NCBI GenBank assembly: GCA_003153355.1
Contig: PLYH01000001.1
Span: 162,565 to 226,564, forward strand
Source of the DNA: Candidatus Peregrinibacteria bacterium
Lineage (GTDB): Bacteria > Patescibacteriota > Gracilibacteria > UBA1369
DNA length: 64,000 bases
Direction of reading: 5' to 3'
This document shows, piece after piece, positions 1 to 64,000 of the stretch. The notes under the pieces were generated by a model, which ran no database searches, was not told where the DNA came from, and saw only the letters and a program-made list of their open reading frames with translations. Position 1 is the stretch's first letter, and each line of letters begins with the position of its first letter. Made by a program: the position numbers and the translations under genes.

Positions 1-1076
1 GTCAAATCACAATCGCCGCTAAAACTTTGTCCATAAGAAGCATTTGTATCTTCGCTTACGGAGTACGTACCCGGAGAGAGCGAATAAAGAGTCCCTGGCG
101 CTGAAGTTCCGACCGCCGGACTTCCTGCAACATCAGTACCGGAAAGCTCTACATGCAGATTAAAACTCGAAGCCGTTGCAATACCGCCACCAGTATTCAC
201 CACTTGCTTAATGACATGAAAGGTAGCGGGTGGAACAGGCACAAGACCGCTGAATTCACTAAAATTATCAATAACAAACCCATGCCCTAAAGTCGCCGGG
301 GCAGCCGTTCCGGCAGTGCGGAACATAAGTGAATCGACCGAACGCGGCAGCTGAGCAATACTGCGGTAATAATCTTCCCATGTCGTTCCCGTATAACCCA
401 GTACCCCATCCACATAGACCTTCACGATATCATTGGAGGCTCCATCAACGAACTGCACGGTCACCTTGATCGTGTGCGGAACGGTCCGGGAGAGATTTGA
501 AGCGACAGGAGTAATAACAAAATTCGCAATCGCTTGCTGATAGTCCTCAAAATTAACCTGAAGACCAGTTGGGGTATCCTGCATCTGTACCCAACTCATT
601 CGTCCGGGATCACCGCGATCAGGGCTTGCCACAACCGAAAGGCCGGGCTGTTCGCCCCCTGGCACCGTTGAGGCAAAATCCCATTGGGCTTCAAAATATG
701 GCTGGCGCGTACCACCTGAATGGTATGAAGGATTGTTATCCGTATTCGCGACAGATTCTCCTGCATCATTCACAAGCGATGGCGAAAAAGTCATATCATT
801 GTAACTGCCATTCGTAACGGCATTCGAGATTCGCAAACTCTGGGCTCCAAAACTCGGATAAACATAATCCGGAACAGGAGGAGTATTCGAAACCACAGCC
901 ACGTCGTAGGTAAAGCTTCCGCAACAACGCACCCATCCTTCTTGGCTGTCGACGCTCCCAAGTGTGAAACTTTCGAAGTTCGTCCCATAGGCATCAGCAA
1001 AAACCTGGACACTTCCGCCCAGAACCAGGCCGATCACCATAAAACTCAAAAAAATATTTTTAAATGTTTTTTTCAT
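1..1076 (-). CDS. Secreted surface protein with prealbumin-like domain, C-terminus outside window
   Basis: The reading frame is open from an ATG at 1074-1076 to the window edge, so about 358 N-terminal residues are visible. It begins with a lysine start and a hydrophobic signal peptide (MVIGLVLGGSVQVFA). The next part, rich in Tyr, Asn and Ser, starts with a phrase like NFESFTLGSVDSQEGW and resembles the LamG/jelly-roll type folds of extracellular proteins. Near the visible end, the pattern VIKQVVNTGGG...FNLHVELSG...LSPGTYSVSED is typical of prealbumin-like (SpaA-type) repeats of surface proteins. The role is probably adhesion or surface structure; no catalytic motif was seen. Divergent from the EmrA-like gene at 1261. 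Confidence 0.75.
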   Translation of the reverse strand, partial: MKKTFKNIFLSFMVIGLVLGGSVQVFADAYGTNFESFTLGSVDSQEGWVRCCGSFTYDVAVVSNTPPVPDYVYPSFGAQSLRISNAVTNGSYNDMTFSPSLVNDAGESVANTDNNPSYHSGGTRQPYFEAQWDFASTVPGGEQPGLSVVASPDRGDPGRMSWVQMQDTPTGLQVNFEDYQQAIANFVITPVASNLSRTVPHTIKVTVQFVDGASNDIVKVYVDGVLGYTGTTWEDYYRSIAQLPRSVDSLMFRTAGTAAPATLGHGFVIDNFSEFSGLVPVPPATFHVIKQVVNTGGGIATASSFNLHVELSGTDVAGSPAVGTSAPGTLYSLSPGTYSVSEDTNASYGQSFSGDCDL

Positions 1077-1260
1077 AATAAATTTGTTTTATGAGAAATC
1101 ATTTAATTATAACACAAAGTCATTATTTTGTCACCAATTCACTGCCGGAAAACGACGGGTTAGCATTTGCATGATAGAAACAAAACATTCCAAGGAACAT
1201 TGACGAATCAATAAAAAATAGTATTATTCATCACCATAGCTTCATGTTTATATTTAATTT

Positions 1261-1917
1261 ATGAACAGCGAAAAAACGAATCAACCTGAAGAACAAGCGA
1301 AGCCAAAGGCCGGATGGAGAAAATTTACTCTCCCGATCCTCTTAATTCTGGGTGTCATTATCGTCGGCGTTGGGAGCTGGTATTTCATCGATCAAAGCAA
1401 ATATATTTATACGGATAACGCAGCGGTGAGCGCGCCGCTTATCCAGCTGACTCCTTCGGACGCCGGTGTCTTAAAAATGGTTTTTGTGAAAGAAGGAGAC
1501 ACCTTAAGAGCCCACGAGCCTGTTGCCAGGGTCGGTTCCGAAATGATCTCAACAGAAGTTGCCGGAACAGCCGTTACCGTAAATCAGGACGTCGGCGCAA
1601 ATTATAATCCGGGACAGCCCGTGGTCACGATGATCCAGCCTGACCAGCTCCGCATAGTAGCTCAAATTGCAGAAGACAAAGGATTCAACGATATTCATGT
1701 GGGACAGAACGTCCATTTTACCGTTGATGCTTACGGTTCACAGCAGTTCAACGGCACGGTGGAAGCAGTCGCTCAGACCAATCACGCCGGCGACGTCGTA
1801 TTCAACATTTCCGATAAACGCCAGGAGCAGGATTACGAAATCAAAATCGCTTACGACCCTACTTCAACACCCCGATTCGAAAACGGCATGTCGGCCAGAG
1901 TCTGGATCATAAAGTAA
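1261..1917 (+). CDS. HlyD/EmrA-like membrane fusion (efflux adaptor) protein
   Basis: This 218-residue protein has one membrane segment at about 23-42, after a short polar N-terminus. It continues with YIYTDNAAV (48-56), the signature start of the periplasmic part of EmrA-type adaptors. The two lipoyl-like half motifs follow closely (about 57-125), then a beta-barrel region. The long coiled-coil hairpin of Gram-negative EmrA, which reaches TolC, is absent; that fits a cell without an outer membrane. The gene sits 15 bases before an EmrB-type transporter, so the pair is very likely one efflux unit. No Shine-Dalgarno sequence is visible before the ATG; the leader is AT-rich. Substrate unknown. 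Confidence 0.85.
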   Translation: MNSEKTNQPEEQAKPKAGWRKFTLPILLILGVIIVGVGSWYFIDQSKYIYTDNAAVSAPLIQLTPSDAGVLKMVFVKEGDTLRAHEPVARVGSEMISTEVAGTAVTVNQDVGANYNPGQPVVTMIQPDQLRIVAQIAEDKGFNDIHVGQNVHFTVDAYGSQQFNGTVEAVAQTNHAGDVVFNISDKRQEQDYEIKIAYDPTSTPRFENGMSARVWIIK

Positions 1918-1932
1918 CAACATCCGAATCCG

Positions 1933-3423
1933 ATGGCTGAAACTTCCGTCAAATCCGGCCCACCAAAAGGACTGATCTTATTAACGGTTATCATCGGTAC
2001 GTTTTTGGGAAGACTCGACCAGACTATCGTCAATCTGGCACTCCCCAAAATTATCCAGGATTTCAGCATCACCGTATCTGCAGCGGGATGGATCGCCACG
2101 GCCTATATTTTGGCCAACGCGGTTTTCGTTCCGGTCTGGGGAAAACTTGGGGACACCCTTGGAAGAAAAAGAATCTACGTCCTTGGTTTTACCATCTTTA
2201 TCATCGGATCAATTTTAGCCGGACTTTCCTGGAATCTCGGTTCGATGATCTTTTTCCGCATCATCCAGGCTATTGCAGGTTCGGCGGATTATCCGACGGC
2301 GATGGCGATTCTGGCCATGACCTATCGTGAAGACAAAGAACGCGCCCAGGCTCTTGGCATCTGGTCTGCTTCTTTTGCAGCGGCGGCGGTTTTCGGACCT
2401 CTTATCGGTGGACCGCTTATTGATAACTTCGGCTGGAGATCGGTTTTTCTGATCAATCTTCCGATCGGTGTCCTGGGTTTATTCATGGCTCTGGCCTTCA
2501 TCGATGAATCAAAATCCGAAAAAAAGAGTCAGGCTTTCGATTTTCAAGGCGCGATCGTTCTTGGCATGTCGCTGTCGGCATTGGTTCTGGTGCTTGATCA
2601 GGGACAGGACTGGGGCTGGCTTTCAGCCGCCAGCATCATATGTTATGCCGCGACTATCGGAGCTCTTCTTCTTTTTCTGCATATCGAAAAAAATCATCCT
2701 GAACCGATCATCGATCTGAAATTCTTCAAAAATAAAATCTTCGTTCAGGCGCTCATCAACAACTTCATCATTTTTATGGGGCTGATGGGAAGCATCTTCC
2801 TCATCCCGATCTTTGCTCAAACCTTTCTGGGCTACGACGCAACGGCAACCGGTTATCTTTTTATTCCCATGGCCGCGGCACTCATGATCGGCGCGCCCAT
2901 AGGTGGAAGATTAACGGGGATCGTGCAACCAAAATACGTCATCATCGCCAGTACGGCAGTCGGAGCATTGGGCATGTATATGTTTTCATTTCTCGATCCA
3001 AGATCCTCGAACATCGACATCATGATTCCTTTAAGCGTCATGGCTTTCGGCATCGGTTTTGGAATGGCGCAGCGAACGAATATTATTGCCGCAGTGGTTC
3101 CAGCGCAGGAAGTTGGCATCGCCTCTTCAATCCTGGCTTTGGCCCGCAACATCGCCGGAGCTTTCGGCATCGCCCTTTTTGGAACGCTGCTCAACAGTTC
3201 GATCGAAGACAATGTTTTACAGATCACCAAACTGAGTACATTTCACGGAACGAATCCGGCTGATTATCAAAAATTTATCAGTCTTATTATTTTAAGAGCA
3301 CAGATCAACGGCTATAATACGGTTTTCGTCGTATCGGGACTGGTGCTGTTAATCGGGACCATCGCAGCATTCGGCATCAACAACGTGACCATGAAGAAAA
3401 ATGTCACAGTGCACGTGGAATAA
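1933..3423 (+). CDS. EmrB/QacA family drug:H+ antiporter (MFS, DHA2)
   Basis: The 496-residue protein is hydrophobic along most of its length, matching the 14-helix DHA2 subfamily. It carries DQTIVNLALPKI in the first helix, the MFS motif A GKLGDTLGRKR after helix 2, and a motif C region GPLIGGPLIDNFGWRSVF in helix 5. These are the usual signatures of proton-driven multidrug exporters such as EmrB, QacA and LfrA. It follows the adaptor gene at 1261 in the same operon. It ends 6 bases before the convergent stop of the SLH surface protein, with no terminator hairpin between them. The transported compound cannot be read from sequence. Confidence 0.9.
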   Translation: MAETSVKSGPPKGLILLTVIIGTFLGRLDQTIVNLALPKIIQDFSITVSAAGWIATAYILANAVFVPVWGKLGDTLGRKRIYVLGFTIFIIGSILAGLSWNLGSMIFFRIIQAIAGSADYPTAMAILAMTYREDKERAQALGIWSASFAAAAVFGPLIGGPLIDNFGWRSVFLINLPIGVLGLFMALAFIDESKSEKKSQAFDFQGAIVLGMSLSALVLVLDQGQDWGWLSAASIICYAATIGALLLFLHIEKNHPEPIIDLKFFKNKIFVQALINNFIIFMGLMGSIFLIPIFAQTFLGYDATATGYLFIPMAAALMIGAPIGGRLTGIVQPKYVIIASTAVGALGMYMFSFLDPRSSNIDIMIPLSVMAFGIGFGMAQRTNIIAAVVPAQEVGIASSILALARNIAGAFGIALFGTLLNSSIEDNVLQITKLSTFHGTNPADYQKFISLIILRAQINGYNTVFVVSGLVLLIGTIAAFGINNVTMKKNVTVHVE

Positions 3424-3429
3424 AAACTC

Positions 3430-5469
3430 CTACCAGAGTTTTCCTTCCTTGTAGAGGATGTAAAGAATGTTTGCGACTTCGCGGCGTGTGGTAAATGCGC
3501 CCGGATTCAGACTGGAACCGGGGAATAAACCGTTCGCCTGGGCATATTTGGCATAACCGCTGTACCACTGGCCGGGAGCAACATCGGCATAAGAAGTGCT
3601 GTCGTTACTTGGCAAAGCATCTCCCAAACTTCTGAGCAATATGGCCAAAAACTCTACGCGTGACACATAACGTGAAGCACGATAATAACCTTTGTCAGAT
3701 CCCGATTGATAACCGGTAACCAATCCTTCCGCAGACGCAGCGCAGATATAATTATATGACCAGTCACTCACTGTCATATCCGGAAACGGCAACCCGTTAC
3801 AGTAGTTCGTCTGATCACTATAAAGTTTAAAAGCGACAAGAATAATTTTAGCGACCTGGTCTCGTTGCAGAAAAGCATTCGCACCAAAAGTCCCGTTTGG
3901 ATTTCCGGTCATGGCGCCGATACTGTTCACAAAACCGATTGCAGCACAATCCGGATCAGACGGTGAAACGTCCTTAAACATTGAGCAGTCTGTTGATACC
4001 GTGCTTGGTTGAGGTTGAGGTTGAGGTTGAGGTTGTGGTTGAGGTTGAGGTTGTGGTTGAGGTTGAGGTTGAGGTTGAGGTTGAGGTTGTGGTTGTGGTT
4101 GTGGTTGAGGTTGAGGTTGTGGTTGAGGTTGTGGCTGTGGCTGTGGTTGAGGTTGTGGCTGTGGTTGAGGCTGACCAACCACTGCAGCTAATTCATTAGA
4201 ATTCGCACTTTCACTACCATTCGCTACAGCAGTAACAACATCATAATAGGTACCAGGAGCAACGTTTAAGAATGTTGCCGATATGGTTCCGTCCGCTAAA
4301 CTCCACACCATTGGAACCATGACATATGGTCCTCCGTGCGTTAATGATGCCTTGATGTTGTATCCCGTTGCTCCAGTGACCGCATTCCAATCAAGTTTCA
4401 CATCATAGTTCGCACCATCTGGAGTTGCAGAATCCAAAATCAAATTCGTCGGAGCTGCTACCGATGCTGCAGGTTGACCGGCCGGCGCGATGGTCATTGT
4501 AAAATTCGCCGTCCCCTGTCCTGCCGCATTCGCAGCAATGATGGTCGAATTAAATGTTCCGGCAGCGGTTGGTGTGCCGAAAACAACGCCGGTACCGGCA
4601 TTAATGTGCATACCATCAAATGGGCCATTGGCATCGTAACTTGTTGGATTATTGGTAGCTACAACCTGACAACTTGAAGGGAATACGACCCCAACGGTTC
4701 CTGAACAATTTAAAGCACTGACAACAGGCGGCTGAGCTGCTGCACCGGCCACGGTCTTAAAACCTGAAGGCGTTGACCATAAACTTTGGCCCGCAGCATT
4801 TTTTGCATTCACGCGCCAGTAATATGTTGTATTACTGGTCAGGTTGTCTCCGGGAAGGATGTTATAAAAATTTGCCACTAAACCAAAATTAACAATTGGA
4901 GTTGTTGTAAAAGTCGCGCTTGTTGAAACCTGAACATCGTAACTTGTTGCTCCGGATGAAGTGTTCCATTGCAGTTTCACGGTTGTAGAAACACCGGTGG
5001 CTCCGTTGGCAGGAGAAGATAATGTCGGTGCTGCCGGAGTTACTGCTTGATTCTGCACAACAACTGAACAATTTAATGTAGCGGTTGTTTGAGGTGATCC
5101 ATATTTTATGGTAACTGTACCGGTTTTTGTACCAGTGGATGCATAAACAGTTGTTCCCCCACTCGCCGTTGGAAAACTATAACTACTGGTTCCAGGCAAC
5201 GACCATAAATAATATGAAATAGTCGAGTTTAATGTATTGGAAACTTTCCATGTGACTGTTGCTTTTCCGCTAACCAATGTCACGGGATTTGGCGTTCCAA
5301 CGCAGGCGAAAGTAGGCGTAATTTGTTGGTTAGGCGACGACAAAGGCACTTCTCCCTTCAATAAATTTCCGCTCGAAAAATAAGTCGCCGAAGCGACAAC
5401 TGCAACTAAAACCAACGCGCCTCCGCCATATAAAAACTTTTTGTTTTTGAGTAGATCATGAATTTTCAT
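3430..5469 (-). CDS. Surface protein: Ig/FN3-like domains, Gln-Pro linker, C-terminal SLH domains
   Basis: The 679-residue protein starts with a charged N-terminus and one membrane segment (about 12-31), likely an uncleaved anchor or signal peptide. An Ig-like stretch is followed by fibronectin-III-like modules (APTLSSPANGATGVSTTVKL...YYWRVNAKN). A putative-Ig segment (about 245-330) with GTGVVFGTPTAAG follows, then another FN3-like module. Residues about 433-488 are an almost pure Gln-Pro repeat. The C-terminal 170 residues hold SLH-type repeats (FKDVSPSDPDCAAIGFVNS, GTFGANAFLQRDQVAKIIL, YADVAPGQWYSGYAKYAQ). SLH domains bind cell-wall polymers, so this is probably a wall-attached stalk or adhesin. 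The frame and repeats are unbroken. Confidence 0.85.
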   Translation of the reverse strand: MKIHDLLKNKKFLYGGGALVLVAVVASATYFSSGNLLKGEVPLSSPNQQITPTFACVGTPNPVTLVSGKATVTWKVSNTLNSTISYYLWSLPGTSSYSFPTASGGTTVYASTGTKTGTVTIKYGSPQTTATLNCSVVVQNQAVTPAAPTLSSPANGATGVSTTVKLQWNTSSGATSYDVQVSTSATFTTTPIVNFGLVANFYNILPGDNLTSNTTYYWRVNAKNAAGQSLWSTPSGFKTVAGAAAQPPVVSALNCSGTVGVVFPSSCQVVATNNPTSYDANGPFDGMHINAGTGVVFGTPTAAGTFNSTIIAANAAGQGTANFTMTIAPAGQPAASVAAPTNLILDSATPDGANYDVKLDWNAVTGATGYNIKASLTHGGPYVMVPMVWSLADGTISATFLNVAPGTYYDVVTAVANGSESANSNELAAVVGQPQPQPQPQPQPQPQPQPQPQPQPQPQPQPQPQPQPQPQPQPQPQPQPQPQPQPQPSTVSTDCSMFKDVSPSDPDCAAIGFVNSIGAMTGNPNGTFGANAFLQRDQVAKIILVAFKLYSDQTNYCNGLPFPDMTVSDWSYNYICAASAEGLVTGYQSGSDKGYYRASRYVSRVEFLAILLRSLGDALPSNDSTSYADVAPGQWYSGYAKYAQANGLFPGSSLNPGAFTTRREVANILYILYKEGKLW
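4009..4172 (-). repeat. Hexanucleotide tandem repeat coding for a poly(Gln-Pro) tract
   Basis: About 27 copies of a six-base unit (CAACCT, CAACCA, CAGCCA or CAGCCT on the coding strand) sit inside the SLH surface gene. The variants alternate in a higher-order pattern, which suggests expansion of short blocks. All units are six bases, so a change in copy number never breaks the frame; it only lengthens or shortens the rigid proline-rich spacer. The opposite strand gives false Val-Glu and Leu-Arg open frames here. Confidence 0.95.
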
Positions 5470-5568
5470 AATTTTGTTTTTCTTTTAGTAAAATCAATTA
5501 TTGAATTATAACATATTTTTGCAATTCTAGCAATTAGCCGATAAATACGCCTAAATAAATTAGAAAAC

Positions 5569-5577
5569 TGTTATACT
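5569..5577 (+). promoter_or_regulatory. Extended -10 promoter of the multicopper oxidase gene
   Basis: TGTTATACT is an extended -10 (TG, one base, TATACT). The last base is seven bases before the ATG at 5584, so the expected transcription start falls on the start codon. The mRNA would be leaderless or nearly so. No good -35 is seen, which is usual with extended -10 promoters. Confidence 0.55.
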
Positions 5578-5583
5578 GAACTC

Positions 5584-6687
5584 ATGAAAAAAATCCCGAA
5601 GAGCACACCGGCTATTATTATTGCATTAGGGATCGTTTGCACCGTTCTTGCTCTTCTTGTTCTTTGTACAAGTGGAGTTTTCTCACAGCATGTCACAACA
5701 ACCCCACAATCCCTGTATGTTCCTCAAACCAGAACCTACTACATTGCAGCCGAAAACGTTACATGGGACTACGCGCCGGCCGGAAAAGACCCTTTTACCA
5801 AACAGCCGATTCCTTCTCCGTGGGGAGAACAGACAAAATACAAAAAAGTCCGCTACATCGAATACACGGACGCAACTTTCACCGTAAAAAAAACGCAGCC
5901 GGTGTGGCTGGGTATTTTAGGACCGATCATCCGTGGAGTTGAGGGTGATACCATCAAGGTGATTTTCTATAACAAAGCCGATAAGCCGTACAGCATGCAC
6001 CCGCACGGATTGCTTTACGACAAAAACAATGAAGGAGCGACCATGACTGTGGATCCAAAAATGCCGATGTCCGCCGATAACCAGATGGAAAACAACGGCG
6101 ACGAGGTGATGCCTGGAGAAAAATACACTTACACGTGGCATGTAACGGCTGAATCAGCGCCGCAAGAAAGCGAAGGCGGCTCGAAAGTTTGGTGGTATCA
6201 CTCGCACGTTGACCCTCTGCAGGATGTTCAGGATGGATTAGTCGGCCCGATTGTTATCACTTCAGCGAAGCATGCGAAACCTGACGGAACCCCCGACGAT
6301 GTCGACAAAGAGTTCGTCACAATGTTTATGATTTTCGACGAATCAAAACCTGGAATGAGTGCTGCTCAAACCGAAGGAAGTATGAAATATACGATAAACG
6401 GTTATATCTTTGATAATCTGCAGGGACTTGTCATGAATAAGGGCGACAAAATTCGCTGGTATCTACTCGACCTGGGAAACGAGATGGACATGCACACACC
6501 GCATTGGCATGGCGAGGTAGTTTTAAATCGCGAAACAAACACGTACACGGACGTTATGGAACTGCTGCCCGGAAGCATGAAAACGGTAGATATGCTGGCG
6601 TACAACCCCGGACAGTGGATGTACCATTGCCATGTTGCCGACCACATGCTGGGAGGTATGACCGCGATGTATACCATCAATCCCTAA
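5584..6687 (+). CDS. Two-domain multicopper oxidase (laccase / ceruloplasmin-like)
   Basis: The 367-residue protein has an N-terminal membrane anchor or signal segment (about 10-30) and two cupredoxin domains. All copper-ligand motifs are present: HPH (139-141), HSH (206-208), HTPHWH (304-309) and HCHVADHMLGGM (348-359). In the last motif Cys349 bridges the type 1 and trinuclear copper sites, and Met359 is the likely axial type 1 ligand. The length and order match small two-domain laccases, which work as trimers. It should oxidise phenols, metals such as Fe(II) or Mn(II), or Cu(I) outside the membrane, reducing O2 to water. The natural substrate is unknown. It converges on the tiny membrane protein at 6684, sharing stop bases. 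Confidence 0.92.
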   Translation: MKKIPKSTPAIIIALGIVCTVLALLVLCTSGVFSQHVTTTPQSLYVPQTRTYYIAAENVTWDYAPAGKDPFTKQPIPSPWGEQTKYKKVRYIEYTDATFTVKKTQPVWLGILGPIIRGVEGDTIKVIFYNKADKPYSMHPHGLLYDKNNEGATMTVDPKMPMSADNQMENNGDEVMPGEKYTYTWHVTAESAPQESEGGSKVWWYHSHVDPLQDVQDGLVGPIVITSAKHAKPDGTPDDVDKEFVTMFMIFDESKPGMSAAQTEGSMKYTINGYIFDNLQGLVMNKGDKIRWYLLDLGNEMDMHTPHWHGEVVLNRETNTYTDVMELLPGSMKTVDMLAYNPGQWMYHCHVADHMLGGMTAMYTINP

Positions 6688-6830
6688 GCTTTACGGCCCT
6701 GAATTAATCTAATGATAAGAACCACGACAGCGATGACCAGCAGAATATGGATATATCCGCCCAACGTATAGGAGCTTACTAATCCAAGCACCCACAACAC
6801 CAAAAGAATCACAAAAATTGTCCAGAGCAT
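6684..6830 (-). CDS. Small membrane protein, lmo0937 / DUF5670 type
   Basis: From the ATG at 6828-6830 the product is 48 residues: MLWTIFVILLVLWVLGLVS, then YTLGGYIHILLVIAVVVLIIRLI and a short basic tail. This is the two-helix layout and wording of the lmo0937/DUF5670 family, whose members are about 50 residues. An upstream in-frame ATG would add 20 residues not found in the family, so the shorter start is preferred. Function is not established; members often appear near stress genes. The TAG stop overlaps the TAA stop of the multicopper oxidase on the other strand (bases CTAA). Confidence 0.75.
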   Translation of the reverse strand: MLWTIFVILLVLWVLGLVSSYTLGGYIHILLVIAVVVLIIRLIQGRKA

Positions 6831-7007
6831 AAATGGTTTCTTAAAGAATATAACTAAAATATAATCCTTTAAATTTTGAATTGATAGCAAAATCCAATAA
6901 ACTGATCAGTTCGATTTTATTTATGTCCAGCCGCTTTCCAACTCCTTCCTATCTATAAAGAATGAAAAGAGGTAGATTGAGATGTTATTCTTTAACAACT
7001 TCACCGT

Positions 7008-7121
7008 ATGGAAACGAATGAACACGACGATGCTGCTAAGAAGGCTGCTGCCGACGAAGCTGCAAAAAAAGCTGCAGCTGATGCTGCTGCAAAAATGCCT
7101 GCCGACGAAAAAAAAGAATAA
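7008..7121 (+). CDS. Tiny Ala/Lys/Asp-rich protein (37 aa)
   Basis: An ATG at 7008 opens 37 codons ending in TAA. The product is almost only Ala, Lys, Asp and Glu, with the pattern AAKKAAADEAAKKAAADAAA, and should form a charged amphipathic helix. No Shine-Dalgarno is visible. Such peptides occur as small cytoplasmic proteins, but low complexity also makes chance open frames likely. A 9 bp inverted repeat lies 26 bases after the stop. Coding status is unproven; the function is unknown. Confidence 0.4.
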   Translation: METNEHDDAAKKAAADEAAKKAAADAAAKMPADEKKE

Positions 7122-7147
7122 AGCAGCAATATCCAACTAATGCAAAT

Positions 7148-7179
7148 TCTGACTTATAAAAATTTACAGGTAAGTCAGA
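7148..7179. repeat. Perfect 9 bp inverted repeat between two tiny genes
   Basis: TCTGACTTA (7148-7156) and TAAGTCAGA (7171-7179) are exact reverse complements with a 14-base loop. No T-run follows on either strand, so it is not a classical terminator. It may be an RNA stem at the end of the 37-residue gene, or an operator upstream of the promoter at 7210. Confidence 0.5.
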
Positions 7180-7209
7180 AAGCATTGGGGATATCGAGAC
7201 CAGTGGGTG

Positions 7210-7215
7210 TATAAT
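7210..7215 (+). promoter_or_regulatory. -10 box upstream of the 23-residue basic peptide gene
   Basis: A consensus TATAAT lies 29 bases before the ATG at 7245. A possible TTGGGG -35 would have a 19-base spacer, which is long. The call rests mainly on the perfect -10. Confidence 0.4.
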
Positions 7216-7244
7216 GGTCGCGTTATTTCATAATTTTATAAATT

Positions 7245-7316
7245 ATGGCTAAAGGAAATGCTGGTCACAGAAAAGAAAAAAAGAAGCCAAAGCAAAAAAA
7301 GGATAAGAAAAAATAA
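7245..7316 (+). CDS. Tiny Lys-rich protein (23 aa)
   Basis: The ATG at 7245 gives 23 codons: MAKGNAGHRKEKKKPKQ, then KKDKKK and TAA. More than half of the residues are Lys or Arg. Short proteins that begin MAKG and continue with a Lys-rich tail occur in many bacteria and are usually left unnamed; the role may be nucleic-acid binding, but this is inference. A perfect TATAAT lies just upstream, which supports expression. No recognisable ribosome binding site. Confidence 0.5.
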   Translation: MAKGNAGHRKEKKKPKQKKDKKK

Positions 7317-7442
7317 CCCGGGAAACACCGGCTTACACGCTGTGAATTGAACCAATATTCAGGCGTGTTTGATAGTTTAAAAATAAAGTGTAACCCTCCG
7401 GCTACTTCACGATCAGTGCCAGATTAAAACTTATTTTTCTTT

Positions 7443-9161
7443 ATGAACAAAAAAACCTTATCCATTCTCGCCCTGGGGGCACTGCTTTTTACTAATGGCT
7501 GTACTCAACAACAGGCTGCACAAAACATCCCTTCAACAACAGAACAGCAAACAAATCAAACCCTCGGTTTACAAGTTGGAGCGACACAGCAGTCTTCAAC
7601 GCAAGAAATAGCGTCTGGAACAGCCGATATCCATAAAATAAAACATGTCGTCATCATCATGCAGGAGAATCGTTCTTTTGACAGTTATTTTGGAACTTTC
7701 CCGGGTGCCGACGGCATTCCGATGCAGAACGGCGTACCGACGGTTTGCATACCAGACCCGGCCACGAACACATGCCAAAAACCTTACCACGATACCAATG
7801 ACGTGAATGCTGGGGGTCCACACGGGCAATCTGAAGCCGCTGCCGACATCAACAGCGGTCTCATGAACGGATTTATCGGACAGGCTGAAAAAGCGGTGGC
7901 AGCTATGGCGAAGGTAAATAAAAAGAACTGCAAACCGGACGATCCGGCATGCGGGGGAGGAACCCATGTCGATGTCATGGGTTACCATACCGCTGCAGAA
8001 ATTCCAAACTATTGGAATTATGCTCAGCAGTTTGTTTTACAGGATAAAATGTTCGAACCGAACGCTTCCTGGAGTTTGCCGATGCATCTTTTCATGGTTT
8101 CCGAATGGTCGGCAAAATGCAGCCAAGCGGGCAATCCTCAAAGCTGCGTAAATGAACTCCAAAGTCCGGATCTTCCGCCGGATTTTAAATCAGGAAACCT
8201 TATAGCGCTTTGCGAAAATAACAAGCCGTTACAGTGCAGTGCGGGTTTGACAAAACTGGGAATCACCACTGACATCCAAGCTCAATTAAAAACACTGTTA
8301 AAAGAAAATTGCAGCGCCGCCCAGCTTGATGACATGAGCCGCTGCGAGACCGCAATTCAAAACTCGAACATTCCGGATACGCTGAAACAAAAATTGATCG
8401 CAATCGACACTCAGCTTTCACCGCCGGACTACGCATGGACCGACCTGACCTATCTCCTCTACAAAAATAATGTTTCATGGGGTTTCTATGTATTTAACGG
8501 CACAGAACCTGACTGCGAGGACGACTCAGCAATGACCTGCCCGTCAATACGTCAAAACGCCCACACTCCTGGCATTTGGAATCCGTTGCCATCTTTTGAT
8601 ACGGTAAAACAGGACGGCCAGCTTGGAAATATTCAGTCTCTCTCTAATTTTTATGCTGCAGCGAAAACAGGAACGTTGCCTGCCGTAAGCTGGATAACGC
8701 CTGCAGGACAAGTCAGTGAACATCCGCCGGCTTCGATCAAAGAAGGACAGGCTTACGTCACGGGACTCATCAATTCAGTGATGCAGGGTCCTGACTGGGA
8801 CAGCACCGCCATTTTCCTTTCATGGGATGACTGGGGAGGTTTTTATGATCACGTTACGCCTCCAACGGTTGACCAAAACGGTTACGGCTTAAGAGTGCCC
8901 GCACTCGTCATCAGTCCGTATGCAAAACAAGGCTACATCGATCACCAAATTCTGAGCCATGATGCTTACGTCAAATTCATTGAAGATGACTTCTTGAACG
9001 GACAACGCCTGGATCCTGCGACCGACGGCCGCCCTGATCCGCGTCCGGACGTCAGAGAAAATGCTCCGCAACTCGGCAACCTCGTGAACGATTTTGATTT
9101 CACGCAGCAGCCCAGACCTCCAATGATATTGGGAGACGCCGATTATTTCTTGACCAAATAA
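7443..9161 (+). CDS. Secreted phosphoesterase of the bacterial phospholipase C / acid phosphatase family (lipoprotein)
   Basis: The 572-residue product begins with a signal peptide ending in FTNGC, so Cys20 is the likely lipid-anchored residue. The mature part starts with a Gln/Thr-rich linker, followed by [21 protein letters not shown] (about 64-84), the hallmark of the PF04185 phosphoesterase family, where ENRSFD holds metal and catalytic positions. Later motifs include [11 protein letters not shown] and [16 protein letters not shown], also typical. Members hydrolyse phospholipids, phosphomonoesters or similar esters outside the cell; the substrate here is not known. The length fits the family. 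A strong bidirectional terminator follows at 9201. The gene stands alone between two differently oriented units. Confidence 0.9.
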
Positions 9162-9200
9162 ACGGCAACGCAAAAAAAATGGCTAAAAGTGAATCCTATA

Positions 9201-9238
9201 AAAAGATCCCGGTGTCCATTGAGATGCCGGGATCTTTT
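9201..9238. terminator. Bidirectional intrinsic terminator
   Basis: A perfect 12 bp stem (AAAAGATCCCGG at 9201-9212, CCGGGATCTTTT at 9227-9238) with a 14-base loop has A-run and T-run arms, so it can act on both strands. It lies between the convergent phosphoesterase gene and the S53 peptidase gene. Confidence 0.9.
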
Positions 9239-9259
9239 CAAATCTAATCTCATCCTCAC

Positions 9260-10369
9260 CTAAAACTTCATGGTTAAAGGACTGCCCAGGCCGGTCACAT
9301 AATCGTAACGCTTGCGCGCATCGCAGTAATAACCGCAACCGCCATTGGTCCCGCTTTTGATGTCACGGAAAAAAGCAGCCTGACCCGTCGAAGCTTTATC
9401 AGTATAAAATTTCTGATTATCTGCAGAATTGCCGAGTGCTTTAATGGCCGCCCATTGAGGAGCGCCGGCGCTGGTTCCGCCGACGGTATACCATCCTTTT
9501 TTTGATTTCCCGGTGGTTTTATAAATCGCAAAACCGGATGCCGGATCAGCATTATATGACACATCCGGAACAGCGCGTTTGCCGCCGGCTTTTGCAATGG
9601 TGTAATTTTTCTGGAAGTCAGGTTCGTTTTCGTAAGCGCTGACTCCGCCGCCGCTGCCGTTCCATGCCGACTCGGAATTCAGCGCACCACCTGAAGATAA
9701 ATTCAAAGTCGTTCCACCGACGCCCACGACATTCGGAGAAACCGCAGGCCAACTGACGCCCGCTCCGTTATCGCCGGAAGAAGCGAAGAAAGTAACTCCA
9801 TGATCGCTGACAAAATGCTGATCAAGTGTCGTCTCATCTGAAAATTCCGCACCGCCCCAGCTCATGGAAACAGAAACAACATCTGATCTGCCGCGCGCGT
9901 AATCAATGGCATTAAGAAGATTCGTACCGCTCGGAGTTGTTGCCGATACCAATAAAATCTTTGCTTGCGGCGCGATGGCATGAACCCATTCAACGTCCAA
10001 AGATGTTTCCATTGCCCAACCGCTGTCGCTTTTCACCGTTTTACTCATGAGATGTTTTTCGAAACAGCCGTTGGCTGTCGTACAATCCGGCAGACCAAAC
10101 TGTTTACTGAAGACACCCAAGTCCTGTTCGATCGTTTTGTCATCATACGCGCCGATGATCGCAACAGTGCCGGCGCCTCCGGTCTGCGGCAGATGATAAA
10201 CAGTTTTGATCTGGACAGGCGTAAGACCTACGGGTGAAGCGCCTGCTTGTCCGTGAATATGCACGGGCGGATGCGCCTTAAAATTCGCGAAACGGTAAGA
10301 AGCGTTGGCATTCACCAAAGGCACCAATGTGCCGACCGCCAGCAAAAGAGAAAAAAATCTTTTCCGCAT
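9260..10369 (-). CDS. S53 family serine-carboxyl peptidase (sedolisin / kumamolisin type)
   Basis: With the start at MRKRFF (10369) the protein has 369 residues and a clear signal peptide (RKRFFSLLLAVGTLVPLVNANA). The S53 catalytic residues are visible: Glu121 and Asp125 in METSLDVEW, Asp200 (oxyanion) in SSGDNG, and Ser300 in GGTSAGAPQW. The C-terminal FRDIKSGTNGG with YDYVTGLGSP matches the calcium site. The family works at acid pH outside the cell. Unusually, only about 70 residues separate the signal peptide from the catalytic core, so the usual large pro-domain is missing. A longer in-frame start at 10432 is rejected because that stretch is the terminator of the upstream gene. Confidence 0.9.
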   Translation of the reverse strand: MRKRFFSLLLAVGTLVPLVNANASYRFANFKAHPPVHIHGQAGASPVGLTPVQIKTVYHLPQTGGAGTVAIIGAYDDKTIEQDLGVFSKQFGLPDCTTANGCFEKHLMSKTVKSDSGWAMETSLDVEWVHAIAPQAKILLVSATTPSGTNLLNAIDYARGRSDVVSVSMSWGGAEFSDETTLDQHFVSDHGVTFFASSGDNGAGVSWPAVSPNVVGVGGTTLNLSSGGALNSESAWNGSGGGVSAYENEPDFQKNYTIAKAGGKRAVPDVSYNADPASGFAIYKTTGKSKKGWYTVGGTSAGAPQWAAIKALGNSADNQKFYTDKASTGQAAFFRDIKSGTNGGCGYYCDARKRYDYVTGLGSPLTMKF

Positions 10370-10396
10370 GAACATAAAATTTTTGTTTAAAAAAAT

Positions 10397-10427
10397 AAAA
10401 GTGCTTTCCGGCCGGAGAAGCACTTTT
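10397..10427 (-). terminator. Intrinsic terminator of the SPFH gene
   Basis: On the minus strand AAAAGTGCTT (10427-10418) and AAGCACTTTT (10406-10397) form a 10 bp stem, and the middle TCCGG/CCGGA bases extend it. A run of T with one A follows. It lies 61 bases after the SPFH stop and just before the S53 gene. Confidence 0.85.
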
Positions 10428-10487
10428 ACCATATCAATCTGAAATGAACGCGGGCTAAATTTTTCTTAAACTGTTCCGCCCGGCAAA

Positions 10488-11390
10488 CTATTTTTGATCC
10501 TTAACTTCATACGTAGCTATGAGCTGTTTCATCAAATCGGAAGATTTGCCGATCTGCGTATCCATAAAAATAACTTTGCTGTTGTTGGTCATGCCGATAT
10601 TTTTGAGCGTGTCCAGATATTGCGTCAAAGTCAAAATCGCCATGATCTCTTTGGATTCCTGGTGTGTGGCGGACTTCATGATCTCGAAAGATTCTTTCAA
10701 GCCTCGTGCGATCGCCTCGCGTTCAAGAGCGATACCTTCACCCTCCAACTGCTTGCGGATTTTATCGGCCTCGGCTTCTTTGACCGCCTGAATCTTCACG
10801 GCTTCACCTTTATTTTCAGCGGCTTTACGAAGCTGTTCCGAAGCAACGACTTCAGACATGGCCTGAGTGATTGTCGGTGGAAAATTAACGTTCACGATCT
10901 GAAAACTCTTGATGATAATCCCCCACTCCTCAAGCTGTTTATCAAGATCGGTCTTGATGTGAAGAGCCAGTTCCTCTTTTTTCTCCAAAATACCTTCATG
11001 CGTTTCCTTGGCAATGTAAGTTCTGAGCGAATTTTCAATGATCGCGCCGATGGACTGCTCACGGTTCTGAAGAACGTAGGTAAACCGCTGAATACCTTCC
11101 AGGCTTGGATCTACGGCGTAAATCAGGTTCGTGGAAACATCAACGATGACTTTATCCTTGGAAGGATATTTCCCGTTGATGGAAAAATTCTGCTGGCGCA
11201 AAGAAATCTTTGCAGCGACTCTTTCTACCAACGGAAGTTTAAAATTAATGCCCGCAGCCATGATTCTTTTGAACTTACCCAGATATTCAATCACAAAAAC
11301 CGTGTTCTGCTGGATGATGCGGACATTTTTAATGACAATAACCGCCACCACGAACAGCAAGACGACAACCCAGAAAGAAGTATAGTCCAT
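10488..11390 (-). CDS. SPFH / Band 7 (stomatin-prohibitin-HflK/C) membrane protein
   Basis: The 300-residue protein has one N-terminal membrane helix (about 5-22) followed by the SPFH domain, recognised by VRIIQQNTVFVIEYLGKFKRIMAAGINFKLPLVERV. A charged helical part follows (EQLRKAAENKGEAVKIQAVKEAEADKIRKQLEGEGIALEREAIARG), which forms coiled coils in this family. These proteins make large ring-like membrane scaffolds and often modulate FtsH-type proteases; the ftsH gene lies elsewhere in this window. No NfeD partner gene is adjacent. The next gene upstream on the strand is ApbE, separated by 62 bases. Function in this cell is inferred only from the family. Confidence 0.88.
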   Translation of the reverse strand: MDYTSFWVVVLLFVVAVIVIKNVRIIQQNTVFVIEYLGKFKRIMAAGINFKLPLVERVAAKISLRQQNFSINGKYPSKDKVIVDVSTNLIYAVDPSLEGIQRFTYVLQNREQSIGAIIENSLRTYIAKETHEGILEKKEELALHIKTDLDKQLEEWGIIIKSFQIVNVNFPPTITQAMSEVVASEQLRKAAENKGEAVKIQAVKEAEADKIRKQLEGEGIALEREAIARGLKESFEIMKSATHQESKEIMAILTLTQYLDTLKNIGMTNNSKVIFMDTQIGKSSDLMKQLIATYEVKDQK

Positions 11391-11452
11391 AAAAAAACAT
11401 TAAAAAATATTATCCGGGCGGATAATAGCATACAGACTGCGATTTCCAAACT

Positions 11453-12385
11453 TTAATGCGTAAAAAGCTCACCCTGGAATTTTGACGTCCGGTAAATTTC
11501 ACCCGAAGGCGAAACGAGCATAGCTTGAACCGGAAAAAAGGGCAGATTTTTTTTCGCATCGTCATAGCCCAAAACAAAAAGCGCGGTCGAATAAGCGTCA
11601 GCCAGAAGGCCGCTGTCTGCCTGGGTATAAACCGCCAGCATCTGATCCGCGGGCTTCTGTGACTTTGGATCAACAAGGTGATGGTATTTTTCGGCCCATT
11701 TGCGCTTGAGCGGATTGGAAGCCGCCAGAAAAAACCCGCTGACATCAACTTTGCCGATCGCCTGCTGAAGATCCAAAGGATGTTCAAAAAAAATCTCCCA
11801 GGGTTTATTTTTCTGCGGAGTTCCGCGGGCATACAAATCACCGCCGGCATCAATGCAAAACACGTCAAAATCCTCAAGGACCTTTTTCATCAGATCAAGC
11901 GCATAACCTTTCCCCAAACCGCCGAGTTCGACCGGATAAAAAAGCTTCACCTTCCTGGAAGCGGAAAGTTCGTACGGAGGATTTTTAAAAAAATCCGCAG
12001 CTTCCTGCTGACCGGAATGATGCTCCGGAGAAGGCTGAAAACTGTATTTCGAATCATAACCCCACTGCTCAAGCAGAGACTTCACGCCAAGATTAAAAGC
12101 TCCACCGGTTTTTTGAAAAATATGCTGGCCTTGTTCAAGCAGAAAAAAAAGTTCATCAGTCACTTCCTGCCAATCATCAAGCTGAGCATTGAGTTTTGAA
12201 AGCTGGTTATCAATCTTAAAACGGGAATACTCCCGGTCCAGACGGCGGCACTCTTCAAAAGCGGCTTCCATTGCTTTTTGAGCCTTCTGACGCAAAGTAA
12301 AAGGAACCACAACAGTAATGCGGATCACCGAACCAAGAATCTCTTCCTTTTCATCAAGAACAATGCGCGATCGCACAGCACCCAT
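11453..12385 (-). CDS. apbE: FAD:protein FMN transferase
   Basis: The 310-residue protein shows the ApbE motifs in order: ELGGLGKGYALD (153-164), the FAD/Mg-binding IDAGGDLYARG (178-188), HHLVDPKSQKP (235-245) and LLADAYSTALFVLG (260-273). ApbE moves FMN from FAD to a Thr or Ser of an FMN-binding domain protein outside the membrane. No signal peptide or lipobox is visible at this start, so export would need another route or a different start; this is an open question. It lies 17 bases after a small lipoprotein gene with an FMN-binding-like domain, its probable substrate. The pair is probably one transcript. Confidence 0.9.
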   Translation of the reverse strand: MGAVRSRIVLDEKEEILGSVIRITVVVPFTLRQKAQKAMEAAFEECRRLDREYSRFKIDNQLSKLNAQLDDWQEVTDELFFLLEQGQHIFQKTGGAFNLGVKSLLEQWGYDSKYSFQPSPEHHSGQQEAADFFKNPPYELSASRKVKLFYPVELGGLGKGYALDLMKKVLEDFDVFCIDAGGDLYARGTPQKNKPWEIFFEHPLDLQQAIGKVDVSGFFLAASNPLKRKWAEKYHHLVDPKSQKPADQMLAVYTQADSGLLADAYSTALFVLGYDDAKKNLPFFPVQAMLVSPSGEIYRTSKFQGELFTH

Positions 12386-12402
12386 AAAATTGCTAAAGAT
12401 GT

Positions 12403-12855
12403 TTAAGCCTTGGCGTCAGTTCTCAACTGGATGACCGCATTGTTAAATGCCCCGGAGGTCAAAGAGGAACCGTTGACGCGGCTGAATGCACTGAGGTCGT
12501 TCAAATTTTTGCCCACGACTTCCTGTTGGATGCCGGTATTGAACAAACCCTGAAAATGATTGCTCATCCCAGTAAGCGGATGATCTGAAGAAACATTCAC
12601 ATCGGTAACAATATTACTCGCAAGGACAAATTTCACGGTCACGCTTTCAGTGCCGGCCGGTGAGCGGTAAGAAGCATTTTCAGTATAAGATCCGTCCTTA
12701 TAATTCTGAGAAACGGCGTTTGCCGTCAGCACGCTGGCGGAACCGCCTGAAGTATTGGTACTTGTCGTATTTGTGCTTGGCCCGCAGCCCTCAAAAAGTA
12801 CTCCGCTAATAACAAAAAGTGCAGCAAAGGTGGAAAAATATTTCGGTGATTTCAT
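12403..12855 (-). CDS. Small lipoprotein with FMN-binding-like domain, probable ApbE substrate
   Basis: From the ATG at 12853-12855 the product has 150 residues. A signal peptide ends in LFEGC with Cys24 as likely lipid anchor, then a Thr/Ser/Asn linker. The domain begins NYKDGSYTENASYRSPAGTESVTVKFVL, close to the start of FMN_bind domains (YKDGTY...V.VTI..GKI.DV.V). The end, RVNGSSLTSGAFNNAVIQL, matches the flavinylation motif S-G-A-T-x-T, with Thr133 as predicted FMN site. The usual Asp before the motif is replaced. It sits directly upstream of apbE on the same strand. It probably carries covalent FMN at the outer face of the membrane for electron transfer. The family match is by eye. Confidence 0.72.
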   Translation of the reverse strand: MKSPKYFSTFAALFVISGVLFEGCGPSTNTTSTNTSGGSASVLTANAVSQNYKDGSYTENASYRSPAGTESVTVKFVLASNIVTDVNVSSDHPLTGMSNHFQGLFNTGIQQEVVGKNLNDLSAFSRVNGSSLTSGAFNNAVIQLRTDAKA

Positions 12856-12967
12856 AAAAAATAAAAACAAAAATTGTATTGAATACTATCGCATATCAAA
12901 TCTTAAATTTCAAGGGTTTTTACTATAGAAACTGTAGCACTCAAAAAAGTGTAACCTTGCACTCACG

Positions 12968-12997
12968 TTGAGAAAGAGGGCTTAAAAATGCTAGTAT
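12968..12997 (+). promoter_or_regulatory. Possible promoter of yibE/F
   Basis: TTGAGA (12968-12973), an 18-base spacer and TAGTAT (12992-12997) lie 57 bases before the ATG at 13055. Both boxes deviate from consensus. Confidence 0.3.
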
Positions 12998-13054
12998 GAC
13001 GTTTGCAGGTTAATCTGTGACGAAATTTCCGTAAAATATCTTTGCCTAACATTT

Positions 13055-14293
13055 ATGAAAAAAACTTTTTCAGTTTTGATGATCACCGTGGCATTACTCG
13101 GAATGCTGGGCGCCACCGGCTTAGGTTTTTCCGCCCGCGCGCAAACTCAAACGGACCAGAACGCTACCCAGCAAACATCAACGAATCAAGCAGCGGCCCC
13201 GGCTCCGCAGGAAGATTTTTTCAAAGCCAGGATCGTTCACATTACCAATCAGAGCAAACAGGTCGGCGATGACGGCATCACGACTTATATCCAGTCTTAC
13301 CAACTCCTGGGTCTGGACAAGAACTGGCAAAATAAAGAGATCACTATCAGTAACAGCGAATTCAACACCATCGGTCTGGATGCGTTCAAAGTCGGAGATG
13401 TTTTGCTGGTCGCACACACGCTTGATGACCAGGGGCAAGATCAGTTTTACGTCGTTGATTACGTCCGCGAATCGGCCCTCTATATTCTGGGATTTCTTTT
13501 CATCGGCTTGGTGATCCTTATCGGCAGAATCAAAGGCGTCAAAGCATTGATTTCTTTGGGAGTGAGTTTCCTGGTGATCCTCTGGTTCATTTTGCCACAG
13601 ATCGTTCACGGCGCGGATCCGGTCCTTATCAGCGTTATTGGAGCCATTATCATAACGGTGCTCTCGCTTTATATTACGTACGGATTCAAATATTTTACGC
13701 ACGTCGGGGCCATCAGCATCGGCATCAGTCTTGTCTTCACGCTGGTGATCACGGAAATTTTTACGGTTTGGACCAAACTCACCGGAAACGTTGATGAACA
13801 GGCTACCAATCTGCTGCAGCTGCTGGGAACGAATTTCAATCTGAAAGGAGTTTTGCTGGCATCATTTATCATAGGCGCCATAGGTGTATTGAATGACGTG
13901 GTCATCAATCAGATTTCCCTGATCGAAGAACTCCACCGCGCGGATCAGACCATGTCCTGGCGCAAACTTTTCCAGCGCGGATTAAAGGTTGGCGTGGACC
14001 ACATTTCCGCAATCGTAAACACTTTGTTTTTGGCATACGTAGGTGCTTCCCTGCCCCTGCTGCTGCTTTTTTCCGCGGACCAGTTCAGTAAATACGATCC
14101 TTCTACGATCATGAATCTGGAAATTATCACCACGGAAATCGTACGCACGCTCACGGGTTCGCTGGGATTGATTGTAGCTGTTCCCATCTCCACCTTTATT
14201 GCGGCGGTCTTCATTCCAAAATATTTTCAAAAACATCAAGAAATGTTAAAGCAAAAATCTTCATCCCATTCCCACGCGCACCATGCGAATTAA
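13055..14293 (+). CDS. YibE/F family membrane protein
   Basis: The 412-residue protein has a signal peptide ending near GFSARAQ, then a Gln/Thr/Ala linker and a soluble domain (about 50-140). Seven or eight membrane helices follow, starting at ALYILGFLFIGLVILIG. The phrases KGVKALISLGVSFLVI, VHGADPVLISVIGAIIIT, HVGAISIGISLVFT and LLASFIIGAIGVLNDVVINQISLIEEL are the conserved YibE/F (PF07907) core. The C-terminus is His-rich (SHSHAHHAN). The family is widespread in bacteria and its function is not established. It overlaps the next gene by 11 bases, so the two are translated from one message. Confidence 0.85.
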   Translation: MKKTFSVLMITVALLGMLGATGLGFSARAQTQTDQNATQQTSTNQAAAPAPQEDFFKARIVHITNQSKQVGDDGITTYIQSYQLLGLDKNWQNKEITISNSEFNTIGLDAFKVGDVLLVAHTLDDQGQDQFYVVDYVRESALYILGFLFIGLVILIGRIKGVKALISLGVSFLVILWFILPQIVHGADPVLISVIGAIIITVLSLYITYGFKYFTHVGAISIGISLVFTLVITEIFTVWTKLTGNVDEQATNLLQLLGTNFNLKGVLLASFIIGAIGVLNDVVINQISLIEELHRADQTMSWRKLFQRGLKVGVDHISAIVNTLFLAYVGASLPLLLLFSADQFSKYDPSTIMNLEIITTEIVRTLTGSLGLIVAVPISTFIAAVFIPKYFQKHQEMLKQKSSSHSHAHHAN

Positions 14294-14984
14294 CAAATTT
14301 TTAGCTTCGAGCGGGCTTTGCTCCAGACGTCAGGCCGATGAACTGATCAAAAACGGCAGAGTGACCATCAACGGAAAAACCGCTGTGCTTGGCGATAAAG
14401 TAGAGGGCACAGAAAACGTCGAGGTCAACGGACTCACCGTGACCGCCAATGAAGAAAAAATCTACATCGCTTTCCATAAACCCTACGGCGTCATTTGCAC
14501 GACGGACCCGAACGCCACCAACAACATTATCGATTACATCAAATTTCCCACGCGGATTTTCCCGATCGGAAGACTGGATGTTGAATCTTCCGGACTTATT
14601 TTACTGACCAACGACGGTGAAATCGTTAATCAAATTTCCAAAGCCCAGAACGGTTTTGAAAAAGAGTACATGGTAACGGTCGACAAAGAAGTCACTCCGC
14701 AGGTTCTTCAAAAACTCAACGAAGGAGTGGTCATCCCTCTAGACAGAGGCATGAGCAGAAAAACCCTGCCCGCAAAAACTGAAAAAATCAGCCCGAACCA
14801 GTTTTCCATAACCATTATTCAGGGCATGAACCGCCAGATCCGCAGAATGTGCGAAGCCGTGGGATTCACCGTAAAAATTCTGAAAAGAGTCCGCATTAAA
14901 AATATTAACCTGGAAGGACTGAATCGCGGCAAATGGCGTCATCTTACTGACGAAGAGGTCAAAGAACTGCTCAAATCGTCTTAA
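14283..14984 (+). CDS. RsuA/RluB-family rRNA pseudouridine synthase
   Basis: The 233-residue protein starts with an S4 RNA-binding domain (MRINKFLASSGLCSRRQADELI, about 1-60) and continues with the catalytic domain. Motif II, GRLDVESSGLILLTNDGE, holds the catalytic Asp99. The end, IIQGMNRQIRRMCEAVGF..LKRVRIKNINLEGL, is the usual C-terminal signature of the RluB/RluE/RluF/RsuA group. It converts a specific uridine of rRNA to pseudouridine; which position cannot be fixed by eye, though RluB or RluF are the closest in wording. The ATG lies inside the end of the yibE/F gene, suggesting translational coupling. Confidence 0.9.
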   Translation: MRINKFLASSGLCSRRQADELIKNGRVTINGKTAVLGDKVEGTENVEVNGLTVTANEEKIYIAFHKPYGVICTTDPNATNNIIDYIKFPTRIFPIGRLDVESSGLILLTNDGEIVNQISKAQNGFEKEYMVTVDKEVTPQVLQKLNEGVVIPLDRGMSRKTLPAKTEKISPNQFSITIIQGMNRQIRRMCEAVGFTVKILKRVRIKNINLEGLNRGKWRHLTDEEVKELLKSS

Positions 14985-15016
14985 AATTCAAATTACAAGA
15001 ACACAATAAAAGTGAC

Positions 15017-15045
15017 TTGTCATTACGACCAGTCTCTTCTATTAT
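15017..15045 (+). promoter_or_regulatory. Promoter of dus
   Basis: TTGTCA (15017-15022), a 17-base spacer and TATTAT (15040-15045) form a good sigma-70 type promoter 40 bases before the ATG at 15086. Confidence 0.6.
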
Positions 15046-15085
15046 ATGCGCACTCGAAAGCTAAAAACGGCAATGCCGCAATGTT

Positions 15086-16174
15086 ATGGAAAAAGGGTTC
15101 TGGAAAAATTTAGAGAAGCCGATCATCGCGCTTTCGCCGATGGACGGTGTGACCGACGCGCCATTCCGTTCCATCACGGCCAAATACGGAAAGCCGACGG
15201 TGATGATTACGGAATTTACTTCAGTAGAAGGAATCTGCGCCGGAGCGACAAAAACATTGAACGCTTTTTTATATGAGGAAGCGGAGCGGCCGGTTGTTGC
15301 ACAGCTGTTCGGTTCAACTCCTGAAGCTTTTTACAAAGCGACGTTCGCAGTCTGCGAACTGGGATTTGACGGTGTCGACATCAATATGGGCTGTCCGGCA
15401 CACAACATCGCCTCCAAAGGCGCAGGTGCCGCATTAATCCTGACTCCCGAGGTTGCCAAAGAAATTGTCCGTCAAACCCGCCGGGCCTGTGAAGACTGGG
15501 GCGCCGGCAAGACGATGGAACAGGCCGGGCTGCATCAAAACATTATTGATTGGGTGAACAAAAATCGTCCAAAAAATCTCTCAGCAAAAAAAGTTCTCCC
15601 GGTCTCACTAAAAACCCGCATCGGGTACGACCAGATCACGATTGAAGAGTGGATGAAACATCTTCTGGAGGTTGAACCCGTAAATATTTCCATTCACGGA
15701 CGGACCTTAAAACAAGGCTATAGCGGAGCAGCTGACTGGGAAGCTATCGGCCGCGCGGCAACAATCATTCATCAGACGGAAACCACCGTGCTCGGCAACG
15801 GTGACATTCAAAACATGGCCCAGGCTTATGAACGCATCCAGCAGTACGGCGTAGACGGCGCACTCATCGGCCGCGCGGCTTTCGGCAATCCCTGGATCTT
15901 TAAAAACAAGGAAGGCACTGTGCCGGAACGCCTCGAAATCGCCAAAGAACACACGCTCATCCATCAAAGAATTTTCGGAGCGAGTTATTTCATGCCCATG
16001 CGCAAACATTTAGGCTGGTATTGCAAAGGTTTTAACGGCGCAAGCGAGATCCGCCAAAAACTCATGCATGCCACAAGCGCAATAGATGTTGAAAACATTC
16101 TAAATTCTGTTATACTCCGCGAGCCTGTAGCCCAATCAACCGGGCAAACAGAGTCAACCCCTCAAACCCTTTAG
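15086..16174 (+). CDS. dus: tRNA-dihydrouridine synthase
   Basis: This FMN-dependent TIM-barrel enzyme reduces uridines in the tRNA D-loop. It has the start ALSPMDGVTDAPFRSI (15-30), the active-site DINMGCPAHNIASKGAGAAL with catalytic Cys103, SLKTRIGYD, and ISIHGRTLKQGYSGAADW. The end of the barrel shows GNGDIQ and DGALIGRAAFGNPW, both phosphate/FMN contacts. Compared with standard Dus, about 35 extra residues lie between the Cys loop and SLKTR (about 132-168, containing GKTMEQAGLHQNIIDWVNKN). The C-terminal tail is rich in Gln, Ser and Thr. The 3' end of the gene carries a promoter for typA. Confidence 0.92.
   Translation: MEKGFWKNLEKPIIALSPMDGVTDAPFRSITAKYGKPTVMITEFTSVEGICAGATKTLNAFLYEEAERPVVAQLFGSTPEAFYKATFAVCELGFDGVDINMGCPAHNIASKGAGAALILTPEVAKEIVRQTRRACEDWGAGKTMEQAGLHQNIIDWVNKNRPKNLSAKKVLPVSLKTRIGYDQITIEEWMKHLLEVEPVNISIHGRTLKQGYSGAADWEAIGRAATIIHQTETTVLGNGDIQNMAQAYERIQQYGVDGALIGRAAFGNPWIFKNKEGTVPERLEIAKEHTLIHQRIFGASYFMPMRKHLGWYCKGFNGASEIRQKLMHATSAIDVENILNSVILREPVAQSTGQTESTPQTL
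16089..16116 (+). promoter_or_regulatory. Promoter of typA inside the 3' end of dus
   Basis: TTGAAA (16089-16094), a 16-base spacer and TATACT (16111-16116) with an extended TG at 16108-16109. It lies within the last codons of dus and 73 bases before the typA ATG. Confidence 0.6.
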
Positions 16175-16189
16175 CTCAAATTTCACGTT

Positions 16190-17998
16190 ATGTCGAAGAT
16201 TATCAATATCGCCATCATTGCGCACGTAGATCACGGAAAAACAACCTTAACGGACTTCCTGCTCCGCCAGGGAGGTGCATTTAATTCGCACGAAAAAGTC
16301 GCCGAACTGGTGATGGATTCCAACGATCTTGAAAAGGAACGCGGCATTACGATTCTGGCCAAAAACTCCTCGATTCATTATAAAGACATCAAAATCAATA
16401 TCGTGGATACTCCGGGGCATGCCGATTTCGGTTCTGAAGTTGAACGTGTCTTAAAAATGGTTGATACGGTATTACTTCTGGTTGATGCCAAAGAAGGTCC
16501 GATGCCTCAGACAAAATTCGTACTCTCAAAATCTTTAAAACTTGGAATCCGCCCGATCGTTTTGATCAACAAAATCGACCGTAAAGACCAGCGTGCTCAC
16601 ACTGTCGTCGACATGGTTTTTGATCTTTTCGTAAAGCTCGGAGCCAATGACGAACAGCTCGATTTTCCGATTATTTATACCATCGGACGTGAAGGTATTG
16701 CCAAAATGAACATGGAAGACGAAGGCAAAGATCTCACTCCTCTTTTTGAAATGATCATCAAGCATGTTCAGCCTTATCCCGATAAAAGCGCTGAATCACT
16801 CCAGCTTCAAATTACGAACCTTGCTTACGATGACTACATCGGCCGTATCGGTCTGGGCCGTGTGACCCGCGGAACGATCAAAAACGGTTCAACTGTTTCC
16901 GTTTGCAAACGCGACGGCAAAGTTATGAACGGAAGAATCACCAAACTCTTCAATTTTGAAGGTCTGAATAAAGTTGAAATTGCTGAATCACAATGCGGAG
17001 ACATCGTTTCGATTGCCGGTATTCCGGACATTTCCATCGGTGAAACCGTTTGTAACCCAGACAAACCGGATCCATTGCCTTTGCTTGAAATCGACGAACC
17101 GACGATGACCATGAACTTCCTGGTCAACAACTCCCCTTTTGCCGGTAAAGAAGGCAAATTCGTAACCACACGCCATATTAAAGATCGTTTGGAACGTGAA
17201 CTTCAGACCAACGTCGGTTTAAAAGTTGAACCAATGGAGGGAACTGACGGTTATAAAGTATCAGGTCGCGGTGAATTGCACCTTTCGATTTTGATTGAAA
17301 ATATGCGCCGTGAAGGTTTTGAACTTCAAATTTCACAGCCGCAGGTGATTATGAAAACCATCAACAATGAAAAAATGGAACCGATAGAACAACTCATCAT
17401 CAACGTTCCTGAAGGATACGCCGGAACAATTATTGAAAAGCTTGGAAAACGCAAGGGTGAAATGCAAAACATGAGCACCGAAAACGGCCAGACAACGTTG
17501 GAATATTTGGTTCCAACTCGCGGATTGCTCGGTCTTCGTTCCGAATTCATCATGGACACCCGTGGCGAAGGTTTGATGGACCACAGTTTCTATCAATATG
17601 AACGTCATAAAGGTGACCTCCAGGGCCGTATCAACGGAGTAATGATTTCCGCTGAACAAGGCGTGAGCGTAGGTTTTGCGCTCTGGAATTTACAGGAACG
17701 CGGCAAAATGTTTATCGGAGCCGGAGTCGCATTGTACGAAGGTATGATTATCGGTGAAAACTCCAAGAGCGATGATTTAGTGGTAAATCCATGTAAAGAA
17801 AAGAAACTTTCCAACATGCGTACAACGTCTTCCGATGAAGCAATCCGTTTGATTCCTCATCTTGATATGTCTCTTGAACAAGCGATGGAATACATTGCAG
17901 GTGATGAACTTGTTGAAATCACGCCGAAATCCATCCGCATTCGCAAAAAATACCTGATGGAAAACGAACGGAAACGCATGGGCAAAGCCAACGGTTAA
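16190..17998 (+). CDS. typA: Ribosome-associated GTPase TypA/BipA
   Basis: The 602-residue protein is a translational GTPase. The G1 motif [10 protein letters not shown], the switch II region [16 protein letters not shown] and the NKIDR motif are all present. An EF-Tu-like domain 2 follows, then EF-G-like domain III/V with [21 protein letters not shown]. The C-terminus carries the TypA-specific domain ([25 protein letters not shown] and [12 protein letters not shown]). TypA binds the 70S ribosome and is needed for ribosome assembly and growth at low temperature or stress. The length is standard. The TAA stop overlaps the stop of the convergent lipoprotein gene. Confidence 0.96.
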
Positions 17999-18531
17999 TT
18001 AAGCGCCTGGGTTTGATCAGTCTGAATAACCTGCTGCCCGTATTGATTGGCAACCAGCTGCTGAGTCGCATAAAAATCTATCAGCGCACTATTTTCCTGT
18101 GAACTGAATTGGACAAAAGTATCTGAGAAAACTTTCAAGGCCGTCGGATCGTTCTCTTTGCCCTGGATCTGCTGAACCCCGCCAAGAATATTCTGAATTC
18201 CGGACATTTCAACCTGGAAGAAGCGTTCCATCGCATCGGAAAGCTGTTCAGCTCCGTGAGGAACCGGCATGGCCTTAAATTTATCATGACTGGTATTAAT
18301 ATTCGCCTGAATACCCTGAAGGGTCAACAAAATCACCGGCGGATCCAGATGCTGCTGGTCAAAAATTTTGCTGGCGTCCTGAGCTTTGCTGAACATGTCT
18401 TTCTGAATCTGAACGATATTGTTGTTATAAGTTTTTACGGCTGTTGATTCATCCTGAGCACACCCGCTAAAAACTCCGGCAAGCAAAACTACTGTAAAAA
18501 ACACTACTCCGGCCCGAAAAAAAGATTTCAT
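17995..18531 (-). CDS. Predicted lipoprotein, helical, unknown function
   Basis: From the ATG at 18529-18531 the product is 178 residues. It starts MKSFFRAGVVFFTVVLLAGVFSGC; Cys24 is the probable lipidation site. The mature part is Gln-rich and helical (TYNNNIVQIQKDMFSKAQDASKIFDQ, then MERFFQVEMSGIQNILGGVQQIQG) and would pack as a small helix bundle. It resembles wording seen in unnamed Patescibacteria lipoproteins, but I recognise no named family. An upstream in-frame start would add a second hydrophobic stretch and is rejected. It is convergent with typA and the two stops share bases TTA. Confidence 0.7.
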   Translation of the reverse strand: MKSFFRAGVVFFTVVLLAGVFSGCAQDESTAVKTYNNNIVQIQKDMFSKAQDASKIFDQQHLDPPVILLTLQGIQANINTSHDKFKAMPVPHGAEQLSDAMERFFQVEMSGIQNILGGVQQIQGKENDPTALKVFSDTFVQFSSQENSALIDFYATQQLVANQYGQQVIQTDQTQALN

Positions 18532-18685
18532 AATCAAAAGAAAAAACACTACAGCTATTATAAACAAACAAAAAATCATCCGCCAGGCTTTTGATTGAGA
18601 AAATTTTTTGAGCTCTCTTGTTCGTTTTATAAAAATATTTTAATAATATGTCAAACAACAATACACTCGGAAAACGGGTTGAGAA

Positions 18686-18714
18686 TTGAAAAAAACGGCA
18701 TTTTTGAGTATAAT
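18686..18714 (+). promoter_or_regulatory. Promoter of the mscS-like gene
   Basis: TTGAAA (18686-18691), a 17-base spacer and a perfect TATAAT (18709-18714). The leader to the ATG at 18739 is A-rich (AAAACTAAAACAAAACC) and lacks a Shine-Dalgarno sequence. Confidence 0.75.
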
Positions 18715-18738
18715 AATAAGAAAAACTAAAACAAAACC

Positions 18739-19749
18739 ATGGCCACAACTCTGCCGCCAACAACTTCAGTGCCCTCGGACGGTACGATCTCTTCAGGTGG
18801 AGGTCTGGATTTCTCCACAATTCTTCCTCAAATTCTTGAAAAATTTCTGGAAGTTTTGGAAGCGGCCGCCATTATCGTCATCGGCATTTTCATCATCCGC
18901 TACATGCGGGAACGGCTTCACAAAATTGAAGTCGAACACGAGCAGCAGCGTAACGCCATCAATTTGCTTGAAAAAATAACGACAGGTTTCATCGTCGTGA
19001 TTTCAATCACGTTAGCGCTGAAAATCGTCGGCATCGACATGACGCTTCTGGTCAGCGTTTCCATTCTCGGTTTAAGTTACGGTTTGCAGGATGTGATTAA
19101 AAACTACGTTGCCGGCATTCTGATTTTATTCAAATCTCCTTTCAAAATCGGGGAAATCATCAAAATTAAAAGTTTCGTGGGCCGGGTGAATAAAATGGAT
19201 TTCCAGGCAACGACGCTGGAAACATTCGATCACCGTTATATCACCGTTTACAACAGTGACGTGATGACCCAGAGTATCATCAATTATTCCAGCATGAGCA
19301 CCACGAATCCGACGAGCAACCTGCGCAGAATCGACATCGACGTCATGCTCGGTTATGGCTCAGACACGGCCAAAGCCATGACGATTTTTGAAAAAATTCT
19401 CAGTAACGATCAGGCGATTTTAAAAGTACCCAGACACTCGATTGTTTTTAAAAAATTCACGGAAAGTTCGATTATTTTTACGCTCAAATTCTGGGCTCAA
19501 AAACCCTGCAATGTTCTGAAAATCAAATCAAAAATCGCCCTGCAGATCAACCAGGCCTTTGACGAAGAAAAAATCTTTATGCCGTACGAAAAAACCATTC
19601 AGCTGGAAAACGATTATACGATGTCGGAAGGACGCAAACAACGTGCCCAGGGTTTTTATGGCCAGCCGCTTTTTGCCGAAGTGGCGACAGCGGAAGAACC
19701 GGAACAGGAAAATCCGATGGACCAGATCGATTCCGAAGAACCGGAATAA
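18739..19749 (+). CDS. MscS-family mechanosensitive ion channel
   Basis: The 336-residue protein has a low-complexity N-terminus and then helices at about 41-56, 77-95 and the pore region. The pore-lining helix reads VSILGLSYGLQDVIKNYVAGILILFKSPFKIGEIIKI, the typical MscS wording (GLALGLALQDTLSNFAAGI...). The beta domain FVGRVNKMDFQATTLETFDHRYITVYNSDVM and the C-terminal mixed domain follow. The channel opens on membrane tension to release solutes on osmotic downshock. The last 40 residues are acidic (EEPEQENPMDQIDSEEPE). It has its own strong promoter. Confidence 0.93.
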   Translation: MATTLPPTTSVPSDGTISSGGGLDFSTILPQILEKFLEVLEAAAIIVIGIFIIRYMRERLHKIEVEHEQQRNAINLLEKITTGFIVVISITLALKIVGIDMTLLVSVSILGLSYGLQDVIKNYVAGILILFKSPFKIGEIIKIKSFVGRVNKMDFQATTLETFDHRYITVYNSDVMTQSIINYSSMSTTNPTSNLRRIDIDVMLGYGSDTAKAMTIFEKILSNDQAILKVPRHSIVFKKFTESSIIFTLKFWAQKPCNVLKIKSKIALQINQAFDEEKIFMPYEKTIQLENDYTMSEGRKQRAQGFYGQPLFAEVATAEEPEQENPMDQIDSEEPE

Positions 19750-19788
19750 TTCAAATAGGCCTACAAACTTAGAAAAAGAAAGGATAGA

Positions 19789-21270
19789 ATGAAAAAAAAT
19801 TATCCTTCTTTTATGAAATTCCGGAAAGAAAAAGATGTCATCGGCTGGGTTGATGTTCCTGCCGATGCTTATTACGGATCTTTTACCGCCCGCGCGCATA
19901 AAAATTTCCAGATCAGCGGAATCAAAGCTCCGGTCGAATTCAAAAAAGCGCTGGGAATCATCAAAAAAGCGGCGGCGATGACCAACCGTGAACTCGGCGA
20001 ACTGGAACCAAAAATCGCCGGCGCCATCATCATATCCGCCGACGAATTCATTGCCGGAAAATTTGACGACGAATTTTTTCTGGACGTTTTCCAGGCGGGC
20101 GCCGGAACACCGTTCAACATGAACACCAACGAAATCATCGCCAACCGCGCAAACGAACTTTTAGGCGGCAAAAAAGGCGAATACAAACCCGTAACTCCAA
20201 ACAACCACGTCAACTGGGGACAATCTTCCAACGACGTTATTCCAACAGCGATCAGAATCGCTACGCTTTTCCGGTTGACCACGCTGCTTAGTGAAGTTGA
20301 AAAACTGGGGAACGCCCTGATGAAAAAAGGCAAAGAGTTCAACAACATCATTAAAGTAGGACGCACGCATATTCAGGATGCGGTGCCGATCCGTCTGGGC
20401 CAGGAGTTCGAAGCTTACGGCTCAGCGGTTTTGCGCAGCGCCCGTTTCATGAAAAAATCTTTTGAAGAACTTCTGGAAGTAGGCATCGGAGCCACAGCGC
20501 TTGGGACAGGCATCACTACGCACCCCAAATACCGTCCGCTTATGGTCAAAAATCTGAATAAACTCACCGGCTTCAAACTGACGGCCACAAAATATCCCAT
20601 GGAACTTACGCACAGCATGAACGCTTTTACGGTTGCTTCAAACAGCCTGCGCGTTCTGGCCAACGATCTCGTACGTATTGCCAATGATTTTAAACTGCTG
20701 GTTTCAGGACCGATCGGCGGCATTGCCGAAATCATTATTCCAGAAGTTGAACCGGGTTCTTCGATCATGCCGGGCAAAATCAACCCTTCCATTCCGGAAT
20801 GCATCAATATGATCGGTTTTCAGGTGGTTGGCAACGACACGGCGATCAATCTTGGCGTTCAGGCGAGCCAACTTGAACTCAACGTCATGACGCCGATGAT
20901 CATGCACAACCTTTTATGGTCCATGCAGCTCCTGACCAACGGCTCCCACATGTTCAGAACATTCTGCGTTGAAGGCATCAAAGCGGATAAAAAACGCTGC
21001 CAGGCATTACTGGAACAAAGTTTATGCCTCGCCACCGGACTTTCGCCTTATCTTGGCTATAAAGTCACGGCGGAACTGGTCAAGGAGGCCCTTCATAAAG
21101 GAAAAACATTAAAGCAGGAGGTCTCCGACCAGAATTTCATGACAATACAGGACCTGGATTCTGTCCTTGCTCCAGCCAAACTCACCGCTCCAAGCTTTAC
21201 CGACAAATCACTCGTGGGACGCATCAAAAAAAACACAAACTACCAAACCTATCTTCAGAAGCTCAGCTGA
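19789..21270 (+). CDS. Aspartate ammonia-lyase / class II fumarase family lyase
   Basis: This 493-residue enzyme has the superfamily signature GSSIMPGKIN (323-332) with the catalytic Ser loop. It also has GRTHIQDAVPIRLGQEF (191-207) and NNHVNWGQSSNDVIPT (138-153). The stretch FQVVGNDTAINLGVQASQLELNVMTP is closer to aspartases of Gram-positive bacteria, while QSSND and PMIMHN are closer to fumarases. I lean to aspartase (aspartate to fumarate and ammonia) but cannot exclude fumarase. It begins with an unusual MKKNYPSFMKFRKEK extension. An AAAGGA Shine-Dalgarno lies just before the ATG, rare in this window. It follows the mscS-like gene after 39 bases and ends with TGA. Confidence 0.85.
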   Translation: MKKNYPSFMKFRKEKDVIGWVDVPADAYYGSFTARAHKNFQISGIKAPVEFKKALGIIKKAAAMTNRELGELEPKIAGAIIISADEFIAGKFDDEFFLDVFQAGAGTPFNMNTNEIIANRANELLGGKKGEYKPVTPNNHVNWGQSSNDVIPTAIRIATLFRLTTLLSEVEKLGNALMKKGKEFNNIIKVGRTHIQDAVPIRLGQEFEAYGSAVLRSARFMKKSFEELLEVGIGATALGTGITTHPKYRPLMVKNLNKLTGFKLTATKYPMELTHSMNAFTVASNSLRVLANDLVRIANDFKLLVSGPIGGIAEIIIPEVEPGSSIMPGKINPSIPECINMIGFQVVGNDTAINLGVQASQLELNVMTPMIMHNLLWSMQLLTNGSHMFRTFCVEGIKADKKRCQALLEQSLCLATGLSPYLGYKVTAELVKEALHKGKTLKQEVSDQNFMTIQDLDSVLAPAKLTAPSFTDKSLVGRIKKNTNYQTYLQKLS

Positions 21271-21288
21271 TAAAATGCAAAGTGCGGC

Positions 21289-21318
21289 TTGACTTAAAAT
21301 GGCTTCTCCGCTTAAATA
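21289..21318 (+). promoter_or_regulatory. Promoter of a small gene at 21344
   Basis: TTGACT (21289-21294), an 18-base spacer and TAAATA (21313-21318). Together with the terminator at 21547 it defines a small separate transcription unit. Confidence 0.45.
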
Positions 21319-21343
21319 CTATGGCATTCATCACCTTTTAATT

Positions 21344-21508
21344 ATGTCGAACAAACACATCAATCATCAGCACGGGCTCAATACCATGAACTCCACCCGT
21401 CCAAAGAGCAAATTGCGCAAACGCCGCAATAAAGCAGCAGCAAAAGTACGCAAGGAAGTTTTGCTTAAAGCTTTGCACGAAGCAGTGAAAGGTCATGCCA
21501 AGGCCTAA
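21344..21508 (+). CDS. Small basic protein (54 aa), or a small RNA
   Basis: From the ATG at 21344 the product reads MSNKHINHQHGLNTMNSTRP, then KSKLRKRRNKAAAKVRKEVL and LKALHEAVKGHAKA. It is strongly basic and helical, so nucleic-acid or ribosome binding is a fair guess, nothing more. An upstream in-frame ATG at 21299 would precede the predicted transcription start and is rejected. A promoter at 21289 and a terminator at 21547 frame it, so the unit is transcribed on its own; it could also be a small RNA of about 260 bases. No family recognised. Confidence 0.5.
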   Translation: MSNKHINHQHGLNTMNSTRPKSKLRKRRNKAAAKVRKEVLLKALHEAVKGHAKA

Positions 21509-21546
21509 TAAAGTTAAGCAATAAGAGCAAAATCCACACAACTTTC

Positions 21547-21585
21547 AAGGAACCTCAAACCGGAACAACAGCGAGGTTCCTTTTT
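21547..21585 (+). terminator. Intrinsic terminator after the small basic protein
   Basis: AAGGAACCTC (21547-21556) pairs with GAGGTTCCTT (21573-21582), followed by further T. A perfect 10 bp stem with a 16-base loop. Confidence 0.9.
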
Positions 21586-21596
21586 GATGTAAAAAA

Positions 21597-21605
21597 TGCT
21601 ATAAT
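21597..21605 (+). promoter_or_regulatory. Extended -10 promoter of the MgtC-DUF4010 gene
   Basis: TGCTATAAT is an extended -10 with a perfect TATAAT (21600-21605), right after the terminator. The same nine bases recur before pta at 57291. The leader to the ATG at 21628 is A-rich. Confidence 0.6.
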
Positions 21606-21627
21606 AACGTGATACAAAAACAAAATT

Positions 21628-22935
21628 ATGGATATTTTAAACACATTGTTTTCCATTGGAATGAGCGTCGTCATCGGCGCGCTGATTGGTTTGGAAAGAG
21701 AAAAGGCGAAAGAGCATAAACAGGGAAACAGCCAGATCGGCATCCGCACGGATATTCTGATTTGTCTGTTCGGAGCGATTTCGGCGTTTCTGGGAAAAAC
21801 TTTCAGCCCGGTGCTTTTTCTGGTCTGTTTTTCCGCACTGGTTCTTTTAACACTGGCAAGTTACATTTATCTGGCCATTGCCCAGAAAAGAATCGGCATC
21901 ACCACGGAAATCAGTACGATCATCGTCTTCCTGCTGGGCGGACTGGCCATGACAGGTTACTCGCAATTGGCCCTGATTTTAGCGATTATCGTAACATTAA
22001 TCCTTTCGATAAAAAGGGCCCTGCACTCCGCGGTGACAAAAATCAACGCACAGGAAATTTACGACACCATCAAATTTGCGATCATCGCCTTCATCATTCT
22101 CCCGTTCCTGCCGAACCAGTACTTTGATCGTCAGATTTACAGCAACATTTTACCGAACATCAATCCCCCGGCTGCTTTTGACCAAATTCAGGTCTTAAAC
22201 CCCTATAACATCTGGTTTCTGGTGGTTCTGGTCTCCGGCATAAGTTTCCTTGGCTATATTCTGGCCAAAACCGTCGGCAACAAAAAAGGGATCGGTATTT
22301 CGGGACTCATCGGCGGACTGTATTCAAGCACGGCGACCTCGCTCTCTTTAGCTCACAAAAGTAAATCGAACCCGGACGTCACCATACCGTTTATCAGCGG
22401 AATTGTTTTGGCTTGCGGGATGAGCTTCCTGCGGACGCTTATTTTTTTGAGGGCTTTGAATGTTGATCTTTTTAACCGCGCGTTCATTCCAGTAACCTTG
22501 ATGTTCGTTTACCTCATGGGCATAGGGCTTTATTTCCTCCTCAGCAAAAAGAAAGACAAAATTATCCATACCACCGATCTTAAAACGCCTTTTGAACTGA
22601 ATGAAGCCTTAAAACTTGCGGGGTTCATTACCGCGGCCCTGCTCATTTCAAAAATCATGCTGACGTACGTGAGCATAACCTATTATTATTTCGTAGCCGC
22701 TGCGATGGCCTTTTTCGCCATTGACGATCCCTTCGTTATTTCCGCCGCGGCAAGTGCCGGAAAAATCATCACCATAACCGAAGCAAAAAACGTGGTTTTG
22801 CTGGTACTGTTCTTGAACATGCTCCAAAAAGCCTTTCTGGTACTTCTGTTCGGAAACCGCAAACTCTTCAAACCTTTGCTCAAAATCTACATCGGACTTT
22901 TCCTTGTCAGTTTGATCGGTTTCCTTTATTTTTAG
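21628..22935 (+). CDS. MgtC/SapB - DUF4010 fusion membrane protein
   Basis: The 435-residue protein has an N-terminal MgtC/SapB domain (LFSIGMSVVIGALIGLEREKA...GIRTDILICLFGAISAFLG). A hydrophobic DUF4010 domain follows (NPYNIWFLVVLVSGISFLGYILAKTVGNKKGIGISGLIGGLYSSTATSLSLA). The fusion of these two modules is known in many bacteria. MgtC is linked to magnesium homeostasis and intracellular growth in pathogens, but the transport activity of the fusion form is not established. About twelve membrane helices are predicted by eye. Its TAG stop touches a hairpin at the start of the ftsQ-like gene, so the two genes may be translationally coupled. Confidence 0.9.
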   Translation: MDILNTLFSIGMSVVIGALIGLEREKAKEHKQGNSQIGIRTDILICLFGAISAFLGKTFSPVLFLVCFSALVLLTLASYIYLAIAQKRIGITTEISTIIVFLLGGLAMTGYSQLALILAIIVTLILSIKRALHSAVTKINAQEIYDTIKFAIIAFIILPFLPNQYFDRQIYSNILPNINPPAAFDQIQVLNPYNIWFLVVLVSGISFLGYILAKTVGNKKGIGISGLIGGLYSSTATSLSLAHKSKSNPDVTIPFISGIVLACGMSFLRTLIFLRALNVDLFNRAFIPVTLMFVYLMGIGLYFLLSKKKDKIIHTTDLKTPFELNEALKLAGFITAALLISKIMLTYVSITYYYFVAAAMAFFAIDDPFVISAAASAGKIITITEAKNVVLLVLFLNMLQKAFLVLLFGNRKLFKPLLKIYIGLFLVSLIGFLYF

Positions 22936-22956
22936 GTGGTAGATTTTTCCACCACC
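22935..22956 (+). promoter_or_regulatory. Hairpin covering the ribosome-binding region of ftsQ
   Basis: GGTGGT (22935-22940) pairs exactly with ACCACC (22951-22956) around a ten-base loop, and the ATG follows at once at 22957. The left arm is the only purine-rich Shine-Dalgarno-like stretch there. Ribosomes ending the upstream gene at 22935 would open the stem. Possible coupling element. Confidence 0.5.
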
Positions 22957-23868
22957 ATGGCGATTTTACCTTTTGGAAAAAAGAAAAAAAGCGGCACGAC
23001 CAGTCGGATTTCAGAACTCCGGTCGCCGTATATTAAAAAACCCATCCTTCCCAATAAATTTTTTAAACGGGGCAAAAGAAAAAAAACGCTGGTGATGCCC
23101 ACGATCCAGCCCAAAACCGCAAAAAAAGCCAAAAACACGCTCATCATCATGGTGGTATTGGCAATTTTGGGAGGTATTATTTACCTTATCGGTTTTTCAC
23201 ATTTTTTTGACATCAAAAGCTGGGAAATCGATGAGGACAATGCCAAAGTCACAAACGACGACGCCCTGAACAATGTCCTAAAAAACGAAAAAAACAAAAA
23301 CCTGATCTTTCTGGACGAAACTCAGCTCAGCAATCAGATAAAAACCCTACATCCCGAATTTCAAAAAATCGTGGTGGAAAAAGTTTTTCCACAAAAAATC
23401 GTGGTTCAAATTGAAAAATATCCAATTGTTGCTAACATAGTGAATGTGGTCCAGGGAATTCAGAAAAAATTCCTGATCAACAGCGAAGGATTTCTGACGG
23501 ACGAAAATACCGAAAATCAGGAAATGCCGTACATCAAAGTTTTCACCAATGACGTGTACACGGTGAACACCACGGTGATGGACCAGGACAAACTCAACTA
23601 TATTCTCAACGCCATCAATCAATTTCAGGAAATGTTTTCCATGAAAATCCTGAACGCCGAGTATTATGTGGTGGAACGCGAAATCCACCTCCAGACCGAA
23701 AAAGGCTTCATGGTTTGGATCGATATGCAAAAAGACCTGATGCAGCAGCTGAACAAACTCAAAAAAGTCCTTCCAAAACTTGATATATACCACACTGCTC
23801 TGGATTACATCGACTTACGCATTGACGGAACGGACAACCAAAAAGTCATTTATAAACCCAAAACTTAA
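22957..23868 (+). CDS. ftsQ: FtsQ/DivIB-like cell division protein with POTRA domain
   Basis: The 303-residue product (from ATG 22957) has a basic cytoplasmic N-terminus, one membrane helix (about 60-80) and an outer part. A FtsQ-type POTRA core is seen in HFFDIKSWEIDEDNAKVTNDD and TLHPEFQKIVVEKVFPQKIVVQIEKYPIVAN, followed by a beta domain with FLINSEGFLTDE and the terminal IDLRIDGTDNQKVIYKP, both usual in FtsQ. It bridges the early and late divisome at the septum. A GTG at 22936 could add 7 residues, but the ATG is preferred. The Sbp gene follows after 9 bases. Confidence 0.82.
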   Translation: MAILPFGKKKKSGTTSRISELRSPYIKKPILPNKFFKRGKRKKTLVMPTIQPKTAKKAKNTLIIMVVLAILGGIIYLIGFSHFFDIKSWEIDEDNAKVTNDDALNNVLKNEKNKNLIFLDETQLSNQIKTLHPEFQKIVVEKVFPQKIVVQIEKYPIVANIVNVVQGIQKKFLINSEGFLTDENTENQEMPYIKVFTNDVYTVNTTVMDQDKLNYILNAINQFQEMFSMKILNAEYYVVEREIHLQTEKGFMVWIDMQKDLMQQLNKLKKVLPKLDIYHTALDYIDLRIDGTDNQKVIYKPKT

Positions 23869-23877
23869 AAACTCACT

Positions 23878-24249
23878 ATGATCTGGGCAATCGTTGGCAT
23901 CATCATCGGAATTATCCTGGGGCTGGGCATCAACTTCCCTATTCCGCTGGAACTGACCAAATATTCAGCGGTGGTCATCATGGGCATTCTGGACGCGCTT
24001 TTCGGCGCAATCCGCGCAGAAATCACCAACGACCGTTTTGACGCGATCATTTTTATTACCGGACTTTTCTTTAACATTATTCTTTCCATCGCCATTACGC
24101 TTCTGGGCGACAAACTGGGGCTTGATCTGTACCTTGCCGCGACCTTTGTGTTCACATTCCGCATCTTCTCGAATATCGGCACAACGCGCAGAGCGGTGCT
24201 CCAGAGTTTGGTTGAAAATAAAGAAAAAACCACAAATCCCGCAGCCTAA
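23878..24249 (+). CDS. sbp: Small basic protein Sbp (DUF1290)
   Basis: The 123-residue protein has four membrane helices. It reads MIWAIVGIIIGIILGLGINFPIP, then YSAVVIMGILDALFGAIRAEITNDRFDAIIFITGLFFNIILS, and ends with RIFSNIGTTRRAVLQ. This is the DUF1290/Sbp family, whose gene sits in the ftsQ-ftsA-ftsZ division region of Gram-positive bacteria. Its position directly after ftsQ reproduces that context here. Function not proven; a role in division or in the envelope is inferred from location. Confidence 0.85.
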   Translation: MIWAIVGIIIGIILGLGINFPIPLELTKYSAVVIMGILDALFGAIRAEITNDRFDAIIFITGLFFNIILSIAITLLGDKLGLDLYLAATFVFTFRIFSNIGTTRRAVLQSLVENKEKTTNPAA

Positions 24250-24256
24250 ACATGAG

Positions 24257-24285
24257 TTGTGAAAAATACCCAAATCTGGTATACT
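24257..24285 (+). promoter_or_regulatory. Strong promoter of the gene at 24342
   Basis: TTGTGA (24257-24262), a 17-base spacer and TATACT (24280-24285) with an extended TG at 24277-24278. The predicted leader is about 50 bases and A-rich. Confidence 0.75.
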
Positions 24286-24341
24286 TATGTAAAGCTAAAA
24301 AGTAGCGCACAACAAACACCAAATTCTTAAAAGAAACAAAA

Positions 24342-24914
24342 ATGTCACAAGCTTCAAAAATCGCTCTTCTTAAAGAAATGCTGGATTCGGCGGAAGCCAA
24401 TATTCGTTCAGCGAAACAGATTCTGAACGAAATGACCGGAGGATCTTCCAAAACCCAGTACAGCACCATGGCCGAAAAAGTAGGCACCATGTCCAGCAAC
24501 AATGAACGCCATGTGATTGAAGGCGTTTTTGACGGCCAGAACATGATCGGCCCGGACAAAAAAACCTATTCAGTTCCGGCAAATTACGCGAGCAAATCGA
24601 AACTCGTCCCAGGTGATATTCTGAAACTGACCATCATGGAAGACGGATCTTTTGTGTATAAACAGATCGGTCCGGTTGAACGCAAAAAAGTCATCGGAAC
24701 ACTCACGTACGAAGACGGACAATACAAAGTCATCGCCAACAGCAAAGCCTATAAAGTGCTCCTGGCTTCCGTGACCTATTTCCGCGCTGAAGTCGGCGAC
24801 CGCGTGACCGTGGTCGTTCCCGAACTTGAAGACAGCGAATGGGCGGCCATTGAAAACGTCCTGCCGAAAAACGGAGATGATGAAGATAAAGACTTTGATG
24901 ATCTGGATATTTAA
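24342..24914 (+). CDS. Conserved Patescibacteria-type protein of unknown function (190 aa)
   Basis: The N-terminal part (about 1-60) is helical and Lys/Glu-rich (LLKEMLDSAEANIRSAKQILNEM). The middle holds ERHVIEGVFDGQNMIGPDKKTYSVPANYASKSKLVPGDILKLTI, which looks like a small beta-barrel. A second beta segment follows (VERKKVIGTLTYEDGQYKVIANSKAYKVLLASVTYFRAEVGDRVTVVVPE). The end is very acidic. I recall similar unnamed proteins in CPR genomes but no functional name. The strong own promoter suggests abundant expression. It precedes pilT by 56 bases. A nucleic-acid or ribosome-related role is possible but unsupported. Confidence 0.75.
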   Translation: MSQASKIALLKEMLDSAEANIRSAKQILNEMTGGSSKTQYSTMAEKVGTMSSNNERHVIEGVFDGQNMIGPDKKTYSVPANYASKSKLVPGDILKLTIMEDGSFVYKQIGPVERKKVIGTLTYEDGQYKVIANSKAYKVLLASVTYFRAEVGDRVTVVVPELEDSEWAAIENVLPKNGDDEDKDFDDLDI

Positions 24915-24970
24915 CAGCAACAAAAACCGAACACCCGACGGAAATAAAACACAAAAACTAAAACACAATT

Positions 24971-26020
24971 ATGGTACAACTTGAAAAAATTTTTCGGACA
25001 GCCGTCCAGTACAAGGCGTCCGACATCTACATCACGACAGGTTCCAAACCGGTTCTCCGCATCAACGGGGATCTGATTTTGATTGAAGAACATGCGGTTC
25101 TCACCAAAAAAATGGCCGAGGATTATCTGCTGGAACTCATGAGTGATGAACAGAAAAAATTCTTCGCCCAAAATTTGGATCTGGATTTCTCCGTAGACAT
25201 TGAAAACATCGCCCGCTTCCGCGTGAACATGTTTGTCCAGCGCAAAGGCATGGGGGCAACGTTCCGTCTGATTCCTGAAGTCGTCTACAGTCTGGATGAA
25301 CTCGGTCTTCCCGAACAGCTCAAAAGAATCCCGGAGGTAAAAAGCGGTTTAGTGATTGTCACCGGCCCGACGGGTTCAGGTAAATCAACGACCATGGCCG
25401 CAATTTTAAATGAAATCAACCTCAATGAAGCATCACACATCATCACCGTTGAAGATCCGATTGAATTTGTGCACGAAAACAAAAAATCCATCTTTGAACA
25501 GCGTGAAGTCAAAAACCACACCAAGAGTTTCCACAATGCTTTACGCGCCGTTTTACGTGAAGATCCGGACGTCGTCTACATCGGTGAAATGCGCGACCTT
25601 GAAACCATTTCGCTTGCGATTACAGCTGCAGAAACGGGGCAGTTGGTTCTTGCGACGCTGCACACCAGCGGAGCAGCAAAATCCGTAGACCGCATCATTG
25701 ACGCATTTCCGTTTGAACAGCAAAATCAGATTCGCGCCCAGCTTTCAGAAAGTCTGCGGGCCGTGATCTGGCAAAATCTTCTCAAGACCAAAGACGGCAA
25801 AGGCCGCATTGCTGCACTGGAAATCATGTTCAACAACAACGCCATCGCCAACATGATCCGCAAATCTAAAACTCATCAGATTGATTCTGCAATCGAAACC
25901 GGCTTTAAAGAAGGCATGCAGACCATGAAAAAATCCATCACGGATCTTTTGGAAGCCGACCTTATTTCCGAAGAAGAAGCCACGAACAATCTTCCCCTGG
26001 AGTTCGATGCGAATTCATAA
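24971..26020 (+). CDS. pilT: Type IV pilus retraction ATPase PilT
   Basis: The 349-residue protein has the PAS-like N-domain of PilT (KASDIYITTGSKPVLRINGDL), the Walker A GPTGSGKST (132-140), the Asp box and Walker B (LREDPDVVYIGEMRDLETI, 196-213) and the His box TLHTSGAAKSVDRIIDAFP. A late motif NNAIANMIRKSKTHQID corresponds to the PilT AIRNLIREGK segment that separates PilT from PilB. It powers pilus depolymerisation and twitching motility or DNA uptake. The rest of the pilus set is at 31707-37717, on the other strand. Confidence 0.94.
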   Translation: MVQLEKIFRTAVQYKASDIYITTGSKPVLRINGDLILIEEHAVLTKKMAEDYLLELMSDEQKKFFAQNLDLDFSVDIENIARFRVNMFVQRKGMGATFRLIPEVVYSLDELGLPEQLKRIPEVKSGLVIVTGPTGSGKSTTMAAILNEINLNEASHIITVEDPIEFVHENKKSIFEQREVKNHTKSFHNALRAVLREDPDVVYIGEMRDLETISLAITAAETGQLVLATLHTSGAAKSVDRIIDAFPFEQQNQIRAQLSESLRAVIWQNLLKTKDGKGRIAALEIMFNNNAIANMIRKSKTHQIDSAIETGFKEGMQTMKKSITDLLEADLISEEEATNNLPLEFDANS

Positions 26021-26024
26021 ACGG

Positions 26025-27236
26025 TTAAACTTTTTTAGCCGCGCAGACGAAGAATTTCAAATACTCCCCTTCCGGAAAATTAACGTTCAGAGGATGATCG
26101 GGAGGTTGATTTTTCTGTTCCAGAATAACGAGTTCCCGTTTTGCCTGCAGCGCGGATTTAAATAAAACGGTGCGGAAAAGTTCAGAAGTGACATGGGAAG
26201 AACACGAAGAACTGACCAAAATCCCGTCATCGTTTAAAAGCTGCAGAGCTTTTTGATTGAGCTTTATATAAGCATTGGTGCCGTGATTCAGGCTGTCCTG
26301 GTTTTTCACGAACGCCGGCGGATCGACGACAACGACATCATAGCGCATGCCTTTTGCCTGAGCTTCATCCAAAAAATCAAAAACGTCTTTTACCGCAAAA
26401 ATATGATCTTCGGGATCAAAACCATTCAACGTAAAATTCTTTTTCGCCAGGTCCAAAGCCGCCGATGAAATATCCACGCTCGTGACCTGTTTTGCGCCGC
26501 CGGCCAAAGCCGAAATTGAAAAACCTCCGGAATAGGAAAACAAATTGAGTACAGTTTTACCTTGAGCATATTTCCTCAAAGCAAAGCGGTTATCGCGCTG
26601 ATCCAAAAAGAATCCTGTTTTTTGTCCGCCCTGAATATCCACCAGATATTTCAATCCGCTCTCGCGGATTTCATAAGGTGACGGCGGTTCTTCCCCGTAT
26701 AAAACACCTTTCGGCATGGTTTTAAGTCCGTCCTTTTTTCTGACTTCAAGATCGCTGCGTTCATAAATGCCTTTGGGTTTCAAAACTTTCACTAATGCCT
26801 TCACCACTGTTTCACGCAAACGGTCCATACCCAGCGTATGAATTTGAACAACAAGAAAATCACCGTAAACATCAACAATCAAACCAGGCAGACCATCACT
26901 TTCACTGAACACCAGACGGAAAGCATCCGTTGTTGAAAGATCCAAAAACCGTTTCCTGAAAGCCAGTTTTTCCTGAAACTTCCCGACAAAAAAAGCTTCA
27001 TCAATGACCGCTTCTTCAAAAACAAACAAACGCAAAGCGATCTGGGAATAACTATTGTAATAACCGGTACCGACTGTGCTGCCTTCCGCATCAATCACGC
27101 TCACGAGCGAACCGTTTGCCGGCTGCTCCGCACCAGCGCCTTTTTGAACATGAGCTATGGCCCGGGAAAATACCCATGGATGACGGAAATATAAAGATTT
27201 CTCTCTGCCGGACTGTAGCTGAATTCGTGGATACAA
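26025..27236 (-). CDS. rlmI: 23S rRNA (cytosine-C5) methyltransferase of the RlmI family
   Basis: The 403-residue protein starts with a PUA domain (MYPRIQLQSGREKSLYFRHPWVFSRAI) and continues with an insertion domain and a class I SAM methyltransferase. The SAM site VLNLFSYSGGFSISALAGGAKQVTSVDISSAALDLAKKN and the motif IV region DVVVVDPPAFVKNQ are typical of RlmI. It methylates C5 of a cytosine of 23S rRNA, C1962 in E. coli. The start codon is TTG (27234-27236); no ATG fits the family N-terminus. It lies only 15 bases after the 3' end of tRNA-Ala on the same strand. A late motif SSSCSSHV contains the catalytic Cys. Confidence 0.9.
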   Translation of the reverse strand: MYPRIQLQSGREKSLYFRHPWVFSRAIAHVQKGAGAEQPANGSLVSVIDAEGSTVGTGYYNSYSQIALRLFVFEEAVIDEAFFVGKFQEKLAFRKRFLDLSTTDAFRLVFSESDGLPGLIVDVYGDFLVVQIHTLGMDRLRETVVKALVKVLKPKGIYERSDLEVRKKDGLKTMPKGVLYGEEPPSPYEIRESGLKYLVDIQGGQKTGFFLDQRDNRFALRKYAQGKTVLNLFSYSGGFSISALAGGAKQVTSVDISSAALDLAKKNFTLNGFDPEDHIFAVKDVFDFLDEAQAKGMRYDVVVVDPPAFVKNQDSLNHGTNAYIKLNQKALQLLNDDGILVSSSCSSHVTSELFRTVLFKSALQAKRELVILEQKNQPPDHPLNVNFPEGEYLKFFVCAAKKV

Positions 27237-27251
27237 TGTATTTGTGTAATT

Positions 27252-27328
27252 TGGTGGACCTTAGGGGACTTGAACCCCTGGCCTCTTCCATGCCATGGAA
27301 GCGCTCTAGCCAACTGAGCTAAAGGCCC
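27252..27328 (-). tRNA. tRNA-Ala(GGC)
   Basis: The 77-base gene on the minus strand folds as a full cloverleaf. The acceptor stem is GGGCCTT paired with AAGGTCC and includes the G3-U70 wobble that defines tRNA-Ala. The anticodon arm is CTTCC / ATGGCAT / GGAAG with anticodon GGC. The T-loop reads GTTCAAG. The 3' CCA is encoded. Confidence 0.95.
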
Positions 27329-27340
27329 AAACCGTGCCAT

Positions 27341-27369
27341 AGGATAGCCAAATTTGATGCTTTCCACAA
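27341..27369 (-). promoter_or_regulatory. Promoter of tRNA-Ala - rlmI
   Basis: On the minus strand TTGTGG (27369-27364), a 17-base spacer and TATCCT (27346-27341), 12 bases before the tRNA 5' end. Confidence 0.6.
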
Positions 27370-27406
27370 GCCCAGCTTCAGCTGAAACTCAAAACCCGCC
27401 AAAGCA

Positions 27407-27435
27407 TTGTCAAAAAAGCCAAAAAGTGATAAAAT
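27407..27435 (+). promoter_or_regulatory. Promoter of the pilin-like operon
   Basis: TTGTCA (27407-27412), a 17-base spacer and TAAAAT (27430-27435) with TG at 27427-27428. It is divergent from the tRNA promoter, 37 bases apart. Confidence 0.65.
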
Positions 27436-27459
27436 ATATAGAAATAAAAACAAACCTTC

Positions 27460-27909
27460 ATGAGCTCAAAAATTTTCAAAAACCTGACTTCAAAAACCGC
27501 TGGAATGATCGTCATGCAAACGATCATGAGTCTTATTTTGGTGATGGGAATTCATGGAGCGGTAATGGCGCAATCACCATCCCCAGCACCTCCGGACACC
27601 TCAACTTTCAATGTGACCGGTTATCTCAGTACGACAAACCAAAAACAGATCTATCTTCAAAGAGGCAACCCCATTGCAAGTTTCATTATTCAAATCATTA
27701 ATTTTCTTGTTTATACGATTGGATCACTCTGCTTTCTGGCCATCGTCATCGGCGGATTTATCCTGATGACATCGCACGGCAACGAAAACTCTCTTACCAA
27801 AGGTAAAGATATTATCAAATATGCCTTAATTGGCCTTGTCGTTGTTCTGCTTTCATACTTTATCACTGCATTTGTTCAAAGCCTCCTCTATGAAGTCCCG
27901 GGAAAATAA
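27460..27909 (+). CDS. VirB2/TrbC-like pilin membrane protein, gene 1 of 5
   Basis: The 149-residue protein has a signal peptide (about 1-37) and a short Pro/Ser/Thr segment. Two hydrophobic helices are joined by GGFILMTSHGNENSLTKGKDIIKYALIGLVVVLL. The pattern G-G-x-x-M, then G-N-E-x-x-x-x-K-G-K, is that of TrbC/VirB2-type or Mbov_0395-type pilins of type IV secretion. No other secretion-system gene is in the window. Its end overlaps the next gene by 20 bases. The operon role is unknown; surface filament or membrane pore are both possible. Confidence 0.75.
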   Translation: MSSKIFKNLTSKTAGMIVMQTIMSLILVMGIHGAVMAQSPSPAPPDTSTFNVTGYLSTTNQKQIYLQRGNPIASFIIQIINFLVYTIGSLCFLAIVIGGFILMTSHGNENSLTKGKDIIKYALIGLVVVLLSYFITAFVQSLLYEVPGK

Positions 27910-28558
27910 TAAAAAAACGGCAAAACTATTGATGACCATCGTCAGCATACTTTTCATACAGGGAAGCATGATTTTGCCGGTAGCCCAGGCAGCATCACCT
28001 TTTAAGTGCGAAGACTTGAACCCTCCTGACCCTCCTACGTCAGCCCCCTCAAAAACTCAGGGATGGATTATTAGTATTCTCGAAGAAAATATCGGTTCAC
28101 CTTCCGGGTCATCCGCTGTAAATGGGGACAACACAAGTGCCGGGAATCAGATGACATGTTTTCGAGAAAACACTACGACTCCATCAACGACTTCCGATGG
28201 TAAACCCGGCCCTTCCACGACATCATCGTTATATAAATCAACGTGCACCATAAGCCCAAGCGGAACCGTTCCTGCGGTAAGCTGCCAAAGAGTTCAGGTA
28301 TTCTTTGCCCAATCCGGGGCTCAGCTTCTCTATACTTATGTTGGACAAATTTACATATGGGCATCGGCAACCGTCGGCATCGTAGCGGTCTTTTATTTAG
28401 TATATGGCGGCATTCAAATATCAACGGCTCAGGGAGATTCCGGACGCATTGAAAAAGCCAAAGAAAAAATCATGCAGTCACTTGGAGGTCTTGTTCTGCT
28501 CTTTCTATCTGCATTGATTCTTTACACGATTAATCCGAACTTCTTCACATTGAGCTAG
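27890..28558 (+). CDS. VirB2/TrbC-like pilin membrane protein, gene 2 of 5, with long outer domain
   Basis: From ATG 27890 the product has 222 residues. A signal peptide is followed by a longer Pro/Ser/Thr-rich region with four Cys, which could form disulfides. The C-terminus has the familiar two helices with AVFYLVYGGIQISTAQGDSGRIEKAKEKIMQSLGGLVLLFLSALILY. This variant replaces GNE with GDSGR but keeps the basic turn. The start overlaps the end of gene 1. An in-frame upstream ATG at 27830 is rejected, because it would read the coding part of gene 1. Confidence 0.7.
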   Translation: MKSRENNKKTAKLLMTIVSILFIQGSMILPVAQAASPFKCEDLNPPDPPTSAPSKTQGWIISILEENIGSPSGSSAVNGDNTSAGNQMTCFRENTTTPSTTSDGKPGPSTTSSLYKSTCTISPSGTVPAVSCQRVQVFFAQSGAQLLYTYVGQIYIWASATVGIVAVFYLVYGGIQISTAQGDSGRIEKAKEKIMQSLGGLVLLFLSALILYTINPNFFTLS

Positions 28559-28559
28559 C

Positions 28560-29042
28560 ATGAAAAAAACTTTTGTGATGATCATTACAGCTGCCACCGT
28601 CTTTTCACTGGGACTGCATTTTGCTTTTGCAGATTCAAACAACACTTCCGGTGGAATAACAGTCGCCCAACCTCCGATCATTCCAGGCGGAAGTAACAGT
28701 CTGGGATCTTCCCCAACCACAGGATCACCAAGCGCTCAGGACATCATCAACACCACTCTCAGGCTGCCCGGCGTGGGCACGGATAATCCCGCAGCACTTC
28801 AGCAAAGTGTTTTACCGACCATTACGAATCTCGTCATCCAGCTTACCGGAGGTCTTGCGCTTTTATTCGTGATTATTTCCGGCGTCCAAATTTTAACTGC
28901 TTACGGCAATGAAGAAAAAATCGGGGCGGCAAAAAAAACGCTGACCTGGGCTCTCGCCGGATTAGCCATTGCAATACTTTCCTATGCCATCGTCCAAATC
29001 ATCGTTTCAATCCAAATTCTTCCTGCTCCACCAAAAACATGA
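28560..29042 (+). CDS. VirB2/TrbC-like pilin membrane protein, gene 3 of 5
   Basis: The 160-residue protein starts MKKTFVMIITAATVFSLGLHFAFAD, a signal peptide. It has a Gly/Ser/Pro-rich linker and then two helices with GGLALLFVIISGVQILTAYGNEEKIGAAKKTLTWALAGLAIAILSYAIV. The turn YGNEEKIGAAKKT is the family motif. It begins one base after gene 2 and ends with TGA overlapping the ATG of gene 4 (ATGA). Confidence 0.75.
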   Translation: MKKTFVMIITAATVFSLGLHFAFADSNNTSGGITVAQPPIIPGGSNSLGSSPTTGSPSAQDIINTTLRLPGVGTDNPAALQQSVLPTITNLVIQLTGGLALLFVIISGVQILTAYGNEEKIGAAKKTLTWALAGLAIAILSYAIVQIIVSIQILPAPPKT

Positions 29043-29506
29043 AAACTTTCGCAAAAAAAATCTCCGGCCTGGTCATGACCCTCATCATGGTATTCACCTT
29101 GAGTGCTCCATTGATGGCTCATGCTCAAGGTCCCAGCGGAAGCGGCGCTACACCGCCTCAAACAAACAATGTTTCAGGACCGAGTCCGGATGAACTTTTC
29201 AACACCGGCACTTCAACCGCAGGAAGCACATCAAAAATCGGCATCGTCGGAAATCTTTACACTACTTTCAAAAACGCCAGTTGGTCTGATATTCTTGCAG
29301 GAATCGTTAAATTTATTCTTGCCATCACGGGGGCACTGGCATTTGTTTCATTTACCTACGCCGGCGTGATGATGGTGACCGCCCGCGGCAATGAAGAACA
29401 GATCAAAAAAGGCAAAGACATCCTGCTTTGGTCAATTATTGCTCTGGCGATTATTGCAACATCTTACTCACTCGTTCTCGGCGTCTCACTTCTCAAATTC
29501 TCCTAG
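29039..29506 (+). CDS. VirB2/TrbC-like pilin membrane protein, gene 4 of 5
   Basis: The 155-residue protein has a signal peptide ending near APLMAHAQ, a Gly/Ser/Pro segment, and two helices. The second half reads FILAITGALAFVSFTYAGVMMVTARGNEEQIKKGKDILLWSIIALAIIATSYSLV. The motif ARGNEEQIKKGKDIL is the clearest of the five. It shares ATGA with gene 3 and ends 4 bases before gene 5. Confidence 0.78.
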   Translation: MKTFAKKISGLVMTLIMVFTLSAPLMAHAQGPSGSGATPPQTNNVSGPSPDELFNTGTSTAGSTSKIGIVGNLYTTFKNASWSDILAGIVKFILAITGALAFVSFTYAGVMMVTARGNEEQIKKGKDILLWSIIALAIIATSYSLVLGVSLLKFS

Positions 29507-29510
29507 CCTT

Positions 29511-30047
29511 ATGAAAAAACTTCTCGCAACAACCGGACTGCTCTTTACACTGCTTTTGGCTGCAGCTCCATTGGCATCCGCGCAGGTCGAGATCAATCCT
29601 GATTTACATCCGGTTTATGCGCCAATAGTAGTGATCCCGAAAGGAAACGCTGCAACATACGGCAACTATTATCTCCAATTGATTGCCGGCGGACTGTTAT
29701 ATCTTGCCGGTCCGGTTGCGATTCTGATTATTGCCACCGCCGGCTTGCGATACGTCACTTCGCACGGCGATCAAAACGCCCTCGAAGGAGCCAAAAAAAC
29801 TTTGGAGTGGGCCATTATCGGACTGATTGTTATCATTTTTGCTTATGCCATCGTGCGTGTTGTTATTACCGTTACGTTATCAACTGACAGCACATCTACG
29901 GGACAATCCGTAACCACACCGGGCACGCCAAGTACCAGCGGCGGAGGCGACCTTGCACCGGGTTCTCCGCAAAGCGGAGGAGGAGGAGGCATTCCGGGCG
30001 CACCACCTTCAGGGCCACCATCTGCTGAACCAAGCCAAAACGCTTAG
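29511..30047 (+). CDS. VirB2/TrbC-like pilin membrane protein, gene 5 of 5, with Gly/Pro/Ser tail
   Basis: From ATG 29511 the product has 178 residues with a signal peptide (MKKLLATTGLLFTLLLAAAP). The two helices are joined by AGLRYVTSHGDQNALEGAKKTLEWAIIGLIVIIFAYAIV. A long tail follows, rich in Gly, Ser and Pro (STSGGGDLAPGSPQSGGGGG...), absent from the other four. The tail may be an outer spacer. An upstream start at 29391 is rejected, because it lies inside gene 4. The stop shares bases TTAG with the convergent metG stop. Confidence 0.75.
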   Translation: MKKLLATTGLLFTLLLAAAPLASAQVEINPDLHPVYAPIVVIPKGNAATYGNYYLQLIAGGLLYLAGPVAILIIATAGLRYVTSHGDQNALEGAKKTLEWAIIGLIVIIFAYAIVRVVITVTLSTDSTSTGQSVTTPGTPSTSGGGDLAPGSPQSGGGGGIPGAPPSGPPSAEPSQNA

Positions 30048-31576
30048 GCTGAAACATTTTCCTGCACCTTCGGGAACAAAGGCTCGGCTTTTTCAATCTG
30101 AGTTCCGGCTTTAAGCTGGCGCCATTTGCGATCGTTGCCGTAAGAAAAAACTTCACCCTGACCAAGATAGGCCAAAACTTTTTGGGCGGTTGAAGGAATA
30201 AATGGCAGTAAAGCAACCGAAGTCAGACGGATCATTTCCAGCAAAACATAAATAACCCGCGACAAAGCGACCTGGTCGGTTTTCGCCAGAGCCCAGGGCT
30301 TGTTCGCTTCCACAAACTGGTTGGCGTTCATGGCCGTTGCCATCGTCAGTTCCAAAGCAACTTTCAAATCAAACCTGCTGATCGCCTCGTCATAACTCTT
30401 CCAGAATCTTTCAAACTCAATGCCGTAAGAAGCAATCTCGTTCATATCGGAAACCTCCGGAACTTTCCCTTCAAAATATTTGTGAGTCATTGCCAGCACT
30501 CGACTGACCAGATTGCCGTAGGTGTCAGCCAGTTCGGATTCATAAACAACCTTAAACCGCTCTTTGCTGAAATCACCGTCGTCCGTCGTGGGAATCTCTT
30601 TCAGTAAAAAATAACGCAAAGCATCCGCGCTGAACTGTTCAACAACGGTGACAGGATCAACCACGTTATTCAAACTCTTGCTCATCTTCATGCCTTCCGA
30701 AGTTATGAATCCGTGAACGTAAATAGCACGCGGCAATTGAATTCCTGCGGAAAGCAGCATGCCGATCCAGATCGCAGAATGGAAACGCAAAATATCCTTA
30801 CCGATCAAATGTACATCAGCGGGCCAATATTTTTTGAACTTCTCTTCATCGCTGCCGTAACCCGCGCCCGTAATATAGTTGGACAAAGCATCGCACCATA
30901 CATACATCACCTGATCCGGATCATCCGGCACTTCAATCCCCCACTCCAGAATCTTTTTGGGACGCGAAAAACTCACGTCCTTTAATCCGTCTTCCAGCAC
31001 CGACAAAATTTCATGTTTGCGGGCTTCAGGCAAAATCACCAGCTGGCCGTCCTGAATTCTTTTCTTGATCGTTTCTGAATATTTGGAAAGTTTGAAAAAA
31101 TAATTTTCCTCTTTAATCTTTTCCAGCGGACGTTTATGTAACGGACAAACGCCGTCCACAATTTCCTTTTCGGTTTTGAAAGATTCGCAACCGATGCAAT
31201 ACAAACCTTCATAGGAACCTTTATACATATCTCCTGTCTCAACCATTTTGGACCAGATTTTACGGGCACCTTTGATGTGATGCTCGTCGGTCGTGCGGAT
31301 AAAATCGTTATTGGAAAGATTGAGCAAACGCCCGAGTGCACGGAAGTAACCGGAATTTTCATCAACCAGCTGCTGTGGAATAACGCCCTGTTCCTTGGCG
31401 GTCTGTTCCAGCTTCATGCCGTGCTCGTCAGTGCCGGTCAGATAAAACGTATCCTCGCCGAGCAGACGGTGATACCGGGCCAAAACATCGGCCTGAATAA
31501 CCTCCATCGCAAATCCGATGTGCGGGCGCGCGTTCACGTATGCTATCGACGTCGTAATGTAAAACTTAGGATTCAT
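30044..31576 (-). CDS. metG: Methionyl-tRNA synthetase
   Basis: The 510-residue class I synthetase charges tRNA-Met. The HIGH motif is HIGF (19-22) and the KMSKS motif is at 297-301. A connective-peptide zinc region is present in reduced form (CIGCESFKTEKEIVDGVCPLH, 127-147). The anticodon-binding part includes FVEANKPWALAK. The C-terminal tRNA-binding (Trbp111) domain found in many bacteria is absent, so this is the short type. The TAA stop overlaps the TAG of pilin gene 5. It has its own promoter at 31603. Confidence 0.95.
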   Translation of the reverse strand: MNPKFYITTSIAYVNARPHIGFAMEVIQADVLARYHRLLGEDTFYLTGTDEHGMKLEQTAKEQGVIPQQLVDENSGYFRALGRLLNLSNNDFIRTTDEHHIKGARKIWSKMVETGDMYKGSYEGLYCIGCESFKTEKEIVDGVCPLHKRPLEKIKEENYFFKLSKYSETIKKRIQDGQLVILPEARKHEILSVLEDGLKDVSFSRPKKILEWGIEVPDDPDQVMYVWCDALSNYITGAGYGSDEEKFKKYWPADVHLIGKDILRFHSAIWIGMLLSAGIQLPRAIYVHGFITSEGMKMSKSLNNVVDPVTVVEQFSADALRYFLLKEIPTTDDGDFSKERFKVVYESELADTYGNLVSRVLAMTHKYFEGKVPEVSDMNEIASYGIEFERFWKSYDEAISRFDLKVALELTMATAMNANQFVEANKPWALAKTDQVALSRVIYVLLEMIRLTSVALLPFIPSTAQKVLAYLGQGEVFSYGNDRKWRQLKAGTQIEKAEPLFPKVQENVSA

Positions 31577-31602
31577 GAAAATCGTTGAAAAAACACCCCT
31601 TC

Positions 31603-31631
31603 ATTGAAGCGATAATCGCCTGAACTGTCAA
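31603..31631 (-). promoter_or_regulatory. Promoter of metG
   Basis: On the minus strand a perfect TTGACA (31631-31626), a 17-base spacer and TTCAAT (31608-31603), 26 bases before the ATG. Confidence 0.6.
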
Positions 31632-31706
31632 TGTGCGACTTTTTTTGTACGCTCCGGCGGTGGCAAAGCCACACGCCTACGCCCTCGCACCGTGTGCTCG
31701 GAATCT

Positions 31707-32999
31707 CTATGTTGAACACTTCGTCTGATCCGCCAGCGTACAGGTATGGTAAAGCGAAAAGTTAAAGACCGGCAGGAATGAACTCTGATTAATATTCACA
31801 TCAATGCTTTGCTCGACTTGGCCCTGGGCGGCATAACCGTTGGCGTTAATGGACGCAGCTTGACGGACCAGTCTTGGCTGGCCGGTACCCGGCTGTGCGA
31901 TAATGCGGTAGTGAATTTTGAAAAGATTCTGCGCTTCGGGATCATTAATTTCCCATCCAGGAAGCAGCACATCCGGATTCACGACATTCGTAAGCACCAG
32001 ATAATTTTGGGAATGCGTGTTGATGAAATTTTCAATCGAGCATTGGGTCATAATGTTTCCGCCGCTGCTTCCAAGCTGACCGGCGCCGAAACCGGCATCC
32101 GTTCCGTAACATTCGCGCGCGGCCCCGAAGAAAGCATTCAAAGGAATGGCCTGCTTACAGGTATATTTTGGATCAAACTGCAATACATTGCCCGGATCAT
32201 TGCCGATACACACTGGATCACCGCTGTTGGCATTAAAATCAGCAGGGAAAAAATCCGAAATCGATTCTGTTTTGGTGAGATCGGTATTGGGATGGCCGAA
32301 AATCTTCCAGCGGAGAATATCCAATTTGCTGAAATCATTGGTGTTTTGAATGCCGGAAGTCGTGACCTCGTTGTTCGTAAAATCGACGTAATATTCAATC
32401 AAAAAATTCGACACATTGGCATAAGTCACTCCATCGGGGTTCGACGAATATAGAGGAATAACCGCGGACTGACTCAAATCAAGATCGTTATACGTCGCTT
32501 CAGGTCGGTCGGTATAGACAAAATCCACATTCGTCGGCACATCGGAAGGCAGACCGATGGTATTTTTAGGGAATATCGGCTGATTGTGATCGAACGAAGG
32601 AACATTGTTAAATTCGCTGTCCGCTTTGCTCAAAATACGATAGCACGGCGGATTTGATGCATCAAAAACAAGTGACGGATCAACGCCGCTTGTTGCGTCA
32701 TCAATCGTCACATAGCCATTGGCAAAATCACATTTCCCGGTCGTCGGCGTCGGTTCATATCCAGGCAAATTCTGATGAAGATCCAGCAGCGCGTCCTCCA
32801 CCCCGGCTTCGGCTGCAAAATAAGCTTTTCCGGCGGCAACCACATCAGTGGTCTGGCGGATTTCACGGATAACAAGATCGCTCAAGCCCAAAGTGAGAAT
32901 CATTAAAATTCCCATCATCAAAATGGCAACAAGCAGCGCGCTTCCCTTTTTGACGGAACGCATGCTTTTCATCCGGATTGTGAAAAAAATATTTTTCAT
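31707..32999 (-). CDS. PilX-like pilus assembly protein
   Basis: This 430-residue protein is the last gene of the pilus operon. The N-terminus, from MRSVKKGSALLVAILMMGILM, has the PilX-type leader with cleavage after Gly; the hydrophobic helix continues as ILTLGLSDLVIREI. It is followed by QTTDVVAAGKAYFAAEAGVEDALLDL, the usual PilX continuation. The large C-terminal part is rich in Asn, Asp, Thr and Pro with several Cys, and is specific to this lineage. PilX-like minor pilins help to start pilus assembly and to promote cell contact. Four bases overlap with the upstream prepilin gene. Three Met starts are possible within the first 13 residues. Confidence 0.78.
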   Translation of the reverse strand: MKNIFFTIRMKSMRSVKKGSALLVAILMMGILMILTLGLSDLVIREIRQTTDVVAAGKAYFAAEAGVEDALLDLHQNLPGYEPTPTTGKCDFANGYVTIDDATSGVDPSLVFDASNPPCYRILSKADSEFNNVPSFDHNQPIFPKNTIGLPSDVPTNVDFVYTDRPEATYNDLDLSQSAVIPLYSSNPDGVTYANVSNFLIEYYVDFTNNEVTTSGIQNTNDFSKLDILRWKIFGHPNTDLTKTESISDFFPADFNANSGDPVCIGNDPGNVLQFDPKYTCKQAIPLNAFFGAARECYGTDAGFGAGQLGSSGGNIMTQCSIENFINTHSQNYLVLTNVVNPDVLLPGWEINDPEAQNLFKIHYRIIAQPGTGQPRLVRQAASINANGYAAQGQVEQSIDVNINQSSFLPVFNFSLYHTCTLADQTKCST

Positions 33000-33745
33000 G
33001 AGCTGGCGCGGCTATAAACTCTGGAAGAAAGCGTAGTCTGGAAGTTCAAATGGAATGTCGAGACATTGCTGTCTGCGTTCTGCACGCTGAGTGAATACGT
33101 TACCTTCGGCTGAAACTGATACTGATTAAAAGTGTAGTTATCGGAAGAGTAAGGATTGACCGGCGGATTCACGTCAAACGTCAGATTCGTGACTTTCACC
33201 AAATTATTCAGGAGGGTGCGGGAACCCGTAGCATCTACATTCGGATCCTTACCGTCATAAACATAACCGTCGGCATCACCCCACGGCGGAAGTTCAAAAG
33301 TAGTTTTTGTAGGTTCCGGCGGAGTAGAAATCTGATAACGTTTCACTTTGAGTTTCCCGTTATTTTTATCCGAAGCGTCAAACCAGTAAATAACTTTTTG
33401 GGTCTGATCTTTATTGACGATGGCGAGATAGGATGCCGCTGAGGTTGTGATCCCGTCTGCATTTTCAGGACAAGCGCTTGAACTGATTGAAGTCCCGTAA
33501 CAGTCATAATCAATGGTTCCCAGACGCATATCCTGGGCAAGCGATTCGGTAAAACTCCGGACATCGGAATACATTTTGCGGACTTGATCAGCTGCACGCT
33601 GCGAACGCACGATGCCGATATAAGAAAGCGCAACCACTCCTAAAAACGTAACAAAAATTGCGATACTGACCAAAAGTTCCACCAATGTAAACGCTTTGCG
33701 CGTCGATGATTTAGAATGCTGAATGTTAAATTTTAGATTGATCAT
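32996..33745 (-). CDS. Prepilin-like protein (PilW/GspJ type)
   Basis: The 249-residue protein has the class III leader KAFTLVELLVSIAIFV, with Ala instead of Gly before the Phe cleavage site. A hydrophobic helix follows, then a mainly beta C-terminal domain with YLAIVNKDQTQKVIYWFDASDKNNGKLKVKRYQI. The wording and size fit the PilW/GspJ group of minor pilins. It overlaps its neighbours by 4 bases on both sides. The prepilin peptidase that should cleave it is not in this window. Confidence 0.82.
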   Translation of the reverse strand: MINLKFNIQHSKSSTRKAFTLVELLVSIAIFVTFLGVVALSYIGIVRSQRAADQVRKMYSDVRSFTESLAQDMRLGTIDYDCYGTSISSSACPENADGITTSAASYLAIVNKDQTQKVIYWFDASDKNNGKLKVKRYQISTPPEPTKTTFELPPWGDADGYVYDGKDPNVDATGSRTLLNNLVKVTNLTFDVNPPVNPYSSDNYTFNQYQFQPKVTYSLSVQNADSNVSTFHLNFQTTLSSRVYSRASS

Positions 33746-34479
33746 AGCGGGCCTCCTTTCCAGTCAGTTATTTCTGACGTTAAGCGGACCTCTTTGGGAC
33801 GGCCTTGTTCCTGCCAGTCCACAACCGAACTCACGCGGTATTTTTTTGCGGTGGTCAGATCCGTCGTTCCGTAAGGCAATGCTTGAACTTCAACAAAACG
33901 GGAAAAAATCATCTTTTCCGAAGTTCCGGTTTGAGCAAAAACGCACGGATGGTACCAGACCTCATCCGGATTCGTTTGGGAATGAACAAGGCAAAGCTGT
34001 GCTTCGCTCAAAAAATCGTTCAAAGGTTTATTTTTCAAATCCTGCGTCACATCCTGAAGTTTCCACGGAGCATACTGATCACGGATTTGCGAAACATCAA
34101 CCGTTACATTCGGATCAGGCTGTCCGGGATTATCCACCTGATAAAAATCGATCAGAAAATCTTTTTTTCCGTCACTCACGGCAGGCAAACATGACCCGCC
34201 CTGAATATCCCAGACGCAATCATTTCCCACCTTTCCGTCAAAACCCGCGCCAAGAAGCCAGTCGCTGTCGCGCATATTACGGAACGCTTCCAGACCTTCC
34301 TGCGAAAGTCCGTAGGCAATAAGCGTATTGGTATTTTCCGTATTGCTGCGGATCACTGTAACCAGTAAATCCGTCGAAGCCAGAATAACCACAACCAGAA
34401 CACTGAAAGCCACAATGACTTCAACGAGCGTAAACCCTCGTTTGTTCACAACCTGCTTGTTCTGAAAAAACCTTTTCAT
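33742..34479 (-). CDS. Prepilin-like protein (PilV/GspI type)
   Basis: The 245-residue protein has the leader NKRGFTLVEVIVAFSVLVVVILAST with the normal Gly before Phe. The next stretch, LIAYGLSQEGLEAFRNMRDSDWL, is the usual continuation in PilV-like minor pilins. The rest is a beta-rich globular domain with four Cys. It starts at ATG 34477-34479, overlapping the previous gene by 4 bases. Translation coupling through the operon is likely. Confidence 0.84.
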   Translation of the reverse strand: MKRFFQNKQVVNKRGFTLVEVIVAFSVLVVVILASTDLLVTVIRSNTENTNTLIAYGLSQEGLEAFRNMRDSDWLLGAGFDGKVGNDCVWDIQGGSCLPAVSDGKKDFLIDFYQVDNPGQPDPNVTVDVSQIRDQYAPWKLQDVTQDLKNKPLNDFLSEAQLCLVHSQTNPDEVWYHPCVFAQTGTSEKMIFSRFVEVQALPYGTTDLTTAKKYRVSSVVDWQEQGRPKEVRLTSEITDWKGGPL

Positions 34480-35174
34480 GGCGAAGCGGGTGATGGATTG
34501 AATTGCGAGACCGCACCGGAAAAAGCATCAAACTGAATGCCGCGACCTTGTTGCGGAGTATTGGTGCTCAGATTCAAAACAACCTGCACAGGGTTGTCGG
34601 TCGTAGCAGGAGCAGAATGAAAATTCGGATCTATAAACTGGTTGATATCCGTGGCTTCGAGCACGTGTGCGAAAGGCGGCTTAAACATAAGAATAAAAGG
34701 CGTCGTATCAATGGATGTACCGCCCTGCAGGATGCTTTGCAAAACAATATCATCGGTAGTATCCACTATGCCATACACCACGTTTGCGGCACTGGAGGTG
34801 TCGCAATAATCGGCATTATTCTGACTGCTGGAAGCCGAAACATACGGTACCGTAATCGTTTGAATGATCGGTGTTGGAGGAACCGAAGGCGGATTCTTTT
34901 GAAATACCAAACCATAACATGAAGATCCGCTTGCACTTGGAGAACCGCCGGCTGTTTGCCGTCCAGTCTGAGCTTTGCCAGCCTGCTCTTTCATGGCGCT
35001 CATCACAGAATCCGCAGCCACACCCAGCCGCGCGCTTTGCCGCGCCGACCCGAAACTGCTCACCGCAATCGCGGCTAAAATGCCAACGATCACAATCACA
35101 ATCAAAAGCTCAATAAGGGTGAAAGCCTCTTTTGTACCGCATACCGGATTGTTGTTGAAAGCTCCACCTTGCAT
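34476..35174 (-). CDS. Prepilin-like protein (GspH/FimT or major-pilin type)
   Basis: The 232-residue protein begins with an unusually long leader (MQGGAFNNNPVCGTKEA), then FTLIELLIVIVIVGILAAIAVSSFGSARQSARLG. Ala is at the cleavage site instead of Gly. It is the most pilin-like of the three prepilins. The soluble part is long and Ser/Thr/Gln-rich. The leader contains a Cys. A shorter start is not available because the next in-frame Met is far inside. Confidence 0.8.
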   Translation of the reverse strand: MQGGAFNNNPVCGTKEAFTLIELLIVIVIVGILAAIAVSSFGSARQSARLGVAADSVMSAMKEQAGKAQTGRQTAGGSPSASGSSCYGLVFQKNPPSVPPTPIIQTITVPYVSASSSQNNADYCDTSSAANVVYGIVDTTDDIVLQSILQGGTSIDTTPFILMFKPPFAHVLEATDINQFIDPNFHSAPATTDNPVQVVLNLSTNTPQQGRGIQFDAFSGAVSQFNPSPASP

Positions 35175-35195
35175 ATGAACCGCATTGATGAAAAA

Positions 35196-36422
35196 CTAAA
35201 CCAATTGGGTGAGCTTGAAGATCGGCGTCATAATAGCGAGCGCCAGAAGTGCAACCGTCACACCCACAAATACGATCAGAAGCGGCTCAATCAAAGCCAT
35301 GACCTGCCTGAGCGAATAATCGATCTCCATGTCATACTGTTCGCCGACTTTCTGAGTGATAAATCCGATGGAAGCGGACTGTTCGCCAACGGCCATCATC
35401 TGCACGATGGTTTCCGGAAACAAAAAAGGCGTATCCATCAAACTCTCGGAAATTTTTTCGCCTTGCTGGACCTTGGCGATCACTTCAAACACTTTCAATT
35501 TATAAATCTCATTGCTCAAAGAGGTGGCCACAATCGTAAGCGCCTGAACAACCGGCAAACCGGATTCAATCAAAATACCCAGGGTACTTACAAAACGCAG
35601 AATCAAAACTTTACGCAAAAGCGTGCCGACAACCGGAATACGAAGTTTAAAAAGATCCCACTGGTATCTGCCGTCTTCGGTGGAAATGTAGTAACGGATG
35701 AACAAAAAAATCACTGCGATGCTCAACAAGATGGCCCACCAGAAGTTGGACATCACATAGCTGATACCCACCAGAAGTTTCGTTGCAAACGGGAGCTGAT
35801 CAGGCTTTAAACCTCCTTCATTCAAAAGCTGAAGCAGACTTGGAATAACCCAGATCATCATGCCGGAACCGGCTAAAATCAAAACAACCAAAACCACAAC
35901 CGGATAGACCGAAGCCGTCACCAGTTTAGTCTGGAGTTCATGGGATTTTGTCAGCTGAACCGCTAACCGCGCGAGCATTTTGTCCAAATGGCCGGCCGCT
36001 TCACCCGCTTTAACCACGCCGATTTCAACTTCACTGAACACCTGAGGAAACCGAGCCATCGATTCCGACAAATTTTTTCCCTGTGAGACGGAATGAGCCA
36101 CGGTATTTAAAACCCGGCGGAACCTTTCGCTTTCCGTCCTGCGGGCTAACATTTTCAACGCCTGAATCGCGGGAATTCCGGCATCGACCATCACGGCCAG
36201 AAGCTGGAAAAAATAAGCTTTCTCCTTCAGAGGAACGTTACTGTGATCGATCAGAAAATCGTTCAAGCGTGTCGAGAGCGACTGACGGGAACTGTCATAG
36301 ATGCCGTAAATAATGTCAGGACCCTTCTGCGCTGAATTTTTGCTCAATTTCTTCAGCACCGAGTCGGCTGAAGATTTTTTTTGAGAAGTTGGCGGTTGTT
36401 GCGGGAGTTGTGAGATTTCCAT
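35196..36422 (-). CDS. pilC: Type IV pilus inner-membrane platform protein PilC
   Basis: The 408-residue protein has two T2SSF domains, each with the F-x-x-x-L-A-x-M-V-x-A-G-x-P pattern. Copy one reads KAYFFQLLAVMVDAGIPAIQALKMLARR. Copy two reads LILRFVSTLGILIESGLPVVQALTIVATS. The late motif EKISESLMDTPFLFPETIVQMMAVGEQSASI is also standard. It anchors the ATPases PilB and PilT and drives pilin exchange. The N-terminal 50 residues are soluble. It lies 17 bases after pilO and 21 before the first prepilin. Confidence 0.93.
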   Translation of the reverse strand: MEISQLPQQPPTSQKKSSADSVLKKLSKNSAQKGPDIIYGIYDSSRQSLSTRLNDFLIDHSNVPLKEKAYFFQLLAVMVDAGIPAIQALKMLARRTESERFRRVLNTVAHSVSQGKNLSESMARFPQVFSEVEIGVVKAGEAAGHLDKMLARLAVQLTKSHELQTKLVTASVYPVVVLVVLILAGSGMMIWVIPSLLQLLNEGGLKPDQLPFATKLLVGISYVMSNFWWAILLSIAVIFLFIRYYISTEDGRYQWDLFKLRIPVVGTLLRKVLILRFVSTLGILIESGLPVVQALTIVATSLSNEIYKLKVFEVIAKVQQGEKISESLMDTPFLFPETIVQMMAVGEQSASIGFITQKVGEQYDMEIDYSLRQVMALIEPLLIVFVGVTVALLALAIMTPIFKLTQLV

Positions 36423-36439
36423 AGCAAAGATAAAACAGC

Positions 36440-37021
36440 TTAAATACGATCCAAATAATAAGTTTCCATATTGACGTTAAAATTCACGCGCGGAATGCCC
36501 GCATCGGTGGTGCCTGTCTGGACGCTTACCGTATTCACGGTCAGTTTGCGCTGATTTCCTTCCACGCCTTTCAAAAACCCAAGCAGTCCGGACATGTCTC
36601 CGGTCAAATTGGCGTTCACGGTAGCGCGCTTAATGCGTTCAGTGCTCACCGTATTAATGCTGAAATTCACGCTGTTCAAAACAATGTCATTGGCTTTGCC
36701 GATTGAGGTCAAATCAGTAATCAGCTTATCCTGTTCCAAACGCTGAGGGATCGCATTCAAAGCGGTCTGTTGCGAAACTTCGGTAGTCTGGTTCATGCTC
36801 TGCTGGATAGTTTGAAGATTTTGCAATTGAGCGGCCAGCTGTTGCTGCTGCTGCATTTTGTCATCGCGTCCGAGACTCAAACTGGTCACGTCATCCCAGA
36901 GAGGTTTTACATAAAAAACCGCTCCCAAAAGAACTACGATAAAAATCAAAAGGGAGATAAGGGATTTATTTGAAGAACGGGGAGGTGCTGACGGGGCTGA
37001 TGCCATTGTTGTGGAAGCCAT
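36440..37021 (-). CDS. pilO: Pilus alignment protein PilO
   Basis: The 193-residue protein has one membrane helix (about 20-43, SLISLLIFIVVLLGAVFYV), a coiled-coil stretch rich in Gln (KMQQQQQLAAQLQNLQTIQQSM) and a ferredoxin-like end (VNANLTGDMSGLLGFLKGVEGNQRKLTVNTVSVQT). This is the PilO plan, and position between pilN and pilC agrees. It pairs with PilN in the membrane. Sequence similarity in this family is low, so the name rests on layout and context. Confidence 0.82.
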   Translation of the reverse strand: MASTTMASAPSAPPRSSNKSLISLLIFIVVLLGAVFYVKPLWDDVTSLSLGRDDKMQQQQQLAAQLQNLQTIQQSMNQTTEVSQQTALNAIPQRLEQDKLITDLTSIGKANDIVLNSVNFSINTVSTERIKRATVNANLTGDMSGLLGFLKGVEGNQRKLTVNTVSVQTGTTDAGIPRVNFNVNMETYYLDRI

Positions 37022-37042
37022 AGCATGAAAAATTAAAAATTA

Positions 37043-37717
37043 TTATTGTTGAGTACGTGGAACCTTGACCGCAGGTGAAACTGACGGAGTTACAGTCTGC
37101 TGGGTTGAACCTGCGACCGGAACTTGTGCATTGGTCACTGACCCGGAGGTAGGAAGCTGTTCTCCGTACGTAAGATTAAAGACAAAAGACAAAAGATCCT
37201 GACCGCTTTCATTCACCCCATGGCTGATCGAAGGAATATAAGCGTCTTTAAAATAAGCGCTGTTGTTGAATGTGTTGATAAGAGTAGACACATCAGCGAA
37301 CGGATCGGCTGAGCCGGGAATCGTTTGGGCATTGAGCGCAAGTTTACCGCCGGCCGAACCGGAATATGTCAAAAATTCAACCCTAGGCTTTTGGGTGAGA
37401 GGATCAACCGGAAGAATATCCTGGAGAGACTTAATGACTTCTGACCAGTGAATTTCCGTTTTCTGCAAATCAGCAAGCCATTGCTGGGCATACTGCTGAC
37501 CTTCGATGTTCTGCGATTGCAGGTCTACGATCTGAGTGTTCAGCGAAGCGATTTCTGTATCCAGCTGATTTTGCTGCTCCTGGATTGCCGATTTGGCAAA
37601 AGAAAGATACACTGCTGAAGCAATGAGACCTACCAAAAGAACGATGGAAAGGATAAAAAGAACGGGACTATTTTTTTGGGTCTCCACTGCAGCAGAGACC
37701 GGCTTTCTGATTTCCAT
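37043..37717 (-). CDS. pilN: Pilus alignment protein PilN
   Basis: The 224-residue protein has a membrane helix (about 18-42), a coiled coil (QEQQNQLDTEIASLNTQIVDLQSQN) and a globular end with WSEVIKSLQDILPVDP, the classical PilN wording. The INLLP motif that binds PilM in other bacteria is not visible in the N-terminus, and pilM is not found here. It is the first gene of the pilus operon and has its own promoter at 37747. Confidence 0.8.
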   Translation of the reverse strand: MEIRKPVSAAVETQKNSPVLFILSIVLLVGLIASAVYLSFAKSAIQEQQNQLDTEIASLNTQIVDLQSQNIEGQQYAQQWLADLQKTEIHWSEVIKSLQDILPVDPLTQKPRVEFLTYSGSAGGKLALNAQTIPGSADPFADVSTLINTFNNSAYFKDAYIPSISHGVNESGQDLLSFVFNLTYGEQLPTSGSVTNAQVPVAGSTQQTVTPSVSPAVKVPRTQQ

Positions 37718-37746
37718 AATTTTTATTTTAAAAGATTTATCTAGTT

Positions 37747-37775
37747 ATTATACCATAAAATAAGTGAAAACTCAA
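37747..37775 (-). promoter_or_regulatory. Promoter of the pilus operon
   Basis: On the minus strand TTGAGT (37775-37770), a 17-base spacer and TATAAT (37752-37747) with extended TGG before it. The -35 lies inside the first codons of the divergent RNHCP gene. Confidence 0.75.
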
Positions 37776-38222
37776 ACCACTGAGCACACAGCGCGAAGGC
37801 AAAAGCGAACGGCTTTGCCGCCGCCGGCGCATACAAAAAGGAACCCGATTTACCGCAACGAAAGCTTCATTTGCAAAAAATGCAAAGAGCCTAATCCAAA
37901 AGCCGAAAAAGGCTGCCGTAACCACTGCAGAAACTGCCTCTATTCTTTGCACGTTGACGCGAACGTTCCAGGGGACCGCTTAAGCGACTGTTTAGGCTTC
38001 ATGGAGCCCATCGACATCGAACAGACTCAAAAAAAGGGTTTCAAGATCCTCCACCGTTGTACAATATGCGGCAAAATGATGTGGAACAAAGTTGCCGACG
38101 ACGATGACCTCGCTCTCGTGACCCAGCTCATTAAACATCACAATGAAAGGACGCAAAGGCTCGAACGTAAAAAAGACAAGCGCGAACAGCGCCATGGAAA
38201 AAAAGCACGACGAGTTCGTTAA
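37764..38222 (+). CDS. RNHCP-domain zinc-ribbon protein
   Basis: The 152-residue protein has the RNHCP domain. Its zinc-binding first half is FICKKCKEPNPKAEKGCRNHCRNCLYSLHVDANVPGDRLSDCLGFMEPI (positions about 35-83). The family pattern is R-N-H-C-P-x-C-L-x-S-x-H-V-D; here the Pro is Arg. A second metal pair (LHRCTICGKMMWNKVADDDD) follows. The C-terminus is highly basic (RLERKKDKREQRHGKKARRVR). Function is unknown; nucleic-acid binding is likely. The start is GTG, directly after an in-frame TAA. The gene overlaps tilS by 29 bases. Confidence 0.85.
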   Translation: MKTQTTEHTARRQKRTALPPPAHTKRNPIYRNESFICKKCKEPNPKAEKGCRNHCRNCLYSLHVDANVPGDRLSDCLGFMEPIDIEQTQKKGFKILHRCTICGKMMWNKVADDDDLALVTQLIKHHNERTQRLERKKDKREQRHGKKARRVR

Positions 38223-39204
38223 AAATATTGTGGAAAACGTCAAACCCGGCAGCACTTTAGTGCTCGGAATTTCCGGTGGTCCAGACTCGATGTATTTGCT
38301 GGACCGCTGCCTGCAATTGCGATCAAAGCTCAGGCTAAAAATCATCGTCGCACACGTGAATCACGGATTAAGGGACAAAGCGAGCGACACTGATGAAAAA
38401 TTCGTTGAAAAATTCTGCAAACGCAACAAAATTCCTTTCCACATTGAACATCTTCATCTGAAAAAAAATGGGCACTCCGGCAATCTGGAAGAAACCGGCC
38501 GCGAAGCGCGCTATAAATTTTTTGAAAACGTACGGAAAAACAGCAAAGCGGAGTGGATCGTCATCGCCCATCACCTCAACGACAACATTGAAACCATGCT
38601 CTTCAATTTAATCCGCGGGGCTCATTTCAACGGCATAAAAGCCATGGCCATAACTTCGCCGTCACGCCGCCTTCTGCGTCCGATGCTTGGAATCACCAAA
38701 GAAGAAATTCTCAGCTATTTAAAAAAACAAAGGATTGCCTTCCGGCTGGACGCCAGCAATAACGACACAGATTTTTCCCGCAATTGGCTAAGAAAAAACA
38801 TCATTCCCCTTTTTCCGAAACTGAACGCCAATTTTGAACAAACTCTGAAAGAAACTCTCCATAATTTTGCGCAAACCAGCGAATTTCTGGAACAGCACAC
38901 TGCAAAATGGCTCAAAAAAAACGGCAAAAACCTTATGATCGAACTTGACGCTTTTCTGGAAGAACATGCCGCCTTCCAGAAACAGATCCTCGTCCATCTT
39001 TATAAAAAAGTTCACGATTCCACGAAAAAACTGACGAATAAACATCTGGACGAAATTTTACTGGTCCTTCAAAAGCGCCAAGCCAACAGAAAAAAAGAGT
39101 TCGGAGACGACACATTTATCGAAGTCGTTCGTGAGCTTAAATCCAAACCAAAATCGAGCAAAAAAAAACTCCGCCGATATATTAGACTCATGAGAAAAAA
39201 ATAG
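38194..39204 (+). CDS. tilS: tRNA(Ile)-lysidine synthase
   Basis: From ATG 38194 the product has 336 residues. The PP-loop SGGPDS (27-32) begins the N-type ATP pyrophosphatase domain, followed by HVNHGLRDKASDTDEKFVEKFC and AHHLNDNIETML. The middle holds RPMLGITKEEILSYLKKQRIAFRLDASNNDTDFSRNWLR, which contacts the tRNA. It changes C34 of tRNA-Ile(CAU) to lysidine, an essential step for AUA decoding. The C-terminal domain seen in E. coli TilS is shortened, as in many small genomes. An upstream start at 38143 exists but adds basic residues of the RNHCP gene region. Confidence 0.93.
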   Translation: MEKKHDEFVKNIVENVKPGSTLVLGISGGPDSMYLLDRCLQLRSKLRLKIIVAHVNHGLRDKASDTDEKFVEKFCKRNKIPFHIEHLHLKKNGHSGNLEETGREARYKFFENVRKNSKAEWIVIAHHLNDNIETMLFNLIRGAHFNGIKAMAITSPSRRLLRPMLGITKEEILSYLKKQRIAFRLDASNNDTDFSRNWLRKNIIPLFPKLNANFEQTLKETLHNFAQTSEFLEQHTAKWLKKNGKNLMIELDAFLEEHAAFQKQILVHLYKKVHDSTKKLTNKHLDEILLVLQKRQANRKKEFGDDTFIEVVRELKSKPKSSKKKLRRYIRLMRKK

Positions 39205-39211
39205 GTAAAAT
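39182..39211 (+). promoter_or_regulatory. Possible promoter of ftsH
   Basis: TTAGAC (39182-39187), an 18-base spacer and TAAAAT (39206-39211), partly within the 3' end of tilS. 26 bases before the ftsH start. Confidence 0.45.
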
Positions 39212-39237
39212 GGAACCACTTTGTTTTCGACTCTACT

Positions 39238-41181
39238 ATGGATGATATGCCACCGCCAAAATTTAAACTACAAAACCGCAAACCAGGAAACAGTTTCATC
39301 TATCTTGTGATTATTGCGCTGCTCGTTGCCGCTGCCTATATTATTTTTAATCCCGGAAGCAGCAACGTCAAAAAAATCACTCTTGATACGTTCGTTTCTG
39401 AAGCGCAAACCGGCGAGATCGCCAAAATCGTCGTCAAAGGCGACCGGCTCGATCTTACGATGATGGACAACAGCCAGCAATATACTTATAAAGAGGCCGG
39501 CGAAACCGTCGACGATCTGCTCAAAAATGTTCCGGAACAGGTCAAAAAAGACATTTCTGTGGACGTCGAACCCACTGACAATCAGGATTTCTGGATCAAT
39601 CTTCTCATCACTTTCCTACCCTTCCTGCTGCTGATCGGCTTTTTTGCATTCATGATGCGTCAGGCCCAGAACAGCAACAATCAGGCGCTTTCTTTCGGAA
39701 AAAGCAAAGCTCGCGTTTACGATAAGGAAAAACAGCGAACCACCTTTGAAGACGTAGCCGGAGCGAAAGAAGCAAAAGAGGAACTCATCGAAATCGTGGA
39801 CTTCCTGAAAAACCCGACCAAATATACAAGCATGGGAGCCAAAATTCCGAAAGGCGTACTGCTGGTCGGCGCGCCGGGAACCGGTAAAACTTTACTCGCC
39901 CGCGCGGTTGCAGGCGAAGCGAACGTTCCGTTCTTTAATATATCCGGTTCGGAATTCGTGGAAATGTTCGTGGGTGTGGGCGCAAGCCGCGTCCGCGACC
40001 TTTTTAAAAGGGCAAAACGCAATGCTCCGTGCATTGTCTTTATTGATGAAATCGACGCCGTAGGGCGCCAGCGCGGCGCGGGTCTTGGCGGCGGCCACGA
40101 TGAACGCGAACAGACCCTGAACCAGATCCTTACGGAAATGGACGGTTTTGAAAAAGACACCAATGTAATTGTAATGGCTGCGACCAACAGACCTGACGTT
40201 TTGGATCCTGCATTGCTACGCCCGGGACGTTTTGACCGCCGCGTCGTTGTGGATATGCCTGACATCGCCGACCGCGAAGCCATTTTAAGAGTTCATGCCC
40301 GCAACAAACCGATCGCCAAAAATGTTGATTTTAATAAAGTGGCCCAACAAACTCCGGGCTTTGCCGGCGCAGATCTTGAAAACCTCATGAATGAAGCGGC
40401 AATCCTTGCTGCTCGTCAGAGCAAAAAACAGATCGAAATGCAGGACTTGGAATCTTCGATTGAAAAAGTCGTCATGGGCCCTGAACGTAAATCCCGCATC
40501 CTCAGTAAAGAAGAGAAAAAAATCACCGCGTATCACGAAGTCGGCCATGCACTGGTCGCGCAACTCTTACCAAATTGCGATCCTGTTCACAAAGTTTCCG
40601 TCGTCTCCCGCGGTATGGCATTGGGCGTAACCTGGTTCATGCCTGAAGAAGACAAACATCTTAAAAGTAAAAGCAAATTTGAAGATGAACTCTGTTCGCT
40701 TTTGGGAGGTTACATTTCCGAAATCACTTTCTTTGGAGAAATGTCCACGGGCGCTTCCAACGACCTCGAAAAGGCCACCAGTATGGCCCGCAGCATGGTC
40801 ACGCGTTACGGCATGAGTGATCTTGGACCGGTTATTTTCGGTGAGCAGAACAATGAAGTTTTCCTTGGCCGTGATTTTGGCCACGTCAGAAATTATTCCG
40901 AACAAATTGCCGCCCAAATCGACGAACAGGTCGAAAAAATCCTCAAAAAAGCTGAAGACCGCACACGCCAAATCATCTCGACCCACAAACCAAAAATGGA
41001 AGAGATCGCCGGTGTACTCTTGAAAAAAGAGACCATCAACCGTAAAGAGTTCCTCAAATTCTTTGATAAAAAAGAAGATAAGGATATTGAAAAGAAACGC
41101 CGCAAAATGGAAGAGCTTAATGAAGAAGGCCAGCAGGATGCTCAGGTCGGCGAAGGTGAATCTGATAAACCAAAAAAATAA
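39238..41181 (+). CDS. ftsH: ATP-dependent zinc metalloprotease FtsH
   Basis: The 647-residue protein has two membrane helices (about 21-37 and 121-140) with a small outer domain between them. The AAA+ module carries Walker A GAPGTGKT (211-218), Walker [12 protein letters not shown] and the SRH with RPGRFDR. The zinc site is HEVGH (433-437), a HExxH with Val where most FtsH have Ala. The third metal ligand is in the helix around SNDLEKAT. It degrades membrane and regulatory proteins. The C-terminus is Lys/Glu-rich. It is followed by a small heat-shock protein gene after 18 bases. Confidence 0.96.
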
Positions 41182-41199
41182 ACACTTATCCCAAACATC

Positions 41200-41622
41200 A
41201 TGGCTTCAAGTTCCAAAATGCCGCTTCAAAAACATCCGATCCGCAAAGCCAGCGAGGAACAGACCATTCAAACCCAGGAAGAAGAAACGGTTGAAGGTCA
41301 GCTTGCCCTGGATGTGTATCAAACACCGAACGAAATCGTCATTCTTGCTCCCATTGCCGGAGTAAAAATGAGCGACATCAGCGTCACGGTGACCGAAGAT
41401 GTCCTGACCATTAAAGGAAAACGCTACCTTGAATTCAACATCCCGGAAGAAGACTATCTTACCCAGGAATGTTTCTGGGGAGATTTTTCCCGTTCCATCG
41501 TCCTTCCCTCTTCCGCGGACACCACAAAAATCAGCGCCGGCATGAAAGACGCGGTCCTCAAAATTTCCATTCCACGGACTGAACGGACCAAAACACGCCT
41601 CATTAGAATTAAGTCAGAATAA
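41200..41622 (+). CDS. Hsp20 / alpha-crystallin small heat-shock protein
   Basis: The 140-residue protein has an N-terminal Lys/Glu/Gln segment and the alpha-crystallin domain (about 35-130). The domain begins GQLALDVYQTPNEIVILAPIAGVKMSDISVTV and continues LTIKGKRYLE...YLTQECFWGDFSRSIVLP, with the FxRxxxLP-like phrase FSRSIVLPSSAD. The end KISIPRTE resembles the L-x-I-x-I-P dimer or oligomer tail. It holds unfolding proteins and prevents aggregation. Its location directly after ftsH suggests a heat-stress protein-quality operon. No CIRCE element was seen. Confidence 0.9.
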   Translation: MASSSKMPLQKHPIRKASEEQTIQTQEEETVEGQLALDVYQTPNEIVILAPIAGVKMSDISVTVTEDVLTIKGKRYLEFNIPEEDYLTQECFWGDFSRSIVLPSSADTTKISAGMKDAVLKISIPRTERTKTRLIRIKSE

Positions 41623-41626
41623 TTTT

Positions 41627-42493
41627 ATGCAAAAGATCCGTAAAGCTGTTTTCCCTGCCGCCGGATTCGGGACTCGTTTTCTTCCCGTGACCAAATCGCA
41701 GCCGAAAGAAATGCTGCCGATCGTGGACAAACCCGTCATTCAATATTTAGTGGAAGAAGCCGTTGCAGCCGGTATCGAAGAAATTATCATCGTAACCGGA
41801 CGCGGCAAACGTTCGATCGAAGACCACTTTGATTACTCCTTTGAACTTGAACACACTTTGGTGGAAAAAGGGAAACATTCTCTATTAAAGGAAGTCCGAG
41901 ATGTTGCCCGGCTCGCCAAATTCGTCTACGTGCGTCAGCCGATGCCTCTGGGCGACGGACACGCCATTCTGTGCGCCAAAGAAGTTGTGGGTGACGAACC
42001 GTTCGTCGTTCTCTTCGGTGATGACGTGGTGGATTTTAAAATCCCGGCAATCAAACAGTTGATGAATGTTTATGATAAAACCGGATCAAGCGTCGTCGCC
42101 CTCCAAAAAATCGACAAAAAAGAGAGCGAAAGTTACGGCATGATTAAACCAAAATCCACGAACGGCCGCATGTGCGAAGTTGAAAAATTCGTTGAAAAAC
42201 CAAAACCTTCCTCTGCGCCTTCAAACCTGGCCATCATCGGAAAATATGTCGTTACTCCTGAAATTATTGAAGCGCTTGAGAAAGCCAAACCAAGCCACAG
42301 CGGCGAAATCCGTTTGATCGACGGATTCATGCAGCTCCAAAAAAAGCAAAAAATCTTCGGTTATGAAGTCGAAGGCAAACGTTATGACACCGGAACCAAG
42401 TTGGGACTCATCACCGCGAACATCGATTTTGCGCTTAAAAGAAAGGACCTTGGGCCGCAACTCAGAAAGTATCTTAAGTCTCTTGATTTGTAG
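41627..42493 (+). CDS. galU: UTP-glucose-1-phosphate uridylyltransferase
   Basis: The 288-residue enzyme makes UDP-glucose from UTP and glucose-1-phosphate. The nucleotide-binding start is FPAAGFGTRFLPVTKSQPKEMLPIVDKPVI (8-38). Other signature stretches are EIIIVTGRGKRSIEDHFD, GDGHAILCAKE, FVVLFGDDVVD and FGYEVEGKRYDTGTKLG. The length is standard. UDP-glucose feeds GalE (48119) and the sugar transferase at 43684, so the three genes fit one surface-polysaccharide route. It lies 4 bases after hsp20, so it may be read from the same transcript. Confidence 0.95.
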   Translation: MQKIRKAVFPAAGFGTRFLPVTKSQPKEMLPIVDKPVIQYLVEEAVAAGIEEIIIVTGRGKRSIEDHFDYSFELEHTLVEKGKHSLLKEVRDVARLAKFVYVRQPMPLGDGHAILCAKEVVGDEPFVVLFGDDVVDFKIPAIKQLMNVYDKTGSSVVALQKIDKKESESYGMIKPKSTNGRMCEVEKFVEKPKPSSAPSNLAIIGKYVVTPEIIEALEKAKPSHSGEIRLIDGFMQLQKKQKIFGYEVEGKRYDTGTKLGLITANIDFALKRKDLGPQLRKYLKSLDL

Positions 42494-42511
42494 TCGAAAA
42501 AAAGATATAAT
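42483..42511 (+). promoter_or_regulatory. Promoter of the TPR protein gene
   Basis: TTGATT (42483-42488), a 17-base spacer and a perfect TATAAT (42506-42511). The leader to the ATG at 42586 is about 70 bases. Confidence 0.7.
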
Positions 42512-42585
42512 TTTGTGATTCAGTTCAGTTCAAATATTTCGGAAGTTTCTTAAAACCAGAGGCTCCGAAAAAAACAAAAACAAAA

Positions 42586-43194
42586 ATGAAAGAACAAAAA
42601 AGCGATGTCGAGCTTTTACTCGAAGAAGCCGACCGCAAAAAAATGCAGGGACAACATCAGGACGCAATTAAGATCTGCGAAAAAATCTTAATGAACGACT
42701 TGAAATGCGTTGAAGCCTACGAAGAGATCGGCGACAACTATTTAAGCATGCGCCAGTACGACAAGGCTAAAAAAGCCCTCAACCAGGGACTGCAGATCCA
42801 TCCGCGCAGCGCCAACGGCAATTATCTGCTCGGCTTTGTGCATTCGGCCCTCGGCAACTGGAAAAAATCCATCGAATATCTGGAAAAATCCGACGACGTC
42901 CAGCCGAACCATCCTGAAATTTTACGCTGCATGGGCTGGTCCATCTTCCACGAAGGCCAGAAGAAACGCGGCATCATTATTCTGGAACGCGCCCTCAACT
43001 TAAGCAAAGACGATCCTTTGATTTTGAGCGACCTTGGCATCTGCCATCTGAACGACAAAAACTTTGAACGTTCTGCAATCTTATTCAAAAAACTTTTGGA
43101 CATCGAACCGAACAACGAAAAAGCCCGCGAATGTCTGAATGCAGTGCGATTTTTCCAAAAAGAGTACAAACGTCTGAAGCACAAAAACACCTAA
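42586..43194 (+). CDS. Tetratricopeptide (TPR) repeat protein
   Basis: The 202-residue protein has about five TPR units starting near residue 15. Examples are VEAYEEIGDNYLSMRQYDKAKKALNQGLQIHP, ANGNYLLGFVHSALGNWKKSIEYLEKSDDVQP and PLILSDLGICHLNDKNFERSAILFKKLLDIEP. No signal peptide or membrane segment is visible, so it is cytoplasmic. TPR proteins are protein-protein scaffolds; the partner here cannot be named. It has its own promoter and a strong terminator. Confidence 0.88.
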   Translation: MKEQKSDVELLLEEADRKKMQGQHQDAIKICEKILMNDLKCVEAYEEIGDNYLSMRQYDKAKKALNQGLQIHPRSANGNYLLGFVHSALGNWKKSIEYLEKSDDVQPNHPEILRCMGWSIFHEGQKKRGIIILERALNLSKDDPLILSDLGICHLNDKNFERSAILFKKLLDIEPNNEKARECLNAVRFFQKEYKRLKHKNT

Positions 43195-43228
43195 ACTCCT
43201 TGAGGCGGAACAAAGAACAAAACTTCAG

Positions 43229-43249
43229 CGGCCCGATGGGCCGTTTTTT
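43229..43249 (+). terminator. Intrinsic terminator of the TPR gene
   Basis: CGGCCC (43229-43234), a three-base loop and GGGCCG (43238-43243), followed by six T. Confidence 0.92.
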
Positions 43250-43251
43250 AG

Positions 43252-43279
43252 TTGCTAAAAAGCCTCAAAGCGCTACAAT
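43252..43279 (+). promoter_or_regulatory. Promoter of RNase P RNA
   Basis: TTGCTA (43252-43257), a 16-base spacer and TACAAT (43274-43279), ending 6 bases before the P1 stem. Confidence 0.65.
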
Positions 43280-43285
43280 AAGCCT

Positions 43286-43647
43286 GATTTTATCAGTGAG
43301 TGATCGCCCCTTCGCCGACTTCGGTCGAACGATCGGGAGGAAAGTCCGAGCACCCAGGAACAAGGATAACTCCTAACGGGAGCGGGCTGCAGCTTAAAAC
43401 TGCAGTCACGGAAAGTGCCACAGAGACGCATCAAAGGTGAAACGCCCCGCGGTCAGCGGGGGATCCTCCGGTGACGGAGAGATCAGGCAAACCCTATCCG
43501 GTGCAAGGCGGGATGGAAGCAATGGAACAAACTCTGTTCCTGAGTCCAAAGCTTCCCGCCGCAAGAGGCGCCCAGCAATGTGCGTCCGCAGAGAGATGAT
43601 CACACTTCGCAAGAAGGACAGAACTCGGCTTACGATCTGATAAAATC
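43286..43647 (+). ncRNA. rnpB: RNase P RNA (bacterial class A type)
   Basis: The conserved 5' core GGGAGGAAAGTCCGAGC, the CR-II/III phrase GGAAAGTGCCACAGAGAC and the 3' core AAGGACAGAACTCGGCTTA are all present. The ends pair as P1: GATTTTATCA (43286-43295) with TGATAAAATC (43638-43647), continued by GATCG with CGATC. The middle holds GGTGCAAGGCGGGATGGAAG, with the GCAA-type tetraloop regions expected. It cuts the 5' leaders of tRNA precursors. The total length, about 360 bases, is normal. Confidence 0.93.
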
Positions 43648-43683
43648 AATTATAGAACTCGCAGTGCTTCTGATTTATAAAGC

Positions 43684-45129
43684 ATGAAACCTTCTGAAAT
43701 CGCTTTCGGCGTCATCCGCATCCCTTCGGACTTTCTGATGACGCTGCTGGCTTTCCTGCTCGCCTATCGCATCCGCTCGATCAGCGGGTTGCTTCCGGGG
43801 TTCAATCTGCCTTTTGACGTGGGATCTTTTCCTCCGCTGGACGAATATACGCGATTCAGCATTATCACGGCTTTGGCGCTCGTCGTTATTTTTGGTTTGA
43901 GGAGAATGTATTCGCTGAAATCAACCTTCAAAACCAGCAAAGAAATCAAACAGGTTATTGTCGGGGCATCCATCTGGCTCATGGCGATCATCGCCTACTT
44001 TTTTCTGATCAGGACGTTCCCTTTTTCACGCCTGGCGGTGATCTATACCTGGCTCCTCACCATCATTTTTGTTTCCGGCGGGAGAATGCTCATCCGTTTT
44101 ATCCAGTATTTCACGCTGCAGGCCGGCATCGGGAAAAAACCCGTCATTTTCCTGGGCTATAACGCGCTCACGCAAAGGCTCGCCGCGGATTACGCGAAAA
44201 ATATCAGCTATCAGATCATCGGCTACGTTGATGACAAAAAAGACGAGAGCGCTCACAAATTTCACTATCTTGGAACGCTTGAAGAATTGCCGTTCATCGT
44301 CCAGAAATACCACATTGAAGAGATGATCCAGACCAAATCGGACTTAAGCCACAAGGAAGGCGCAGACCTTCTGGCCTTTTGCCGCGAATACCATCTGGGG
44401 TTCAGCTTTGTTCCCGATCTTCTGGAAATCCAGCAGGCCAACATTGAAACCGAAACCTGGTCGGATATTCCGGTCATTAAACTCAAGCCCACGCCGTTGG
44501 ACGGCTGGGGAAAAGTCTGCAAAAGAGTATTTGATATCGTGGCATCCGGCCTGGGCCTGATTATTCTCTCGCCTTTTTTACTCATCACCGCGATCGCCAT
44601 CAAACTGGATTCCAAAGGTACGATCTTTTTTAAATTTCTGGATGACGGTAACCGCGTCAAACGCGTCGGCGAGCACGGCAAAATGTTCAATTTCTACAAA
44701 TTCCGCACCATGTATCCGAACACGCATAATCTTCGTTATACCGAACTGGCAGCAAAAAACACCCGCGACGGTTCGCCGCTGGTAAAAATCAAAGACGACC
44801 CGCGCGTCACCCGCGTAGGAAAATTTTTACGTAAAACCAGCATTGATGAACTGCCGCAACTCTTCAATGTTCTCAAAGGCCAGATGAGCCTGGTCGGTCC
44901 CCGCCCACACCTGCCCGAAGAAGTGGCTAAATATCAGAAGCACCACAAATTCGTGCTGGAGATTAAACCCGGCATCACCGGCCTGGCGCAAACCAGCGGC
45001 CGCAGCGATCTGAACTTTGAAGAAGAAGTACGTTTAGACACGTACTATATAGAACACTGGTCTTTGTGGCTGGATATCGTCATTCTCTTCAAAACAATCG
45101 GAGTTTTATTCAAAGGCTATCAGGAATAA
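43684..45129 (+). CDS. Exopolysaccharide polyprenyl glycosylphosphotransferase (WcaJ/WbaP-like)
   Basis: The 481-residue protein has four or five N-terminal membrane helices, a CoA-binding-like Rossmann segment ([33 protein letters not shown]) and a C-terminal sugar transferase domain. The catalytic part reads [53 protein letters not shown] and [16 protein letters not shown]. It transfers a sugar phosphate from UDP-sugar to undecaprenyl phosphate, starting a surface polysaccharide. The exact sugar (Glc, Gal or GalNAc) cannot be fixed. GalU lies about 1.2 kb upstream. Confidence 0.92.
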
Positions 45130-45147
45130 AAAAACAACCTTATAGGA

Positions 45148-45176
45148 TTGCCACTTGAGCCATTCTCCACTACACT
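45148..45176 (+). promoter_or_regulatory. Promoter of secA
   Basis: TTGCCA (45148-45153), a 17-base spacer and TACACT (45171-45176). The leader to the ATG at 45236 is about 53 bases. Confidence 0.6.
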
Positions 45177-45235
45177 GTCCTTTGCGCCTACACATGGAGC
45201 AAGAGCGAAGTATGCCTTAAAAAAATTCAACGACT

Positions 45236-47923
45236 ATGATTCACAAAATTATCAACAAAATCCTCGGTGACCAGAACGAAAAAGAGCTTAAAAAGCTTTG
45301 GCCGATCGTCGCAAAAATCAACAAGATCGAAGAAGGCTATCAGCAAACGCTGACCGAAGCCGACATCGTCAAAAAAACCGAAGAGTTCAAAGCCCGCATC
45401 CAAAACGGCGAAACCACGGACGCACTTTTACCGGAAGCCTTTGCTTTGGTGAAATTTGCCTGCAGCAAACTCGTCGGCAAAAAATGGATGATGCGCGGAA
45501 ATGAAATCACCTGGGACATGGTCCCTTTTGACGTCCAGCTTCTGGGCGGCATCGTTCTGCATCAGGGCAATATCGCAGAAATGCGTACAGGTGAAGGAAA
45601 AACCTTCGTTTGTACTATGCCGCTCTATTTAAATGCGCTTGCAGGAAAAGGTGTTCACCTTGTAACGGTCAATGATTACCTGGCCAACCGCGATGCCGAA
45701 TGGATGGGCGGACTTTATAAATTCCTCGGTTTAACAGTAGGCGTGATCGTACACGATCAGCCGCGCGTTGATAAAAAAGCTGCTTATACGGCTGACATCA
45801 CCTACGGCACCAACAACGAATATGGCTTTGATTACCTTCGCGACAACATGTCCCAGAACAAAGAGAACATGGTCCAGCGCGAACTTTTTTATGCCATCGT
45901 GGATGAGGTCGACTCGATTTTGATCGATGAAGCCAGGACCCCGCTGATCATTTCTTCACCGGCAGAAGAGTCCACCAACAAATACATGCGTTATTCACAG
46001 CTGGTCAAACAGCTTGAAGAACATACTGATTACGAGGTCGATGAAAAACTGAGAGCCGCCACATTAACAGAAGCCGGCATCGCCAAAATGGAACAGCTTA
46101 TGGGCGTGGAAAATATTTATACCGACGCTGGCTTCATGGAAGTTCATCATCTTGAACAAGCGTTAAAAGCCCAGACCGTTTATAAAAACGACATCGATTA
46201 CGTCATCAAAGACGGAGAAATTATCATCGTGGATGAATTTACCGGACGTTTAATGCCGGGCAGACGCTATTCCGACGGCCTCCATCAGGCGATTGAAGCC
46301 AAAGAAAACGTCGAAGTTAAGCGCGAAAGCCGCACTTTCGCCACGATCACCTTCCAGAACTATTTCCGTCTTTTCAAAAAACTCGCGGGTATGGCCGGTA
46401 CGGCCAAAACGGAAGCTGAAGAGTTCCTTCAGATTTACGGACTGGAAACCATCGTCATTCCTCCGAACAAAAATATCGTCCGTAAAGACGAAGCGGATAT
46501 GATTTATAAAAACCAGAAAGGAAAATATCTGGCCGTGGCGAAAACCGTAAAAGAACTTCACGATAAGGGTCAGCCGGTTCTGATCGGCACGATCTCCATT
46601 GAAAAATCCGAAATCATGAGCAAACTTTTAAGCATGGAAGGTGTTCCTCATAACGTTTTGAACGCCAAATACCATGAACGTGAAGCGGAAATCGTTTCCA
46701 AAGCCGGCCAGCGCGGAGCCGTGACCGTTGCCACCAACATGGCAGGACGCGGTACGGATATTAAACTCGGCGAAGGCGTGACTGACCTTGGAGGTTTGGT
46801 CATCATCGGTACGGAACGCCACGAATCACGCCGCATCGACAACCAGCTGCGCGGCCGTTCCGGACGTCAGGGTGATCCCGGTTTAAGCCAATTCTATGTT
46901 TCCATGGAAGATGACTTGATGCGTCTCTTCGGTTCCGAACGCATTCAGAAAGTCATGGATGCGATGAAAGTTCCCGATGACATGCCGATCCAAAACAAAT
47001 GGATCAGCGGTTCCATCGAAAGCGCGCAAAAAAAAGTGGAAGGCCGCAACTTCGACATCCGCAAACATCTCGTGGAATACGATGACGTGATGAACAAACA
47101 CCGCGAGATCATCTATTCACGAAGACGAAAAGTTCTCCACAGCGAAAACATCAAAAACGACATGGTCATTCTTGCTGAAAAAGAGGCTGAAAAAATCGTC
47201 CTCGCTCACACCACGGTAAACAACCACGAAGAAGGCGCCTGGAACTACAATGAAATTCTTGCGGACATCAATGCCATCCACCGCGACCCGGTGGCACCAA
47301 TTGCTCCGGCTGATCTTGAAAAACACGCAGTGGTTGAAGATCTGATTGAAGAAGTCAAAAAATATCTTTTCCGCGAGTATGAAGAAAAAGAAAAGATGCT
47401 CAAAGATCCAAGCGTGATGCGTCAGATTGAACGCGGAGTGTATCTGAACGTCATCGACACCTTATGGATGGAACACATCGATAACATGCAGCATCTGCGT
47501 GAAGCCGTATCGCTCCGCGGTTACGGCCAGCGCGATCCGCTCATCTCTTATAAAGAAGAAGGCTACCTGATGTTCAGCAAGCTGATGAGCGATATTCAGG
47601 CAAACACCGTCGGCACCATCTTTAAGATCGACCTCAAAAAACAGCTTCCTGAACAATTCCTCCAGCTTGGAAGCGTTGAACCGGCCGTACTGCGCACCAA
47701 CGAAGCCCAGATTGAAGAAGTTCTTTCGGGTCACAAAGGCCATGCCTCAAACATCACCGAATCCGTGACGACTTCAACGCATTCAGGAGCAGCTTCAGCC
47801 AACCCCGTGATTGTAAGGGCAACTCAGCAACCTGAGCAGGTTCTACCCGAAGTCGGACGCAACGATCCTTGCCCGTGCGGCAGCGGAAAAAAATACAAGA
47901 AATGTCACGGAGCTAACGCCTAA
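45236..47923 (+). CDS. secA: Protein translocase ATPase SecA
   Basis: The 895-residue motor pushes unfolded proteins through SecYEG. The Walker A region is MRTGEGKT (116-123) and the DEAD-like Walker B is [19 protein letters not shown]. The second nucleotide fold carries [13 protein letters not shown] and [23 protein letters not shown], as expected. The helical scaffold and the C-terminal zinc-binding tail [16 protein letters not shown] (about 877-892) are complete. The length is standard. It is followed 9 bases later by a small membrane protein gene that is probably read together with it. Confidence 0.97.
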
Positions 47924-47932
47924 CGCATCGCC

Positions 47933-48217
47933 ATGGCAAAAAAAATCCTCTTCGGCATCATTGGCGCACTGATAGCGCTGCTGATTTTTATTCTGGCGGT
48001 AATGTTGGGTACGAACGCTCTGGGATTTCAAAGCGTAGCCGTCGTTGAACTCGGCCTCAATATGATCGCCGGGTTCCTGCTTTCAAAAAAATTCGCGAAA
48101 GATGAAATGATCCGCAGCTTAAGTCTCGGCGCGTTTTACGGAAGCCTGGTCTATCTGGTGCTGATTTTTCTGGCTAAGACCCTCGTGTTTTCGCTCCTGG
48201 GAAGTATCACGAGCTGA
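47933..48217 (+). CDS. Small membrane protein (94 aa), unknown function
   Basis: It has three hydrophobic helices: KKILFGIIGALIALLIFILAVML, then VVELGLNMIAGFLLSKKFA and AFYGSLVYLVLIFLAKTLV. No family recognised. It lies 9 bases after secA, so co-transcription with the translocase is likely; a link to protein export is only an inference. Its last 99 bases are covered on the other strand by the unusual C-terminal tail of GalE. Codon use looks normal for this genome, which supports it being real. Confidence 0.7.
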   Translation: MAKKILFGIIGALIALLIFILAVMLGTNALGFQSVAVVELGLNMIAGFLLSKKFAKDEMIRSLSLGAFYGSLVYLVLIFLAKTLVFSLLGSITS

Positions 48218-49231
48218 AACGCGCGGACGAGAAGCGTACCCGTCCGGATGAGTTTGATGCCATTTCCAGGCCGTGCCCACAATATCTTCAAGACGGAAAA
48301 GTTTTGGATTCCAGTTCAGAATATTTTTTGCTTTGGCCGAATCCGCAACCAAAAGCGCCGGATCCCCTTCCCTGCGCGGACCGATTTCAACTTTTAAAGA
48401 CAACCCCGTAACTTTCCGTGCAGTCTCTATAACTTCCTGGACGGAAAAACCTTGTCCATTTCCAAGATTAAAAATATCGCTCGCGCCTCCGGCCAGTAAA
48501 TATTCCAAAGCCAGCAAATGAGCATCCACAAGATCATTTACGTGAATGTAATCGCGGATGCATGTTCCGTCTTGTGTTGGGAAATCATCTCCGTAAATTT
48601 TGAAATCCTTAATTTTTCCGAGAGCATATTGAAGAACACGGGGAACAATGTGTGTGGAAGGCTCGTAGTCCTGGCCTATTTCTCCGCTTGGATCAGCCCC
48701 GGCAGCATTAAAATATCGCAAAGCCGCAAACTTAAAACCATAAAACTCGTCATATTTTCTTAAAATATTCTCAAAGAAAAATTTGGATTGTCCGTAAAAA
48801 TTAGTCTGGGAAAGTTCAGCATCTTCTTTGATCGGAATAATTTTCGGATTGCCGTAAACGGCAGCAGTTGAAGAAAAAATAATCGTCTTCACACCCGCGG
48901 CGCGCATTGCTTCCAAAAGGTGAACTCCGTAAACAACATTCGTCTGAAAAAACTTTTCAGGTTCTCTCATGGAAAGACCCACTTCAATCAGCCCGGCAAA
49001 ATGCATGACCGCATCAAATTTTTCTTTTTGAAAAAACTCCAGAAGATCTTGCTGTTGAGACAGGTCCATCTTCACAAACCTGGCCTGGGGATGGACAGCT
49101 TCAAGATGACCTTTGGAAAGATTATCGAGAACCGTCACGCTATAGCCTTGATCTATAAGCGCGCGGACCGCATGGGAACCGATAAATCCTGCTCCGCCGG
49201 TCACAAGAATGTGTTTTTGAAAACTATTCAT
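48119..49231 (-). CDS. galE: UDP-glucose 4-epimerase with a C-terminal extension
   Basis: The 370-residue protein is an extended short-chain dehydrogenase. The NAD-binding start is VTGGAGFIGSHAVRALIDQGY (10-30), the catalytic YGQSK (Tyr-x-x-x-Lys) and RYFNAAGADPSGEIGQDYEP follow, and SVQEVIETARKVTG is typical. It interconverts UDP-glucose and UDP-galactose. The family usually ends near WKWHQTHPDGY. Here about 35 polar residues follow (SRPRVSARDTSQERKHEGLS...), all within the antisense of the 94-residue membrane protein. This looks like a lost original stop. A palindrome covers its promoter. Confidence 0.92.
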   Translation of the reverse strand: MNSFQKHILVTGGAGFIGSHAVRALIDQGYSVTVLDNLSKGHLEAVHPQARFVKMDLSQQQDLLEFFQKEKFDAVMHFAGLIEVGLSMREPEKFFQTNVVYGVHLLEAMRAAGVKTIIFSSTAAVYGNPKIIPIKEDAELSQTNFYGQSKFFFENILRKYDEFYGFKFAALRYFNAAGADPSGEIGQDYEPSTHIVPRVLQYALGKIKDFKIYGDDFPTQDGTCIRDYIHVNDLVDAHLLALEYLLAGGASDIFNLGNGQGFSVQEVIETARKVTGLSLKVEIGPRREGDPALLVADSAKAKNILNWNPKLFRLEDIVGTAWKWHQTHPDGYASRPRVSARDTSQERKHEGLSQKNQHQIDQASVKRAET

Positions 49232-49249
49232 AATAATTTTAGGGAGATT

Positions 49250-49284
49250 GGCGCCTGGGGTATGTATTATATACCACAGGCGCC
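49250..49284. promoter_or_regulatory. 35-base palindrome covering the galE -10 box
   Basis: GGCGCCTG (49250-49257) pairs with CAGGCGCC (49277-49284); after one mismatch GGTAT pairs with ATACC, with a seven-base centre. On the minus strand a perfect TATAAT (49271-49266) sits at the centre, placed to drive galE. No T-run follows, so a terminator is unlikely. An operator is the best guess. Confidence 0.55.
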
Positions 49285-49363
49285 GGCTCGCCCAGCAAAC
49301 ATAACTATCACACGCGCCTTACCCGATTGGAGTCGGGACGTCTCTTTGGCCGTTGATGGCCTT

Positions 49364-50068
49364 TCAGTACTGAATACGGTAAGTCACTGCAGTGCCCGCG
49401 CACGAAGGTGCGGACAAAGTGTAACTCGTGCTCACGTTGGAGGCATTGGCTCCGAACCATCCGGTCAAGGAAAGCTCGGCCAAAACCTGATCTCGAGTCG
49501 GCGGCATCGCCGAAGTATAAGAGGAACAACGTGCCTTGAAGGACAAAGGGTTGGGGGCCGTGGTGAAAAGAGCGTTATTGCTGATTTCTTCGACCCATAC
49601 AACGTCTTGATAGCCGCTCATGGGAGTGTTGGCGCAAATGCCCGTCTGGCACGTTGCGTCGTTAGTCGATGATTGGGGTGCAGAAACGCACTTCGAACCA
49701 TCGAACAGACACACCTTGTAGCACGGCATACTGCTGTCAAAGACGACCGTTCCTGAAGAACCGCAGACCGGGCCCGCATCGGCATCCGAACCGCCGTCCA
49801 AGGCGCTGTCGACGCTGTCACCACCGTCGCCTGCATCGTTTGAATCGCTTCCGGCGTCACCGCCGTCAGCCTCATCGGTGGCATCCTGACCAGCATCGTT
49901 TTGTACGCTGCTGTCGGGAACTCCCGCGTCTCCACCGTCGTTCATGTCACCACCGCAGCCGGCGTCTCCTTGTTGAAAGAGACACATACCGGCTTCATCC
50001 AAACCGCAAGCCAAGAAAAGAAAAGCACTCGAAACCCCGAAGAGTAAAAGAGCTACGTTCGAACGCAT
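49364..50068 (-). CDS. Asp/Gly-rich lipoprotein with a paralogous Cys-containing C-terminal domain (copy 1)
   Basis: From ATG 50066-50068 the product has 234 residues. A signal peptide ends in FLFLAC with Cys21 as likely lipid anchor. A low-complexity linker of Asp, Ala, Gly and Ser follows (about 30-100). The C-terminal domain starts CGSSGTVVFDSSMPCYK and ends SYTLSAPSCAGTAVTYRIQY; it contains eight Cys or so and recurs in the next gene. A strong Shine-Dalgarno, AAAGGAGG, lies 4 bases before the ATG, unlike nearly all other genes here. Asp/Ala/Gly linkers of this kind are common in Myxococcota lipoproteins. The function is unknown; gene transfer is likely but unproven. Confidence 0.8.
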   Translation of the reverse strand: MRSNVALLLFGVSSAFLFLACGLDEAGMCLFQQGDAGCGGDMNDGGDAGVPDSSVQNDAGQDATDEADGGDAGSDSNDAGDGGDSVDSALDGGSDADAGPVCGSSGTVVFDSSMPCYKVCLFDGSKCVSAPQSSTNDATCQTGICANTPMSGYQDVVWVEEISNNALFTTAPNPLSFKARCSSYTSAMPPTRDQVLAELSLTGWFGANASNVSTSYTLSAPSCAGTAVTYRIQY

Positions 50069-50255
50069 GAGACCTCCTTTGCGGCGCATAATTGCGCGAA
50101 TAGTTTAAGCTTTGCTGTCAAGCATCAAGCTGACACAGTTGCTAAGCCGCAGCTGCTTTAAGCAAGCGCATTGGTTAAGGACAACATATCAGCGCAAAAG
50201 AATACACCATTTTTTATAAAAAAGTCAAGATTCCTCACAAATCGAATTTTAAAAA

Positions 50256-51296
50256 CTAATATTGAATGTAGTAAAGAACGGCAGACGTTCCACACGCCGG
50301 AGCTGAAAGCGTGTAGCTGGTTCCGACGTTCGCTGCATTAGCACCGAACCAACCAGGCAACGCAAGGGCTACTTTCATCTGATCCATAGTCGGCGGCATT
50401 GCAGAGGTGTAGGAAGAGCATAAAGCCCGGAAAGCCAACGGATTGGGTACTGTGGTAAAAATGCCCATATTGTTGGTTTCTTCCACCCACAAAACATCTT
50501 TATCCCCGCTGACCGGCGAATTGGCACAGCTCCCGGTCTGACAGGCAGCCGTATTTGGGGATGAATCAGGCGGCGGTAAAAAATCGCCCGAGCGGAAGAG
50601 GCCTTCTTTATAACATGGCATGCTCGTATCAAAAACAACAGTCCCGCTTGAACCACACATGAGAACACCGCTGTCGCCTGCATCCATATCGGTGGCTGCA
50701 TCGACCATCGCATCGACTTCAGCGTCAGTCGTAGCATCCATCATTGTAACATCTGGCATCGCGTCAACTTCAGCGTCGGTCATAGCATCCATGGTTTCAG
50801 CATCTACCATAGCGTCCATCATCGCATCCGCGTCTGCCATTGCATCTGCATCAATGGTTGCATCAAACATGGCATCGGCAAGAGCGTCAGGGGCTGCGTC
50901 TTTTTCAGTTTCAGCATCGGCCATAGCATCCACCGTAGCGTCTATGCCGGCATCAGGCTTTGAAAAACCATCCGGAAATCCTGCAGAATCTTCGGCCATC
51001 ATAGCATCATGACCTCCTCCATTTCCGCTATCAGATGCTGTTCCTCCTTCGCCGCCGTCGGGCACCGTATCAAAAAGGCCAAGACCCTGTGTATCAAGAG
51101 CACATCCTGATTCTAGCGCACCTGTTACAACTGCAGGAGCAAGTAAAGCCGCCACCACCATAAGGCGGCGGGTCGAATTTCTGACCGCGTAAGTTATTCC
51201 AAAAACTTTTTGGTCAGTTGGCTTTAAAGTGGATGAGCGAAGCGCTGATTGTTCGCTCGCATGCTTATGTTCTTTGGATCGGTTCGGATTCGTCAT
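50256..51296 (-). CDS. Asp/Ala/Met-rich lipoprotein-like protein, paralog of the preceding (copy 2)
   Basis: From ATG 51294-51296 the product has 346 residues. A 45-residue N-terminal extension ends in NSTRRLMVVAALLAPAVVTGALESGC. The twin Arg followed by a hydrophobic stretch could be a Tat signal, with Cys65 as anchor. The linker is a long repeat of DAM, DAT, DAD and similar (about 90-230). The C-terminal domain (CGSSGTVVFDTSMPCYK ... SYTLSAPACGTSAVLYYIQY) is clearly homologous to that of copy 1. No Shine-Dalgarno is seen, and the leader is AT-rich like host genes. A shorter ATG at 51161 would lack the basic residues of a signal. Confidence 0.75.
   Translation of the reverse strand: MTNPNRSKEHKHASEQSALRSSTLKPTDQKVFGITYAVRNSTRRLMVVAALLAPAVVTGALESGCALDTQGLGLFDTVPDGGEGGTASDSGNGGGHDAMMAEDSAGFPDGFSKPDAGIDATVDAMADAETEKDAAPDALADAMFDATIDADAMADADAMMDAMVDAETMDAMTDAEVDAMPDVTMMDATTDAEVDAMVDAATDMDAGDSGVLMCGSSGTVVFDTSMPCYKEGLFRSGDFLPPPDSSPNTAACQTGSCANSPVSGDKDVLWVEETNNMGIFTTVPNPLAFRALCSSYTSAMPPTMDQMKVALALPGWFGANAANVGTSYTLSAPACGTSAVLYYIQY
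50660..50950 (-). repeat. Degenerate Asp-Ala-Met/Thr/Asp tandem repeat coding region
   Basis: Imperfect 9-12 base units coding Asp-Ala-x(-x) fill this stretch of the copy-2 lipoprotein gene (for example MADADAMMDAMVDAETMDAM). Units vary, so it is an old or fast-diverging repeat. It makes an acidic flexible spacer between the membrane anchor and the C-terminal domain. Confidence 0.85.
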
Positions 51297-51426
51297 ATTC
51301 TTAAAATAATACAAAATAATGTCAACCGCCCGGTTCTTTTGCAAGAAACTACACGAACTTCATAAATATATAAAGAAAAAAACCGTAAAAAATTACAGAA
51401 ATCGGATTGCGCCGTATCTTAAAATA

Positions 51427-53709
51427 TTACAGGTAGATATCGCGCGGCTTGGCTCCATTCACCGGACCGATCACGCCGTTCTGCTCCATCATGTCCAGTA
51501 GACGTGCAGCGCGGGCATAACCGACCTTCAAACGACGCTGGAGCAACGAAGCTGACGCTTTGCGACTTTCTGCCACAAGCTGTAAAGCCTGCTGATATAA
51601 ACCTTCATCATCGTCATCATCACCGAGGGAACTTTCCGGAATGCCCTGAATTTTGTCGTGGGCGACTTTCGGCGAAACGATATCCTCAACGTAATTTGCC
51701 GGAGCCGAAATCTTAATATTATTAATGACCCGTTCAATCTCTTTCGTGGAAACAAAAATACCCTGGATACGGACGGGTCTGCTCATACCTCCCGGCAAAT
51801 AGAGCATGTCACCTTTTCCCAACAAATCTTCGGCGCCGATGCCGTCCAGAATCGTTCTGGAATCTACGGAAGAACTCACCGCAAACGCGATGCGCGCGGG
51901 CACGTTGGCTTTGATCAGACCTGTAATGACATCAACCGACGGACGCTGGGTTGCAACGATCAAATGCATGCCGACCGCCCGCGCCATCTGGGCAATACGG
52001 CAAATCGAAGCCTCAACCTCTTTTCCTGCGGCCATCATCAAATCCGCCAACTCATCAATCACAATGACGATATTCGGCATTTTCTGGTGACCCGGCATTT
52101 CACGACCTTCTTCATGAATCTCGGAACAGCCGTTAAACTCTCCGATATTTTTATGGCCGAGTTCGGCACAAAGCTGATAACGCCTGTTCATTTCAGCCAC
52201 CGCCCAGCGCAGCCCGATCGCAGCTTTTTCCGGATCGGTAATGACCGGAGTCAGCAAATGAGGAATGCCATTATAAGGAGTAAGTTCAACGCGTTTCGGA
52301 TCGATCATAATAAAACGTAATTCCGCCGGAGAGTTCTGATAAATAAGCGCAACCAAAAACGTATTCATCCCAACAGATTTACCGGAGCCCGTGGCGCCGG
52401 CAATCAACAAATGCGGCATGGAAGCCAGATCTCCGCACATCGGTTTACCGGAAACATCGCGTCCCAGAGGCAATCTTAAATTTGATTCGATCTCTTTATA
52501 ATCTTTACTCTCCAAAATTTCACGAAGGTGAACGAGCGAACGCTGATCGTTCGGCACTTCAATACCCACCAAAGATTTTCCAGGAATCGGCGCTTCAATA
52601 CGGATCGCTTCCGCTGCAAGTGCCAAAGCAAGATCGCTCTTCAGCGCGGTAATTTTGGAAAGTTTAATGCCTTCGTGCGGACGCAGGGTATATTGAATAA
52701 CCGTTGGTCCGACGTGCACTTCGTGCATGACGACATCAAGTCCGAACTGCGAAAGTTTATCGTGAATTTTCTGAGCGTCTTCTTTCAGTAGAGAATCGTC
52801 CGAACCAACGTCGGTCACGGCAGGATTTAAAAGATCGAGCGACGGAGCAGTCCATCCGGCATATTCCCCTTCTTTATCAACAAGCGCTTCCTGTTTCACC
52901 TCCTGGATCGGAACGACTCTGGTTTTTTTTGTCTCCAAAACATCTTCAGGCTCTTCATCCTCCGCATTCAGGCGGTGAATTTTCAAAGAAGTTAATGGAT
53001 TGCCGGTATGCCCGTCTTCGTCAGCTTCGTTTTCAAAAACTTTCCGGAGATCTTCGTCATCATCCTCTTCATCCATGCTGTCGCGGACATCGTCCTCTTC
53101 GTCACCCGCATGTGCACGAGCATTCGAGGTAGCGCGCTTGCGTACGATCCGGATTTGCGGATTGAAAAAAGCAAAAAGTTTCTGAAGCGAAATTTCAAAC
53201 GTCAATAAAAACGAAACGATCAGCAGAGTGACAAAAATCGCTCCGGCGCCAAGTTCTCCCACATTCAAAACCTGCCTCAACAAAAAGTTCGTTACAAAAC
53301 CCACATACCCGCCGTATAAACCTTGCGAAGCCGCAAGATAAATTTGATCCATGGGAACGGACAAATGAAAAATGCTGAGCACTGCAACAAGCATGAAAAA
53401 AATTCCCAGAATTCTTGAGAGCGGGAAAGCGACCTCTTTCGCCAAAAACAGCATAAGTGCGGCAGCAAAAAACATATAAGGAAGGGCTTGAATCCCCCAT
53501 CCCAAAATCGGCCTCAGCGTGCCGACCCAGAATTCACCGGCAATTCCGAAATTATTCCATAAACTCAGCAGGGTCAAAAAACCGAGTCCCAGGTAAACCA
53601 CAGCCCAAATCTCCCGCATCACCGAAGATTTCACTTCCAATGAAAAGGAATTCTTGCGTGTGCGCCCTGTGCGGCGGCGCGAAGTAGCTTTTTGGCGTCT
53701 CTTAGCCAT
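51427..53709 (-). CDS. ftsK: DNA translocase FtsK/SpoIIIE
   Basis: The 760-residue protein has four or five membrane helices (about 33-170), a short acidic linker, and the motor. Walker A is GATGSGKS (438-445) and Walker B is MPNIVIVIDELADLMM. The gamma winged-helix domain closes the protein (QALQLVAESRKASASLLQRRLKVGYARAARLLDMMEQNGVIG). It pumps chromosomal DNA through the septum and helps resolve dimers. The linker is much shorter than in E. coli FtsK and closer to SpoIIIE. The gene is followed by no obvious terminator. Confidence 0.96.
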   Translation of the reverse strand: MAKRRQKATSRRRTGRTRKNSFSLEVKSSVMREIWAVVYLGLGFLTLLSLWNNFGIAGEFWVGTLRPILGWGIQALPYMFFAAALMLFLAKEVAFPLSRILGIFFMLVAVLSIFHLSVPMDQIYLAASQGLYGGYVGFVTNFLLRQVLNVGELGAGAIFVTLLIVSFLLTFEISLQKLFAFFNPQIRIVRKRATSNARAHAGDEEDDVRDSMDEEDDDEDLRKVFENEADEDGHTGNPLTSLKIHRLNAEDEEPEDVLETKKTRVVPIQEVKQEALVDKEGEYAGWTAPSLDLLNPAVTDVGSDDSLLKEDAQKIHDKLSQFGLDVVMHEVHVGPTVIQYTLRPHEGIKLSKITALKSDLALALAAEAIRIEAPIPGKSLVGIEVPNDQRSLVHLREILESKDYKEIESNLRLPLGRDVSGKPMCGDLASMPHLLIAGATGSGKSVGMNTFLVALIYQNSPAELRFIMIDPKRVELTPYNGIPHLLTPVITDPEKAAIGLRWAVAEMNRRYQLCAELGHKNIGEFNGCSEIHEEGREMPGHQKMPNIVIVIDELADLMMAAGKEVEASICRIAQMARAVGMHLIVATQRPSVDVITGLIKANVPARIAFAVSSSVDSRTILDGIGAEDLLGKGDMLYLPGGMSRPVRIQGIFVSTKEIERVINNIKISAPANYVEDIVSPKVAHDKIQGIPESSLGDDDDDEGLYQQALQLVAESRKASASLLQRRLKVGYARAARLLDMMEQNGVIGPVNGAKPRDIYL

Positions 53710-53732
53710 GAATCAAACAAAAACGTACTAAA

Positions 53733-53761
53733 ACTATACACTAAATGAGATCTTTTGGAAA
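53733..53761 (-). promoter_or_regulatory. Possible promoter of ftsK
   Basis: On the minus strand TTTCCA (53761-53756), a 17-base spacer and TATAGT (53738-53733). An 8 bp inverted repeat (AGATCTTT/AAAGATCT) overlaps the -35 side. Confidence 0.45.
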
Positions 53762-53806
53762 GATCTAAAAACATCATCAACAGCAAGGGCAAATCGACGA
53801 ATGAGA

Positions 53807-54202
53807 TTACGGCCGCAAAGGATCAATAACGTGTTGATCAATTTGACTCATGGAAAACGGTTTAGGCAAAATTTTCAACCCCTGTCCGCGAAGTTGATTC
53901 ATCAAGGTGATACCAAAAATATCGCGGAGATTGTTCAAATCCCGGGCCGTAATAAGGACAACATTCGGGACTTGAGCGATGAGCGCCTCTTTTACAACCT
54001 CAATCCCGTTGTTAAAAGGCATATCATAATCAGTGGCAACAACGCGAAATTTTTCCGCTTGAGCATTACGGATTGCATTGATGCCGTCTCTGCCGTTATC
54101 CGCTTCTACAATTTCAACGGTCTTGCCAAGTTCAAACTCAGTCATATCCCTCAAAATCATTCGGATGTTCGCTTCGTCCTCAACAAGGAGCAATTTTGTC
54201 AT
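53807..54202 (-). CDS. Single-domain response regulator (CheY-like receiver)
   Basis: The 131-residue protein is only a receiver domain. The acidic pocket is EDE (8-10), the phosphoacceptor is Asp58 in ATDYDMP, and the switch residues are Thr85 (LITAR) and Lys114 (LPKPF). No DNA-binding output domain and no histidine kinase gene lie near, so its partner is encoded elsewhere. It may act like CheY on pilus or motor functions, or as a phosphorelay step; that is inference. It lies upstream of ftsK on the same strand, 97 bases away. Confidence 0.9.
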   Translation of the reverse strand: MTKLLLVEDEANIRMILRDMTEFELGKTVEIVEADNGRDGINAIRNAQAEKFRVVATDYDMPFNNGIEVVKEALIAQVPNVVLITARDLNNLRDIFGITLMNQLRGQGLKILPKPFSMSQIDQHVIDPLRP

Positions 54203-54284
54203 AACATTAAGTAAAAAGTTACAGGCGGAGATGATACTGTTTAGATTTTAAATGTCAACACAGCTCGCAAAATCGGCCTGTTCT

Positions 54285-54293
54285 GCTATCATG
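54285..54293 (+). promoter_or_regulatory. Extended -10 promoter of gltX
   Basis: TGCTATCAT is an extended -10 (TATCAT at 54288-54293), 25 bases before the ATG at 54319. No good -35 is seen. Confidence 0.5.
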
Positions 54294-54318
54294 GCACAGA
54301 TTTATTTATTGTTCTGTT

Positions 54319-55899
54319 ATGGTCCGCACCCGTTTTGCTCCCTCACCCACCGGCTATCTCCATGTCGGAGGTTTACGAACCGCGCTCTATTGCTATCTTT
54401 TTGCCCGTAAAAATAACGGCAAATTCATTTTGCGCATCGAAGACACAGACCAGAAAAGATTCGTGGAAGGAGCCGTTGAAAATCTTCTAAAAACATTGGA
54501 ATGGGTGGGATTAACGTATGACGAAGGACCGCATAAAGACAAAGGCTTCGGACCATACGTCCAATCCGAACGCACCGGGCTATACCGTCAGCACGTGGAA
54601 ATTTTATTGGAAAAAGGGGCCGCCTACCGCTGTTTCTGTACCGCGGAAAGACTTGAAGAGATGCGCGAAAAACAGACCCGTCTCAAACAAGCTCCCATGT
54701 ACGACCGCACCTGCTTAAAACTTTCCAAAGAAGAGATCGCCCAGAAAATGGAAAGCGGAATCCCTTTCGTGATCCGTCAAAAAATTCCCCACGGGGAAAA
54801 ACTGATGTTCAAAGACCAGATCCGCGGGATCGTAACCTTTGACAGCAACACCATTGATGACCAGGTCCTCATGAAGTCCGACAATTTTCCGACTTACCAT
54901 CTGGCCAATGTGGTCGATGACCATTTTATGGAAATCACCCACGTGATCCGCGGCGAAGAATGGCTGCCCTCGACGCCGAAACATATTTTCCTCTATACCG
55001 CGTTTGACTGGAAACCGCCTGAATTTGCCCATCTTCCGCTCTTGTTAAATATGGACAAAACCAAACTTTCCAAACGCCAAGGCGACGTAAGCGTTGAAGA
55101 CTACATCCAAAAAGGGTACGGCCGTGAAGCTATCATCAATTTTATCGCGATGCTGGGCTGGCATCCAGGCGGAGGCACGGAACAGGAAATGTTTACCCTG
55201 GAAGAACTCATCGAAAAATTCAGTATCGAACAGATCCACAAAGCAGGCGCGGTTTTTGATCTGGAAAAACTCAACTGGTTCAACTTCCAGTGGAACAAAA
55301 GGAAATACACCGACAAGCTTCAGCAAATGGCCAAAGAGATCCAGAGCGATTGCGAAATCCGCGTCACCGAAAAAAACGAGAAGATCTTCAAGTTCTCAAC
55401 GCCGGAAAAAGAAAAAATGTTCACGGAAATCCGCGGAGAAATACTCTATGAAATGGCAAAACAGTACCTGCCGAACCAATGGCGCGATGCGGGAGAAAGA
55501 TTCAGCAAAAGCCTTATCACCGTTGAAGAAAAAATTCTCAAAAACGCTTCTGAAAGCGCTGTGAATTTGAAATTTTATTTCGAACCCGGCCCGCTGAATA
55601 TGGGACTGGTGTTAAGTGAAAAGATGAAAGTGGATAAAACCACGGCCGCGAAGGCTCTCCAAAAAAGCCGCGAAGCGCTCACCAACCTGGAAAATTTTGA
55701 AAGCATGGAAGAGATCAAAAGCTGCCTGATGCAGGTCGTTGCGGAACTGGGTTATAAAAACGGACAGGTCTTCTGGCCGGTACGCGTGGCGCTGACGAAC
55801 GAACAGTTCACTCCCGGAGTTTTTGAAGTCATCTGGGCCCTTGGAAAAGAAGAAACGCTCAAACGGTTGGGCGAAGCTTTGAACTCTTTACAAGTCTAA
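54319..55899 (+). CDS. gltX: Glutamyl-tRNA synthetase
   Basis: The 526-residue class I synthetase attaches Glu to tRNA-Glu. The HIGH-type motif is PSPTGYLHVGG (8-18) and the KMSKS-type motif is KLSKR (249-253). The stretch LRIEDTDQKRFVEGAVENLLKTLEWVGLTYDEGP is typical. A zinc-like region with CFCTAERLEEM is present. The protein is longer than most bacterial GltX, with an extended C-terminal anticodon domain. It may be non-discriminating, which would require GatCAB elsewhere. Confidence 0.95.
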   Translation: MVRTRFAPSPTGYLHVGGLRTALYCYLFARKNNGKFILRIEDTDQKRFVEGAVENLLKTLEWVGLTYDEGPHKDKGFGPYVQSERTGLYRQHVEILLEKGAAYRCFCTAERLEEMREKQTRLKQAPMYDRTCLKLSKEEIAQKMESGIPFVIRQKIPHGEKLMFKDQIRGIVTFDSNTIDDQVLMKSDNFPTYHLANVVDDHFMEITHVIRGEEWLPSTPKHIFLYTAFDWKPPEFAHLPLLLNMDKTKLSKRQGDVSVEDYIQKGYGREAIINFIAMLGWHPGGGTEQEMFTLEELIEKFSIEQIHKAGAVFDLEKLNWFNFQWNKRKYTDKLQQMAKEIQSDCEIRVTEKNEKIFKFSTPEKEKMFTEIRGEILYEMAKQYLPNQWRDAGERFSKSLITVEEKILKNASESAVNLKFYFEPGPLNMGLVLSEKMKVDKTTAAKALQKSREALTNLENFESMEEIKSCLMQVVAELGYKNGQVFWPVRVALTNEQFTPGVFEVIWALGKEETLKRLGEALNSLQV

Positions 55900-55952
55900 A
55901 AAACGGTGCAATATTGAGTGTGCAAGCGGATGTATTCCTTAATAGCATCCCT

Positions 55953-56276
55953 ATGAACTATCCGGAACTGAAAGAAATCATCAAACAGCTCAAAAAGACG
56001 GTTCCTTGCAACGTGTGCCAAAAGAAATTTTTGGACGAAGATCTGCAGGTTGTTTCCACCTATCAGAACGAAGGTCTGTTTCATTTCAACTGCCACAATT
56101 GCAAAAACCAGCTGATGGTTCATGTTTCGATCGTCGGCCAGAACGCCGAAGAACGCAGCGCCAATCTGAACATCAGAACCCGCAATCCGGACAAAGTTGA
56201 TCCCAACGAAATCCTGGATATGCATAACTTTCTCAGCAAATTCAACGGAGACTTTAAAGAACTCTTTTTATCATGA
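55953..56276 (+). CDS. Zinc-ribbon protein (CxxC...CxxC), unknown function
   Basis: From ATG 55953 the product has 107 residues. It reads MNYPELKEIIKQLKKTVPCNVCQKKFLDEDLQ, then HFNCHNCKNQLMVHVSI. Two Cys pairs, CNVC and CHNC, make a zinc ribbon. The rest is polar and contains NPDKVDPNEILDMHNFLSKFNGDF. No signal peptide or membrane helix. A TTG start 39 bases upstream is possible but less likely. Its TGA overlaps the ATG of the next lipoprotein gene (ATGA). I recall similar unnamed proteins in CPR genomes. Confidence 0.75.
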   Translation: MNYPELKEIIKQLKKTVPCNVCQKKFLDEDLQVVSTYQNEGLFHFNCHNCKNQLMVHVSIVGQNAEERSANLNIRTRNPDKVDPNEILDMHNFLSKFNGDFKELFLS

Positions 56277-56506
56277 AAAAAACTCTTTTCATTGCCGGCA
56301 TGATTGCCGCCGCCGTACTAAGCGGTTGCCAGCAGATCCAGGATCAGGCAAACAGTCTGAGCCAACAAAGCGCGGACGCCATCAACGGCTTTTCGCAGCA
56401 GGCAAATAACATCAAGACCCAGGTCCTGCAGACCAAAGCGGCTTATGACGAAAAAGCCCAGGAAGTACAAAATACGATCAACGACGTGAACAAACTCACG
56501 CACTAA
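56273..56506 (+). CDS. Small lipoprotein, helical (77 aa)
   Basis: The signal peptide MKKTLFIAGMIAAAVLSGC has the canonical lipobox VLSGC with Cys19 as anchor. The mature part is a Gln/Asn-rich helix (DQANSLSQQSADAINGFSQQANNIKTQVLQTKAAYDEKAQEVQ). It could form a small coiled coil at the outer face of the membrane. No family recognised. It overlaps the zinc-ribbon gene by 4 bases and precedes the PHP gene by 3. Confidence 0.75.
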   Translation: MKKTLFIAGMIAAAVLSGCQQIQDQANSLSQQSADAINGFSQQANNIKTQVLQTKAAYDEKAQEVQNTINDVNKLTH

Positions 56507-56509
56507 TTC

Positions 56510-57202
56510 ATGCCCAAACTCAAACTGAACTTTCACCTGCACACGGGGCAGGATCCTATTGATGCGGTCAGACATTCGGAGCATCAGCTGATTGATGAAG
56601 CGGCCCGGCTTGGCTACGACGTGCTCAGCATTACCTGTCACAACGCGCTCATTTTCAGCGAGGACCTCAAGCAATACGCCGAAAAAAAAGGTATTCTGTT
56701 AATTCCGGGAATCGAAAAAAGCATTCAGCGCAAACATGTTTTGATTATTAACGCCACGGTTGAAGCGCAAAAAATCCAAAGCTTTGAAGACCTGCGCGAG
56801 TACCGAAAAAACCATCCGGAATGTCTGACGATCGCAGCGCATCCGTACTATCTGGGCCCGATTTCATTAAAGAAAAATCTGGAAAAACACATCGACCTTT
56901 TTGATGCTGTGGAATATTCCTGGTACCACTCCAAACGCCTGAACGGACCAAACCGGAAAGCAACCAAGAGCGCAGAAAAATACGGAAAACCAATGCTCGG
57001 CACTGCAGACAACCACATTCTCAAATACGTAAACTATACCTACAGCCAGGTCCGCGCCGAAAAAAATGTCGAATCCATTTTCAAAGCCATAAAAGCAAAT
57101 GACATCGAAATCGTGAGCCACGATTTGCCATGGTGGAAATTGGGAACGATCATCACCTACATGCTGATGATGAGCTGGGTGAAAAAATTTCAATTGAAAT
57201 AA
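56510..57202 (+). CDS. PHP-domain metal-dependent phosphoesterase
   Basis: The 230-residue protein has the metal-binding motifs of the PHP family: NFHLHTGQDP, SITCHNAL, IPGIEKSI, AAHPYYLG and GTADNH. The second His of the first motif, the Cys-His of the second and the AAHP motif are in the usual order. PHP enzymes hydrolyse phosphoesters, for example of histidinol phosphate or nucleotides; the substrate here is unknown. Two hydrophobic residues stretches near the end (IITYMLMMSWV) may touch the membrane. It ends the three-gene unit that starts at 55953. Confidence 0.85.
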   Translation: MPKLKLNFHLHTGQDPIDAVRHSEHQLIDEAARLGYDVLSITCHNALIFSEDLKQYAEKKGILLIPGIEKSIQRKHVLIINATVEAQKIQSFEDLREYRKNHPECLTIAAHPYYLGPISLKKNLEKHIDLFDAVEYSWYHSKRLNGPNRKATKSAEKYGKPMLGTADNHILKYVNYTYSQVRAEKNVESIFKAIKANDIEIVSHDLPWWKLGTIITYMLMMSWVKKFQLK

Positions 57203-57239
57203 AAATTTATCTGCAATTAAAGATTCGCGACATAATGCT

Positions 57240-57266
57240 TGAATAAGCCGGATATTCATCTTTTTT
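57240..57266 (+). terminator. Possible intrinsic terminator after the PHP gene
   Basis: TGAATA (57240-57245) pairs with TATTCA (57253-57258), followed by TC and six T. The stem is short and AT-rich. Confidence 0.5.
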
Positions 57267-57290
57267 CAGAACCAAAATTGTGCTATAATA

Positions 57291-57299
57291 AAATATAAT
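57291..57299 (+). promoter_or_regulatory. Extended -10 promoter of pta-ackA
   Basis: TGCTATAAT, with a perfect TATAAT (57294-57299). A GCAGG Shine-Dalgarno-like stretch precedes the ATG at 57319. The same nine bases are used before the MgtC-DUF4010 gene. Confidence 0.65.
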
Positions 57300-57318
57300 A
57301 TAAAAATAACAAGCAGGT

Positions 57319-58335
57319 ATGGAAAAAACAAAAAAAGACATACTGGCCGTGATCAAAGCGAAGGCGAAAAAAATTCAAAGCTACATCGGATATCCCGAGG
57401 CTCTTGATGAACGCACGCTCAAAGCCATGGAGATTATTTTAAAAGAAAAGACCGCACATCCTCTGCTCATTGCGTCACACAAAGACGTTGAAAAACGCGT
57501 CAAAGAATTGGGACTGAAACTCGACATCGGCAAAGTGCAGATTTTGGATCCGACCAATCCGCAAATCATTGAACGCTACGTTGAAGAGCTCTACAAGCTG
57601 CGCAAAGACAAAGGCATGAGCAAAGACGAAGCTGCCGATCTGATGAACGATCCCAACTACGTGGGCGTGATGGCCGTCCATTTGCAAGAAGCAGACGGGA
57701 TGATTTCCGGGGCAGTTGGAACAACAGCGATGACCGCGCGCCCGGCGTTGCAGATCATCGGCACGAAAGAAAAATTCCACAAAGTATCCGGACTATTTTT
57801 CATGATTTTTGAAAACAGACTTTTATTTTTTGCGGACTGCGCAATAACTCCGGACCCCAATTCGCATGATCTCGCAGACATTGCCATCGATACCGCAGAA
57901 ACAGCCAAACGCTTTGGAATTATTCCAAAAATCGCCATGCTGTCGTTTTCCACGAACGGCTCGGCCAAACATCCGCTCGCGGATAAAGTAAAAGAAGCCA
58001 CGCTGCTGGTGAAAGACCGCCGTCCGGATTTGATCGTGGACGGAGAAATGCAGGTTGATGCTGCGCTGGTTCCCTGGGTCGGCAAACAAAAATTCCCGAA
58101 TTCAAAAGTCCAGGGCGACGCGAACATTTTAATTTTTCCGAGTCTGGAAGCAGGAAATATCGCTTACAAACTTGTCGAAAGACTCGCCGGAGCGAAAGCC
58201 ATCGGCCCGATGCTGCAAGGTTTAGCAAAACCGATCAACGATCTTTCCCGCGGATGCACGGCAGAAGATATTGCAGACCTTACCGCAATCACCACCTGCG
58301 AAACCATTGAAGCCGCTTACGAATTCGGTTTGTAA
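57319..58335 (+). CDS. pta: Phosphate acetyltransferase
   Basis: The 338-residue enzyme converts acetyl-CoA and phosphate to acetyl phosphate and CoA. The catalytic domain is complete: VHLQEADGMISGAVGTTAMTARPALQIIGT, FADCAITPDPNSHDLADIAIDTAETAKRFG, VDGEMQVDAALVP and GDANILIFPSLEAGNIAYKLVERLAGAKAIGPMLQGL. It lacks the long N-terminal regulatory part of E. coli Pta, so it is the short type. It lies 10 bases before ackA, forming the usual ATP-making acetate operon. It has its own promoter. Confidence 0.95.
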   Translation: MEKTKKDILAVIKAKAKKIQSYIGYPEALDERTLKAMEIILKEKTAHPLLIASHKDVEKRVKELGLKLDIGKVQILDPTNPQIIERYVEELYKLRKDKGMSKDEAADLMNDPNYVGVMAVHLQEADGMISGAVGTTAMTARPALQIIGTKEKFHKVSGLFFMIFENRLLFFADCAITPDPNSHDLADIAIDTAETAKRFGIIPKIAMLSFSTNGSAKHPLADKVKEATLLVKDRRPDLIVDGEMQVDAALVPWVGKQKFPNSKVQGDANILIFPSLEAGNIAYKLVERLAGAKAIGPMLQGLAKPINDLSRGCTAEDIADLTAITTCETIEAAYEFGL

Positions 58336-58345
58336 AAAACGCACC

Positions 58346-59518
58346 ATGAAAATTCTCGTCATCAACGCAGGATCATCGTCACTCAAATTCCAGCTTTTGG
58401 AGGGAGCCAACAAAATGCTGTGTAAAGGCATCGTCGACGGCATTGGATTAAAAACCTGTCAGTTCCGATTAAGCAGCGGTAAAAAAAATATCACTCAAAA
58501 TCTTCGATGTGACGATCATCAGGAAGCGCTTAAGATTGTGCTCAAATCAATGGTTCAGCAAAAAATCATTCCTTCATTACAAGCGATCGGAGCCATCGGA
58601 CACCGCGTGGTGCACGGAGGAGAAAAATACCGCCGGGCCGTAAAAATAAATGCACAGGTTATTCAAACCATACGAGCTTTAAGCGAACTCGCGCCGCTCC
58701 ACAATCCTCCGAATCTGAAAGGCATTGAGGCCTGCCAAAAACTTCTGCAAAATATTCCGCAGGTCGCGGTTTTTGATACGTCATTCCATACGACGATTCC
58801 GGAAAAAGCTTATCTGTACGCACTTCCCTACGAACTCTATTCCAAAGACGGGATCCGCAGATACGGTTTTCATGGAACAAGTCATCAGTACGTGAGTGAA
58901 CAAGCCATAAAATTATTGAAGAAAAAAAACAGCAAAATTATTAGCTGCCATTTGGGAAACGGTTCCAGCGTAACAGCGATCGTAAACGGAAAATCCGTAG
59001 ACACGAGCATGGGACTGACTCCGCTTGAGGGCATCCCCATGGGCACGCGCAGCGGCGATATCGACCCTGCGATCATTTTCCATTTGATGAAACAGCACGG
59101 CCAAAAACCGAATGAACTTGAAAACATGCTCAACAAACAGTCCGGACTCAAGGGACTTTCCGGCGTGAGTTCCGACATGCGCGATCTTTGGGCTGCAGTT
59201 AAAAAACACAATAAACGCGCCGAACTCTCCTTGCAAATTCTGGCTTATCGCATTGCAAAATACATCGGAGGGTATGCTGCCGCCATGAACGGACTCGATG
59301 CTATTATTTTTACCGCAGGCATCGGTGAACATGCATACTATGTCCGCCGCGACGTCTGTGAATATCTTCATCATCTGGGCGTACAGCTCGATCCTCAAAA
59401 AAACAAAAAAGACGCACTCGTCATCAGTACACCAAAAAGCAAAATCAAAGTATTGGTGATTCCCACGAATGAAGAAGCGCAGATCGCCAAAGAAACCATA
59501 AAAGTACTGAAAGCCTAG
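58346..59518 (+). CDS. ackA: Acetate kinase
   Basis: From ATG 58346 the product has 390 residues. The signature INAGSSSLKFQLLEG (5-19) is at the N-terminus. Other landmarks are HRVVHGGEKY, YGFHGTSHQYVSE, SCHLGNGSSVTAIVNGKSVDTSMG and SGVSSDMRDLW. It turns acetyl phosphate and ADP into acetate and ATP. With pta it gives substrate-level ATP, which suits a fermentative cell. An upstream in-frame start at 58271 lies inside pta and is rejected. Confidence 0.95.
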   Translation: MKILVINAGSSSLKFQLLEGANKMLCKGIVDGIGLKTCQFRLSSGKKNITQNLRCDDHQEALKIVLKSMVQQKIIPSLQAIGAIGHRVVHGGEKYRRAVKINAQVIQTIRALSELAPLHNPPNLKGIEACQKLLQNIPQVAVFDTSFHTTIPEKAYLYALPYELYSKDGIRRYGFHGTSHQYVSEQAIKLLKKKNSKIISCHLGNGSSVTAIVNGKSVDTSMGLTPLEGIPMGTRSGDIDPAIIFHLMKQHGQKPNELENMLNKQSGLKGLSGVSSDMRDLWAAVKKHNKRAELSLQILAYRIAKYIGGYAAAMNGLDAIIFTAGIGEHAYYVRRDVCEYLHHLGVQLDPQKNKKDALVISTPKSKIKVLVIPTNEEAQIAKETIKVLKA

Positions 59519-59559
59519 CCTGAGCTATCAAATCAAAAAACAAAAACTAACAAAAAAAT

Positions 59560-61047
59560 ATGTACTATCTTCGACCAAAAAAAATCCCTGTGAGCGTTGG
59601 GAACAAATACATCGCGCTCATGAATGCAACGAGCGCTCACATGCTTGATCTCCATCCCGGCGACCGCATTTTACTCAAAAACGCCGGACAGGAAATTACG
59701 GCGATTCTGGACATCAGTTTTAACCATGATCTGAAAGACCACGAAATCGGGCTCTACGAAGAAACCTGGAAAAAACTCAAGGTGGTGAAAGGCGACCGGC
59801 GTGTTTCCGCTGCGCTGGCAGACAGACCGGCATCGGTTCTATATATCCGCAAAAAACTGGACGGAATCGAATTAAACGCCAAAGAGATCGACGCCATCAT
59901 CAAAGACGTAGTGGCGGACCGTCTCTCCGATATTGAAATGACCTATTTTGTTTCCGCGAACTTCTGCCGCGGCATGAGCGATGCAGAAACAGTCGCGCTC
60001 ACGAACGCCGTGGTCAACAACGGCGGACATTTGAAATTCAAAAACAAAATCGTCATCGACAAGCACTGCATCGGCGGCGTTCCGGGAAACCGATCGACCA
60101 TGCTGGCCGTGCCGATTCTGGTCAGCCTCGGTTTACTTATGCCGAAAACATCTTCACGCGCCATCACCAGTCCGGCCGGAACCGCGGACACGATGGAAGT
60201 TTTTGCAAACGTGACCAACAGCGCTGCCAAACTCAAAAAAATCGCGGAAAAAGTCGGAGGGTTCATCAGCTGGGGCGGCGGGGTGGACATCGCCAGCGCC
60301 GACGACAAACTCATCAAAATCCGCAATCCGATGAGCCTGGATCCGCAGGGCATGCTGCTCGCATCCATCCTGGCAAAAAAACATGCGGTCGGAGCTACTC
60401 ATGTGCTGATTGATATTCCATATGGCCCTGACGTAAAAGTTCTGTCGCCAAAAAAAGCTGAACCTCTCAAGAAAAAATTTGAAAAAATCGGAGCGATGCT
60501 CGGCATGAAAGTGAAAGTGGTTTTCACAGACGGCAGCCAGCCGATCGGCAACGGCGTCGGACCGGTGCTTGAAGCCATCGATATTCTCAAAGTTTTAAAA
60601 AATGCGCCGGACGCCCCGCAGGATCTGGTCAAAAAAACCATCTGGATGTGCGGCATCATGCTGGAAATGGTCGGAAAAGCCAAAGCCGGCGACGGCGAAA
60701 AAATGGCGGAGCAAACAATTGCTTCAGGAAAAGCCTACAAAAAATTCGAGGAAATAATCGACGCTCAGGGCCGCAACAAACATCAGCTCAAAGTGGCACC
60801 GATAAGTTTTGACGTCAAAGCTGCAAAAACAGGAAAAATTACCGCGATCAACAACAAGCTCATTTCACGCTATGCACGCCTGGCAGGCTCTCCGATGAAT
60901 CCGGGAGCAGGCTTGTTCGTGTACAAAAAAATCGGCGACAAAGTCAAAAAAGGTGACGTGCTTTTTACGCTCTATTCTGAAAGCAAAGCCCGCATGAACA
61001 ACACGCTTGAATACGTGAACGCCAAGGAAGTCTATACCATCAAATAA
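59560..61047 (+). CDS. AMP phosphorylase (archaeal-type, thymidine phosphorylase superfamily)
   Basis: The 495-residue protein has an N-terminal extension (about 1-80) that is found in archaeal AMP phosphorylases but not in DeoA. The catalytic core includes KHCIGGVPGNRSTMLAVPILVSLGL, SSRAITSPAGTADTMEVFANV, WGGGVDIASADDKLIKIRNPMSLDPQG and GSQPIGNGVGPVLEA. It splits AMP and phosphate into adenine and ribose-1,5-bisphosphate. The next step is the R15P isomerase at 61997, two genes downstream. The last step (RuBisCO) is not in this window. The distinction from thymidine phosphorylase rests on the extension and the context. Confidence 0.9.
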   Translation: MYYLRPKKIPVSVGNKYIALMNATSAHMLDLHPGDRILLKNAGQEITAILDISFNHDLKDHEIGLYEETWKKLKVVKGDRRVSAALADRPASVLYIRKKLDGIELNAKEIDAIIKDVVADRLSDIEMTYFVSANFCRGMSDAETVALTNAVVNNGGHLKFKNKIVIDKHCIGGVPGNRSTMLAVPILVSLGLLMPKTSSRAITSPAGTADTMEVFANVTNSAAKLKKIAEKVGGFISWGGGVDIASADDKLIKIRNPMSLDPQGMLLASILAKKHAVGATHVLIDIPYGPDVKVLSPKKAEPLKKKFEKIGAMLGMKVKVVFTDGSQPIGNGVGPVLEAIDILKVLKNAPDAPQDLVKKTIWMCGIMLEMVGKAKAGDGEKMAEQTIASGKAYKKFEEIIDAQGRNKHQLKVAPISFDVKAAKTGKITAINNKLISRYARLAGSPMNPGAGLFVYKKIGDKVKKGDVLFTLYSESKARMNNTLEYVNAKEVYTIK

Positions 61048-61080
61048 AACCAAAAACTTATTTCTTAAACAAAAACAAAT

Positions 61081-61458
61081 ATGGAAAACAAAGAATCACT
61101 CCAGCTTTCCTCACGGGAGGAACTCATCGCCGCCATCAACGAAACGGCGTCGGATAAAATTACCGACCTTACGGAAAAATTCGGCGAAGAACCGGAACTT
61201 AAAGGCATTTTACAGGTCGCCATTGACCGCATCCGTACTGAACAGGTCAATTTCTACAACATGGAAATCAACAAAATTCACCGCTTCGGCAACACTCTGC
61301 TCGACGTTTTTGAAATCTTCAACGGCCGCATCGACCTCCACTGTCTGGATCTTTACAACGCCGCAGACCGGATTGAAGCCGAAGAACCTCGTTCAGGCGT
61401 CCACAATGTAAAGAAAATCCAGCACGAGGTAAAAACAAAAACCAAAAAAGTGGCATAA
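61081..61458 (+). CDS. Conserved-looking protein of unknown function (125 aa) within the AMP cluster
   Basis: A soluble, helical protein: LQLSSREELIAAINETASDKITDLTEKFG, then ILQVAIDRIRTEQVNFYNMEINKIHRFGNTLLDVFEIFNGRIDLHCLDLYNAADRIEAEE. No membrane segment, no signal peptide, no known motif. It lies 33 bases after the AMP phosphorylase gene and its TAA overlaps the TAATG of the next reading frame. Location suggests a role linked to the same pathway, but that is inference. The leader has the A-rich AAAAACTTATTTCTTAAA pattern. Confidence 0.65.
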   Translation: MENKESLQLSSREELIAAINETASDKITDLTEKFGEEPELKGILQVAIDRIRTEQVNFYNMEINKIHRFGNTLLDVFEIFNGRIDLHCLDLYNAADRIEAEEPRSGVHNVKKIQHEVKTKTKKVA

Positions 61459-61490
61459 TGGTAAAAACTTATTTATTAAAAATAAAAAAT

Positions 61491-61976
61491 ATGCCGGAAA
61501 AATCTGAAAAAGGGTTCCTCCACAAAGCTCGCCGCATGACGCTCGGGAGAAACGCCGAGGAGCACGAAACACACGAAAAAAATCTCGATGCTCTCAAGGA
61601 AGAGCTGAATAAAAACACCCAGGAAACCATCGATGAATTGGGCATGCGCTATGAAAACCACGACGTCAGAGAAAAAATCGCCAAAGCTCACGGAGAAAAA
61701 GCGCTCGACAGTTTTTTAAGCGAACTCAAGGGACTGCAGGTCAGTCTCATCGAAGCAAAAACGCATTTTCTGAAAACCCATGAAAACGATCAAGTAAACG
61801 ACATCGAAGACGTTCAGGATGAGATGAAACAATGGCAAAAAGAAAAAGATGAAATCCTCAACGGCTCTTACTTCAGAGAACTTGCGGAAAAATACGAAGT
61901 CTGGGGCCACGAACAAGTCGAGTTCATCCAGAGCGGCGTCCATGAAAAAATCCATCATATCCGTCCGGCAGCATAA
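61491..61976 (+). CDS. Unknown helical protein (161 aa) within the AMP cluster
   Basis: From ATG 61491 the product begins MPEKSEKGFLHKARRMTLGRNAEEHETHEKN. It is very rich in Glu, Lys and Asp and likely coiled coil (LDALKEELNKNTQETIDELGMRYENHDVREKIAKAHGEKALDSFLSELKG). No motif recognised. A start at 61458 exists, but 61491 is preferred because the A-rich leader AAAAACTTATTTATTAAA and AAAAATAAAAAAT lie right before it, as they do before the previous gene. It is followed by R15P isomerase after 20 bases. Confidence 0.65.
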   Translation: MPEKSEKGFLHKARRMTLGRNAEEHETHEKNLDALKEELNKNTQETIDELGMRYENHDVREKIAKAHGEKALDSFLSELKGLQVSLIEAKTHFLKTHENDQVNDIEDVQDEMKQWQKEKDEILNGSYFRELAEKYEVWGHEQVEFIQSGVHEKIHHIRPAA

Positions 61977-61996
61977 AAAACTTTTGTAAATCCCTC

Positions 61997-62863
61997 ATGA
62001 CTTTTGAAGAAACCGTCCAAAAAATCAAAACCCTGGAGATCCAGGGCGCGGAAAAAATCGCTGTAGCTGCGGTGGAAGCTTTTGCGCTCAAACTCAAAGA
62101 AACCCAGGACCCGGCCGCTCTCAAGCAAGCCATGAACGAACTCATAGCCACGCGTCCGACGGAACCCGCCCTCAGAAACGCGCTCCGCTACTGTCTGAAA
62201 AACTTCGCGCAAAATCCTGACGTCAGCAGCTACGTCATCAATCATTTTAAAACTTCCAAAGAAAAAATTGCGGAGTTCGGAGCAAAAAAAATCCAGGACG
62301 GCATGATCGTTTTCACTCACTGCCATTCCGGAACCGTTGAGGCGATCCTGGCCAAAGCCAAGGAACAAGGCAAAAACTTTACCGTCTACAACACCGAAAC
62401 AAGGCCAAGGTTCCAGGGCCGCATCACTGCGGAAAACGTCGCCAAGCTGGGAATTCCGGTCGTACATTTTGTGGACAGCGCCGCGCATATGTTCCTCAAA
62501 AAAGCGGATATCTTTTTATTCGGCTGTGACGCCATAACTGCCGAAGGAAAAATTTTCAATAAAATCGGCACGGAACAGATCGCGCAGTTTGCACTGGAAA
62601 ACCGCATACTTTCGTACTCTTGCACTAACTCCTGGAAATTCGATCCGCAAACAATTTATGGATTTGAAGAAGTGATCGAAGAGCGCGACCCAAAAGAAGT
62701 CTGGGACAATCCCCCGCCCGGCGTCACCGTCCGCAACCCGGCTTTTGAAATCACCTCGGCAGACGTTATCACCGGCATGATTACCGAACTCGGAATCACC
62801 AAACCGGAAACGCTCATCATGGAGATCCAGACTCATTATCCCTGGATGCTGAATCCAGCGTAG
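61997..62863 (+). CDS. Ribose-1,5-bisphosphate isomerase (eIF2B-alpha-like)
   Basis: The 288-residue protein belongs to the eIF2B alpha/beta/delta-MtnA superfamily. Diagnostic motifs are FTHCHSGTVE with Cys109, NTETRPRFQGR, FLFGCDAITAEG with Asp178, and FNKIGT; RNPAFE follows near the end. Cys and Asp are the catalytic pair of archaeal R15P isomerase. It turns ribose-1,5-bisphosphate, the product of AMP phosphorylase, into ribulose-1,5-bisphosphate. MtnA (methylthioribose-1-phosphate isomerase) is the main alternative, but the AMP phosphorylase next door favours R15P isomerase. Confidence 0.9.
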   Translation: MTFEETVQKIKTLEIQGAEKIAVAAVEAFALKLKETQDPAALKQAMNELIATRPTEPALRNALRYCLKNFAQNPDVSSYVINHFKTSKEKIAEFGAKKIQDGMIVFTHCHSGTVEAILAKAKEQGKNFTVYNTETRPRFQGRITAENVAKLGIPVVHFVDSAAHMFLKKADIFLFGCDAITAEGKIFNKIGTEQIAQFALENRILSYSCTNSWKFDPQTIYGFEEVIEERDPKEVWDNPPPGVTVRNPAFEITSADVITGMITELGITKPETLIMEIQTHYPWMLNPA

Positions 62864-62882
62864 ATTTAGAACACAAAAAAGG

Positions 62883-62918
62883 TATAATAAAACCTGATGA
62901 AGATTATCAGGCTTTTTT
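62883..62918 (+). promoter_or_regulatory. TATAAT followed by a terminator-like hairpin before the deaminase gene
   Basis: TATAAT (62883-62888), then CCTGAT (62893-62898) paired with ATCAGG (62906-62911), then C and six T, and then the ATG at 62919. The hairpin may end the AMP operon or attenuate the new transcript. Confidence 0.5.
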
Positions 62919-63407
62919 ATGGCCATCACCGCCGAAGATTACAAATTTCTGGAAGAGATCGACCGGATTGAACCCGGAACGCTATGCCTTCGGGCTCAAA
63001 TAGCCTGTCTCATCGTTAAAGACGGAAAAATCCTGGTCGAACATACCAACGACTGGCTGCCCGGATACGCATGTTCAAAAATGGGCTGCGTGCGCGACAT
63101 GTATCAGACTCCTTCCGGAACCCGCCGCGAAATCTGTTACGGCATCTGCGCGGAACAATGGTGCATCAGTCTTGCGGCCAAACAGGGCATCAGCCTTGAA
63201 GGCGCAACCTTATACTGCACCAAACATCCCTGCCGCGTGTGCGCGAGTCTGGTTGCGGTCGCGGGCATCAAGCGCGTGGTCTACCAGGAAGGTTATCCCG
63301 AAGTTCTTCCGCATTTTGATGTCCTCCATTCCACAGGCATCATTGTTGAACAAGGCCCGAATACGGAATTCAAAAGCGACAAAATCTCCAAGAGCCATAC
63401 GATTTAG
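62919..63407 (+). CDS. CMP/dCMP deaminase-family zinc protein with unusual Cys-Ala-Glu site
   Basis: The 162-residue protein has the deaminase fold. The second zinc motif PCRVC (104-108) is normal. The first is CAEQW with Cys77 in place of the His usual in dCMP deaminases (HAE); Glu79 is the proton shuttle. Further Cys (52, 57, 73) may bind a second zinc, as in dCMP deaminase. It may deaminate dCMP to dUMP for thymidylate synthesis or act on CMP; the Cys ligand also occurs in cytidine deaminases. It follows the R15P isomerase gene. Confidence 0.82.
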   Translation: MAITAEDYKFLEEIDRIEPGTLCLRAQIACLIVKDGKILVEHTNDWLPGYACSKMGCVRDMYQTPSGTRREICYGICAEQWCISLAAKQGISLEGATLYCTKHPCRVCASLVAVAGIKRVVYQEGYPEVLPHFDVLHSTGIIVEQGPNTEFKSDKISKSHTI

Positions 63408-63433
63408 AACGCCCACTTCCCTGCCCACCGATT

Positions 63434-64000
63434 ATGACGAAAAAAATTCTGATTCTGAGCGCCAACATGGGACAGGGACACATGAGCGCAGCCAAATCCA
63501 TCAAGGAAGCTATCGAACACCTCTACGGCCATCGCTATGACGTGGAAATCGTGGATCTGATGGAACTGCTCAGCCGCTCCATCAACCGCGTCAGTATCAA
63601 AACATACGACAGCCTTGCGCGCCGCGCGCCGATCATTTGTGAATTGATTTTTGAATCGTGGGACAAACAGTGGCGCATGAAAATGCTCAACCGCCTGAAT
63701 TACGCGATCGTTTTAAGAAAGGTCAAAAAATTCATCAACGTAAAAAAACCGGACCTGGTGGTTTCTACCTTCCCGGTTTGGGATTACCTCATGAGGAAAC
63801 TGCTCAAAAAATATAATCCCGACGTGAAGTTCATCAGCGTGATCACGGACTCCATTTTTATCCACAACGCCTGGGTCATCGGCAATCCGGATGAACAGAT
63901 CGTACCGAACGAAGACACGGCGAAATCCGTCATAAAACTGGGACTGAATCCAAAAAAAATCCGCGTTCTGGGATTTCCCGTAAAAATGGATTTTTTGAAA
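63434..64000 (+). CDS. MGDG-synthase-like glycosyltransferase (GT28 type), truncated by window end
   Basis: From ATG 63434 the first 189 residues are visible and the frame is open to the window edge. The start ILILSANMGQGHMSAAKSIKEAIEHLYG has the Gly-rich GxGH motif with AA of the MurG/UgtP/MGDG synthase group. VVSTFPVWDYLMRKLLKKYNPDVKFISVITDSIFIHNAWVI is the usual acceptor side. Members attach glucose or galactose to diacylglycerol or related lipids. Likely a glycolipid synthase; the donor cannot be fixed. No Shine-Dalgarno visible. Confidence 0.8.
   Translation, partial: MTKKILILSANMGQGHMSAAKSIKEAIEHLYGHRYDVEIVDLMELLSRSINRVSIKTYDSLARRAPIICELIFESWDKQWRMKMLNRLNYAIVLRKVKKFINVKKPDLVVSTFPVWDYLMRKLLKKYNPDVKFISVITDSIFIHNAWVIGNPDEQIVPNEDTAKSVIKLGLNPKKIRVLGFPVKMDFLK

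Follow-up and report, generated by a model that had tools for sequence, protein, structure and literature searches.

A conserved, ordered set of five VirB2-like pilins in the type IV pilus gene region of a Peregrinibacteria lineage

Multi-pilin arrays have already been published for Patescibacteria: Quinonero-Coronel et al. (2025; PMC12102498) surveyed 441 arrays of 2–11 divergent VirB2-like pilins, with a mean identity within arrays of ~25%, found a pilin near virB4 in 1135 of 1948 surveyed assemblies, and suggested that the multiplicity reflects versatility towards hosts. Ca. S. epibionticum ML1 encodes six divergent VirB2-like pilins (PMC12857230), and it cannot grow epibiotically without the pilins of its T4SS cluster (Wang et al. 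2023, PMC10633639). The small subunits of conjugative pili of the VirB2/TraA type are embedded in the inner membrane until they are assembled; T4SS pili are five-start structures, that is, stacked pentamers, and the R388 VirB6, itself a pentamer, is their proposed platform (PMC5018250, PMC9259494). The archaeal Ced and Ted systems are domesticated relatives of T4SSs with VirB2-like pilins, and Ced cannot import DNA without type IV pili (PMC9905601).

Here we describe a tandem array of five open reading frames (g1–g5; 27460–30047, + strand) in a window of 64,000 nucleotides, the whole stretch of DNA analysed (C2:162565-226564), from a Candidatus Peregrinibacteria genome of 1.456 Mb in seven contigs that is 99% complete. 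Like the published Patescibacteria arrays, it consists of tandem divergent pilins, and PF18895, the family that its members match, was among the search profiles of the survey (PMC12102498). It differs in that its five classes are fixed across an order, whereas the survey suggests versatility by variation, and in that it lies within a type IV pilus region and not beside virB4. As in the series of ML1, an epibiotic patescibacterium, several VirB2-like pilins that have diverged from one another are clustered together, but the ML1 pilins are encoded with T4SS genes. VirB2/TraA pili are described as made of one pilin and the Ced/Ted pilus is built from one pilin type, whereas the window array encodes an ordered set of five distinct, putative subunits.

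Much as an earlier note on this DNA had claimed, the five genes overlap or nearly touch: g1 and g2 overlap by 20 nt and g3 and g4 by 4 nt (ATGA), and the other gaps measure 1–4 nt (Table 1). The note had also proposed that each protein has a signal peptide followed by a variable linker and two helices around a turn, a layout borne out by hydropathy in all five. Each starts with basic residues and a hydrophobic segment at its N-terminus; a polar linker with much Pro, Ser, Gly and Thr follows, and then a helical hairpin with a polar, basic turn between two long hydrophobic helices. The hairpin domains share 19–33% pairwise identity. The single Cys-rich member of that description is g2, which carries a small Cys-containing beta domain ahead of the hairpin and ends in a YTINPNFF motif, and the member with a Gly-Pro-Ser tail is g5. 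AlphaFold2 models agree with the helix-turn-helix layout both for g2 (mean pLDDT 82) and for a relative's fusion of positions 3 and 4, which was modelled with the aim of seeing a subunit interface and whose relative orientation is not confident (pTM 0.32). Foldseek searches with these two models gave no significant match, nor did profile searches of the PDB give a significant sequence match.

Table 1. Coordinates of the pilin array and of flanking features in the window.
Feature	Position	Strand	Description
pilT	24971..26020	+	349 aa; TIGR01420 442 bits; the genome's sole PilT (own-genome search)
RlmI-type methyltransferase ORF (by inspection)	26025..27236	-	403 aa; between pilT and the array
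tRNA-Ala(GGC)	27252..27328	-	ARAGORN, Rfam
Promoter-like match	27407..27435	+	TTGTCA-17-TAAAAT, TG before second hexamer; consensus match only
g1, position-1 T4SS_pilin	27460..27909	+	149 aa; signal peptide, Pro/Ser linker, hairpin; PF18895 33.0 bits
g2, position-2 T4SS_pilin	27890..28558	+	222 aa; PF18895 36.6 bits
g3, position-3 T4SS_pilin	28560..29042	+	160 aa; PF18895 34.3 bits
g4, position-4 T4SS_pilin	29039..29506	+	155 aa; PF18895 35.4 bits
g5, position-5 T4SS_pilin	29511..30047	+	178 aa; C-terminal Gly/Pro/Ser tail; PF18895 35.3 bits
metG-like gene (by inspection)	30044..31576	-	convergent to the array; homology cluster c0
Four type IV prepilin-like genes	31707..35174	-	three with N_methyl; one PilX_N-like, below cut-off
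PilC (T2SSF), PilO, PilN	35196..37717	-	

All five proteins exceed the curated cut-off of PF18895 (T4SS_pilin; 26.6 bits), with scores of 33–36.6 bits. None reaches that of PF04956 (TrbC/VirB2; 27.9 bits), for which g1 scores 15.3 bits, g5 scores 18.3 bits and g2–g4 have no match, and matches to the NCBIfam Mbov_0395 pilin-like family likewise stay below cut-off. On these profile scores, g1–g5 are thus members of the T4SS_pilin family, and 'VirB2-like' denotes a resemblance; the window pilins differ from VirB2/TraA in that PF04956 stays below cut-off and PDB sequence matches are not significant. The common assignment to PF18895 rejects an origin from five different unrelated families, one of the two tests that the earlier note had set for itself, and leaves its claim of one VirB2-like family standing.

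To compare the array across the order, the locus of the best gene-5 match was fetched from 32 relatives in the same order; two (G002 and G015) were left out because their arrays are truncated at contig ends, which with the window gives 31 loci. Exactly five hairpin domains are present in 31/31 untruncated loci, a count that covers the fetched loci and does not include eight further relatives of the set. Domains 3 and 4 form a single protein in six loci of this sample. Best matches between genomes fall at the same position at a rate of 0.85, against 0.20 in shuffles (maximum 0.232, n=200), and 1825 of 1933 reciprocal best hits join the same position. In a FastTree phylogeny that also holds 11 other T4SS_pilin domains from the host genome, positions 1, 2, 4 and 5 each form a clade of exactly 31 domains (31/31), and 29 of the 31 position-3 domains fall within a clade of 30. 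Mean identity is 35–50% within a position and 24% between positions. Position 2 has three invariant Cys residues and a nearly invariant C-terminal YTINPxFF, in which N, P and the first F of FF are found in 31/31 loci.

This tree of position clades rejects recent tandem duplication. The earlier reading of a graded set, and not a simple gene duplication, is strongly backed, because position-specific orthologue classes are kept in order. In the close pair L066/L067, dN/dS is 0.02/0.28 at position 1, 0.06/0.35 at position 2 and 0.03/0.15 at position 3; such ratios, well below 1 in close pairs, indicate that selection on the array is purifying. Judged by these comparisons, the array is not a loose amplification, and its fixed number, order and class are new here.

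A second sample, which shares some organisms with the first, was obtained by scanning the position-2 alignment over 84,980 species genomes. It yielded 68 named loci, almost all from Candidatus Peregrinibacteria, Peribacteria or Gracilibacteria, and exactly five domains are found in 44 of the 48 untruncated ones. For 35 five-domain loci without any domain in common with the training set, position-specific profiles placed 173 of 175 domains in the expected class, the exception being an apparent swap of positions 1 and 2 in L092. One locus (L102) has six domains, the extra one of position-1 type, and another (L127) has a single domain. Positions 2, 3 and 4 look like a core, because three Peribacteria-type loci (L106, L114 and the cut L101) keep only position 2 and a fused 3+4, with five as the rule for the order. 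A natural fusion of positions 4 and 5 (L108:8955-9764) joins the 3+4 fusions in suggesting that operon neighbours are adjacent in the assembly. This recurrence of five versions in an unchanged arrangement throughout a whole order of ultrasmall bacteria makes it probable that they are fixed parts of a single cell-surface machine and not surface variants that can replace one another.

The array sits within a type IV pilus gene region. The earlier statement that it stands without other secretion genes was wrong because type IV pilus genes flank it, with pilT upstream and minor pilins, PilC, PilO and PilN downstream; it was right for VirB4 and VirD4, neither of which is nearby. Genes for a VirB4-like ATPase and for a PrgI/VirB3-like protein are present elsewhere in the genome. 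PilT is one of three GspE-type ATPases in the host genome, and the other two are taken to be PilB-like from their greater length or a far higher score to the general profile. The methyltransferase-like gene between pilT and the array has no homologous neighbour at the same place in the relatives' loci. The promoter-like match, whose -35-like hexamer at 27407 marks where the earlier note began its operon, ends 24 nt before g1; such matches are no commoner than in shuffled sequence. On the other side, the metG-like gene flanks the array in 31/33 loci, the window included.

Among the 68 named loci, pilT lies upstream on the same strand in 37, and in 27 of these it is within 25 nt of the first pilin or overlaps it. 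This spacing makes co-transcription of pilT with the array probable in many relatives. In a second clade (L105, L111, L112, L118-L126, L128), metG adjoins the array on the same strand and no pilT was found in the fetched flank. The link with pilT is thus real in one large lineage, yet it is not required, and a universal pilT operon is rejected. Eight relatives (G017, G020, G022, G023, G030, G032, G033 and G034) have two kinds of PilT: one with at least 55% identity to that of the window, which in several cases adjoins the array, and one with 42–49% identity, encoded elsewhere. Some genomes have the second kind only, and in three of them (G014, G029 and G040) the array is without an upstream pilT.

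The VirB4-like ATPase (968 aa; P-loop_TraG 83 bits) is encoded at C2:24454-27357 among gyrase-like genes (by inspection), ~163 kb from the array (virB4 at C2:24-27 kb, array at C2:190 kb), and the PrgI/VirB3-like gene at C7:4978-5247 (54 bits). The VirB4-like gene is single-copy in 36/41 genomes. No such gene could be detected in G014, G026 and G034 (at least 97% complete, with MAG gaps possible), all three of which retain the array, and strict co-occurrence of array and VirB4 was not seen. Two TraG/VirD4-like matches above cut-off (G000:C1:2725-3705 and C1:27133-28155; 35 and 39 bits) mark ATPases that are possible coupling proteins.

The host genome contains 16 T4SS_pilin domains at five places. 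Five belong to the array; the other 11 lie in a cluster on C6, a tandem pair on C5 and single genes on C5 and C7, and none of them is in the fetched 20 kb around virB4. As regards the second refuting condition of the earlier note, a T4SS elsewhere that has VirB2 genes of its own, the further domains speak for it and their absence near virB4 speaks against it. In the C6 cluster (L025:4850-11944; G000:C6, ~19.8-26.9 kb), two proteins (353 and 348 aa) each consist of three hairpins. Encoded next to them are a 1636-aa protein that opens with one hairpin and goes on with seven PKD domains, and a protein of 814 aa that has six PKD domains; similar open frames of ~350 and ~1600 aa with pilin domains occur in many relatives. 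A lone T4SS_pilin (L027:8755-9123), in which no signal peptide is obvious, lies ~1.6 kb upstream of an ftsA-like gene (by inspection).

The gene neighbourhood raises an alternative that we consider unlikely, namely that the five hairpins serve the type IV pilus machine as accessory membrane proteins and are made together with its retraction ATPase PilT. The position of the array in the pilus gene region, the probable co-transcription with an upstream pilT in many relatives, the minor-pilin clusters found beyond metG in many loci and the retention of the array where VirB4 is not found all speak for it. However, in one clade the array adjoins metG and its fetched flank is without pilT, the family is VirB2-like and not prepilin-like, with no match in g1–g5 to N_methyl, the class III signal peptide of type IV prepilins, and the comparable pilin series of Saccharibacteria lies in a T4SS cluster (PMC10633639).

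Neighbourhood alone proves little, because metG, although unrelated, also stays next to the array. The five genes might by the same token be ancient paralogues that work in separate assemblies and are held together only by the stable gene order of reduced genomes. We regard this as quite improbable given that all five genes are tightly spaced, with overlapping starts, and given the fusions between neighbours and the co-retention in nearly all loci.

In other Patescibacteria families, the number of array members varies even within one family, later members match each other across positions as if duplicated within a lineage, and class order has weak or no correspondence with the Peregrinibacteria array. 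The exception is family f34 of the same phylum (L145, L146 and L147), in which the first array domain is position-2-like at 67–69 bits and outscores the next class by 19–22 bits; because f34 arrays start in this way, class 2 may predate Peregrinibacteria. A variable pilin repertoire has reportedly been proposed for the VirB2 paralogues of Bartonella. That the window array is such a repertoire, with alternative major pilins for different hosts or for escape from recognition, would fit the low identity between members, their variable linkers, the behaviour of arrays in other families and the published suggestion for Patescibacteria (PMC12102498), but it is very improbable in Peregrinibacteria, where number, order and class are fixed and close pairs are under purifying selection. 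Host-range variation is disfavoured by position agreement, position clades and low dN/dS, and changing copy number, diversifying selection and shuffled order, the signs of an antigenic repertoire, were not seen in the Peregrinibacteria array.

We therefore favour a single machine, in which g1–g5 are probably five obligate, non-interchangeable VirB2-like subunits of one T4SS-like envelope assembly. Each subunit would be exported by Sec, the linker or head ending up outside and the basic turn inside, an orientation that fits VirB2-type pilin topology, and would have a place of its own in a ring, stalk or pilus that is heteromeric. Subunit 2 would bear a head domain, probably stabilised by disulphides, and subunits 3 and 4 would be neighbours. 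The assembly would probably be driven by the stand-alone VirB4-like ATPase and the PrgI/VirB3-like protein encoded elsewhere, and would be co-regulated with the retraction motor of the type IV pilus; contact with a host through the pilus would thereby be linked to the opening of a conduit or an attachment structure. We infer joint assembly, VirB4 power, cooperation with the type IV pilus and the host-contact role from family, synteny and conservation, on which all functional statements here rest, in MAGs that are incomplete.

A more specific geometry, which we put forward as doubtful, is a hetero-pentamer that arose from a five-fold symmetric machine. Each class would supply one of the five strands in a pilus or stalk of VirB2-like kind, with one copy of each in every layer in a fixed order and subunit 2 contributing the head. 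The proposal is tentative because the match between five classes and the five places of a pentameric ring may be coincidence, some Peribacteria-type loci have only three domains and the interface was not modelled confidently. If true, it would to our knowledge be the first T4SS-type pilus in which different pilins are combined in a fixed set.

In the one Patescibacteria system in which they were tested, tandem VirB2-like pilins proved essential; their multiplicity has hitherto been read as variation towards hosts. That number, order and class are fixed over many Peregrinibacteria families favours a heteromeric machine, whose five subunits are testable singly. In a very large bacterial group, uncultivated and mostly host-dependent, the link with pilT suggests a concrete coupling of type IV pili with a T4SS-like structure.
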